From: Firmicutes bacterium M10-2
Lineage (GTDB): Bacteria; Bacillota_I; Bacilli_A; Erysipelotrichales; Erysipelotrichaceae
Length of the DNA: 37,566 bases
Assembly (NCBI GenBank): GCA_000403415.2
Contig: KE159681.1
Coordinates: 454,013-491,578, forward strand
Direction of reading: 5' to 3'
Shown: positions 1 to 37,566 of the stretch, piece by piece
Position numbering within the stretch: position 1 is the first letter of the stretch
Layout: every line of letters starts with the position of its first letter
Made by a program: the position numbers and the translations under genes
The notes under the pieces: generated by a model
Database searches by the model: none
The model's input: the letters and a program-made list of their open reading frames with translations, nothing else
Told to the model about the DNA's origin: nothing

Positions 1-1111
1 CCTTTTCCTGCTCTTTCCGATATGTGTTGTATTTCATAAAAAGCTCGATATGGTGTTCCTTACAATACGAATAATTGTCATAGCTTCCATATCCGGCATC
101 GGCCGGTGTTTTCGTTGGATAGTCGCCATAGGCCATATTGTAGCCTTCCATGAACGGGATATAGATGTTCAGGTCATTGGCGTGGCTGGACACATAGATA
201 TGGCGGATATAGCGGTCGCTGCTTCCCATCTGGACATTATACCCGAGCTTGAATACATTGGTGTGATTGTAGTAATCGTATTTCATGTGCATGAACGTGG
301 CGCTCGGATCCGTTTTGGAAAAACTGTTTCTTCCATCGGCCAGCCGATAGTAGATCGAGTATTTCAGGATCTTATCCGCGTCTTCTTCAAAACCTTCCTT
401 AAAACGCTGGAGAGGATGTTTTCTTTGTCCTTTGCCATGTTTTGACTCGATTTTCCTCTGATTCATAAGTCCCTTGATCGTGTCGACAATCTCGACAAGA
501 TATTCGAAAGAAAATTCCTTCAATGCCGAAAGTTTGACGGGAACCTCTTCTTTTTCGCAGTATGTATTGAAAGCATGGATGCGTTCCATGATCTTCACCC
601 AGCGCTTTTGACGGTACTTCTTCGTGGATCGCATCCATACGAAAGTCATCTTGTTGGCGTTGGCCTCAAATTTGGTGCCGTCGATATAGAGGATATCGGT
701 ATGGATGTCGTCATGCGCTTCAAAATAGCGATTGAACTCGACAAAAAGATCTTCCAGAGGCATCCGAAGATTGTTGACGATGAAGCGTTGAAAAGCCATG
801 AAAGAAGGGGTGAGGCCATCCATGATGAATTGAAAACGAATACCGAATTTACACAGATCCTCAAGATCGCGCAGAGAAGCGTAGCCTTTGAGAGTGTAAG
901 CGAGAAGGATACATTGGAGCAATTTCAAGCCATCGTATCCGCAGTCATGACGGGAAGAGAAGTCGATATATTTGAACACGTTGACTCCCTCTACGACTTC
1001 CTTCACGGTTCTGGAGATATCATCCGAAGGGATGGAATCATCATAAACAAATGACAAAGGGAATTGAAAAGATGGCTGAAGTGCGTTACTATGGACTAGG
1101 TATTTTGTCAC
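1..1111 (-). CDS. IS1182-family transposase, 5' part (cut by window edge)
   Basis: An open frame with no stop runs from about 1111 down to base 1 and leaves the window, so about 370 N-terminal residues are visible. The translation fits IS1182-type DDE transposases: an N-terminal DUF772-like region (YDGLKLLQ, then LRDLEDL), a first catalytic Asp in the stretch DILYIDGTKFEAN, a DPSATFM element, a GYNVQ element, and a second Asp in ADAGYGS. The catalytic Glu would lie beyond base 1. No ATG is available at the start. GTG at 1111 gives an N-terminus (QFPLSFVYDDSIP) aligning with the family; TTG at 1057 is the alternative, and neither has a clear ribosome binding site. The frame looks intact, so the element may be functional. 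Its outer end probably lies near 1095-1125, just before a terminator hairpin that shields it from the panE operon. Confidence 0.85.
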   Translation of the reverse strand, partial: MTKYLVHSNALQPSFQFPLSFVYDDSIPSDDISRTVKEVVEGVNVFKYIDFSSRHDCGYDGLKLLQCILLAYTLKGYASLRDLEDLCKFGIRFQFIMDGLTPSFMAFQRFIVNNLRMPLEDLFVEFNRYFEAHDDIHTDILYIDGTKFEANANKMTFVWMRSTKKYRQKRWVKIMERIHAFNTYCEKEEVPVKLSALKEFSFEYLVEIVDTIKGLMNQRKIESKHGKGQRKHPLQRFKEGFEEDADKILKYSIYYRLADGRNSFSKTDPSATFMHMKYDYYNHTNVFKLGYNVQMGSSDRYIRHIYVSSHANDLNIYIPFMEGYNMAYGDYPTKTPADAGYGSYDNYSYCKEHHIELFMKYNTYRKEQEK

Positions 1112-1125
1112 AACTAAATAATACC

Positions 1126-1175
1126 AAAAAAGGCCGGGTTGATGATCATTTTGATATCAACTCGGTCCTTTTTTT
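1126..1175 (-). terminator. bidirectional terminator between IS and panE operon
   Basis: A long inverted repeat (arms about 1132-1143 and 1156-1168, one bulge) is flanked by an A run on the left and a T run on the right, so it can terminate in both directions. It closes the leftward histidine phosphatase-panE operon. Confidence 0.8.
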
Positions 1176-1220
1176 ATTTCGGGAGCCAGATATTTTTTTA
1201 CTTACCCGTTACAGCCCCTT

Positions 1221-2156
1221 TTACTCTGCATCAGGCACCGGACTATTCGAATACTCCGATGTGATCTTCTCGATCTTTTCTTTTAAGAATGCATTGATCG
1301 GCGCTTCTTTTTGCGTAAGATTTGCGATCTGCAAGATCGTACCCGAAAACAATCCGACTTCTGTTTTCCGCTTTGCAAGCACATCCTGCGCCATACTCGG
1401 CATCGAATCAGGATCCAATGCTTCAATCGCATTCACCCATTCATCGATTTGGCGATCTGTAATGATCACATCGCAAGTTTTCAATACATCCCTTGTTTCC
1501 TTCATCGTATCGATAAACAATTCCCTTAACTTCGGATCCTTTACAACTTGTCCGTACGTAGCTTGATATACAGCACACACTTGGTTAATTCCGCAATTGA
1601 GCATCAACTTCGAATATTGATCATGAACAATATCCTCTGAACGAAGATAAGGAAATTCGATCTCATCGAAAAAAGAAACAAGCCGGTCAAAACTTTCCTT
1701 TTGATCTTCTCTTTCAATCCCGATAACCAATTCTCCGGTTTTCGAATAGTTCAGGGCATCGTTTTGATACCTTGCATCCATTTTTTGCGCAATGGCCCGA
1801 ATAACCGGCTGTCTGAAATTTTTCATCAGCAGCTCGTCGCTTTCGATTCCGTTCAACCCCGAAATAAGAATCGTATCTTCCTTTAAAAACGGTTTGATTT
1901 GTTCCATCGCTTCCCGAAATGCTCCTGCTTTTGTCGTAATCAAGATCAAATCCGCGAAAAAGCTATCTCCTTTCGAAATGTATTGATACTCTTTTTTCTC
2001 TCCATTGATAAAATAAGGGACCTTCGTATATCTTTTTTTTCGCTTTCCGTCGCATAAAAACGCGAAATTTTCCCCAATCTTTTCCGCAATCAAAGAACCG
2101 AACAATCCTCCGACTGCACCGCGGCCTACGACGAGCACTTTTTCAATGTCCGCCAT
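1221..2156 (-). CDS. ketopantoate reductase family protein (PanE/ApbA-like)
   Basis: A 311-aa NADPH-dependent 2-dehydropantoate 2-reductase family member; the classic enzyme reduces ketopantoate to pantoate in coenzyme A synthesis. The N-terminal Rossmann motif is GRGAVGG (residues 11-17). The C-terminal catalytic domain has the expected Lys (K183, in SKLMLNC), Asn residues 187 and 191, a Ser in SMPSMAQD and Glu266 in KRKTEVG, so all key residues appear present. The ATG at 2156 was chosen over an upstream start because AAGGAAAC sits just before it. It overlaps the end of the preceding phosphatase gene by 14 nt and ends the operon. No panB or panC is present, so the substrate may be ketopantoate or another 2-keto acid. 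Confidence 0.85.
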   Translation of the reverse strand: MADIEKVLVVGRGAVGGLFGSLIAEKIGENFAFLCDGKRKKRYTKVPYFINGEKKEYQYISKGDSFFADLILITTKAGAFREAMEQIKPFLKEDTILISGLNGIESDELLMKNFRQPVIRAIAQKMDARYQNDALNYSKTGELVIGIEREDQKESFDRLVSFFDEIEFPYLRSEDIVHDQYSKLMLNCGINQVCAVYQATYGQVVKDPKLRELFIDTMKETRDVLKTCDVIITDRQIDEWVNAIEALDPDSMPSMAQDVLAKRKTEVGLFSGTILQIANLTQKEAPINAFLKEKIEKITSEYSNSPVPDAE

Positions 2157-2745
2157 GTTCGTTTCCTTTCGGACCATTGACATTGATAATTTCTTCCAAG
2201 ACGAATTCTCCGTTTTCCACGCTATATTTCAATATGCAGCAGTTATAAAATCGCTCTGTTTTCTTCGCTTTTGCGATTTTTTCCCATTCGCGATAAAAAT
2301 TGGCACAGCTTGCTCCGTGCGAAACCGCCAATACGCATTCATGCCCATCTTGTTCCATGATCTTTGTCAGCGTTTCGTTCATGCGCCGGCGAACTTCCGC
2401 TCTCGTTTCTCCTCCACCGTATACTTTGAAAAAAGTGTCGTATTCACTGAGCGGTGGATTTAAAAACTCGCTTTCCCCATCATAGGTTCCGAAATTCATT
2501 TCTTTTAATCCTTTTAGGCGAACATACGGAAGATCAGTAATGATTTCCAATGTATCGCTTGCTCTTTCGGATGTTGAACAGTACGCGTCAGTAAATAGGA
2601 CGTGGTGATCCTCGAACCACTTTTTCGCATTCATAGCCTGTTTACGTCCAAGCTCAGTCAACGGAGAATCCGTCCAGCCTTGGATCTTCTTCTTTTGATT
2701 GAACAGCGTTTCTCCATGACGCATCAAATACAACGTTTTTTTCAT
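2143..2745 (-). CDS. histidine phosphatase family protein (first of tandem pair)
   Basis: A 200-aa member of the phosphoglycerate mutase/histidine phosphatase superfamily. The catalytic RHGE motif is at residues 9-12, followed by FNQ and GWTDSPLTELG, and the second histidine is in AVSHGAS near residue 163; EMNFG in between supplies the usual acidic residue. The length suits the small cofactor-independent phosphatases (CobC, GpmB and PhoE-like). The substrate cannot be inferred. It starts at an ATGA overlap with the upstream paralogue and has a strong site (GGAGGAG) before its ATG. The two neighbours probably arose by tandem duplication. Confidence 0.85.
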   Translation of the reverse strand: MKKTLYLMRHGETLFNQKKKIQGWTDSPLTELGRKQAMNAKKWFEDHHVLFTDAYCSTSERASDTLEIITDLPYVRLKGLKEMNFGTYDGESEFLNPPLSEYDTFFKVYGGGETRAEVRRRMNETLTKIMEQDGHECVLAVSHGASCANFYREWEKIAKAKKTERFYNCCILKYSVENGEFVLEEIINVNGPKGNEHGGH

Positions 2746-3335
2746 AATAAAAACTCCTCCCTTTCCGTTTGGATGAAATCAATCAGCTCCATATCGTATC
2801 CGTCTACTTCATACACTAGGATGCATCCGTTGCGAAAATCATGAACCTCCTCGATTCCTTCTTTTCTTGCCAAAGAATAAAACAATCCCGAAACCGGAAT
2901 TCCATGACTTACGAAAAGAACCTGATCGTTTCCTTGCCGGTTCATGATCTGCACAATCGTCCGATACGCCCGCACGATCGCTTCCTCTGCCGTTTCCCCG
3001 CCGACACTTTTAAAAAAAGTGTTTCGATCCACATCCGGGATATCGTGATGTTTCCAACCATCGTATTTTCCGAAACTCATTTCCCTCAATCCGGGTGTCG
3101 TAAAACAAGGTACATTTTCGCCTTGTACAATAATCAGCATTGTATCGATCGCCCGCTGCAGATCCGAAGAATATGCGTGATCGAAACGAATTCCCCGTTC
3201 TGAAAAATATTCATGCACCTGCCACGCTTGCTGTCGTCCTTTTTGCGTGAGAGGCGAATCTTTCCATCCCTGACATCTTTTTTCGACATTAAATTTTGTT
3301 TGTCCGTGTCTTACAATATATGCTCTCTTTTTCAT
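2742..3335 (-). CDS. histidine phosphatase family protein (second of tandem pair)
   Basis: A 197-aa histidine phosphatase with RHGQT near residue 9, GWKDSPLTQKG, REMSFGKYDG and the second histidine in FVSHGIP. It is clearly related to the next gene in the operon, sharing the order of motifs and the C-terminal CILVYEV/CILKYSV element. The ATG at 3335 gives the family N-terminus; a TTG 33 nt upstream would only add a tail lying over the promoter. A TATAAT box lies exactly 6 nt before the ATG and there is no ribosome binding site, so the mRNA is probably leaderless. Substrate unknown. First gene of the three-gene leftward operon. Confidence 0.85.
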   Translation of the reverse strand: MKKRAYIVRHGQTKFNVEKRCQGWKDSPLTQKGRQQAWQVHEYFSERGIRFDHAYSSDLQRAIDTMLIIVQGENVPCFTTPGLREMSFGKYDGWKHHDIPDVDRNTFFKSVGGETAEEAIVRAYRTIVQIMNRQGNDQVLFVSHGIPVSGLFYSLARKEGIEEVHDFRNGCILVYEVDGYDMELIDFIQTEREEFLL

Positions 3336-3341
3336 AGTTTT

Positions 3342-3347
3342 ATTATA
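3342..3347 (-). promoter_or_regulatory. -10 box of leaderless-type promoter (histidine phosphatase operon)
   Basis: A perfect TATAAT on the minus strand followed by 6 nt and then ATG. Transcription would begin at or next to the start codon. No good -35 was found. Confidence 0.65.
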
Positions 3348-3398
3348 TCCGATTTTTATTGATCCCAAAGAAAATCACGAAGATAAAAGCTAAAAAGC

Positions 3399-3428
3399 TT
3401 CCTTAAAGCAAACTTTAAGGAATATAAT
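3399..3428 (+). promoter_or_regulatory. perfect palindrome plus -10 box upstream of the DUF362 gene
   Basis: Arms TTCCTTAAAG (3399-3408) and CTTTAAGGAA (3413-3422) are perfectly complementary around CAAA, and TATAAT (3423-3428) follows directly. The palindrome occupies the -35/spacer region, which fits an operator for a dimeric repressor. There is no T tract, so it is not a terminator. Confidence 0.55.
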
Positions 3429-3459
3429 GATTTTATAAAACAGCAGAAAGGAAAACAGT

Positions 3460-4356
3460 ATGGAAAAATCAAAAGTGTACTTCACAAAAGATACAGGATC
3501 GAAAAGTCTTGTACGTCTATATGAAGCACTCAAAAAAGAATTGAACGGAAACGTTGCCGTCAAGCTTCATTCCGGAGAAAGAGGAAATCAAAATTTTCTG
3601 CGTCCCGAATTCGTAAAACCGATCATTGACAAAGTTAACGGAACTGTTGTTGAATGCAACACGGCCTACGGACATGATATGGGTGGTGCCCGCTTCAATA
3701 CCACTACGCATATGGAAGTAATGAAAGAACATGGCTGGACAGAAAACTTTGACGTAGACATCCTCGATTCGGAAGGACCGGATCTTGTTCTTGAAATTCC
3801 AAACGGAAAAATCATCAAAGAAAACTTTGTCGGAAAGGATATTGCCAAATACAATTCCCTTCTTGTCCTTTCCCACTTCAAAGGTCATCCGATGGGCGGT
3901 TACGGAGGAGCGCTTAAGCAGCTTTCGATCGGTGTCGCTTCTTCGGACGGAAAATGTTGGATCCACTCTACCGGAAAGTCAAAAGATATGAAAGAATGCT
4001 GGCAAATTCCGATCGAACACGATGAATTTTTGGAAGCTATGGCCGATGCGGCCGGAAGCGTTCACAATTATTTCAAAGACAATGTCGTATACATCAACGC
4101 ATTGGTAAACTTATCTGTGGATTGCGATTGCTGCCACGTAGCCGAAGATCCATGCATGAAAGATATCGGAATCATGATTTCCACCGATCCGGTTGCGATT
4201 GATCAGGCTTGTCTTGATATGGTGTATAACTCCACCGATCCGGGACGTGATCACCTTGTGGAACGCATCGAATCAAGACATGGACGATTGACGGTAGATG
4301 CTGCCGAAAAACTCGGATACGGAAGCAAGGAATATGAATTAATCGATATCGATTAA
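3460..4356 (+). CDS. DUF362 domain-containing protein
   Basis: A 298-aa protein of the DUF362 family, which is often annotated as an iron-sulfur or ferredoxin-like protein of unknown function. Recognisable elements are VKLHSGERGNQNFLRP near the N-terminus, the central LVLSHFKGHPMGGYGGALKQLSIG, a CDCC-containing stretch (DCDCCHVAEDPC) in the last third, and DIGIMISTDPVAIDQA. The two-cluster ferredoxin module seen in many longer members is absent; the Cys cluster could bind a metal. ATG has a good site (AAAGGA, 8 nt upstream). It is a single gene with its own promoter, palindromic operator and terminator. No function can be assigned. Confidence 0.85.
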   Translation: MEKSKVYFTKDTGSKSLVRLYEALKKELNGNVAVKLHSGERGNQNFLRPEFVKPIIDKVNGTVVECNTAYGHDMGGARFNTTTHMEVMKEHGWTENFDVDILDSEGPDLVLEIPNGKIIKENFVGKDIAKYNSLLVLSHFKGHPMGGYGGALKQLSIGVASSDGKCWIHSTGKSKDMKECWQIPIEHDEFLEAMADAAGSVHNYFKDNVVYINALVNLSVDCDCCHVAEDPCMKDIGIMISTDPVAIDQACLDMVYNSTDPGRDHLVERIESRHGRLTVDAAEKLGYGSKEYELIDID

Positions 4357-4374
4357 CAGGAATCTCATTGAAAG

Positions 4375-4398
4375 CGCATGCAAAAAATGCGATTTTTT
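4375..4398 (+). terminator. terminator after DUF362 gene
   Basis: A short stem (CGCAT/ATGCG, 7-nt loop) followed by six T residues, starting about 18 nt after the stop codon. Confidence 0.5.
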
Positions 4399-4510
4399 AT
4401 CTTTATATAAAGAAAGCGATTACTTTTTTAATATGTATTTTTTTGTTTTTTTCGCTTTTATTTTTAAGTGAAACGCGCTATAGTATCCATGTTCAAAGGA
4501 GGAAGCACTT

Positions 4511-4687
4511 ATGAAAAACAACAAGATCAACTCGATGAATCGCGAAGAAATGATCAAGCGATATATGAACAGCCGAACAAGCGACTTTGATTGGAGCATG
4601 CCTAGCCGCATTACCCCAGCTCATTCAAAAACAAAACTCGGCAAAGTTCAAAAAGCCGTATTAAACGAATCCGGAGTGCTCGCCTAG
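4511..4687 (+). CDS. 58-aa small protein of unknown function
   Basis: A short frame with a strong ribosome binding site (AAAGGAGG, 8 nt before ATG). The product is basic and hydrophilic, with no membrane segment or Cys. It starts MKNNKINSMNREEMIKRYMN, has a central Trp (DFDWSMPSRITP) and ends in NESGVLA. A possible -10 (TATAGT, near 4480) precedes it, and an intrinsic terminator begins within its last codons, so it is a free-standing compact transcription unit. The strong site and the terminator fitted to the stop codon argue that it is real. I do not recognise the family. Confidence 0.7.
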   Translation: MKNNKINSMNREEMIKRYMNSRTSDFDWSMPSRITPAHSKTKLGKVQKAVLNESGVLA

Positions 4688-4700
4688 CACTCTTTTTTTT
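4674..4700 (+). terminator. terminator overlapping the stop codon of the 58-aa gene
   Basis: A perfect 7-bp stem GAGTGCT/AGCACTC with loop CGCCT, followed by eight T residues. The TAG stop codon spans the loop and the start of the second arm. Confidence 0.9.
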
Positions 4701-4712
4701 ATGATTTTGGCT

Positions 4713-4740
4713 TTGTTGTGTTTCTTTCCTATGGTATGAT
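4713..4740 (+). promoter_or_regulatory. promoter of the Pro/Glu-rich surface protein gene
   Basis: TTGTTG (4713-4718), a 16-nt spacer and TATGAT (4735-4740), ahead of GGAGGG and a GTG start. Confidence 0.6.
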
Positions 4741-4774
4741 ATTTAAAGAATTCTATTTTAGGAGGGAACATTTT

Positions 4775-5932
4775 GTGAAAGCAACAAAAAAAATCCGTAA
4801 ACGAAATACAATCCTTGTCAGTATTCTTGCCGCTCTGGTTGTGATCGGTATTGCCGTAGGATTATTTCTATTTTGGCCTCAGCCGAAATTCGAAGCCAAA
4901 TCAACCGTCGAACTTGCTTATGGAGATCCTGTTATCTTAGAACCGGCCCTTTTTGTCGAGTCGGATAACGACAACATTACACTTGAGAGCAGCTTGATCA
5001 GCGATAAAGAATCGTATACCTACAACAAAACGACACATCAAGTCGTTTCAAAAGGAGAAAGCACCTTAGCTCCCGGAGAATACACGATTACCTTGCGTCG
5101 CAACAACCAAGAAGTCACTTCTAAGTTGATCATTAAATCTAATGATCGGATTCAGTTCATTTCCATGCCGAAACTCATCGTTGTAGAACAAGATGCCATC
5201 GACTTTGATCTTTCCAATTACTTTTTGGCCATTGCGACAAAACCGATTCATCTGGAATGTCCTGACATCGATATTTCCAAACCGTCCGAGCAAACCATAA
5301 CAATCAAAGCAATATGCGAAGACAAAACCGCACTTGAAGCAAGTGTGAATGTGAAAGTAATCACTGCAGCCGATGTCGCCAACGGAGAAACTCTTTCATC
5401 CATGGTCAATGGCGAAGTTCCGCTCAGCCAAACAACATGGGATGCTCTCGATTCCGGAACATTAACCTCGATTTCGATTGCCGATCAGCCAAAACAAATC
5501 CAATCCGTCTTGCTGCAGGCAAGCAAAGGAACGTTGGCCAACGAAATCTCTTTTAAAGAACCGAAAGATAAAAAATTCCTGAATCCGAAAACATTTACGC
5601 CAAAAGCAAAAGAAGAAACAAAAAGCACCACACCTGAATCGCAAGAAGAAACGGAAACTCCTGATCCACAGGACACGACTCCGATTGTGCAAACTCCAAT
5701 CTATAATTACACCCAGCCGAGTCTGCCGGTTACCAATCCGGGACAAACTGAACCTGAACAACCAAGCAATCCTGGTCCGACAGAACCGGAACAACCAAGC
5801 GAGCCTGGAACGACAGAGCCGGAGCAGCCAAGCAACCCGGGTCCGACAGAACCGGAACAACCAAGTCAGCCGGAGCAGCCAAGCGATCCGGGACAAACGA
5901 TCGTTCCGATCGATCCGACGCCTCAAGAATAA
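4775..5932 (+). CDS. membrane-anchored surface protein with Pro/Glu-rich repeat tail
   Basis: A 385-aa protein. The GTG at 4775 is chosen because GGAGGG lies 8 nt upstream; upstream in-frame starts would overlap the promoter. A basic N-terminus (KATKKIRKRN) leads into one membrane segment (about residues 13-34, ending LFLFWPQ), so the rest is probably outside the cell and held by an uncleaved anchor. Residues about 40-215 look like two beta-rich Ig-like modules (for example APGEYTITLRRNN, then SEQTITIKAI). A charged Lys/Glu linker follows, then a repeat tail of about 60 residues built on EPEQPSNPGPT. There is no LPxTG motif. It could span or bind the cell wall; binding partner unknown. Confidence 0.8.
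   Translation: MKATKKIRKRNTILVSILAALVVIGIAVGLFLFWPQPKFEAKSTVELAYGDPVILEPALFVESDNDNITLESSLISDKESYTYNKTTHQVVSKGESTLAPGEYTITLRRNNQEVTSKLIIKSNDRIQFISMPKLIVVEQDAIDFDLSNYFLAIATKPIHLECPDIDISKPSEQTITIKAICEDKTALEASVNVKVITAADVANGETLSSMVNGEVPLSQTTWDALDSGTLTSISIADQPKQIQSVLLQASKGTLANEISFKEPKDKKFLNPKTFTPKAKEETKSTTPESQEETETPDPQDTTPIVQTPIYNYTQPSLPVTNPGQTEPEQPSNPGPTEPEQPSEPGTTEPEQPSNPGPTEPEQPSQPEQPSDPGQTIVPIDPTPQE
5741..5899 (+). repeat. imperfect tandem repeats coding for the Pro/Glu tail
   Basis: Four to five degenerate copies of a unit of about 33 nt encode EPEQPSNPGPT-like repeats. The units differ mostly at third codon positions, which suggests selection on the peptide. Copy number is likely to vary between strains. 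Confidence 0.8.
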
Positions 5933-5936
5933 GAAA

Positions 5937-5974
5937 AAGAAGCGAAATCATTCATTCGATTTCGCTTCTTTATT
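5937..5974. terminator. shared convergent terminator (surface protein / nth)
   Basis: A 13-bp stem (5937-5949 with 5958-5970) and an 8-nt loop, with A and T runs on either side, so it serves both genes. Its right arm lies in the last codons of nth. Confidence 0.9.
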
Positions 5975-6631
5975 TTTCTTCAATCGTTCTTTCTCGCTTT
6001 TCTTATACGCTTCAAAAGCATCTTTTTTACAAAAAGAAACAAAAGGGCATTCTTCGCATTTCGGATTTCTTGCCGTACAAAAATAACGGCCGAAAAAGAT
6101 CATATCATGATGTCCCTGATTCCAGCGCTTACGATCGATTTTGCGCTTAAGCTTCTCTTCGACTTTTTCCACACTGTCATTGAATTTGGCAAGGCCAAGC
6201 CTTTTGCTCACACGCTCCACATGGGTATCGACCGCAAAACTCGGAATATCAAACGCAACGCTGCGGACGACATTTGCTGTTTTGCGTCCAACGCCCGCCA
6301 ACGACTGCAGCTCCTTATAACTTGAAGGAACCACTCCCCGAAAACGCTCTTCAAGATCTTTCGCCATGGAAATAATATTTTTTGCTTTTGCGTGGTACAA
6401 ACCAATCGTACGAATATAGCTTTCGACATCCTCTATATCGGCATTTGCCAAATCTTCGGCACTCGGGTATCTTTTAAACAGCGCCGGAGTGACCCGATTG
6501 ACCGAAGCATCGGTCGTTTGGGCCGAAAGAATGACCGCCACAACAAGCTGAAAATCATTTTCGTGATATAATTCGCATTTTGCATCCGGGAAAATTTTCT
6601 CGATTTCATCCAAAATTTCATTACCGCTCAT
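5948..6631 (-). CDS. nth: endonuclease III (DNA glycosylase/AP lyase)
   Basis: A 227-aa base-excision repair enzyme that removes oxidised pyrimidines and nicks abasic sites. It shows LSAQTTD (helix 2), the helix-hairpin-helix LAGVGRKTA with the catalytic Lys, the catalytic Asp in AVDTHVERV, and the [4Fe-4S] loop C-x6-C-x2-C-x5-C near the C-terminus (CTARNPKCEECPFVSFC). The C-terminus carries an extra basic tail of about 20 residues. The ATG at 6631 overlaps the dnaD stop codon (TGATG), indicating translational coupling. The dnaD-nth pairing is conserved in Bacillus. Confidence 0.97.
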   Translation of the reverse strand: MSGNEILDEIEKIFPDAKCELYHENDFQLVVAVILSAQTTDASVNRVTPALFKRYPSAEDLANADIEDVESYIRTIGLYHAKAKNIISMAKDLEERFRGVVPSSYKELQSLAGVGRKTANVVRSVAFDIPSFAVDTHVERVSKRLGLAKFNDSVEKVEEKLKRKIDRKRWNQGHHDMIFFGRYFCTARNPKCEECPFVSFCKKDAFEAYKKSEKERLKKNKEAKSNE

Positions 6632-7173
6632 CAACGAACCCCGCTTTCAATATCTTCTGTTGTCAGGCCCTTGTTGTTCCAGGAAATGAGCACATTCTCA
6701 ATATAAGTCAAGTTCCGCTTATTGTAAACCGACGCTTCATTTAATGCGCAAATCACTTGTCTTTCCGAGAATTTTTCCGCAAGATCGAGAATTTTCTGCA
6801 TTTCCTGAGGACTTAAATCCCGACCAAATTCATCTTCGAATTCCGAAATCAGGCTTTTCGAAAGACTTTGACCAACCTTTTGGCTGTTCTTGACCAATCC
6901 ATCCAAGCGAAAAACGACCTTTCCGTTGGCAAAATCAATGGTTAAATATCCTTTTTTCGAAAGAATCTGAAAAATCGTATCCACTTCTTCTTCACTCATC
7001 TTTGTCTTTAGCGCAAACTCTTCTGTCGAAATCGCAAGATCGTGCGTATTGTAATGCGCAATCAGCAGCACCACCAAAGCTTCTTTGGCATCCAGCGTCA
7101 AATTTTCCAAATTCGTAAAGATCCAGGCGCATTGATCCACCCAAGGTGCCGACCAATCAAAATTTTGTGCCAT
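6631..7173 (-). CDS. dnaD: DnaD-domain replication initiation protein
   Basis: A 180-aa protein with an N-terminal winged-helix (DDBH1-like) region (about residues 20-95, LTLDAKEALVVLLIAHYN) and a C-terminal DnaD/DnaB_2 domain (about 110-175), including the signature region YNKRNLTYIENVLISWNNKG (YxxxNxxYIxxILxxW). In Bacillus, DnaD acts with DnaA, DnaB and DnaI in loading the replicative helicase. The site before ATG is TAGGGGATA. It lies between ypmB-like and nth genes; the aspB gene found between ypmB and dnaD in B. subtilis is absent here. Confidence 0.93.
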   Translation of the reverse strand: MAQNFDWSAPWVDQCAWIFTNLENLTLDAKEALVVLLIAHYNTHDLAISTEEFALKTKMSEEEVDTIFQILSKKGYLTIDFANGKVVFRLDGLVKNSQKVGQSLSKSLISEFEDEFGRDLSPQEMQKILDLAEKFSERQVICALNEASVYNKRNLTYIENVLISWNNKGLTTEDIESGVR

Positions 7174-7183
7174 TTTTTATCCC

Positions 7184-7651
7184 CTACCTTTCATATACTC
7201 GTGAAAACGTATCATAATCGAGCAGCAGCATTTTTTTCGAATCGATGATCTCGTAACAAGGACTGTTGTATCCGAATGTTAATTGAACCGTTTCCGGCTC
7301 CATGCCATATTGTTCCTGGGCGATTTTTCGAGCCTTTTCATAATCCAAGGTCGCGATATCTCTTGTCGTGATTTCATCGAATTTCTGGTCGAACCAATAC
7401 AATGTATCTTCCGTATACCCTTGATATGTCACATAATCGAATATATTTTTTTCAAGACCTTGTATGCCGGGCACCTTTTCTTCGATCTTCTCGTATGCAT
7501 TCGCAAGCTGTTCGTCATGAATCCTTGCCGGACCGCTAATGAACAATGCCCATAAGATTGCGAGCAGCAAAACCAGAACGACCGCTAAAGCAACCGTTGT
7601 CGGCAAGCCATAATATCTTCCTTTTATCTTCTTTGATTTTTCATTTGCCAT
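7184..7651 (-). CDS. YpmB-like membrane-anchored protein (DUF5590)
   Basis: A 155-aa protein with a basic cytoplasmic start, one membrane segment (about residues 18-40, VALAVVLVLLLAILWALFI) and an extracellular domain with the PepSY/DUF5590-like pattern ARKIAQEQYGM followed by beta-strands. Assignment as YpmB-like rests on this architecture plus location directly upstream of dnaD-nth, as in Bacillus; the function of YpmB is not established. The ATG at 7651 is chosen because an extended -10 (TGCTATAAT) ends exactly 6 nt upstream; there is no ribosome binding site, so the mRNA is probably leaderless. Confidence 0.75.
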   Translation of the reverse strand: MANEKSKKIKGRYYGLPTTVALAVVLVLLLAILWALFISGPARIHDEQLANAYEKIEEKVPGIQGLEKNIFDYVTYQGYTEDTLYWFDQKFDEITTRDIATLDYEKARKIAQEQYGMEPETVQLTFGYNSPCYEIIDSKKMLLLDYDTFSRVYER

Positions 7652-7657
7652 GGACTC

Positions 7658-7666
7658 ATTATAGCA
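7658..7666 (-). promoter_or_regulatory. extended -10 of leaderless-type promoter (ypmB-dnaD-nth)
   Basis: TGCTATAAT on the minus strand, then 6 nt, then ATG. It partly overlaps the T tract of the mtnN terminator, so ypmB-dnaD-nth is a separate transcription unit. Confidence 0.7.
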
Positions 7667-7689
7667 CAAAAAAGAAGAGGCAAACCTCT
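7666..7689 (-). terminator. terminator after mtnN
   Basis: AGAGG/CCTCT stem with a 4-nt loop followed by TCTTTTTTG on the minus strand, directly after the mtnN stop codon. Confidence 0.65.
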
Positions 7690-7690
7690 C

Positions 7691-8368
7691 CTAATTTATT
7701 GCGCACCAAGCATTGATCACATTCGCCGCCTGTTCGCTTGCCATTTTTGTAAATTTCGAAAATTCCATCGGATTGTCGTCATGACACGCAATATCCGATA
7801 ACGTACGCAGCACTAGAAAAGGAACTTGAAAGGCGTCAGCCACTTGTGCGATCGCGCCACCTTCCATTTCAGAGCATGTGCTCTGAGCGAACCGTTTCAT
7901 CAAACGATTAAAATCTTCTTTTCTTGCCATAAATAAATCTTGGGTTGCTACCGCTCCGACATGATACGGAATATTCAGATTTTCGGCAATGCGAACTGCT
8001 TTTTCCACCAATTCTTCCCGGACCGGAAAACGCAAGCCGATTCCTTCTTGTCCGTCAATGGGCGACGTATCGAAATCCGCTTGAATGACTTCATCGGAAA
8101 TGACGAGATCGCAAACATTTTGTTCTTGTTTCAAGCCTCCGGCCACTCCGACATTGATGATCATATTCAATTCAGGCAGTTGACATAAGATGGTGGTCGC
8201 CATTGCTGCATTGACCTTTCCTACCCCGCTTAAACAAGCGGCTACTTGCTCGTTATGAATCGTGCCAAAATGAATTTGTGTCGTACCGATAAGACGCTTC
8301 GATTGGTTTTCCGTATATTTTAAAACTTCCTGAAGCTCCGATTCCATCGCACAAATAATACCTAACAT
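7691..8368 (-). CDS. mtnN: 5'-methylthioadenosine/S-adenosylhomocysteine nucleosidase
   Basis: A 225-aa cytoplasmic nucleosidase that cleaves adenine from MTA, SAH and 5'-deoxyadenosine for methionine salvage and removal of SAH. The N-terminus IICAMESE supplies the first catalytic Glu; NVGVAGGL, the purine/ribose-binding SEMEGGAIAQVA (Glu) and the catalytic Asp in RTLSDIA are all present. Length is normal. It is the last gene of the long housekeeping operon, 6 nt after the methyltransferase gene, with GAGGT before its ATG. The partnership with a SAM-dependent methyltransferase, which makes SAH, is sensible. Confidence 0.95.
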   Translation of the reverse strand: MLGIICAMESELQEVLKYTENQSKRLIGTTQIHFGTIHNEQVAACLSGVGKVNAAMATTILCQLPELNMIINVGVAGGLKQEQNVCDLVISDEVIQADFDTSPIDGQEGIGLRFPVREELVEKAVRIAENLNIPYHVGAVATQDLFMARKEDFNRLMKRFAQSTCSEMEGGAIAQVADAFQVPFLVLRTLSDIACHDDNPMEFSKFTKMASEQAANVINAWCAIN

Positions 8369-8374
8369 ACTACC

Positions 8375-9079
8375 TCACTTCTTCCTTGCCGCAAAAAAAT
8401 ATTTTTCCCCGGTTCCGATTCCTTCTTGTTCGAAATCTGTCGTAATCGATAGGATTTCGAATCGCTTTTCCAGTTCATCGATCAAAAACTGCGGATCATA
8501 CACTTTCTGCATATGATGTTCCTGAAGGATCGTTCCATCCGGCATATAAAACGCGAAATCCTGATACACCAAATCATCTTCCGACATGATCGACCACTGA
8601 TATTGCACCCCGTCTTCGAATTGCCCGGTTTCGTTGTATTCCCCTTCGAATTCTTCAATACGATCCAAAGAATGCGTATCGAAACAAAACAGTCCTTCGG
8701 GATTTAGATGATCGGCAACTTGTTCGAAAAAGCGGCTTACTTCCTCTTTCTCGAGCAAGTAGTTGAAACTATCGCAAACGCAAACAATCAAGTCGTATGT
8801 TTTCAAATTCGAAAGCTCTCTCATATCCTGCACAAAAAAGGCAATTTGATGCTTTTTATCTTTTTTTCGGGCTTCTTCGATCATTTCTTCGCTTAAATCA
8901 AGCGCATCGATCCTGTATCCGTCTTGAGCGAGCCGATGCGTAATCTCGCCCGAACCGCAAGCAAGTTCCAATATGTTTCTTTTTGGCTCGAATGATTCGA
9001 TCCAGTGTGTATACATCTCGGTCGCTTCATCATCTTTGACCAGGATATCGTAATATTTCGCTAAAGTATCATAAATCAT
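8375..9079 (-). CDS. class I SAM-dependent methyltransferase of the rsfS cluster
   Basis: A 234-aa methyltransferase. Motif I is NILELACGSGE (about residues 40-50), followed by DALDLSEEMI (motif II Asp) and YDLIVCVCDSFNYL (motif IV region). The start at 9079 gives MIYDTLAKYYDILV, typical of the family member that follows rsfS in many Firmicutes (yqeM position in B. subtilis). That start overlaps the rsfS stop by 11 nt and has no obvious ribosome binding site, so translation may be coupled. Methyl acceptor unknown. Confidence 0.9.
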   Translation of the reverse strand: MIYDTLAKYYDILVKDDEATEMYTHWIESFEPKRNILELACGSGEITHRLAQDGYRIDALDLSEEMIEEARKKDKKHQIAFFVQDMRELSNLKTYDLIVCVCDSFNYLLEKEEVSRFFEQVADHLNPEGLFCFDTHSLDRIEEFEGEYNETGQFEDGVQYQWSIMSEDDLVYQDFAFYMPDGTILQEHHMQKVYDPQFLIDELEKRFEILSITTDFEQEGIGTGEKYFFAARKK

Positions 9080-9410
9080 AAGTTTTGAACGGCACATCTT
9101 CATACAAACGATCCAAGCCGTATACCGATCGTTCTTCATTCACAAACAAATGAACGACAAGATCCTTAAGATCGATCAAAAGCCACTTCGACTCTTTCGT
9201 TCCTTCTTCGCGAATTTCACCTTCATATCCGGCTTCTTTCAATCGATCGCGGATATTGGCGGCAATCGCGTTGTTCTGACGCAAGTTTGACGAAGAAGCA
9301 ACAACCATCGTGTCAAGATAAGGTGTTAATGTACGTACATCATACACGACAATATTCTCGCCTTTCCGTTCCGAAATCGCCTTTAAGACAACATCTAAAA
9401 CATCAATCAT
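9069..9410 (-). CDS. rsfS: ribosomal silencing factor RsfS
   Basis: A 113-aa protein of the Iojap/YbeB family. RsfS binds ribosomal protein uL14 and blocks joining of the 30S and 50S subunits when nutrients fall. The family pattern is clear: a conserved DVRTLTPYLDTMVVASSSN, then IRDRLKEAGY and KESKWLLIDLKDLVVHLF. The ATG forms an ATGA overlap with the end of nadD and has a strong site (AAGGAG, 5 nt upstream). Confidence 0.95.
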   Translation of the reverse strand: MIDVLDVVLKAISERKGENIVVYDVRTLTPYLDTMVVASSSNLRQNNAIAANIRDRLKEAGYEGEIREEGTKESKWLLIDLKDLVVHLFVNEERSVYGLDRLYEDVPFKTYDL

Positions 9411-10435
9411 TTTTTCTCCTTTTCTTTCAAGTATTTATCGTTTTGGTCCTTGACCGCCACGAATCCTTTGTAAATATCTTTTTTGCATTGTTCGATCAGC
9501 TCATAGCTATCATACCCGCGCAGCGGATCAAGCTTGTCGGCACAATACACAATCATGGCATAAGGATCTTTGCTTTGTCCGAGAACATGCCAATGGATCG
9601 CATTGCCGATTTGCCAATCTTTCATGCGAAACACACTCTTGACGACTTGTCCGCCCACAAACCCATGCCATATTGCCGGATGGGCATCTAAATATTGCGG
9701 CGCGATCTTTTTGATCCACGCCCTCATTTGTTTGTGATCCAGTTCCTTGCAGACATCATGGAACAATCCGATCAAATACGCTTTATTTCCGTCATACCCA
9801 TTGCATACCGCAAACGCCTCGCAAAGATCAGCGACTGAACACGAATGCAAATACCGGTGCTCATGCACCCGGCACTTTATGAAATCCTTGATATATAAAC
9901 GATTTGTGTAAATGTATTGAAGTACTTTCGCATCCACATAATCCAATCTCATTCCGTTGCGGACCAAGGAAGAAGAAACCGGTACATCCTTCATATGGAT
10001 ACAAGGCAAATCGCACGGATTCGATCCAAACGTATGATCTCGTTCGATTCCGACAAATTCAGCCAATTTTAATAACGCATCATGATCTTTCCATTGATCA
10101 AACTGTTCGACTTGATCGCTTCCGATCAAATAAACAAACTCATGATCAGGATAGCGGTGTTTCAGCTCCTTAAGCGTATCGATCGTATAGGATTTCTCGG
10201 CCCGTTCAATCTCGATCGGTTCCAAACGAAACTTCGGCTTACCTTCGATTGCCAGAGAAATCATCGCTTTCCTATGCTCCTTGCTTGTCAATGCCCGCTC
10301 TTTCAACGGGGTCGCAAATGTCGGAATAAACCATACTTCATCGACACGAAGCAGTTCGATTGCCGTATTTGCCATTTGCATATGCCCGTTATGGATCGGA
10401 TCGAACGATCCTCCTAAAAGAGCTACTCTTTTCAT
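9407..10435 (-). CDS. nadD: NadD-YqeK fusion: nicotinate-nucleotide adenylyltransferase with HD hydrolase domain
   Basis: A 342-aa two-domain protein. Residues 1 to about 195 are NadD, which makes deamido-NAD from nicotinate mononucleotide and ATP: GGSFDPIHNGHM (HxGH nucleotidyltransferase motif), SYTIDTL, and SSSLVR in place of the usual SSTxIR. Residues about 200-342 are an HD domain like YqeK, a symmetrical diadenosine tetraphosphate hydrolase: H in HSCSVADL, the HD pair in GLFHDVCKE, later histidines (WHGFVGG, IHWHVLG) and Asp in YCADKLDP. In B. subtilis these are two adjacent genes (nadD, yqeK); here they are one frame with no stop between. A similar fusion is known in mycoplasmas. Confidence 0.95.
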   Translation of the reverse strand: MKRVALLGGSFDPIHNGHMQMANTAIELLRVDEVWFIPTFATPLKERALTSKEHRKAMISLAIEGKPKFRLEPIEIERAEKSYTIDTLKELKHRYPDHEFVYLIGSDQVEQFDQWKDHDALLKLAEFVGIERDHTFGSNPCDLPCIHMKDVPVSSSLVRNGMRLDYVDAKVLQYIYTNRLYIKDFIKCRVHEHRYLHSCSVADLCEAFAVCNGYDGNKAYLIGLFHDVCKELDHKQMRAWIKKIAPQYLDAHPAIWHGFVGGQVVKSVFRMKDWQIGNAIHWHVLGQSKDPYAMIVYCADKLDPLRGYDSYELIEQCKKDIYKGFVAVKDQNDKYLKEKEKK

Positions 10436-10722
10436 TTTTTCAATCCCAACTTATTTTCCTTGCTTCGACGATACAAAACAAATGTACGGCCTACGATATG
10501 CACGACTTCCGAATGCGTATTCGCAGCGCATTCAATTGCCGCTTCTCTTGCGTCGATTGGCGCGGTTTTCAACAAGCTGACCTTTATAAGTTCATGCGCT
10601 TCGAGCGCAAGATCGATCGATTCGTACAAATTCACGGAAAGACCCGCCTTTCCGATCTGGATTAACGCACTTTGTTCCTGCGCCAATCCACGTAAATATT
10701 TTTTATCTTGATTATTCAACAT
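10432..10722 (-). CDS. yhbY: YhbY-family ribosome-associated RNA-binding protein
   Basis: A 96-aa CRM-domain protein; YhbY binds pre-50S ribosomal particles. Family features: LRGLAQEQSALIQIGKAGLS, LEAHELIKVSLL, and the C-terminal VVHIVGRTFVLYR. The start overlaps the yqeH stop (TAATG) and the end overlaps the nadD start. In B. subtilis aroE lies between yqeH and yhbY; it is missing here. Confidence 0.95.
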   Translation of the reverse strand: MLNNQDKKYLRGLAQEQSALIQIGKAGLSVNLYESIDLALEAHELIKVSLLKTAPIDAREAAIECAANTHSEVVHIVGRTFVLYRRSKENKLGLKK

Positions 10723-11798
10723 TAAATCATTGCCTTTCTAAATGTCACAAAAATTCCTTTGTGAACTTTTACATAAATGTCTTTTACTTCACCGGACACG
10801 CAAAACCATCCGATTCCCTGAATCACGATATCAAGCTTTCCTTCAAAATGAGGTGCGTGATACGTATGCATCGTTTCCAAAGAAGTATCGAGATTAGGCA
10901 CCAACATTTCGCCTAGATGATTTTTCCATAAATCATCCGCTTTTTCCAGTTTTCCGCGATGAATGCTTAAGTTGCGCGAAAAATAGGAAACGATTGTCGC
11001 ATTTTTATTCGTATATACATCCAAACGGGCAAGTCCGCCAACAGCGAACGATTGATTTTCGTAAATTTGCGTTACCAGCGGACGGATCGGTTTGACCGGA
11101 ATCAAAGCTTTCAGATCCTTAGGCAGCACATGAGTCAAGATCGAGTGATGATTTTCAATCCCCGGTGTATCGTAAATAAAATGATCTTTGTTTTGGATCG
11201 TCACGATATCCAAGGTCGTTCCCGGATTGCGCGAAGTTGTCAGATCCGAAGACTCGAGAAGCTTATTGATCAAGGTCGATTTCCCGGAATTGGCCACACC
11301 CATAAAGATCACGTTTTGATCTTTCGCAAACCGCTCGATTGCTTCTTTTAATTGATCAATAGAATATTTCGCCTGTTCACCGTCTTTGAGCAGGCCGCCC
11401 AGAATGATGCATGCTTCGACATGGATGTGCTCTTCATGAAGGCGCTCATCAACAAATTCGTAAATTTTCCGATCCGACAATGTATCCGGAAGAACATCCC
11501 GCTTTGTAAGGACCATAACGATCTTTTTTCCGGGAAGTTTTTGATTAAGGCGCGAGATCAAGCTTGCTTCAAACGAGAATAAGTCCACGACCCAAAACAC
11601 GACCCCTTCCAATTCATCGATCTTTTTAAACGTTTCATTGGACTCGATTCCTTGCTGCATGTTAATCGTTACATCGCCATAGTGACGGATACGATAACAC
11701 CGCTGACAATAAGAAGAATCTAAGGTCGGGACATATCCGATCGCATTCGGATCTTCGTTTTGCAGCAGCACCCCGCACCCCTTGCAGTATTTAGTCAT
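10722..11798 (-). CDS. yqeH: ribosome biogenesis GTPase YqeH
   Basis: A 358-aa circularly permuted GTPase required for 30S subunit assembly. The N-terminal treble-clef zinc finger has Cys pairs KYCKGCG and YCQRCYR. The G motifs come in permuted order: TKRD (G4) near residue 100, then GVANSGKST (P-loop, G1), then DTPG (G3). The C-terminal RNA-binding region follows. The ATG at 11798 is preferred over TTG at 11801 because AAAGGAG is well placed. It overlaps the yqeG stop by a few bases. Confidence 0.96.
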   Translation of the reverse strand: MTKYCKGCGVLLQNEDPNAIGYVPTLDSSYCQRCYRIRHYGDVTINMQQGIESNETFKKIDELEGVVFWVVDLFSFEASLISRLNQKLPGKKIVMVLTKRDVLPDTLSDRKIYEFVDERLHEEHIHVEACIILGGLLKDGEQAKYSIDQLKEAIERFAKDQNVIFMGVANSGKSTLINKLLESSDLTTSRNPGTTLDIVTIQNKDHFIYDTPGIENHHSILTHVLPKDLKALIPVKPIRPLVTQIYENQSFAVGGLARLDVYTNKNATIVSYFSRNLSIHRGKLEKADDLWKNHLGEMLVPNLDTSLETMHTYHAPHFEGKLDIVIQGIGWFCVSGEVKDIYVKVHKGIFVTFRKAMI

Positions 11799-12315
11799 CA
11801 AAATCTCCTTTCGTCAATATATTTTTCTTTTTAAATCGGCGGTAGATAAACCCCTCGAAAAAGCGGTTGATCTGCGTATCGAATTTATCTTTTTCGATGA
11901 TCGGTGCCGTCAAGATCGTATAGATCCCGGCCAAATGACCGCCAAGCATATCGGTCAGCAGCTGATCGCCAAGCAAAGCGGTCTGATTTCTGGAAACCCG
12001 AAAGTGCTTCATTGCTTTTGTGATGTTTCTAGGCCAAGGTTTAAACGACAAATAATATACTTTTTCCACACCGAGATCATGGGCAAAACGTTTTGCTCTT
12101 GCCGGCCTTGCGTTTGAGCACAAGGCAATCTCGATCCCGTTCGCTCTCGCTTTTTTTATGAATCGTTTCACCTTTTCGTTGGAATCGGGATCGTTGAACG
12201 CAACCAATGTATTGTCGATATCGCACAGCAACAATTTGATTCCTCTGCGTTTCAAACGATCCATATTTATATTTTCAAAATTTCGTACATAATAATCCGG
12301 TTTAAATAAACTCAT
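11791..12315 (-). CDS. yqeG: YqeG-family HAD phosphatase
   Basis: A 174-aa HAD-IIIA phosphatase of the YqeG family, found immediately before yqeH across Firmicutes; the substrate is uncertain (a role like phosphatidylglycerophosphate phosphatase has been shown for related eukaryotic proteins). Motif I is CDIDNTLVAF; motif II lies in EIALCSNA; and motif III/IV in LLGDQLLTDMLGG. The N-terminus FKPDYYVRNFENIN is typical. The start overlaps the stop region of the upstream flavoprotein. Confidence 0.93.
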   Translation of the reverse strand: MSLFKPDYYVRNFENINMDRLKRRGIKLLLCDIDNTLVAFNDPDSNEKVKRFIKKARANGIEIALCSNARPARAKRFAHDLGVEKVYYLSFKPWPRNITKAMKHFRVSRNQTALLGDQLLTDMLGGHLAGIYTILTAPIIEKDKFDTQINRFFEGFIYRRFKKKNILTKGDFDD

Positions 12316-12318
12316 CCG

Positions 12319-13896
12319 TCATTCCTCGCTTTTCCTGAAGCGATCCATCAACGCCTGGGCGCTTTTGATCCCGTCAATCGCACTTGTCACGATCCCGCCT
12401 GCATATCCGCTGCCTTCACCGCAAGGATACAAGCCAATCACATTGCTCATTCTGGACTCTTTATCGCGGCTCATCCGCACTGTCGGGTTGCTTCTTGATT
12501 CGATTGCGCTCAATACCGCACCGCTTGAAACAAAGCCGGGCACTTTTTTCTCGAACTCAATCAACGCTTCATGCAACGAATCGTTGATTTGTTTCGGAAA
12601 AAGCAAATTCAGATCGCGAAATTCATATCCTAACGAATAGCTCGGAACAACGCCTTCCAAATGATCGCTTGTCTTATTGTTCAAATAATCTTCGGCAAGC
12701 TGAACCGGCACTTTAAAATCACAAGTCATATCATATGCTTTTTTCTCCAGTTCAACCACGAATCGTTCTCCGTCAAACAGCCCATCTCCGTAATCGCTTG
12801 CATTGCATTGAACAAGCAATGCACTATTCGCATTGATTCCTGCACGATCCGCATACGACATTCCGTTGACAACAAGCTGTCCGGGCTGTGCCGCACTTGG
12901 AATGACATACCCTCCGGGACACATACAAAATGTATATACACCTTTTCCGTTGGATGTCAAAGCAGTCAAAGTGTAACGAGCCGGAATGAGTCGCGGGTCC
13001 TCTTTGAAATCCTTAAGCATCGCTTCGTTAATGAAGCTTTGAGTATGCTCGATCCGCACACCGATCGGAAACGGCTTGGCTTCCAGTTTCATCCCTTTTT
13101 CGAACAGCATATGGACTGTATCCATAGCGCTGTGTCCAACCGCAAGGATGCATGCTTGACAATTTACTTTTTCTTTATTGAGCTGTAAGCCGTGCAGAAG
13201 ATCCTTTTCAACGATTATTTCTTTTAATTGAGTATCGAACAAAAACGTTGCGCCCATCTTTTTCATATCTTCACGCATATTTTCGATGATGGACACAAAC
13301 GCATCGCTTCCGATATGCGGATAGGCATCAATCAATATATTTGGATCCGCTCCGTAATGCACGAGCTCTTCCAGCACTTTTCTTAACAGAGGATCCTTCG
13401 TTCGGCTTGTGAGTTTCCCGTCGGAAAATGCGCCGGCTCCTCCTTCTCCGAACTGTACATTGTCATCAGGATCCAGCACGCCTTCTTTCCAGAACCGATC
13501 GACATCCTGCTGTCTTTTCTTCAGTGTCGATCCACGCTCTACCACAACCGGGCGATATCCTTCTTGGGAAAGAACGAGTGCCGCGAACATTCCGGCCGGC
13601 CCGAATCCGACAACAACCGGACGATCCTGCAGCTTGATCTTTCCTTTCGGAACAAACCGATACTGTTCATTTGGCTTTTTGATCACATCTTTGTGTTTCA
13701 AATATTTCTTTTCATGATGAACTTTCGCATCTACCGTAAATGAAAAGCTTACATGATGTTTTCTGGCATCTACGCTTTTTCGGTAAATATGAAAATCAAT
13801 CAAATCTTCTTTCGGCATTTTTAATTTTTTTAAGAGCGAGCTCTTGATGTCCTCCATGGAATCGCCCGCTGTCTTTATTTGATGTACTCGAATCAT
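12319..13896 (-). CDS. FAD-dependent dehydrogenase of the COG2509 type
   Basis: A 525-aa flavoprotein. Residues about 1-75 form a small N-terminal domain (IKTAGDSMEDIKSSLLKKLK, then FHIYRKSVDARKHH) typical of the group. The FAD-binding motif is VVGFGPAGMFAALVLS near residue 93, and GEGGAGAFSDGKLT follows. The C-terminal GEGSGYAGGIVTSAIDG closes the FAD domain. The family is widespread in Firmicutes and has no proven substrate. The gene leads the long leftward operon into yqeG-yqeH. TACAAT in an extended context lies exactly 6 nt before the ATG with no ribosome binding site, so the operon's mRNA is probably leaderless at its 5' end. Confidence 0.9.
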   Translation of the reverse strand: MIRVHQIKTAGDSMEDIKSSLLKKLKMPKEDLIDFHIYRKSVDARKHHVSFSFTVDAKVHHEKKYLKHKDVIKKPNEQYRFVPKGKIKLQDRPVVVGFGPAGMFAALVLSQEGYRPVVVERGSTLKKRQQDVDRFWKEGVLDPDDNVQFGEGGAGAFSDGKLTSRTKDPLLRKVLEELVHYGADPNILIDAYPHIGSDAFVSIIENMREDMKKMGATFLFDTQLKEIIVEKDLLHGLQLNKEKVNCQACILAVGHSAMDTVHMLFEKGMKLEAKPFPIGVRIEHTQSFINEAMLKDFKEDPRLIPARYTLTALTSNGKGVYTFCMCPGGYVIPSAAQPGQLVVNGMSYADRAGINANSALLVQCNASDYGDGLFDGERFVVELEKKAYDMTCDFKVPVQLAEDYLNNKTSDHLEGVVPSYSLGYEFRDLNLLFPKQINDSLHEALIEFEKKVPGFVSSGAVLSAIESRSNPTVRMSRDKESRMSNVIGLYPCGEGSGYAGGIVTSAIDGIKSAQALMDRFRKSEE

Positions 13897-13902
13897 ATAT
13901 TC

Positions 13903-13911
13903 ATTGTATCA
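13903..13911 (-). promoter_or_regulatory. extended -10 of leaderless-type promoter (flavoprotein-yqeGH operon)
   Basis: TGATACAAT on the minus strand followed by 6 nt and ATG; a TTGCTC lies 18 nt further upstream as a possible -35. Confidence 0.65.
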
Positions 13912-13975
13912 CTTGATGTTTTCAAGGAGCAACCGCAAGCTCTTTTAAGAAATTCAGCCAAAAGGATATAAAGCC

Positions 13976-14012
13976 ATAAAAAAAGCCGACTCTTCGATTT
14001 TGGCTTTTTTTA
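13976..14012 (-). terminator. terminator after the HAD phosphatase gene
   Basis: Arms AAAAAAAGCC and GGCTTTTTTT around a 14-nt loop. It lies between the HAD gene and the promoter of the flavoprotein operon. Confidence 0.6.
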
Positions 14013-14023
14013 CTTCCTGAATT

Positions 14024-14848
14024 TTAAAAAAGAGATGGATAATATTTTTTCAAGTGATGCGCAAGGCCGTCATGATCGTGATCAAGTTCTGTAATCTCAT
14101 CGGCACACGATTTCGTATCTTCGGTACCGTTTGCCAAACAAATGCCGATTCCGGCTTCAAGAAGTATTTCATTGTCGTTTGTCGTATCTCCGCACGCCAT
14201 GATCTCTTCCTTTTTTATATGAAGCTGATCACACAAAACCGGAAGAGCGATCGCCTTGGATACACTTGGCATCGAAACTTCCATCAAGTCGCTTTGTGTC
14301 TTGAACCAGGAAAGTCCCGGTGTTTGGTGATTCGCCAAAAATTGCTCCATTTTTTGAATTTCTTCGCTGTTCTTCGTGCGAAACATGACCTTTACGCACG
14401 GCTTTTCACACATCGTATCCACATCGACCAGAACCGGTTCTTTTCCGGATTTCAACGACGAAGTACGGATCACATCGTTGATTTCAAGCGCATGAATGTA
14501 AGAACCACGATATAAAAAAGGAATGCAATCGAAATTTTCGATCATCAGCATGACAGAACGTTTGAGATCCGAACAGGACAATTCATGGCTTAAAGAATAT
14601 TGACCGGTCCGATTGTTTTGAATCTCGCATCCGTTCAAGCCAACCAACACATCGAATTCGAAAGGAAGATTCCAGTTACGTAGATGAAAAGCAACATCAT
14701 CGCATGGTCTGCCTGAAGCAATGCCTAAAAGCGTTCCCCGATCATGCAGCTGAGAAAGAATTTGTTTTGTGTACGGTGTCATTTCCCAATTTGAATTGAC
14801 AAGAGTCCCGTCAATATCAAAGAGAATAAGTTTCGGTATCTTTTTCAT
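14024..14848 (-). CDS. Cof-type HAD-IIB phosphatase
   Basis: A 274-aa Cof/YidA-like sugar-phosphate or cofactor phosphatase. Motif I is LILFDIDGTLVNSN, motif II is IASGRP, and motif IV is ACGDTTNDNEIL followed by GIGICLANGTEDTKSCADE; the cap domain (type IIB) sits in between. Substrate cannot be told from sequence. It is a single gene. TATGAT ends exactly 6 nt before the ATG and there is no ribosome binding site, so the mRNA is probably leaderless. Confidence 0.92.
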   Translation of the reverse strand: MKKIPKLILFDIDGTLVNSNWEMTPYTKQILSQLHDRGTLLGIASGRPCDDVAFHLRNWNLPFEFDVLVGLNGCEIQNNRTGQYSLSHELSCSDLKRSVMLMIENFDCIPFLYRGSYIHALEINDVIRTSSLKSGKEPVLVDVDTMCEKPCVKVMFRTKNSEEIQKMEQFLANHQTPGLSWFKTQSDLMEVSMPSVSKAIALPVLCDQLHIKKEEIMACGDTTNDNEILLEAGIGICLANGTEDTKSCADEITELDHDHDGLAHHLKKYYPSLF

Positions 14849-14854
14849 GATTTC

Positions 14855-14860
14855 ATCATA
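14855..14860 (-). promoter_or_regulatory. -10 box of leaderless-type promoter (HAD gene)
   Basis: TATGAT on the minus strand, then 6 nt, then ATG. The 95-bp region to 14943 also holds the divergent promoter of the transporter gene (possible -10 TAAGAT). Confidence 0.6.
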
Positions 14861-14943
14861 CTACGAAAAACAAAAATTTCGGCATAAAAATTAAAAAAAA
14901 TGATAAGATAGAAAACGTTGCGAGAAAGGAGAACAAAAACCAA

Positions 14944-16311
14944 ATGGAACGTGAAAAACTGAGTTCACGACTCGGATTTATTTTATTATCTGCCGGATGC
15001 GCGATTGGGATCGGCAACGTATGGAAGTTTCCGTATGTTGCCGGGCAAAACGGCGGAGCGATCTTTATTTTGATCTATTTATTTTTCCTGATCATTTTAG
15101 GACTTCCTGTTATGACCATGGAATTTTCCATGGGGCGGGCCGCAAAAAAATCCTGTGCGAAAATTTATGACAAACTGGAACCGAAAGGAACCAAATGGCA
15201 TATTCACAGCAAATTCGCAATTGCCGGAAATTATTTGCTGATGATGTTTTATACGACAGTAGCCGGATGGATGCTGAAATACTTTGTCGACATGGCAAGC
15301 GGCGCTCTGGACTTTTCGAGCACCGAACAAGTTGCTTTGCATTTCGAAACAATGAACAAAGACCCTCTATCCTTAGTTCTTTACATGGGTATCGTAGTGA
15401 TCCTCGGTTTCGGGATCTGCGCTCTCGGGCTTCAAAACGGATTGGAACGCATCACAAAATGGATGATGCTCGCACTTTTGGCAATTATGATCCTATTGGC
15501 CATTAACTCCATCTTCCTTCCGGGAGCCGGCGAAGGGTTATCTTTTTATTTACTGCCAAGCATGGAAAAATTTCATGAAGCCGGCGCCTTGAATGTGATT
15601 GTCGCAGCGATGAACCAAGCCTTCTTTACTTTATCGCTGGGAATCGGGGCCATGGCCATCTTCGGATCTTATATCGACCGAGATCATTCTTTACTGACCG
15701 AATCGATCAATGTCGCTGTCCTGGACACATTTGTCGCCATCACAGCCGGCCTGATCATTATCCCGGCCTGTTTTGCCTACAATGTGGAAGTCGGGGCCGG
15801 ACCAAGCCTGATCTTCATTACTTTGCCGAATTTGTTTCACAGCATGCCAATGGGACGTTTATGGGGCACATTGTTTTTTGTATTCATGTCTTTTGCGGCT
15901 TTGTCCACAGTCCTTGCTGTATTCGAAAACATCATTTCCAGCACCATGGATCTTTTCGGATGGTCGAGAAAAAAAGCGTGCCGAATCAACTTAGTGCTCG
16001 TATTCTGCTTATCCTTGCCTTGCGCTTTAGGATTCAATATTCTTGAAAATATCGCGCCGCTCGGGGTGGGAACAACGATTATGGATTTGGAAGATTTCCT
16101 CGTATCGAACATCATCTTGCCGCTTGGTTCTTTGGTGTTCGTCCTGTTCTGTACATGGAAACAAGGCTGGGGCTGGAATGCTTTTGTAAAGGAAGCCAAT
16201 ACGGGAGCCGGCCTACAAATCAAGCCATGGATGAAAAACTACTGCAAATATGTGTTGCCTTGCATTATTGCGATCGTATTTACTTTAGGAATTCTTCCGT
16301 ATTTGTTTTGA
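14944..16311 (+). CDS. sodium-dependent transporter, NSS family
   Basis: A 455-aa multi-pass membrane protein of the neurotransmitter:sodium symporter family, which imports amino acids or related compounds with Na+. The first membrane helix carries the signature SAGCAIGIGNVWKFPYVAGQNGGAIF, with the broken-helix substrate and Na+ site; GLPVMTMEFSMGR follows. I count about 11-12 hydrophobic segments, as in other bacterial members. AAAGGAG lies 12 nt before the ATG, a long but acceptable spacing. The 3' end overlaps the convergent DUF1667 gene by 32 bp. Substrate not predictable. Confidence 0.93.
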   Translation: MEREKLSSRLGFILLSAGCAIGIGNVWKFPYVAGQNGGAIFILIYLFFLIILGLPVMTMEFSMGRAAKKSCAKIYDKLEPKGTKWHIHSKFAIAGNYLLMMFYTTVAGWMLKYFVDMASGALDFSSTEQVALHFETMNKDPLSLVLYMGIVVILGFGICALGLQNGLERITKWMMLALLAIMILLAINSIFLPGAGEGLSFYLLPSMEKFHEAGALNVIVAAMNQAFFTLSLGIGAMAIFGSYIDRDHSLLTESINVAVLDTFVAITAGLIIIPACFAYNVEVGAGPSLIFITLPNLFHSMPMGRLWGTLFFVFMSFAALSTVLAVFENIISSTMDLFGWSRKKACRINLVLVFCLSLPCALGFNILENIAPLGVGTTIMDLEDFLVSNIILPLGSLVFVLFCTWKQGWGWNAFVKEANTGAGLQIKPWMKNYCKYVLPCIIAIVFTLGILPYLF

Positions 16312-16690
16312 TGTCGAAAGACATCTTTTTTTCTGCTTTCTCCACGTTTTTTGTCGCTATGATATTTACGTTCGTCTGAGCCGCATTCTCAAGCAGCACC
16401 TCTCCAATATGGACAGGAGCTTCAACAACGACAGATTTCAACGCCCTCATCACTTCGAAAATCTTTTCTTTGTCGATCGGCTCGCTGCTCTTGCAGGAAA
16501 CCATCGCCTGCTTTCCGTTCAAGACCGGCAAAGTCGTCGTGATCATTCTCACAGGATGGCTCACTTCGCTTTTTCCGTATATTTCTCCTCGAGGACATGA
16601 ATTTCCGCTCACTTGGATCACAGAACCGTCAATGATCACATGAAGTGCACAGCCCAAAGGACAGTTGATGCATGTCAGCCGTCTTTCCAT
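16280..16690 (-). CDS. DUF1667 domain-containing protein (COG3862)
   Basis: A 136-aa protein. The N-terminal Cys motif CINCPLGC and a later NSCPRGE give four Cys likely to hold an iron-sulfur cluster or zinc; HPVRMITTTLPV follows. DUF1667 proteins usually lie next to a GlpA-like flavoprotein and a pyridine-nucleotide flavoprotein, as here, often in glycerol operons of Clostridia, and may pass electrons from them. The ATG follows the upstream stop directly (TAAGATG) with AGGAAATG before it. The 3' end overlaps the transporter gene on the other strand. Confidence 0.9.
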   Translation of the reverse strand: MERRLTCINCPLGCALHVIIDGSVIQVSGNSCPRGEIYGKSEVSHPVRMITTTLPVLNGKQAMVSCKSSEPIDKEKIFEVMRALKSVVVEAPVHIGEVLLENAAQTNVNIIATKNVEKAEKKMSFDIKTNTEEFLK

Positions 16691-16691
16691 C

Positions 16692-17951
16692 TTACATTTC
16701 CTCGCTTTCTATACGAATTGTTTTTGCGTATTCTACATCTTTCTTTTTCAGGATCACTTGTTCCATTTCCCCAGGCGTCAAAATCTTTTTTTGCCGATGA
16801 AAGATACATCGATCATCCGCCCACACATAAATGGCACCGTCTTTTAATACCTTTCCTACCCGAAAGCGGATTACTTGAAGATCATCCATGCGTTTCGGAT
16901 CGATCTTGGCAGGGACACAATAACGTACAACCCCTTTTGTTTCGATCTCAATCTCCGTTTCCTTTTTCGGTAATGTATTCAAAACGTATTGGGCCGCTTT
17001 GATTCCGGCATGCTCGGCTTCCCGGGATACAAAATCCACAAGATCGTGCACGTGCAAAACATTTCCGCAAGCAAATATCCCTTCTACATTCGTTTCAAGC
17101 GATTCATCCACGATTGGACCATGGGTGATATCATGGATTTGTATACACGCTTTTTCGGACAATTCGTTTTCGGGAATCAGTCCGCAGCTCAACAGCAGCG
17201 TATCGCATTCGATGGTTTCTTCGGTTCCGGATATCGGATGGCGATCCTTATCCACTTTTGCGATTGTAACCTTTTTTACCCTCTCTTTTCCCTCAATGTT
17301 CGTAATCGTATGGCTGAGCTTTAAAGGAATATCGAAATCGTCCAAACATTGGACAATGTTTCGCTTCAGTCCTCCGGAATAAGGCATGATTTCGACGACC
17401 GCATGCACGTTGGCTCCCTCCAGACGCATTCTTCTTGCCATGATCAAACCGATATCTCCTGATCCAAGAATGACCACATTTTTTCCCGGCATCAATCCGT
17501 CGATGTTGACAAGTTTTTGAGCCGTTCCCGCACAGTAAATCCCTGCCGGACGATATCCCGGAATATTCAAAGCTCCTCTTGGGCGTTCGCGGCATCCCAT
17601 TGCTAAAATAACGGCTTGTGCCTGTATGCGCTGTACTCCGTTTTGATTGATAAAAGTGATATTTTTCTTATCATCCAAATCAATGACCATTGTATTAAGC
17701 AGATAATCGATTTTTTCGTGTTCGATTTGTTCAATATACCGGGCCGCATATTCGGGACCGGTCAGTTCTTCATGAAATGTATGCAGTCCGAAGCCATTGT
17801 GAATACATTGATTCAATATCCCGCCAAGCTGTTCATCTCTTTCGAGAATCAATAAATCCTGAACACCGTTTTTTCTTGCGGCAAGCGCGGCAGCAAGTCC
17901 TGCAGGACCTCCGCCAATCACTACGAGTTGTTTTTTCTTTGCCTGTTCCAT
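16692..17951 (-). CDS. NAD(P)/FAD-dependent oxidoreductase of the GlpA-like/DUF1667 module
   Basis: A 419-aa flavoprotein of the Pyr_redox_2 family (COG0446). The FAD site is VVIGGGPAGLAAA (about residues 10-22), ILERDEQLGG follows, and LGSGDIGLIMARRM is the NAD(P)H-binding motif. EGIFACGNVLHVHDLVDFV is the second FAD motif. The second of two close ATGs (17951) is preferred because AAGGA is 8 nt upstream; the first is only 2 nt from it. Translation is coupled to the end of the preceding flavoprotein gene. It probably acts in one complex with its two neighbours, moving electrons between NAD(P)H and the substrate-oxidising subunit. Confidence 0.9.
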   Translation of the reverse strand: MEQAKKKQLVVIGGGPAGLAAALAARKNGVQDLLILERDEQLGGILNQCIHNGFGLHTFHEELTGPEYAARYIEQIEHEKIDYLLNTMVIDLDDKKNITFINQNGVQRIQAQAVILAMGCRERPRGALNIPGYRPAGIYCAGTAQKLVNIDGLMPGKNVVILGSGDIGLIMARRMRLEGANVHAVVEIMPYSGGLKRNIVQCLDDFDIPLKLSHTITNIEGKERVKKVTIAKVDKDRHPISGTEETIECDTLLLSCGLIPENELSEKACIQIHDITHGPIVDESLETNVEGIFACGNVLHVHDLVDFVSREAEHAGIKAAQYVLNTLPKKETEIEIETKGVVRYCVPAKIDPKRMDDLQVIRFRVGKVLKDGAIYVWADDRCIFHRQKKILTPGEMEQVILKKKDVEYAKTIRIESEEM

Positions 17952-17953
17952 AC

Positions 17954-19378
17954 TCATATTCCTTCTTTGTTTTCGGCAACAATGTATTCGCTGCCCGGAT
18001 TCGCTTTTCGAATTTGATCGGCAGAAACCCGATTTGCTTTTTGCAAAATATCCATAACTTTCGGAAGGCAGAAACCACCTTGACACTTTCCCATGCCGGG
18101 CCTTACTCTGCGCTTGATGCCATCCACGCTTGTTGCCGGAATGGAGCGTGAGCACGCTTCTTTGATTTCTCCTTCTGTAATTGTTTCGCAGCGGCAGACG
18201 ATCACTCCGTAAGCCGGATCTTTTTCAATCAATGCGTTCCATTGTTCGGGACTTAATTTTCTGCATGAAGAAAATCCCTGACGAAACGGCAAATAGTCAG
18301 GATCGGGCTTCAAAGAAAGATCTTCGACAATCATTTGAGCAACCATTTCTCCGATTGCCGGCGCACTTGTAAGTCCGGGCGATTCGATCCCGGCCACATC
18401 AATCCAGCCTTTGCCGCAACGCTCGATGATAAAATCGTTCCGATCGGATACAGCCCTCAATCCGGAAAAAGAAGTAATCACATGATCATAAGGTATATCG
18501 GATAGGGTCCGGAAAGCTTTGCGGCGAATTTGTTCCAGACCATCCTGACTTGTGGTCGTATCTTCCTTATTTTCGATGTCTTCGGCTGTCGGCCCAATCA
18601 GGATATTTTCATGGACGGTCGGAGTCACCAGCACACCTTTGCCAAGTTTTGTCGGCAGCTGAAACAGCACCGTCGATGTAAGATCTTTTGCTTCATGGTC
18701 TAAAAGAAAATATTGTCCTTTTCGCGGCGTAATCGTAAACGAGTCCTTAAAAACGAGTTGATGAACTTGATCGGCATACACTCCGGCCGCGTTGACGATA
18801 TATTTTGTTTCGTATGCCCCGTTCACGAGCCATCCGTCTTCCGTTTTTCTGATCGAAGCAACCGGTTCGTCAAAGTGAAAGCACACACCGTTATCGGCAG
18901 CATTTTCAGCGAGCGCGATATTCAATCCGAAAGGGCAGACGATGCCGGCACTTGGCGCATACAAGGCGCACACGACATCACAATTTACATTCGGTTCGTG
19001 CGCTAAAATTTGTTCTTTTTCCCAAATTTCCAATCCGACCACCCCGTTGGCTTGTCCTTGATCAAACAAAGCCCGGATCGTTTTTCTTCCTTCTTCCTCA
19101 AAACAGAGAACGAGCGATCCGATTTGTGCATAGTCAAACGAGAGCTCTTCGGATAATTTTTTCATCATCGCATTTCCTTTAACATTCAGCTTGGCTTTCA
19201 GAGTGTTCGGCTTTGCATCATATCCGGCATGAACAATTCCGGAATTTGCTTTTGATGTTTGCGAGCAAACATCGCTTTCTTTTTCCATGACGAGCACGTC
19301 GGCTTTTGTTTTCGCAAGTTCACGTGCGATTGCGCTGCCGCTTACCCCTGCGCCAATGATCAATACATCCACTTTCAT
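17954..19378 (-). CDS. FAD-dependent oxidoreductase with C-terminal BFD-type [2Fe-2S] domain (GlpA/LhgO-like)
   Basis: A 474-aa protein. The N-terminal DAO domain has VDVLIIGAGVSGSAIAREL, VMEKESDVCSQTSKANSGIVHAG and the typical INAAGVYAD-like VNAAGVYAD; it resembles glycerol-3-phosphate dehydrogenases and L-2-hydroxyglutarate oxidases (COG0579). The C-terminal 90 residues form a bacterioferredoxin-associated-ferredoxin-like domain with CRCE and GMGKCQGGFC cysteines for a [2Fe-2S] cluster. The start at 19378 (MKVDVLII) is used because upstream in-frame codons lie in the promoter. Likely substrate is glycerol-3-phosphate or a 2-hydroxyacid; glpK and glpF are not in view, so this is unsettled. 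Confidence 0.9.
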   Translation of the reverse strand: MKVDVLIIGAGVSGSAIARELAKTKADVLVMEKESDVCSQTSKANSGIVHAGYDAKPNTLKAKLNVKGNAMMKKLSEELSFDYAQIGSLVLCFEEEGRKTIRALFDQGQANGVVGLEIWEKEQILAHEPNVNCDVVCALYAPSAGIVCPFGLNIALAENAADNGVCFHFDEPVASIRKTEDGWLVNGAYETKYIVNAAGVYADQVHQLVFKDSFTITPRKGQYFLLDHEAKDLTSTVLFQLPTKLGKGVLVTPTVHENILIGPTAEDIENKEDTTTSQDGLEQIRRKAFRTLSDIPYDHVITSFSGLRAVSDRNDFIIERCGKGWIDVAGIESPGLTSAPAIGEMVAQMIVEDLSLKPDPDYLPFRQGFSSCRKLSPEQWNALIEKDPAYGVIVCRCETITEGEIKEACSRSIPATSVDGIKRRVRPGMGKCQGGFCLPKVMDILQKANRVSADQIRKANPGSEYIVAENKEGI

Positions 19379-19449
19379 AAATACCTCTTCTTTTTTTGTA
19401 ACCGCTTTCTTAAGAAAATCATTGTACCATATTTTATAAGACGAAACAA

Positions 19450-19478
19450 AAAAAAGAGACGAACAAATGTTCATCTCG
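19450..19478 (-). terminator. terminator after the aldo/keto reductase gene
   Basis: A 10-bp stem with one wobble pair (GAGATGAACA/TGTTCGTCTC), 2-nt loop, and eight T residues on the minus strand. The stem includes the last codon and stop of the gene. Confidence 0.85.
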
Positions 19479-20613
19479 ATTCAAAATGATTGGCGACATC
19501 TTTGAGATACTCAATGATCGGCAAATGCTGCGGACAGACACTTTCGCATTGCCCGCATGCGATACAATCGCTCGCTTTGCCGAACTTTTGCGACAGACGA
19601 TCGTAATATTCGCCTTGAGGAGTCCAACCTTTTTCAGCTGCTTCCTGAAGGTCAGCATTGTACAACGAAAAATATTTTGGAATATTGATATGCATCGGGC
19701 ATCCGTCCGTGCAATACGAACATCCTGTGCATGGTACCGCAATGCTTTCGTTGATCGCATCCGCTGCCTGAAAAACAAGCTGTTCTTCCTTTTCGCAAAG
19801 AGGAACAAACTCTTCCATATACGAAATGTTATCTTCCAATTGCGTTTGATTGCTCATACCGGAAAGCACCATCGCAACCCCTTCCTGGCTGGCTGCAAAG
19901 CGAATGGCCCAGCTTGGAATCGAAGCATTGGGTGCATATTGCTTCATTGCCTGTTCGGCTTTTTCCGGAAGTTTCGCCAAGGTTCCGCCTTTGACAGGTT
20001 CCATGACGATCACAGGTTTTCCATGTTTTTTCGCTACTTCCAAGCATTCTTTGGATTGAATGGCCGGACTGTTCCAATCCAAATAATTGAGCTGAAGCTG
20101 TACGAATTCCATTTCAGGGTGGGCACTCAACACTTCATCCAGCACATCGGCTGTATCATGAAAGGAAAATCCAATGTGTTTGACAAGGCCTTTTTCCTTT
20201 TTATCGGCAATCCAAGCGAAACAATCAAGGTCGGTATATTTTTCGAAATGATCTTTCCCCATATCATGGAGCAAGTAATAATCGAAATAATCGACTCCGG
20301 TCTTACGTAGCTGCTCGTTGAAAATCCGATCCCGATCTTCTTTTGTGTTAAGAAATCCTGCATGAAGTTTTGTTGTCAAAGTATACGAGTCGCGTGGATG
20401 ACGTTCGACAAGCGCTTTACGGGCTGCATTTTCGGATTCGAACCCGCAATACATCCATGCGGTATCAAAATAAGTAAACCCTTTTTCCAAAAACGTATCG
20501 ACCATCTGACACGTTTTTTCCAAATCGATGCTTGCCGCATCATCCGGATCGGTCAATGGCAGGCGCATCAAACCGAAACCTAATTTTTTCGATGATGTGA
20601 ATAATGGTTCCAT
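19471..20613 (-). CDS. aldo/keto reductase with C-terminal ferredoxin domain
   Basis: A 380-aa protein. Residues 1 to about 280 are a TIM-barrel aldo/keto reductase: FGLMRLPL, the Asp-Tyr region FTYFDTAWMYCGFESE, KLHAG, and DYYLLHDMG with the catalytic His. Residues about 290-370 hold two Cys clusters of the 4Fe-4S type, CTGCSYCTDGCP and CIACGQCESVCP. Such hybrid reductases are common in anaerobic Firmicutes and may use reduced ferredoxin or link NAD(P)H to it; their substrates are mostly unknown. AAAGGA precedes the ATG. It is a single gene with two repeated operator-like sites upstream. Confidence 0.92.
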   Translation of the reverse strand: MEPLFTSSKKLGFGLMRLPLTDPDDAASIDLEKTCQMVDTFLEKGFTYFDTAWMYCGFESENAARKALVERHPRDSYTLTTKLHAGFLNTKEDRDRIFNEQLRKTGVDYFDYYLLHDMGKDHFEKYTDLDCFAWIADKKEKGLVKHIGFSFHDTADVLDEVLSAHPEMEFVQLQLNYLDWNSPAIQSKECLEVAKKHGKPVIVMEPVKGGTLAKLPEKAEQAMKQYAPNASIPSWAIRFAASQEGVAMVLSGMSNQTQLEDNISYMEEFVPLCEKEEQLVFQAADAINESIAVPCTGCSYCTDGCPMHINIPKYFSLYNADLQEAAEKGWTPQGEYYDRLSQKFGKASDCIACGQCESVCPQHLPIIEYLKDVANHFESR

Positions 20614-20638
20614 AATTTTTTCCTCTTTTCTTTTTTAT

Positions 20639-20644
20639 ATTGTA
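20639..20644 (-). promoter_or_regulatory. -10 box of the aldo/keto reductase promoter
   Basis: TACAAT on the minus strand, 25 bp before the ATG; TTCGTA 18 bp upstream can act as -35 and is part of the first copy of the repeated site. Confidence 0.5.
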
Positions 20645-20655
20645 TCGCGAAGTCA

Positions 20656-20710
20656 TTTCATATACGAATACTTATCACCTATATTCTACTATTCGATTTT
20701 CATATACGAA
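20656..20710 (-). promoter_or_regulatory. two copies of a 13-bp operator-like repeat upstream of the reductase
   Basis: TTTCATATACGAA occurs at 20656-20668 and again at 20698-20710, 42 bp apart (about four helical turns). Each copy is nearly palindromic (TTC-N-TATA-N-GAA type). The promoter-proximal copy overlaps the predicted -35. This fits a cooperative regulator of the reductase gene. Confidence 0.5.
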
Positions 20711-20729
20711 AAATTTCCGGCTATGCAAG

Positions 20730-20763
20730 CCAAAAATAAAAGAAGCTGAATTTATCAACTTCT
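20730..20763 (-). terminator. terminator of the murF-ddl-alr-membrane operon
   Basis: On the minus strand, GAAGTTGA/TCAGCTTC (one wobble) with a 5-nt loop, then TTTTATTTTT. Confidence 0.7.
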
Positions 20764-20766
20764 TCA

Positions 20767-21783
20767 TCAAATTAAATTGTTGAAAATCGGATATGTTTCC
20801 TTGGCACGAACAATAATCGAAGCAAACAGCTGCGATAAAGCCAATGTCGCAAAATACACAACAAGATTGGCGTTAGGCATGACAAGGAGCAACACCTTCA
20901 CGAATAAAATATGCGAAGTATAGATCAGCAGCGAATCGTAGCGCATGATCGTATATTGTTTTCGATATGGAATCCGGACAGCCAATAAAGCATTGACCAA
21001 AAAGTATGTGGCCGGCACAAGCATCAAGAACATCGAACTGAGATCATACATGATCCCCAGCCGAATATACAACGTTACTTCCAGACAAAGAAGGATAAAC
21101 GAGATCAAGAATGCGCTCAAGCTCGCTTTCACCTTCAGTCTTCTTGTTCTTGCCAGAAGCAGTCCGAGTGCCAAATAAATCGGTCCGAAAAACAATCCGT
21201 TCCTTGCGGTGACGATCGTTTTCGTAAAAAATCCGTATAAGATCGAAACATAAGGCGTATTTTCCCATATCGGAGCATATACATTGATCACGTATCCGAT
21301 CAAATAAAGAATCAAGGAAATCTTTAACGTAAAGCTCAATCCTTTTCTCCTATAGCATTCGTATACGATAAACATTCCCACGATCAAAGAAGGCAAAAAC
21401 CATAAATGATAATAGCTTCCTGTCATAAAGAAGTCGCGGATGTACGAAAAAATATCCATGAACGAAAATCCGGCAGATGCATAGTTCCAAATAGTATACG
21501 GAAGATAAATGACCGACCAGATCAAATACAGCTTTCCGATCCGCACTATGTAATGACGAAAATGATGTTCGTTCTCGCTCTCGTCCTTGCTCCATTTGCG
21601 AAAGAAAAAATATCCGGAAACCGTAAAATAAAAAGGTACGGCCAAACGACATACAGTTTGGATAAAGTACGTATTAAACGTTTCCGAAATGCCGACAAAC
21701 GGATACACATGAATGCATACGACCAAAAGAGCTGAAATATACCGAGCAATATCAATTGCCGCAAATTGTTTTTTTCCCCTCAT
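20767..21783 (-). CDS. membrane acyltransferase-family protein resembling the membrane domain of VanT
   Basis: A 338-aa protein with about 10 membrane helices, of the Acyl_transf_3 (COG3274) type. Elements such as VVCIHVYPF, CRLAVPFYFTVSGYFFF, YYHLWFLPSLIVG and TARNGLFFGPIYLALGLLL match, from memory, the N-terminal membrane half of the VanT serine racemases. In VanT this half is thought to help take up L-Ser for the racemase half; many other family members acylate envelope sugars. The gene starts 13 nt after the VanT-like racemase gene and is last in the murF operon. The ribosome binding site is TAAGGGGATA, 2 nt before ATG. A plain acyltransferase role remains possible. Confidence 0.8.
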   Translation of the reverse strand: MRGKKQFAAIDIARYISALLVVCIHVYPFVGISETFNTYFIQTVCRLAVPFYFTVSGYFFFRKWSKDESENEHHFRHYIVRIGKLYLIWSVIYLPYTIWNYASAGFSFMDIFSYIRDFFMTGSYYHLWFLPSLIVGMFIVYECYRRKGLSFTLKISLILYLIGYVINVYAPIWENTPYVSILYGFFTKTIVTARNGLFFGPIYLALGLLLARTRRLKVKASLSAFLISFILLCLEVTLYIRLGIMYDLSSMFLMLVPATYFLVNALLAVRIPYRKQYTIMRYDSLLIYTSHILFVKVLLLVMPNANLVVYFATLALSQLFASIIVRAKETYPIFNNLI

Positions 21784-21796
21784 TTTATCCCCTTAT

Positions 21797-22951
21797 TTAC
21801 CTTTTTCTTTTTTCAAGACGTGGCATACGTGCAGTAATTCGAGTCAATGTTTCGTTATTGATCGTCTTTGCCAGCCGAGAAACACGATCAATCGTCAAAC
21901 GATGCCCGTTTTCTTCACCTACAAAACAAACCACATCGCCTTCTTTGACATTTTCGACATCGGAAACGTCAATCATACACTGATCCATACAAATATTTCC
22001 GACCAGTTCGCAAAGCTGACCGTTAACCAGCACCTGCACACCACAATTTGACAGTAGCCGCGGCAAGCCATCCGCATATCCGATCGAAACGGTCGCGATC
22101 TTGGTATCTTTTTGCGCAATAAAATGACGTCCGTAGCTTACGCTTTCGCCCGGCTTAAGCCATTTCACCAAGCTGACATTGGCATAAATCGATAAAATCG
22201 GAATAAAGTCCGGCTCGCTTTCGATTTCGATCGCATCATCGCTGGTCACACCCATATACAAAAGTCCGGGACGACAGTACTCATAGCCGAGATCTTTGTA
22301 GTTCAAGATCCCGTAACTGTTTTGTATATGGCGAACCCCCGGATCGATTCCTTCGTTTTTCAAACGATTGATCGCTTCATCAAACAATTCAATTTGTTTT
22401 TGGGTAAATTGTCTGGATTCTTCGCCAAGATCATCGCTGACCGGAAAATGGCTGAATATTCCCTCCACGCAAAGATTCGGCAACGTATACGCTTCCTTTA
22501 ATTCCTCAAAGCATTGATGATCCGGCTGATAAACGATGCCTGTCCGGTTCATTCCGGTATCCAGTTTTGCATGAACACGCACTTTTGTATTGTGTTCTTT
22601 GGCAAATGCATCCAGCTTTTTTGCGTAATCCAAAGAAACAAGCGACTGGATCAAATGATAGGCCACAAGCTGATCGAAATTTTTCGGAGGAGTATACCCC
22701 AAAATCAGAATTTCGTCATGGATTCCTCCACTTCGAAGTTCGATGGCTTCATCCAAGCTCGACACACCGAAAAAACGCACACCGGCTGCCTGCAAAGCTT
22801 TGGCGCATTGCACAGCACCAAGCCCATATGCATTGGCTTTGACGATTCCCATGATTTTTGTATCGCCGACAAGTTTTTCGACTTCTTTTACATTGTGCGC
22901 AATTGCGTTGTAATCAATCTCGCACCATGCCCGTGTATATGGAGTTAACAT
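21797..22951 (-). CDS. alr: alanine/serine racemase (PLP), VanT racemase-domain-like
   Basis: A 384-aa fold-type III PLP racemase. PLP-Lys is K38 in VKANAYGLG, and the second catalytic base is Y273 in VSYGRHF. It would make D-Ala (or D-Ser) for peptidoglycan in the cytoplasm. Several stretches resemble the VanT racemase half more than standard Alr: ILILGYTPPK, HIQNSYGILNY with YCRPGLLYMG, and VSIGYADGLPRLLSN. The usual Alr pattern has HLANSA in place of HIQNSYG. The ATG is preceded by AGGTAAG and overlaps the ligase gene by 7 nt. D-Ala versus D-Ser preference cannot be decided by eye. Confidence 0.9.
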   Translation of the reverse strand: MLTPYTRAWCEIDYNAIAHNVKEVEKLVGDTKIMGIVKANAYGLGAVQCAKALQAAGVRFFGVSSLDEAIELRSGGIHDEILILGYTPPKNFDQLVAYHLIQSLVSLDYAKKLDAFAKEHNTKVRVHAKLDTGMNRTGIVYQPDHQCFEELKEAYTLPNLCVEGIFSHFPVSDDLGEESRQFTQKQIELFDEAINRLKNEGIDPGVRHIQNSYGILNYKDLGYEYCRPGLLYMGVTSDDAIEIESEPDFIPILSIYANVSLVKWLKPGESVSYGRHFIAQKDTKIATVSIGYADGLPRLLSNCGVQVLVNGQLCELVGNICMDQCMIDVSDVENVKEGDVVCFVGEENGHRLTIDRVSRLAKTINNETLTRITARMPRLEKRKR

Positions 22952-23997
22952 GCACTTACCTGACGCTCCATGGCCAGAGCGATCAAACGATCAATCAAAT
23001 CACTGAATGAAAGACCGGCTGCCTGCATCATCGATGGATAGCGCGAAGTCGCCGTAAATCCGGGAATCGTATTCAATTCGTTCAAAATGATTTCCCCATC
23101 CTTTGTCACAAACATATCGACACGTGCCAAGCCCGTACAACCCATCGTTTGGTACGCTGCTTTGGCAAGCATTTGCGCCGATTCGAACAATCTTGGTTCC
23201 AAACGGGCAGGGCAGTGAATTTCAGCACCCTTCATGGCATATTTCCCCTCGAAATCGAAGAAGGCACTTTCAATTTCGATCTCGTCTACGCTGCCTGTTT
23301 CAATATGATCGTTTCCGATGACGGCACATCCGATTTCAAAACCGTCGATTGCTTTTTCGACAAGGATCTTTCCTCTTCCGTCATAGAAGAACGCGTCCTT
23401 GCACGCTTCTTCAAACTGTTCCTTGTTTTCTACAAAATGCACGCCATAGCTGCTTCCTGCATTGCAAGGTTTTACGATCCACGGCAGCGGGATCTTTTCT
23501 TCGATTTCTTCGAATGTCGGCTGCGACTCTCTTTTTTTCAGACAAACATAATCCGCACAAGGGATTCCGGATTCATCGCATAAAATGTGCATGATTTCCT
23601 TATCCATACACATGGCCGACGAAAGAATATCGCATCCCACATAATGGATGTTAAGCAGTTCGCACATTCCCTGCAAAGCGCCATCCTCACCGTTTTTTCC
23701 ATGCAATATCGGGAAAATGACATCAAGCGGAATAAAAATCTCATTATCCACATCATAGACGCCTCTATGCACCCATGCGCAAGGTCTTACAAACTGTTCT
23801 TGTTTCCATTCATCGTGTTCGATCGCTTCGATCGGTCCTTCGTAAAGAAAAAAGTGACCTGTCTGATCGATTGCGATGCATGTTATATCGTAATTTTCTT
23901 TGTGTATTTGATGCAAAAAGCTTCCGGCCGAATGCAAAGATACAGAATATTCACTGCTTTGACCGCCAAAGACGACCCCTATTTTTAATTTAGACAT
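22945..23997 (-). CDS. ddl: D-alanine--D-X ligase of the VanG-like group
   Basis: A 350-aa ATP-grasp ligase joining D-Ala to D-Ala or D-Ser. VVFGGQSSEYSVSLHSA, PILHGKNGEDGALQG, GCDILSSAMCMDKE and NELNTIPGFTATSRYP are conserved binding-site segments. FFDFEGKYAMK occupies the omega-loop, with a Glu-x-Lys-Tyr pattern as in Ddl and VanG but not the VanA/B type. Many segments match the VanG D-Ala-D-Ser ligase from memory (HGKNGEDG, VDEIEIESAFFDF, IHCPARL). The ATG at 23997 is used because GGAGG is 8 nt upstream. It overlaps murF and alr. Specificity needs testing. Confidence 0.93.
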   Translation of the reverse strand: MSKLKIGVVFGGQSSEYSVSLHSAGSFLHQIHKENYDITCIAIDQTGHFFLYEGPIEAIEHDEWKQEQFVRPCAWVHRGVYDVDNEIFIPLDVIFPILHGKNGEDGALQGMCELLNIHYVGCDILSSAMCMDKEIMHILCDESGIPCADYVCLKKRESQPTFEEIEEKIPLPWIVKPCNAGSSYGVHFVENKEQFEEACKDAFFYDGRGKILVEKAIDGFEIGCAVIGNDHIETGSVDEIEIESAFFDFEGKYAMKGAEIHCPARLEPRLFESAQMLAKAAYQTMGCTGLARVDMFVTKDGEIILNELNTIPGFTATSRYPSMMQAAGLSFSDLIDRLIALAMERQVSAC

Positions 23998-25357
23998 TTT
24001 TTGATCCTCCATTTAGCTGTGCGACGATAGTATCCATCCCCATCGCACGACTTCCTTTAATACATATCACAACATCTTCATCCAATAACGGCTGAAGACG
24101 ATCTTCTATTTCTTCTTTTGTTGCAAACCAATTTCCGCCAAACGCATCTGCGGTGTGTTTTGATAACGGTCCATACGCAAATAAAAGGTCAACCCCTTTT
24201 TCTTTCGCATACTTTCCGATTTCTGCATGCAGCTGCTGTTCCTGCTCTCCTAAATCGAGCATATCTGCCAATACAGCAATATGTTTTTCTCCCGGCAGCT
24301 CCATCAGCGTATCAATCGCCGCTTTGGCACTTTCCGGATTCGATTTATAAGAATCATCCAAAATTTTTGCTTTTTTCACGTTCAGAAGCTGAGTGCGCAT
24401 TTTTGTCATTTGCAGACATGACAAACCTTTCAGCACAGCTTGATCGCTCAAGCCTTCGCTTTTTGCAGCCATGATACATGGCAAAGCATTCATTGCCTGA
24501 TGATCGCCTAAAGCGTGCAGCACAATCTCGTCTTTCATGATCGATGTCATGAAACGGATGCTGTCGGATTCATAAGCAATATCCGATAGGATCCGGGCTT
24601 GTGCTTCTTTTCCGAACGATTCGATCTTCTTATGCGGATCCGGCTTCCTTTCGGAAAGCACTTCATCAATTTCCGGACAATCCTTATTGTAGATAAAAAG
24701 CCCATTGGGTTTTAATCCATCGTATATTTCGCATTTTGCGTCTGCGATTTGTTTTTTGCTGCCGAGATTTTCCATATGTGCCGATCCGATCGTGGTGATC
24801 ACTGCGATATCCGGCGAAGCAATCGCGCAAAGTTCGGCAATTTCTCCTTTGTTTTCCATTCCCATTTCCAAGATCGCATATTCGACATCTTCATCGAGAT
24901 CGAGAATTGTCAAAGGCATCCCGATTTCATTGTTGCGGTTGCCTATTGTTTTCTGCGTCTTTTTCTCTTGAGAAAAAATACTGTACATCATATCTTTACA
25001 GCTTGTCTTTCCGTTCGATCCTGTGATTGCGATCACTTTCACGTCCAAAGACATTAAATAAGCGTGTGCCAACCGGGCAAGTGCTTTTTGCGTATCATCG
25101 ACCAAGATGATCGGCAAACATGTCGGATACGGCGTATGATCTTTTTGCCAAAAGGAAAGAACAGCTCCGTCTTTTGCTGCCTGTTCAACAAATGAATGCC
25201 CATCGACACGTTGGCCGATCAAAGGAATGTATAAATTTCCTTTCCGGATCTTGCGAGAATCGATCTCGACTCCTTGAACCATTGTGTGTTTATCGTAGTT
25301 TCCGACGATCTCTTGTTCCATAAACTGACCGATCTGTGAAATTGTCTTATTGATCAT
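23990..25357 (-). CDS. murF: UDP-N-acetylmuramoyl-tripeptide--D-alanyl-D-alanine ligase
   Basis: A 455-aa Mur ligase that adds the D-Ala-D-Ala (or D-Ala-D-Ser) dipeptide to the UDP-MurNAc-tripeptide in the cytoplasm. Domain 1 has VQGVEIDSRKIRKGNLYIPL; the ATP-binding loop is ITGSNGKTSCKDM (near residue 110); NRNNEIGMPLTIL and EMGMENKGEI follow, and the C-terminal domain holds ILDDSYKSNPESAKAAID. The ATG at 25357 has GGAGG 12 nt upstream. It leads the operon and feeds directly on the product of the next gene. Confidence 0.95.
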   Translation of the reverse strand: MINKTISQIGQFMEQEIVGNYDKHTMVQGVEIDSRKIRKGNLYIPLIGQRVDGHSFVEQAAKDGAVLSFWQKDHTPYPTCLPIILVDDTQKALARLAHAYLMSLDVKVIAITGSNGKTSCKDMMYSIFSQEKKTQKTIGNRNNEIGMPLTILDLDEDVEYAILEMGMENKGEIAELCAIASPDIAVITTIGSAHMENLGSKKQIADAKCEIYDGLKPNGLFIYNKDCPEIDEVLSERKPDPHKKIESFGKEAQARILSDIAYESDSIRFMTSIMKDEIVLHALGDHQAMNALPCIMAAKSEGLSDQAVLKGLSCLQMTKMRTQLLNVKKAKILDDSYKSNPESAKAAIDTLMELPGEKHIAVLADMLDLGEQEQQLHAEIGKYAKEKGVDLLFAYGPLSKHTADAFGGNWFATKEEIEDRLQPLLDEDVVICIKGSRAMGMDTIVAQLNGGSKNV

Positions 25358-25385
25358 ATATAATTTGAGCCTCCATTTGGAATTA

Positions 25386-25394
25386 ATTATAGCA
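25386..25394 (-). promoter_or_regulatory. extended -10 of the murF operon promoter
   Basis: TGCTATAAT on the minus strand, 28 nt before the ATG, with a leader long enough to hold the GGAGG site. No clear -35. The 190 bp from here to the RNA promoter at 25588 is AT-rich with two TTAT-N-CACATA-like repeats and no gene. Confidence 0.65.
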
Positions 25395-25572
25395 CAGTGC
25401 AAGGAGTCACACCGAAAAAATTCAATTCAATAAACATTACAAAAAATGAATGAAAATGATTACCGAAAAAGTCATAAAAATTAGAAAAAAGAGTCCTTTT
25501 TTGGTTTTTTTCCCCACAAATCACCTAAATTATCGTTATTCACATATTTTCCCATAATAATCACATAAATCA

Positions 25573-25610
25573 TTCCTTGGGTTATGCTATACTGTTAACC
25601 AAGCAAGGAA
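25573..25610 (+). promoter_or_regulatory. promoter of the structured RNA, within an interrupted palindrome
   Basis: TGCTATACT (25585-25593) is an extended -10. It is framed by GGTTA (25580) and TAACC (25596), and outside them by TTCCTTG (25573) and CAAGGAA (25604). Such symmetry around the -10 fits a repressor site. Confidence 0.55.
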
Positions 25611-25707
25611 TAGAAGGCCTTGCCGGTATGATTGTCATTTATGATATTCATACTATTTTCTATCCCCTTAATTTTGAAAAGCCAGGCCTCCCCTTAGCCT
25701 GGTTTTT
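25600..25707 (+). ncRNA. structured RNA of about 110 nt: small RNA or attenuated leader of the HIT gene
   Basis: An extended -10 promoter precedes it and a strong intrinsic terminator ends it. Predicted features: a 5' hairpin GCAAGG/CCUUGC; a longer pairing of the AUAGAA region (25610) with UUCUAUCC (25657); an inner GUAUGA/UCAUAC stem; and the terminator stem. Two C-rich motifs UCCCCUUA lie in apparently single-stranded parts (25663-25670 and in the terminator loop, 25689-25696). C-rich loops of this sort are used by Firmicute sRNAs to pair with ribosome binding sites. It ends 40 nt before the HIT gene, so it could be an attenuator; AGGCCU at 25615 could pair with AGGCCU at 25684 as an antiterminator. 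It matches neither SRP RNA nor 6S RNA. Confidence 0.65.
25678..25707 (+). terminator. terminator of the structured RNA
   Basis: Stem AAAGCCAGGC/GCCTGGTTT, with a 9-nt loop containing CUCCCCUUA, followed by a run of T residues. Confidence 0.92.
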
Positions 25708-25746
25708 CATTTTATAAGGCATAAGTATGAAGGAGAGAAAGAAAAG

Positions 25747-26148
25747 ATGTGTATTTTTTGTGAAATCGCAAACGGAAACATTCCCGCAAACATCGTTTAC
25801 GAAGACGATCAAGTTCTTGCTTTTTTGGATGTCGCGCCAACAAGCTACGGACACACGCTTGTTGTACCCAAACAACACACAGAATCTTTTTTAGATTGCA
25901 ATCCGGCTTTGCTGCATCACGTAATGGATGTGGCTCAGCAGTTATCGAACAAGCTCATGAATAATCTGAATTGCGACGGGATCAATGTATTGACCAATGT
26001 CAAGGAAGCTGCCGGTCAGACCATCCCTCATTTTCATGTCCATTTGATTCCTCGATATGAAGATTCGGCAAAAGAAAATGTAAAATTTCAATTCGGAGAA
26101 ATCGACAAAATTGATGTCGAACAACTTGTTTCTAATATCATACGATAA
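25747..26148 (+). CDS. HIT family nucleotide hydrolase/transferase
   Basis: A 133-aa histidine-triad protein of the Hint/YhaM-adjacent Hit type. CIFCEIANGNIPANIVYEDD is the typical N-terminus and HFHVHLIPR is the histidine triad. The family hydrolyses adenosine phosphoramidates or dinucleotides in the cytoplasm. GAAGGAG is the ribosome binding site, with a slightly long spacing. It lies alone downstream of the structured RNA, whose terminator may control it, and converges on the hypothetical gene after recG. Confidence 0.95.
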   Translation: MCIFCEIANGNIPANIVYEDDQVLAFLDVAPTSYGHTLVVPKQHTESFLDCNPALLHHVMDVAQQLSNKLMNNLNCDGINVLTNVKEAAGQTIPHFHVHLIPRYEDSAKENVKFQFGEIDKIDVEQLVSNIIR

Positions 26149-26149
26149 G

Positions 26150-26194
26150 AAAAACGACAGGAGAAACGCTTATTGCGCTTCCTCTGTCGTTTTT
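26150..26194. terminator. bidirectional terminator (HIT / hypothetical gene)
   Basis: An 11-bp outer stem AAAAACGACAG/CTGTCGTTTTT with further pairing inside, just after the HIT stop and covering the 3' end of the opposing gene. Confidence 0.85.
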
Positions 26195-27021
26195 GTTTCT
26201 GTTCCTTCTTTTTGCAGATGAATCGACTCGATCTTGTATGAAGAATCGAAAATACGGGAAATATATTGATTGTATTGCCTGTTTTCGATTTCCTCTTCGC
26301 TTAAATATCCGCGTTCTCCGTAAATATTCTGCGTATCGATTTTCTGAGAATCGTTAATATACGGGATGATCACCAAGTAGTAAAGATCTTTGACAGAGTC
26401 CTGCTGCCGATACGTCATTCGGTACAATCCCACCATACGATCGCTTGTGGATTCTTCCTTGGACTTCAAAAAATCCAGTTCTTCCAGCTCGATGCTTTCA
26501 AGCTTTGCCGCCTGATCCGAATCGTCGAAAATTTCCGTTTCCAACTGCAGTTCCTGGTGTGTCTGCAAATACTCCTTCATTGCCTCTTCTATTTTATCGA
26601 TCCATTGTTCATCCATTTGCGATACCGAATCATAGCGGTTCGGCAATCCTTCGACAACAATTTCCTTTTGCACGTTTTCCGGCTCAAAATGATATTGCTG
26701 AGCCAGCGATTCATCATAACGGGCCTTCACCACTATAGTATCTCCGTTTGAAAGCCCTTGATCCGGTTCGATCGTATAGTGAATCGAATTGTAAAACGCC
26801 TGGATACGCTGATTGATATCTTCCATTGTATTGATTGCGACAACGCTTGCGTCTTTGTTTTCTCCTTCGTAGATCAACCGCATATTGCTCATCAAATCAA
26901 TCTTGACCGTCCTCAAAAAGCCGAAATAAGCCACCGAAATCAGGACAGCACACAGGATTGTGAGCGAAAGAAAATACACAAGCTTGTTTTTTATTGCTTC
27001 TTTATTCATAGTTTTTTCCAT
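26170..27021 (-). CDS. membrane-anchored protein of unknown function
   Basis: A 283-aa protein with one N-terminal membrane helix (about residues 15-35, FLSLTILCAVLISVAYFGFL) and a hydrophilic extracellular part. The latter is acidic, with a region rich in Glu (about 135-185) and a possible coiled stretch (IEEAMKEYLQTHQELQLETE). No Cys pairs or recognised catalytic motif. The ATG overlaps the recG stop (TAATG); an ATG four codons on is also possible. It is the last gene of the S66-recG operon. I do not recognise the family. Confidence 0.75.
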   Translation of the reverse strand: MEKTMNKEAIKNKLVYFLSLTILCAVLISVAYFGFLRTVKIDLMSNMRLIYEGENKDASVVAINTMEDINQRIQAFYNSIHYTIEPDQGLSNGDTIVVKARYDESLAQQYHFEPENVQKEIVVEGLPNRYDSVSQMDEQWIDKIEEAMKEYLQTHQELQLETEIFDDSDQAAKLESIELEELDFLKSKEESTSDRMVGLYRMTYRQQDSVKDLYYLVIIPYINDSQKIDTQNIYGERGYLSEEEIENRQYNQYISRIFDSSYKIESIHLQKEGTETKTTEEAQ

Positions 27022-29000
27022 TAGTCAAAATAGCGTGCCTTATCCATAGCACTTCGTACATAGTCTAACATAGGTTGATCCGTTTGTGCCTGCAAGATCT
27101 CTTTTGCATCATGAACACACACTTCCATAATTGCCGGATCCTTTTCGAAATCCCCAAGAATAAAGGTTGGCAATCCGCTTTGCCTTGTACCCAAAAGATC
27201 TCCGGGACCACGTTTGGAAAGATCGTACGCCGAAATCGCAAATCCGTCCGTCATCGTTTCCAGTTTTTTCAACCGCTCGATGGCTTCCGGATCTTTGGAA
27301 TCGGAAAGCATCCAGCATTCGCCTTGTACCTTTCCTCTGGCCGCCCTTCCGCGAAGCTGATGCAGCGTAGAAAGACCGAAGCGATGCGCATCGTAAATGA
27401 CCATCATCGTTGCGTCAGGCACATCGATTCCAACCTCGATCACAGTTGTCGAAACAAGAAAGTCATACTCTTTTTCGGAGAACTTTTTCATGACTTCCTC
27501 TTTTTCTTCAACACTCATCTTTCCGTGAAGCAGACCGATCTTATATTTCGAACCAAGAGTTTTGACCATTCCCTCGTAAATGGTCGTTACTGCCCGCAAA
27601 TTCGTTTCCGCATTTTCATCGATCATCGGACAGACCACATAACACTGCCTTCCTTGGTCGATGCCCAAAAGAACGTCCTTTAAAAAGTTTTTCATGGATG
27701 ATCCGGGCGCATAATGCGTCTTGACCGGTTTTCGCCCCGGTGGCATCGTCTTGATCGCACTTAAACGAATATCTCCGTATAAAAAGTGAGCATACGTACG
27801 TGGTATGGGTGTTGCCGACATCATCAAAAAATCCACATTCTTTCCTTTTTCAAGTAAAGAACGACGCTGGTTGACCCCAAATCGCTGCTGCTCATCCGCA
27901 ACAACCAAACCAAGATCATCAAAATTGACTTTCTCCTGAAAAAGCGCATGCGTACCGACAACGATCCGTATATCTCCCTGCTCAAGTCCGGCAAGCACTT
28001 CCCTTTTTTCCTTCGTCGGCAACGAAGAAACAAGCAATCGAGCCGGAAGTCCGAGCTCTTTCATATTTTCATAATGTTGTCTTGCCAAAATTTCGGTCGG
28101 TGCCAGGAATGCGCTTTGATAACCGGCCAGTTCGCTGGCAAACAAGCTCAGCATCGCAACAATCGTTTTTCCGCAGCCGACATCGCCTTGGATCATGCGA
28201 TACATCACGGTTTCCGAACGCATATCCCGAAGCACATCATCCAACGCTTTTTTTTGATCTTCGGTTAAAGGAAACTTGAATTCGGCAATTTTTTCCTCGA
28301 TTCGGTTTTGATCGAAAACTTTCGGTTCTTTCGAGATTGTCTGCACCTGCTGGGCCTGAACACAGCATTGAAAACATAAAAACTCTTCGTATTTCAACGT
28401 TCGTATTGCTGCATGGAGCTGATTCATATTTTGAGGTTGATGGATCCAACGATAGGAAGTGTTCTTATCGAGCAGCCGATATTTTTCCCGGTATCTTTTC
28501 GGAATGAGATCGGGAATGGAATCCAGATGATCGAGAGCCGTTTTCATGATTGCCTGCATATCGCTTGGTTTCATCGTCTTGGGAAGGCTGTAAACCGGTT
28601 TTAATCCCGTCTGCATACTAAGCGGTTTTAGGTTGTAGTTGTTGGCAACAAGCTTGTTGTTTCCCTGATAAACACCAAACAAGGTCACCGTATCGCCGAA
28701 TTTAAATTGGGACAGCCAAGGACGATTGAACATCGTGACTTCGATTTCTTCATTCCAGGCAATGATCGTAAAACGAGTCATGGAGCGATTCTTTCCCAAA
28801 CGAATCAAAGCCGGTTTTGACGCAATCAATCCTTCAACCGCCATATGTTCCCCTTTTTCCCATTGAGAAAAAGGGATGGCTTCAATCATTTCATAGCGAA
28901 ACGGATACGCTTTGATCAATTGTTCCAACGTCGTAATCTTCATTTTCTGAAGAAGGCCATATCGTCTAGCGGTGAGTTTTAGGTTTTCGAGTTCTGACAT
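27021..29000 (-). CDS. recG: ATP-dependent DNA helicase RecG
   Basis: A 659-aa helicase that remodels stalled replication forks and Holliday junctions. The N-terminal wedge domain (OB fold, about residues 50-150) is followed by helicase motifs: Walker A QGDVGCGKT, TEILARQH, Walker B-like ADEQQRFG, SATPIPRT, and the C-terminal VIEVGIDVP and GRAARGKVQGECW. Walker B reads DEQQ where RecG normally has DEQH. The ATG at 29000 is used because AAGGAG is well placed; the longer frame would start inside the previous gene. The 5' end overlaps the membrane-protein gene by 35 nt. Confidence 0.97.
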   Translation of the reverse strand: MSELENLKLTARRYGLLQKMKITTLEQLIKAYPFRYEMIEAIPFSQWEKGEHMAVEGLIASKPALIRLGKNRSMTRFTIIAWNEEIEVTMFNRPWLSQFKFGDTVTLFGVYQGNNKLVANNYNLKPLSMQTGLKPVYSLPKTMKPSDMQAIMKTALDHLDSIPDLIPKRYREKYRLLDKNTSYRWIHQPQNMNQLHAAIRTLKYEEFLCFQCCVQAQQVQTISKEPKVFDQNRIEEKIAEFKFPLTEDQKKALDDVLRDMRSETVMYRMIQGDVGCGKTIVAMLSLFASELAGYQSAFLAPTEILARQHYENMKELGLPARLLVSSLPTKEKREVLAGLEQGDIRIVVGTHALFQEKVNFDDLGLVVADEQQRFGVNQRRSLLEKGKNVDFLMMSATPIPRTYAHFLYGDIRLSAIKTMPPGRKPVKTHYAPGSSMKNFLKDVLLGIDQGRQCYVVCPMIDENAETNLRAVTTIYEGMVKTLGSKYKIGLLHGKMSVEEKEEVMKKFSEKEYDFLVSTTVIEVGIDVPDATMMVIYDAHRFGLSTLHQLRGRAARGKVQGECWMLSDSKDPEAIERLKKLETMTDGFAISAYDLSKRGPGDLLGTRQSGLPTFILGDFEKDPAIMEVCVHDAKEILQAQTDQPMLDYVRSAMDKARYFD

Positions 29001-29775
29001 TGATACACTCCTTTTGGATGTATGCGACAAGATTCAGATCCAAATATGCGTACAGGAATCCAATCAAAAACAAAAAAAAGATAATCACGAACATACTTGA
29101 AAGCGAAACCCCGAAACTGGTGCTCAAAAAAAGGACATACATCCAGCTGAACATGGGATTGCCCACATACAGGACATTTTGCAAAATTTGCGGAACATAA
29201 AATCCTTGAGCCAAGCTGAAAGGCCCTCCCGAAAACGTATCGATGGCCATAACGACCAACAGCAAAGCGCAGTACACATTCAAAATCGAGCGATAATGAG
29301 CGGCAAACACAGTTTTGATATAACCGAAAATTTCTTTCCCGCTCTTTTTTCCCAAAAACAACGAATAATAATACACCAATTGAAACGGGATCAATCCAAT
29401 CAGCACGACAACACTAATCAACTGAACAAAAACAGAAGCGACCATATTCGAAGATGCGAGAGCTGCCAAAGACGCAATCACAGCCGAAATGAGCAAGATC
29501 CAACCCCCCTGCAAGATGAGCACCCGTAAAATGACATCAAAAGACATTTTCTCTTTATCCGGAGTCCAAACCATAGTGCATATTTTATAAAAGCCAAGCG
29601 AAGACGCTAAAGAGAGCACAACTTGTACTGCATAAAAGAGGCGCGGATCCGTAATACCGAATCCGGCAAACAAATAAACAAGGTTGTATAAAAACGATAA
29701 AAGCAACGTTGCGATCAACGCTTTAAAAATGATCCGTATGTGAAAATTAGATAAAATCTGTTTTATTCTTTTCAT
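28966..29775 (-). CDS. polytopic membrane protein of unknown function
   Basis: A 269-aa protein with about six membrane helices and a basic N-terminus (MKRIKQILSNFH). The ATG at 29775 follows AAAGGAAACTTC; upstream in-frame codons belong to the preceding gene. It looks like small regulatory or DUF975/YihY-like membrane proteins but no motif is diagnostic. It overlaps its neighbours at both ends (4 nt and 35 nt), so it belongs to the operon of the S66 peptidase and recG. Confidence 0.75.
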   Translation of the reverse strand: MKRIKQILSNFHIRIIFKALIATLLLSFLYNLVYLFAGFGITDPRLFYAVQVVLSLASSLGFYKICTMVWTPDKEKMSFDVILRVLILQGGWILLISAVIASLAALASSNMVASVFVQLISVVVLIGLIPFQLVYYYSLFLGKKSGKEIFGYIKTVFAAHYRSILNVYCALLLVVMAIDTFSGGPFSLAQGFYVPQILQNVLYVGNPMFSWMYVLFLSTSFGVSLSSMFVIIFFLFLIGFLYAYLDLNLVAYIQKECINVRTRKPKTHR

Positions 29776-30503
29776 GAAGTTTCCTTTCTGTAATTCAATA
29801 AGAGGCCATATGCATCTTTTTGATGTCCGATCCGACAATCGAATTCGATTGGTTTTCGGCAATATGTACGGGCAATGCGCTCAAGATGTTGTTTTCCATC
29901 GGATTCGTCCAGCAATTCGGTAAAATTTCCCAAGATCAAACGATCGATTTTGGAAAATACCCCCATCATCGAAAGCTGTGCAAAATAACTTTCGATCCGA
30001 TATCGATTGCCTGAATAGCTTTCCAAAAACAATGTCTTGCCCTCGCAATCGGGAAAAAACGGCGTTTGTGCCAGTTTGAGAAAACAGCGAATATTGCCTC
30101 CCAATACATTTTCCCGATCCACCACGCAAGGATGAAGCGGATCGGTGCAATTTGCTATTTGGAGCAAAAGCACAGGACGTATCAAAGCCAGCCGATTGAG
30201 CACGCATGTCAGATCGCTGTATCCGGCAAATAAAGTCCGGGAACGCCGAAAAGCTTTTGCATCAATATATGGGATGGTCGTATTGGCAAGATCTCCTCCC
30301 GACACATCAAATATGAAGTCAAGATCTTCCTTGATCCATTGATTGAAAAGATCGGCTTTTTCTTTCGGCGAAGCATTCGCATCGTGCAGAATCGGGCTCA
30401 CCTTGACGTCATTGTTTCCTTCCTTTAATTTTTCGACCAGCGAAGAAACCGAACGGGTTACAGGATTGGATAAATTTAAAATTCCGATTTTTTTATTGAC
30501 CAT
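29772..30503 (-). CDS. S66 family peptidase (LD-carboxypeptidase/MccF-like), short form
   Basis: A 243-aa protein, shorter than the usual 300 or so. The nucleophile Ser96 is in FAGYSDLT, E161 in LFLESYSGNRYRIE and H227 in IGHQKDAYG, so the Ser-Glu-His triad is complete. VSGGDLANTTIPYID replaces the usual GGYGSNRLLPYLD and lacks its Arg. S66 enzymes cut D-Ala from murein tetrapeptides (LdcA) or inactivate microcin C-like peptide-nucleotides (MccF). ACGGAG precedes the ATG. There is no signal peptide, so it acts in the cytoplasm, in recycling or detoxification. Confidence 0.85.
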   Translation of the reverse strand: MVNKKIGILNLSNPVTRSVSSLVEKLKEGNNDVKVSPILHDANASPKEKADLFNQWIKEDLDFIFDVSGGDLANTTIPYIDAKAFRRSRTLFAGYSDLTCVLNRLALIRPVLLLQIANCTDPLHPCVVDRENVLGGNIRCFLKLAQTPFFPDCEGKTLFLESYSGNRYRIESYFAQLSMMGVFSKIDRLILGNFTELLDESDGKQHLERIARTYCRKPIEFDCRIGHQKDAYGLLLNYRKETS

Positions 30504-30552
30504 ATATGAACTCCGTTTTATATTTTTATTATACAGGAAAGGTGCGAATATT

Positions 30553-31608
30553 ATGAATCAAAAAGAACGAATCATTGCATTATCGAATGCGTTTGGTCCA
30601 AGCGGATTGGAAGATGAGGTCGTAGAAATCGTAAAAAAAGATTTGCCTTCATCTTATGAAGCGAAAGAAGATACCTTGCGCAATTTATATTTATTTCCCC
30701 ATCAGAAAAAAAAGGAAGGATACACGATCTTGCTTGATGCACATAGCGACGAAGTCGGTTTTATCGTTCAATCGATACTTTCCAATGGGACAATTCGTTT
30801 TTTGCCTTTGGGCGGATGGGATCCGGTCAATGTGGCAGGAAGCGCAGTCGAAATCTTAGGCGAACAAGGAAAAGTTTCGGGGATCGTTGCGGCAAAACCC
30901 GTTCATTTCATGAGCGAAGAAGAGAAGAAAAAGCCGATCGACCTCGACTCGATGCGCATTGATGTCGGAACAAGCTCAAAGGAAGAAACCCTCTCTTTAG
31001 GTATTGATGTCGGCTGTTTTATCGTTCCGGCAACAAAATGCCTCTATAACGAACAACTGGAAATTTTTCAGGGAAAGGCATTTGATTGCCGTATTGGGTG
31101 TGCGGCTTTACTGCAAACTTTGCACGAAATCGATCAAGAATCTTTTCTCGGCAATGCGATCGGAGTACTCAGCGCGCAAGAGGAAGTCGGCGATCGAGGA
31201 AGCGAATGTGTGGCAAGGACAATCCGAGCCGATGTCGCCATTTGTTTCGAAGGGTGTCCGGCAGACGATTCGTTTGAGTCGCCGGATTGTATTCAGACCG
31301 CGATGAAAAAAGGGGTTATGCTGCGCGCATACGATCGAAGCATGATCACCCATCCCGGGTTCCAAAAGTTTGCTTTGAACTGTGCAAAAGAAAACAACAT
31401 CCCTTATCAAGTGGCTGTTCGTAAAGGCGGAGGAACAAACGGCGGAGTGTATCATCTGCATAATATACCGACAATCGTTCTTGGTATCCCGACTCGTTTT
31501 GCCCACAACGGAACTTGTTTTTGCGCATATCAGGATTATCGAAATGCAGTGGATCTCGCCAAGGCAATCATTCAGAGTCTGTCTCCCGAGATCCTATCAT
31601 CCTTCTAG
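30553..31608 (+). CDS. M42 family metallopeptidase (glutamyl/deblocking aminopeptidase-like)
   Basis: A 351-aa di-zinc aminopeptidase of the PepA/FrvX/YsdC type, usually a large tetrahedral complex in the cytoplasm. Metal- and catalysis-linked motifs are visible: LLDAHSDEVGF (His/Asp), QGKAFDCRIGCAAL (Asp), LSAQEEVGDRGSE (catalytic Glu pair), and RKGGGTNGGVYHLHNIPTIVLGIPTRFAHNG with a metal His near the end. The ATG at 30553 follows AGGAAAGG; an upstream in-frame start would be antisense to the S66 gene. It runs divergently from that gene and is a single gene before the cyclophilin gene. Confidence 0.93.
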   Translation: MNQKERIIALSNAFGPSGLEDEVVEIVKKDLPSSYEAKEDTLRNLYLFPHQKKKEGYTILLDAHSDEVGFIVQSILSNGTIRFLPLGGWDPVNVAGSAVEILGEQGKVSGIVAAKPVHFMSEEEKKKPIDLDSMRIDVGTSSKEETLSLGIDVGCFIVPATKCLYNEQLEIFQGKAFDCRIGCAALLQTLHEIDQESFLGNAIGVLSAQEEVGDRGSECVARTIRADVAICFEGCPADDSFESPDCIQTAMKKGVMLRAYDRSMITHPGFQKFALNCAKENNIPYQVAVRKGGGTNGGVYHLHNIPTIVLGIPTRFAHNGTCFCAYQDYRNAVDLAKAIIQSLSPEILSSF

Positions 31609-31629
31609 TGCATCGTTTTAAAGTTATGC

Positions 31630-31635
31630 TATAAT
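31630..31635 (+). promoter_or_regulatory. -10 of the cyclophilin gene promoter
   Basis: TGCTATAAT (extended -10), 65 nt before the ATG. The leader contains a small hairpin TGCTC/GAGCA near 31658-31672. Confidence 0.65.
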
Positions 31636-31699
31636 TTTGAGGAAAAAAATATAGGATTGCTCATGGGAGCAGTCAGTGCAGATCAAGGAGATGTACAGT

Positions 31700-32185
31700 A
31701 TGAAAAAGAAAAAAGTCATTATCACAATGAAAGACGGTCATTCGATGACCGGTGAATTGTACCCTGAAATTGCTCCGGAAACGGTCGCAAACTTCGAAAA
31801 ACTCGCCAATGAAGGATTTTATGACGGATTGACATTCCATCGAATCATTCCGGGATTTATGATCCAAGGAGGCGATCCGAAAGGAAACGGGACCGGAGGT
31901 CCGGGATATACGATCAAGGGCGAATTCAGTGCCAACGGATTCAAAAACGATCTAAAACATACACGCGGAATCTTATCAATGGCACGTGCAATGGATCCGA
32001 ACTCTGCGGGAAGCCAATTTTTTATCATGCACGCGGATGCACCACATTTGGATGGTCAATATGCCGGCTTTGGTCTTATCACCGAAGGATTGGATGAATT
32101 GGACCGAATCGCAAAAACGCCGACAAGCTGGAACGATGCACCAAAGACTCCGCAAGTCATTGAATCCATTCGTGTCGAAAATTAG
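31700..32185 (+). CDS. peptidyl-prolyl cis-trans isomerase, cyclophilin type
   Basis: A 161-aa cytoplasmic cyclophilin that speeds proline isomerisation during protein folding. Active-site segments are FHRIIPGFMIQGGDP (catalytic Arg), GTGGPGYTIKGEF, and SMARAMDPNSAGSQFFIM. No signal peptide. The ATG at 31700 has AAGGAG upstream. Length is normal. Confidence 0.96.
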   Translation: MKKKKVIITMKDGHSMTGELYPEIAPETVANFEKLANEGFYDGLTFHRIIPGFMIQGGDPKGNGTGGPGYTIKGEFSANGFKNDLKHTRGILSMARAMDPNSAGSQFFIMHADAPHLDGQYAGFGLITEGLDELDRIAKTPTSWNDAPKTPQVIESIRVEN

Positions 32186-32254
32186 AAAAAAAGCAACCTC
32201 TTGGAAGCGTTGGAATACACCTTGATTTTTATTGAATTTCAACATGAAAAAGAT

Positions 32255-32287
32255 TGAATGCCGTCTGATCTATTCCAGGCGGCATTC
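32255..32287 (-). terminator. terminator after the AraC-family gene
   Basis: Stem of about 12 bp with GAATGCCG/CGGCATTC ends, then AATCTTTTTC on the minus strand. It may also act weakly on the cyclophilin transcript. Confidence 0.7.
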
Positions 32288-32293
32288 ATTGTT

Positions 32294-33163
32294 TTATTTC
32301 TTCATGACCGGGATCCAAATCTCGCTGCGGTAATCAGGACTACTCATATTTCCTTCCGTATATGCTTCTATATCCATTTCATAGGTCGGTTGATAATCCG
32401 AAGCAGGAAAAAATTCGGAAACAATTTTGTGCCACATTTCTTGTATCGCATCGGGCATTGCACCTTTGCATTCAAATACCGCCCAAGTTCTTGCAGGAAT
32501 GGTGTTCTTTCTGAACCCTTCCGGTACGATCGTATTCTCACTGCATTTTGCCGCAATAGAATAATCAAACGTCCTCGCGTTTTCCGGCAGGTTCCCGTAA
32601 CACACGCCGAAAATGTACGTTTTGTCTGTTGTGGCATCCAATAGTTTTTTTATCGTACCGTCATTATGCGATCTCGTCCAAAAGTCAGGAATACTTTTTT
32701 TATTTTCAGAGTTGTCAACGGTATGCCTTTCCGCCTTTTCAATAATATCAAAGGCTTTCTTTTCAATGATTTTATAATTCATCATACTTCCTCCATTTAA
32801 TGTAATTTGCACAGAAAGTCGGGAGAAATATTTAAGTTTAGAGCCATCTTTCTTGGCTTGGGATGGTGTAACTCCGTGAAACTTGATAAAGGCTCTTGTG
32901 AAGCTTTCAGGACTCTCATACCCGTATTTCAAAGCTATATCAATTACTTTCTCATCGGTTGCGCTCAGCTCATTGCCGGCAAGTGTGAGCCGTCTGTTGC
33001 GAATATATTCTCCTAAGGTCATTCCGCACAGGATACCAAAAATTCTTTGAAAGTAAAAGCTTGAGCAAGCCGCTTCTTCGGCAACTTTATCATAGTCGAT
33101 TTTTTCAGTCAGATGTTCTTCCACATAATTGATTGCATGTTGTATTCCGGTTACCCAATCCAT
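32294..33163 (-). CDS. AraC family regulator with GyrI-like effector domain
   Basis: A 289-aa transcription factor. Residues 1-110 form the AraC DNA-binding domain with two helix-turn-helix motifs (DYDKVAEEAACSSFYFQRIF, then VIDIALKYGYESPESFTRAF). Residues about 125-289 form a GyrI/Rob/BmrR-like effector-binding domain, often a drug- or small-molecule sensor, ending in IWIPVMKK. This N-terminal HTH plus C-terminal GyrI order is typical of Rob-like regulators. AGAAGAG precedes the ATG. No target gene is obvious; the nearest candidate is the P-type ATPase gene, but that has its own promoter. Confidence 0.93.
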   Translation of the reverse strand: MDWVTGIQHAINYVEEHLTEKIDYDKVAEEAACSSFYFQRIFGILCGMTLGEYIRNRRLTLAGNELSATDEKVIDIALKYGYESPESFTRAFIKFHGVTPSQAKKDGSKLKYFSRLSVQITLNGGSMMNYKIIEKKAFDIIEKAERHTVDNSENKKSIPDFWTRSHNDGTIKKLLDATTDKTYIFGVCYGNLPENARTFDYSIAAKCSENTIVPEGFRKNTIPARTWAVFECKGAMPDAIQEMWHKIVSEFFPASDYQPTYEMDIEAYTEGNMSSPDYRSEIWIPVMKK

Positions 33164-33255
33164 AATATCTCTTCTTTCTGTAATTCCATTAAATAGTAAA
33201 AAGCAATTAAATTCTTGACTATTCGTGTTCCGTCCTGCAAGAATCGTTTGTTTCT

Positions 33256-33285
33256 AAAAAAGGCAGTATTCACAGCCTCTTTTCT
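33256..33285 (-). terminator. terminator after the P-type ATPase gene
   Basis: On the minus strand, AAAAGAGGC and GCCTTTTTT arms around a 10-nt loop, overlapping the gene's stop codon. The remaining 90 bp down to 33163 shows only the AraC gene's leader. Confidence 0.7.
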
Positions 33286-35528
33286 TTTCTTTTGTATAAC
33301 CAAAACAGTAGGAACGGGATCAAAATACTTTCGATCACCATCACCAGCAAATATTTCCATGACAGATCGGTCAGAAAAAAGACGGGTTTTAAAAAGATCA
33401 CGCATATCGCAAACAATACGCACATTGCCAACCATAGCACTTTGCGTATTGGCGTAAACGGAATGCACGTCTTATACAAAACACATAAAGCGCAAATGCC
33501 CGCAAGAATCGTGCAGATGGTCGAAAACTGCTCATCGTTCATGGGCAGCCATTGACGAACAAACGAAGTCGCAACGACACACAAAGTGACGCATAAAGCA
33601 CCGGGAAACGCCTTGGAAAGGACAATGCTTAAAAAATTTCCGACCACTCGTTTTTCGTCCGGTTCCAAAGTCAGCACAAAGCTCGGAAACCCGATCGCCA
33701 GCGAAGAAATCAAGGTCAGCTGGATTGGCTGGAACGGATACTCACTCAAGAAAAAGAGCGTCAAAAAACTAAGGGCAAACGAAAACATTGTTTTCACCAA
33801 AAACAAAGAAGCGGTTCTTTGAATGTTGTTGATGACACAACGCCCTTGTTTCAATATATCGGGCATGGCTTCAAATTGATTTTTCAGCAGCACTAAGCTT
33901 GCGATATTTCGGGCAGCTTGAGCTCCGCTACCCATCGCAATGGAACAATCGGCCGCCTTTAAGGCCATCACATCATTGACCCCATCTCCTGTCATTGCGA
34001 CCGTATGCCCGTTTTTCTTTAAGGCAAGGACCATCTCTTTCTTTTGATTGGGATCTACCCGACCGAAAATATCGTATTCTTCCACGATCTTTTCGAGATT
34101 TTCCTGACCGTGTTTGCTCATGTCGATAAACTTTCCGTCAATTCCCGCTTCCTTTGCGATTGCCGCAACCGTGATCGGATCATCTCCGGAAATAATCTTC
34201 ACGCAAACATCTTGTTTTTGAAAATAGGACAAGATTCGCTTGGCATCCTTTCTCAAAACATCTTGGATCATGATCAAAGCGAGAAGTTCCTTTTTTCCGT
34301 TTTCTTCTTTTGCCAAGGCAAGAACCCGTTTTCCTTCTTCGGCTTTTTCATCGATCTTTTTTACAATAAACGGATCTTGCTTTTCGAAAATAAATGAATA
34401 GGCACCGCAAATATATGTCGTCTTTTCAAAAGTTGCTTTCGAGCACTTCGTCGCACTTTGAAAAGGAATTGTGGATATCGGTTTTCGGTTTGCTTTCATC
34501 GGCACATATTGCCGTATTGCCTGCGCCGTTGCGTTATCATCGCTTAAATATGTATACATATTCGATAAGATCTGTTCTACCGGATCTTTTGTGAACGATT
34601 CGATCCCGACAACTTTCATTTTTCCTTTCGTTAAAGTTCCAGTCTTGTCACAGCAAAGCGTATCGACCCTTGCTAAAGTTTCGATGCAATACAGTTCCTG
34701 AACAAGCACTTTTTTCTGTGCAAGCTTCATGGAAGAAACGGCAAGCGCGATACTTGTCAAGATGACCAGTCCTTCGGGAATCATTCCGATCAGAGCGGCG
34801 ACCGTACCCAATATGGCTTCGTTGATCGAATCATGATTAAGAAAATATTGTTTCGAAAACAGCAGACAACCTAAAGGAATGATCGAAATCGTGCAGAATT
34901 TAATAATTTTCTGAAGCGCATCACGCAACTGACTTGGATAGCGTCGATCACGCTTGGCTTCTTTCAATATCGTTGCGATATACGTTTGGTTTCCTACTTT
35001 CGTGACTTCCATGTGCGCTGTGCCTGCAATCACAAAACTTCCCGAAAGCACACTGCTTCCCGCCTTCTTTTCGATCGCATCGCTTTCTCCGGTCAGCATC
35101 GCTTCCGAACATTCCACACTTCCCGAAACGATTTCTCCATCGCATGCGATTTGATCGCCTGCCCTTAAAACTACGATATCCCCTAAGGCGATTTCCATGA
35201 TCGGGATCGAGCGTATTTTGCCTTCCCGAAGAACTTGCGCTTGCTCCTGATGAATGAGAGTGAGCTGATCCAGTGTGCGTTTCGCCCGTATTTCCTGAAC
35301 GATTCCGATAATCATATTGGATATGACCACACCTAAAAAAAGCATATTCCGATACGTTCCGGTCATAAATACGAATGCAGCCAATACAAAATTGACTAAA
35401 TTAAAAAATGTGAATGTATTTTGCAGGAAAATCGAACGATACGATCTTGTCGTTTGGTCTTTAATGATGTTCTTTTCTCTTTGTTTTGCTTCTTCGTTGC
35501 TTAAGCCATATTTCGGATCTGTTTTCAT
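33270..35528 (-). CDS. cation-translocating P-type ATPase
   Basis: A 752-aa membrane ATPase. There is no N-terminal metal-binding domain. The TGES motif (MLTGESDAI) marks the actuator domain, MIPEGLVILTSIALAVS the ion-binding helix M4 (PEGL), CDKTGTLTKGKM the phosphorylated Asp, and TGDGVNDVMALKAADCSIAMGSG the hinge. About 10 membrane helices. PEGL without CPC argues against heavy-metal P1B pumps and for a P2-like pump (Ca2+, Mg2+ or Mn2+ are possible). The start is ATG at 35528 or at 35534. TATAAT abuts the first and ends 6 nt before the second, so a leaderless start at 35528 is favoured. Confidence 0.92.
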   Translation of the reverse strand: MKTDPKYGLSNEEAKQREKNIIKDQTTRSYRSIFLQNTFTFFNLVNFVLAAFVFMTGTYRNMLFLGVVISNMIIGIVQEIRAKRTLDQLTLIHQEQAQVLREGKIRSIPIMEIALGDIVVLRAGDQIACDGEIVSGSVECSEAMLTGESDAIEKKAGSSVLSGSFVIAGTAHMEVTKVGNQTYIATILKEAKRDRRYPSQLRDALQKIIKFCTISIIPLGCLLFSKQYFLNHDSINEAILGTVAALIGMIPEGLVILTSIALAVSSMKLAQKKVLVQELYCIETLARVDTLCCDKTGTLTKGKMKVVGIESFTKDPVEQILSNMYTYLSDDNATAQAIRQYVPMKANRKPISTIPFQSATKCSKATFEKTTYICGAYSFIFEKQDPFIVKKIDEKAEEGKRVLALAKEENGKKELLALIMIQDVLRKDAKRILSYFQKQDVCVKIISGDDPITVAAIAKEAGIDGKFIDMSKHGQENLEKIVEEYDIFGRVDPNQKKEMVLALKKNGHTVAMTGDGVNDVMALKAADCSIAMGSGAQAARNIASLVLLKNQFEAMPDILKQGRCVINNIQRTASLFLVKTMFSFALSFLTLFFLSEYPFQPIQLTLISSLAIGFPSFVLTLEPDEKRVVGNFLSIVLSKAFPGALCVTLCVVATSFVRQWLPMNDEQFSTICTILAGICALCVLYKTCIPFTPIRKVLWLAMCVLFAICVIFLKPVFFLTDLSWKYLLVMVIESILIPFLLFWLYKRKEKRL

Positions 35529-35534
35529 GTCCAT

Positions 35535-35543
35535 ATTATATCA
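35535..35543 (-). promoter_or_regulatory. extended -10 of leaderless-type promoter (P-type ATPase)
   Basis: TGATATAAT on the minus strand followed by 6 nt (ATGGAC) and ATG. Confidence 0.6.
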
Positions 35544-35568
35544 TTCCCTTTCTTCTTAAACCTCACAT

Positions 35569-35612
35569 TTGACAAATCAAGTGTTTATGATATTGTATAT
35601 ATTGTATATACA
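35569..35612 (+). promoter_or_regulatory. promoter and operator of the GntR-ABC operon
   Basis: TTGACA (35569-35574) is followed by a possible -10 TATTGT 16 nt on. A perfect inverted repeat, TGTATATA-TTG-TATATACA (35594-35612), overlaps the -10 and start site. This is the expected site for autoregulation by the GntR protein encoded directly downstream. Confidence 0.75.
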
Positions 35613-35634
35613 CACTATAAACAGGAGATCTCTT

Positions 35635-36018
35635 ATGAATATTATCATCAGCAATCGATCGGAGCAGCCGATCTACGAACAAATCGAATCCCAATTCCGT
35701 GACATGATTCTTCGACAGCAGCTCAAGCCAAACGATCCGATCCCAAGCATGCGTGCCCTCGCAAAAGATCTGCACGTATCTTTGATCACAGTCAAAAAAG
35801 CTTATGAAAATTTAAGCCGCGACGGACTGATCGTAACCGTTGTAGGCAAAGGATCTTTCGTAGCCAGCCTCAATCAGGAACTCATTAAAGAAGAAAATCA
35901 GAAAAAAATCGAGTCTTTATTGGATCGTGCCTGCACTTTGGCTTTGGAAGCGGGAATCGAAAAAAACGTATTAAAAGATTTGATCGATCTGATGTATGAA
36001 GGAGAGCCCCGAATATGA
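35635..36018 (+). CDS. GntR family regulator, YtrA subfamily
   Basis: A 127-aa repressor with a winged-helix domain (QPIYEQIESQFRDMI, then IPSMRALAKDLHVSLITVKKAYENLSRDG and the wing GKGSFVA) and a short helical tail for dimerisation in place of an effector domain, as in YtrA. The ATG at 35635 follows CAGGAG. It forms an ATGA overlap with the ABC ATPase gene. YtrA-type operons in Bacillus respond to lipid II-binding antibiotics. The operator lies in its own promoter. Confidence 0.95.
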   Translation: MNIIISNRSEQPIYEQIESQFRDMILRQQLKPNDPIPSMRALAKDLHVSLITVKKAYENLSRDGLIVTVVGKGSFVASLNQELIKEENQKKIESLLDRACTLALEAGIEKNVLKDLIDLMYEGEPRI

Positions 36019-36728
36019 ATGCATTATCCATAAAACATTGTACAAAACGCTATAAAACGTTTACATTAAGCAATCTGACCTTCGATCTTCCTCAAGGAAT
36101 GATCATCGGACTGATTGGCGAAAACGGAGCCGGAAAAAGCACATTGATCAAATGTATTTTAGGTATCATTGAATTCGATGAAGGCACAATTACGCCTTCG
36201 CCGCTTGATTTCGAAAAGGTCAGCTTCATTCCCGATCACTGCCCATACCCGGATATCCTTACGATCGAGCAACTTGAAAAAGATCTCAAAGAGATTTATT
36301 CTTCGTGGGATCACGATTCCTTTGCGAAAATGTGCCGGCAATTCCAATTGCCGACATCACAAAAGATTCGGGAATTTTCCAAAGGAATGAAGGTAAAGCT
36401 TTGTTTTTGTGCGGCATTGAGTCATCATGCAAACTTTTTGATCTTAGATGAAGCGACTTCCGGTCTTGATCCGGTCGTACGCGACGAGATTCTTGATCTT
36501 TTGCTTCAGTTTATCCAGGAAGAAGATCATACGGTGCTTTTCAGTACGCACATAACCGGCGGCCTTGAAAAAGTAGCCGATCATATTTTGTATTTGCACA
36601 AAGGAAAGCAAATGTTCTTACAATCGAAAGACGATTTGCTGAACGACTACGTTATGATGCATGTTTCCCAAGACGATTTCGCCACCATCGATCCGAAAAA
36701 GATCATTCGCTATATGCGTCTGCCTTAA
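36015..36728 (+). CDS. ABC transporter ATP-binding protein, cut short by an in-frame TAA
   Basis: The visible product has 237 aa. Walker A is GENGAGKST, the signature region is REFSKGMKVKLC (FSKGM in place of LSGGQ, as in this subfamily), Walker B is FLILDEATSGLDP, and the switch His is in FSTHITGG, so the ATPase core is complete. Translation stops at TAA (36726-36728), but the same frame continues with 33 sense codons to a TGA at 36828-36830. Those codons carry LEDVMLMYTKGE, the normal end of this subfamily. The core may still work; loss of the tail may weaken its pairing with the permease. Confidence 0.85.
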   Translation: MNALSIKHCTKRYKTFTLSNLTFDLPQGMIIGLIGENGAGKSTLIKCILGIIEFDEGTITPSPLDFEKVSFIPDHCPYPDILTIEQLEKDLKEIYSSWDHDSFAKMCRQFQLPTSQKIREFSKGMKVKLCFCAALSHHANFLILDEATSGLDPVVRDEILDLLLQFIQEEDHTVLFSTHITGGLEKVADHILYLHKGKQMFLQSKDDLLNDYVMMHVSQDDFATIDPKKIIRYMRLP

Positions 36729-36830
36729 AGTGTCAACGTGTTCATCAAAAAAGAAGATGCAGCATTCACCTACGATCCTTTGCGTCTTGAAGATGTCATG
36801 CTTATGTATACGAAAGGAGAACAATTATGA
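36729..36830 (+). other. C-terminal remnant of the ABC ATPase beyond a premature stop
   Basis: Thirty-three in-frame codons and a TGA follow the TAA. They start SVNVFIKKEDAAF, end MLMYTKGEQL, and overlap the permease start as ATGA, the spacing expected for the undamaged operon. They also carry the permease's ribosome binding site (AAAGGAG). Confidence 0.85.
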
Positions 36831-37435
36831 AAGGGTTGCTCAAAAAAGATTTCCAGATTCTGTACGCAAACCGGCTGATTATCGCCCTTATCTTAGTATG
36901 CGGGATCACCATTTCGATCTACATCAAGATTCCTTCCATCCTTATTTGTTTTATCGGGCTGTTTTTAAGCTATCAAGGACTGGCAACCATTTTAAACGAT
37001 CAAAATTCGGGATGGTTTCCTTGGGAGTTTACATTACCTATAAAAAAAGAACGGATCATTTACGAAAAATTTATTTTATGTTTCTTCATTGCTGTTGTCG
37101 GTCTGCTTGTCGCACTGATCGTCAGTTTTGCGGTATCAAAGATCATTGATGTCCCGCTTAGCGCAAAAGAAATCAAAATCAATCTTTCGATCTTTATGAT
37201 TTTTATCGGGTTTGGAATCAGCTGCGGAACTCTTCTTTGTTTTTACAAAAAAGAGTTCGGACCGATCGCAATTTTTGCTGCGGTGCTGCTCCCTGTAGGC
37301 ATTCTTCTCATCCTCATGAAATGTGTTACGAATGTCGAACCCGTATTCTTAAGCACGGGAATTGTCGGTATGTTTCTTTATTTTGCGATCATGCTGCTCA
37401 GTCCGCACCTTATCATGCGCTGGCTTTCGAAATAG
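36827..37435 (+). CDS. ABC-2 type permease of the GntR-ABC operon
   Basis: A 202-aa membrane protein with six predicted helices; it starts MKGLLKKDFQILYANR, as do YtrC/ABC-2 permeases (DUF family), with the cytoplasmic loop GWFPWEFTLPIKKERIIYEKF (coupling helix region). AAAGGAG is 6 nt upstream. With the ATPase it would form a small exporter of unknown substrate, possibly related to envelope stress. The ATPase partner has the in-frame stop described above. Confidence 0.9.
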   Translation: MKGLLKKDFQILYANRLIIALILVCGITISIYIKIPSILICFIGLFLSYQGLATILNDQNSGWFPWEFTLPIKKERIIYEKFILCFFIAVVGLLVALIVSFAVSKIIDVPLSAKEIKINLSIFMIFIGFGISCGTLLCFYKKEFGPIAIFAAVLLPVGILLILMKCVTNVEPVFLSTGIVGMFLYFAIMLLSPHLIMRWLSK

Positions 37436-37445
37436 GGACTAAAAA

Positions 37446-37471
37446 AAAGGATCTCAAGAAAGAGATCCTTT
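37446..37471. terminator. terminator after the ABC operon, stronger on the minus strand
   Basis: A perfect 10-bp stem AAAGGATCTC/GAGATCCTTT with a 6-nt loop. The plus side has only TTT, whereas the minus side is followed by eight T residues. The 95 bp after it holds TTGACA (37479-37484) and AT-rich sequence with no gene. Confidence 0.85.
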
Positions 37472-37566
37472 CAGAGTGTTGACAAACTACCTATTTTGAA
37501 AAAATTAAATTTCAATAAAATAAAAGTGGGTAAAAAGGTCTAAAAAAAGAGTAATATTAGGTACTT

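Follow-up and report, generated by a model that had tools for sequence, protein, structure and literature searches.

A murF operon with a VanG-like ligase and separate VanT-type racemase and membrane genes in an Erysipelotrichaceae bacterium: a possible D-Ala-D-Ser peptidoglycan pathway

The usual view takes D-Ala-D-Ala for the almost universal terminus of the peptidoglycan stem peptide, and for the target of vancomycin, and counts D-Ala-D-Ser as a resistance add-on. In the 37,566-nucleotide stretch of the Firmicutes bacterium M10-2 genome analysed here (the window), murF is followed by genes resembling the ligase and the racemase of D-Ala-D-Ser resistance clusters. This raises the question of whether these genes belong to such a cluster or to the normal cell wall pathway of the bacterium. 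Judging from the sequences, we consider it probable that the genes form no acquired resistance cluster but a housekeeping operon for peptidoglycan synthesis, which makes D-Ala-D-Ser instead of D-Ala-D-Ala and replaces Ddl and Alr.

Organisation of the operon and its place in the genome

The genome has 2.4 Mb and is 99.8% complete; the contig that contains the window is 634 kb long. The four genes, described as coupled in the initial annotation, are indeed intact, tightly packed open reading frames on the minus strand; the MurF and ligase frames overlap, as do those of the ligase and the racemase, and 13 nt separate the racemase from the AT3 gene. Every VanG-like and VanT-like segment quoted in that annotation is present in the translations, and its family assignments were borne out by profile searches.

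The first frame (23990..25402, minus strand) opens with a TTG and encodes MurF (TIGR01143, 408 bits against a cut-off of 288.6; Pfam Mur ligase domains), whose predicted product is the UDP-MurNAc-tripeptide–D-Ala-D-X ligase. Translation probably starts at the ATG at 25357, which has a GGAGG upstream. The frame of the VanG-like D-Ala–D-X ligase follows (22945..24012, minus strand) and may start at its second Met, at ~23997, five codons downstream of 24012, where a GGAGG is also found upstream of the ATG; ligase residue numbers given here count from the frame start at 24012. Next come the catalytic half of a VanT-type racemase (21797..22951, minus strand) and AT3 (20767..21783, minus strand), an AT3/TmAT acyltransferase-like membrane protein related to the N-terminal half of VanT.

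Upstream of the operon is a HIT-like protein, recognised by eye, and downstream an aldo/keto reductase, identified by Pfam. Among the genes beside the operon we identified no VanXY, nor any VanRS adjoining the ligase. Two weak terminator-like stem-loops lie directly 3' of the AT3 gene (20713..20765, minus strand), a number equal to that expected by chance in the region, and promoter and terminator scans of the region gave a signal at chance level.

A genome search with PF07478 found, apart from the operon ligase, only the two CarB halves (judged as such from a 1074-aa frame), and one with PF01168 found, apart from the operon racemase, only a single short protein resembling YggS, so that the search for a second ddl or alr, suggested in the initial annotation, found neither: each enzyme is the sole one of its kind. 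The genome also encodes a single Aminotran_4 protein, with the length of the branched-chain transaminase IlvE. Given this sole ligase, sole Alr-type racemase and one IlvE-length Aminotran_4 protein, both D-Ala and the stem dipeptide must come from the enzymes of the operon, barring unknown enzymes. A genome-wide search for Peptidase_M15/VanX found none; as to VanXY, which had also been proposed for checking, the three VanY-family proteins of the genome are encoded on other contigs and look secreted or membrane-anchored, not like cytoplasmic VanXY.

Specificity-site residues and phylogeny of the ligase and racemase

The ligase is a Ddl-fold ATP-grasp enzyme (Pfam Dala_Dala_lig_N/C), and VanG (4fu0) is the solved structure nearest to it in sequence as well as in fold. 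Over its length, however, its identity to VanG (~43%) only slightly exceeds that to DdlA (~39%), which weighs against a D-Ser ligase. VanG is likewise its best NCBIfam model, at 404.8 bits, below the cut-off of 495, as is its score of 357.4 with the D_ala_D_ser model (cut-off 520); the broad Ddl subfamily models are passed. The ligases of VanG-type clusters elsewhere in the class, unlike that of the operon, do pass the VanG cut-off.

We scanned all alignment columns without bias for residues common to operon and VanG-cluster ligases and absent from DdlA-type and family Ddl, and obtained eight positions: H142, G228, G240, D243, F252, I265, R324 and M328. VanG (4fu0) is identical at these positions, with the same numbers, except at 142 (by simple numbering; the chain is offset by two there). 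The residues of subsite 2 are D243, F252 and R324, as in VanG, with Tyr and not His at 258. VanA has the Arg and the Phe in common with the ligase but lacks the KY pair, and its residue corresponding to position 258 is presumably His; Y258 would argue against a D-Lac ligase. We take D243, F252 and R324 to be the D-Ser determinants of VanG named by Meziane-Cherif et al. 2012.

In the phylogenetic tree, which took in VanG but no VanC/E/L/N sequences because no such sequence among 395 genomes of the class scored above the curated cut-off, the operon ligase stands apart from the family's own Ddl (support 100) and outside the VanG clade. An AU test allowed all ligases with Arg at position 324 (R-type) to form one clade with VanG, against all other ligases (p 0.51). 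The ligase can be called VanG-like, as proposed, on its active-site signature and its separation from the family's Ddl, and it may, but need not, group with VanG against the DdlA type.

The racemase is an Alr-fold PLP enzyme with the VanT-G catalytic subunit as its best NCBIfam model (428.5, below the cut-off of 460), and it also passes the TIGR00492 alr model. As the VanT-G model is the best-scoring one for at least one ordinary Alr too, we dropped the best match as proof that the enzyme is a VanT. Its N366, however, aligns with the Asn of VanTG (4ecl) where Alr has Tyr, a residue which we take to be Asn696 of Meziane-Cherif et al. 2015, and in the tree the racemase and VanTG share a clade that is distinct from the family's ordinary Alr (support 96), in agreement with the VanT-like character first ascribed to it. 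Neither operon enzyme is placed firmly among ordinary Ddl or Alr.

Together, the VanG/VanT-type active-site residues, the trees and the lack of a second ddl or alr support the D-Ala-D-Ser pathway that the initial annotation had put forward as possible; substrate specificity, which it had drawn by inference, is still something that we infer. In the proposed pathway, the racemase would convert L-Ser to D-Ser and, being the only racemase, also L-Ala to D-Ala. The ligase would join D-Ala and D-Ser, and MurF would add the dipeptide to UDP-MurNAc-tripeptide, giving a stem which ends in D-Ser and would bind vancomycin more weakly. A VanXY peptidase would be dispensable because there is no competing Ddl in the genome, and VanRS would be unneeded since the operon is presumably expressed constitutively. 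A sole D-Ala-D-Ser ligase must also suit the PBPs and D,D-carboxypeptidases.

Conservation of the operon and alternative readings

Much of the Erysipelotrichaceae keeps murF, ligase and racemase, with or without AT3, in this order. All four genes are found in this order in Holdemanella, Faecalicoccus, Faecalitalea, Absicoccus, Catenisphaera, Floccifex, Allobaculum and Amedibacillus dolichus, and other related genomes lack AT3 and have only murF–ligase–racemase. A fusion of MurF and the ligase in one frame occurs in Allobaculum mucilyticum, an Ileibacterium MAG and two further genera (g9 and g10). Erysipelotrichaceae bacterium OPF54, of the same genus as M10-2 and the closest relative with a named genome, has a ligase 88% identical to the one described here. 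The gene association, repeated in dozens of related genomes, is far beyond chance.

We surveyed 171 genomes of the family that are at least 90% complete, assigning ligase types by score, and by residue for fetched sequences, of which most genera have one or more; the counts are therefore approximate. Two genomes, G002 (of the M10-2 genus) and G018, matched none of the queries, YggS and CarB included, and were set aside as unreadable. An R-type VanG-like ligase is the sole ligase in ~37 genomes of 16 genera. An operon ligase with Leu at position 324 (L-type) is the sole one in 8 genomes of two genera, and ~29 genomes have a VanG-like ligase together with an ordinary Ddl; most of the rest have Ddl only. 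Several of the two-ligase genomes have one racemase only, of VanT type. Genus g59, which is probably Erysipelothrix (mostly complete genomes of 1.7-2.4 Mb), has a single R324 ligase in a murF–ligase–racemase operon and a second Alr.

The AT3 protein matches the VanT N-half (142.6) and the VanT-L membrane subunit in NCBIfam, and Acyl_transf_3 in Pfam. While plain Foldseek with the predicted model (pLDDT 86) gave no significant match, VIA-align gave a Z of 17.1 to human HGSNAT with acetyl-CoA over 295 residues, unrelated rows reaching at most 6.8, and the model has a TmAT fold. That the gene is a mere neighbour with no part in the pathway seems to us rather unlikely. AT3 is absent from 17 of the 47 R-type murF operons, including those of the probable Erysipelothrix, as would suit a neighbour, but it follows the racemase in the other 30 and in none of the seven L-type operons, an association confounded by descent. 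Moreover, this type of AT3 is the N-half of VanT or its partner in van clusters, and the conserved residues H25 (the TM1 His), Y125-H126-L127-W128, R194, E235 and H291 are identical in operon AT3 and VanT AT3. It has recently been argued both that the AT3 half of VanT has an unrecognised role and that mutations to high-level resistance fall in it (PMC12423673).

The main reading itself has to be weighed against the possibility that the operon makes D-Ala-D-Ala, or a mixture of mostly D-Ala-D-Ala, its Van-like residues being ancestral and strict use of D-Ser having evolved later in the mobile VanG and VanT. The scores of both enzymes, under the Van cut-offs and over the broad Ddl and alr ones, would fit this, and VanT-type enzymes racemise alanine too (Arias et al. 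2000, via PMC9866002). So would the L-type branch, in which the same operon order goes with the Ddl-like L324 and Y252, D243, F252, R324 and N366 being lost, and racemase Q102 too; the operon as such is therefore compatible with D-Ala-D-Ala. Against this, the residues that separate the two ligase types match VanG and not DdlA, and almost every operon whose ligase has retained the Arg has also retained the VanT Asn in its racemase: both are present in 46 murF operons, Arg without Asn in 2, neither in 7 and Asn without Arg in 0. We do not claim significant statistical co-evolution from these counts, since the co-occurrence rests on one phylogenetic loss, a single independent pair; what the sequences of the L-type branch show is that both states occur in this operon, and that ligase and racemase changed together once. 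The genomes with both Ddl and an operon ligase would also be hard to explain if both enzymes made D-Ala-D-Ala. We therefore regard this alternative as unlikely, and D-Ala-D-Ser as the probable product.

That the genes are an acquired, inducible vanG-type resistance cluster beside murF is, despite the sequence kinship to VanG and VanT, extremely improbable. Synteny largely refutes it, many genera of the family having the identical gene order. In addition, no VanRS or VanXY was identified beside the operon, the genome holds neither VanX nor another ligase to bypass, and in true van-type clusters, which belong to another clade, the genes run ligase–(gap)–AT3–racemase.

Those clusters, found in related families, have a gap of ~0.7 kb after the ligase in many cases, then AT3 and racemase, separate or fused; several of the van-type clusters fetched encode the two parts as separate genes. 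The description of the M10-2 genes as a split and reversed VanT needs to be restated. Splitting is not new, being known from VanL, and the arrangement is that of a conserved murF operon, not of a rearranged van cluster; what differs is the order, the AT3 gene following that of the racemase and being neither fused to it nor encoded ahead of it as in VanT.

A bolder extension, which we think improbable, is that much of the Erysipelotrichaceae normally builds its wall wholly from D-Ala-D-Ser precursors. AT3 would then be an overlooked component of both VanT and D-Ala-D-Ser walls: drawing on acetyl-CoA, it would acylate, at the outer face, either the precursor that ends in D-Ser or some other acceptor in the envelope. 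The murF operon would be the housekeeping relative out of which the mobile VanG/VanT clusters arose.

Significance and comparison with known systems

A D-Ala-D-Ser pathway is already known in kind from Clostridium innocuum and VanC strains, and a split VanT from VanL; the sole-ligase status, the murF operon setting and the breadth of occurrence, including the probable Erysipelothrix genus, are new. We found no biochemistry or cell wall analysis of the M10-2 genus and, in a search that had most subscription journals outside it, no D-Ala-D-Ser paper for Holdemanella or its relatives. In common gut genera, enzymes regarded as a resistance add-on seem to have no ordinary counterparts beside them, and the walls of this bacterium and many relatives may bind vancomycin poorly by default, a direct prediction for culture-collection strains such as Holdemanella biformis DSM 3989 and Faecalicoccus pleomorphus DSM 20574. 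The operon would also offer a testable explanation of why Erysipelothrix is intrinsically resistant to vancomycin, which has so far not been accounted for: a vancomycin MIC of 32 mg/L is on record for E. rhusiopathiae, with no established mechanism, and the D-Ala-D-Ala ending of its stem has been assumed from annotation (PMC9637936). The operon bears, in addition, on the origin of VanG and VanT and on the function of the neglected AT3 half of VanT.

One close parallel is C. innocuum, of the same broad group, in which two chromosomal genes reportedly lead to serine-ended precursors and intrinsic vancomycin resistance (David et al. 2004, as cited in PMC8888209). What sets M10-2 apart from that account is that the D-Ser-type ligase and racemase are the sole ones in the genome and lie in a murF operon with AT3. 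The VanG cluster of Enterococcus faecalis BM4518 provides the closest characterised enzymes (ligase 4fu0, racemase 4ecl), with the same specificity-site residues. Van clusters, however, are inducible, contain VanXY and VanRS(U), stand beside a Ddl and encode the membrane domain ahead of the racemase, none of which was found here, and the operon ligase lies outside the VanG clade.

VanC strains (Enterococcus gallinarum/casseliflavus) make D-Ala-D-Ser intrinsically and constitutively with a ligase and a VanT, as M10-2 would, but they keep Ddl and so need VanXY_C (PMC4790382), whereas neither was found here. VanL likewise divides VanT into two proteins, one for the membrane part and one for the racemase part, each with an NCBIfam VanT-L model of its own, although in M10-2 the racemase precedes AT3, both come after murF and the ligase, and the genomic setting differs. 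With ordinary murF/ddl/alr genes the operon has in common its housekeeping setting and its sole ligase and racemase; it differs from them in that its specificity-site residues are of Van type.

Gene neighbourhood and MurF-ligase fusions

Downstream of the AT3 membrane protein gene, the window encodes an aldo/keto reductase bearing an Fe-S domain at its C-terminus (19471-20613), followed by two FAD oxidoreductases (16692-19474), which resemble a glycerol-3-phosphate dehydrogenase pair and carry a BFD [2Fe-2S] domain. At eight loci from other genomes, MurF and the VanG-like ligase form a single continuous ORF of ~785-818 aa (L063, at 5633-8056, and L066, L073, L106, L107, L203, L214 and L221); Allobaculum mucilyticum, represented by a complete genome, is among the carriers. 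The fused ligases occupy at least two separate positions in the ligase tree. Genomes G002 and G018 returned zero candidates for all queries, including YggS and CarB, and were not counted as gene absence.

Variation at the specificity residues

In genera g24 and g27 (L108, L109, L215, L216, L220, L222-L224), the same operon encodes a ligase with L324/Y252 and a racemase in which the VanT-type N366 is replaced by D, S or H. This branch thus looks like either a reversion to D-Ala-D-Ala or a third specificity.

At L072, from a Holdemanella MAG, a ligase with R324 is paired with a racemase that carries Tyr in place of N366; of the murF operons compared, L107 is the only other such case. Genus g226 (L230, L231) has a divergent R324 ligase, a racemase with Pro at the N366 position in a longer ORF (~611-619 aa) and, additionally, an ordinary Ddl.

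The operon in probable Erysipelothrix

Genomes of genus g59, which is probably Erysipelothrix (L196-L199, L225-L229), carry only one ligase, with the VanG-type residues R324/F252/D243. Its gene lies between murF and the racemase gene in the operon, and the genomes encode, besides the operon racemase, another Alr that looks ordinary. This ligase operon is a candidate explanation for the intrinsic vancomycin resistance of the probable Erysipelothrix.
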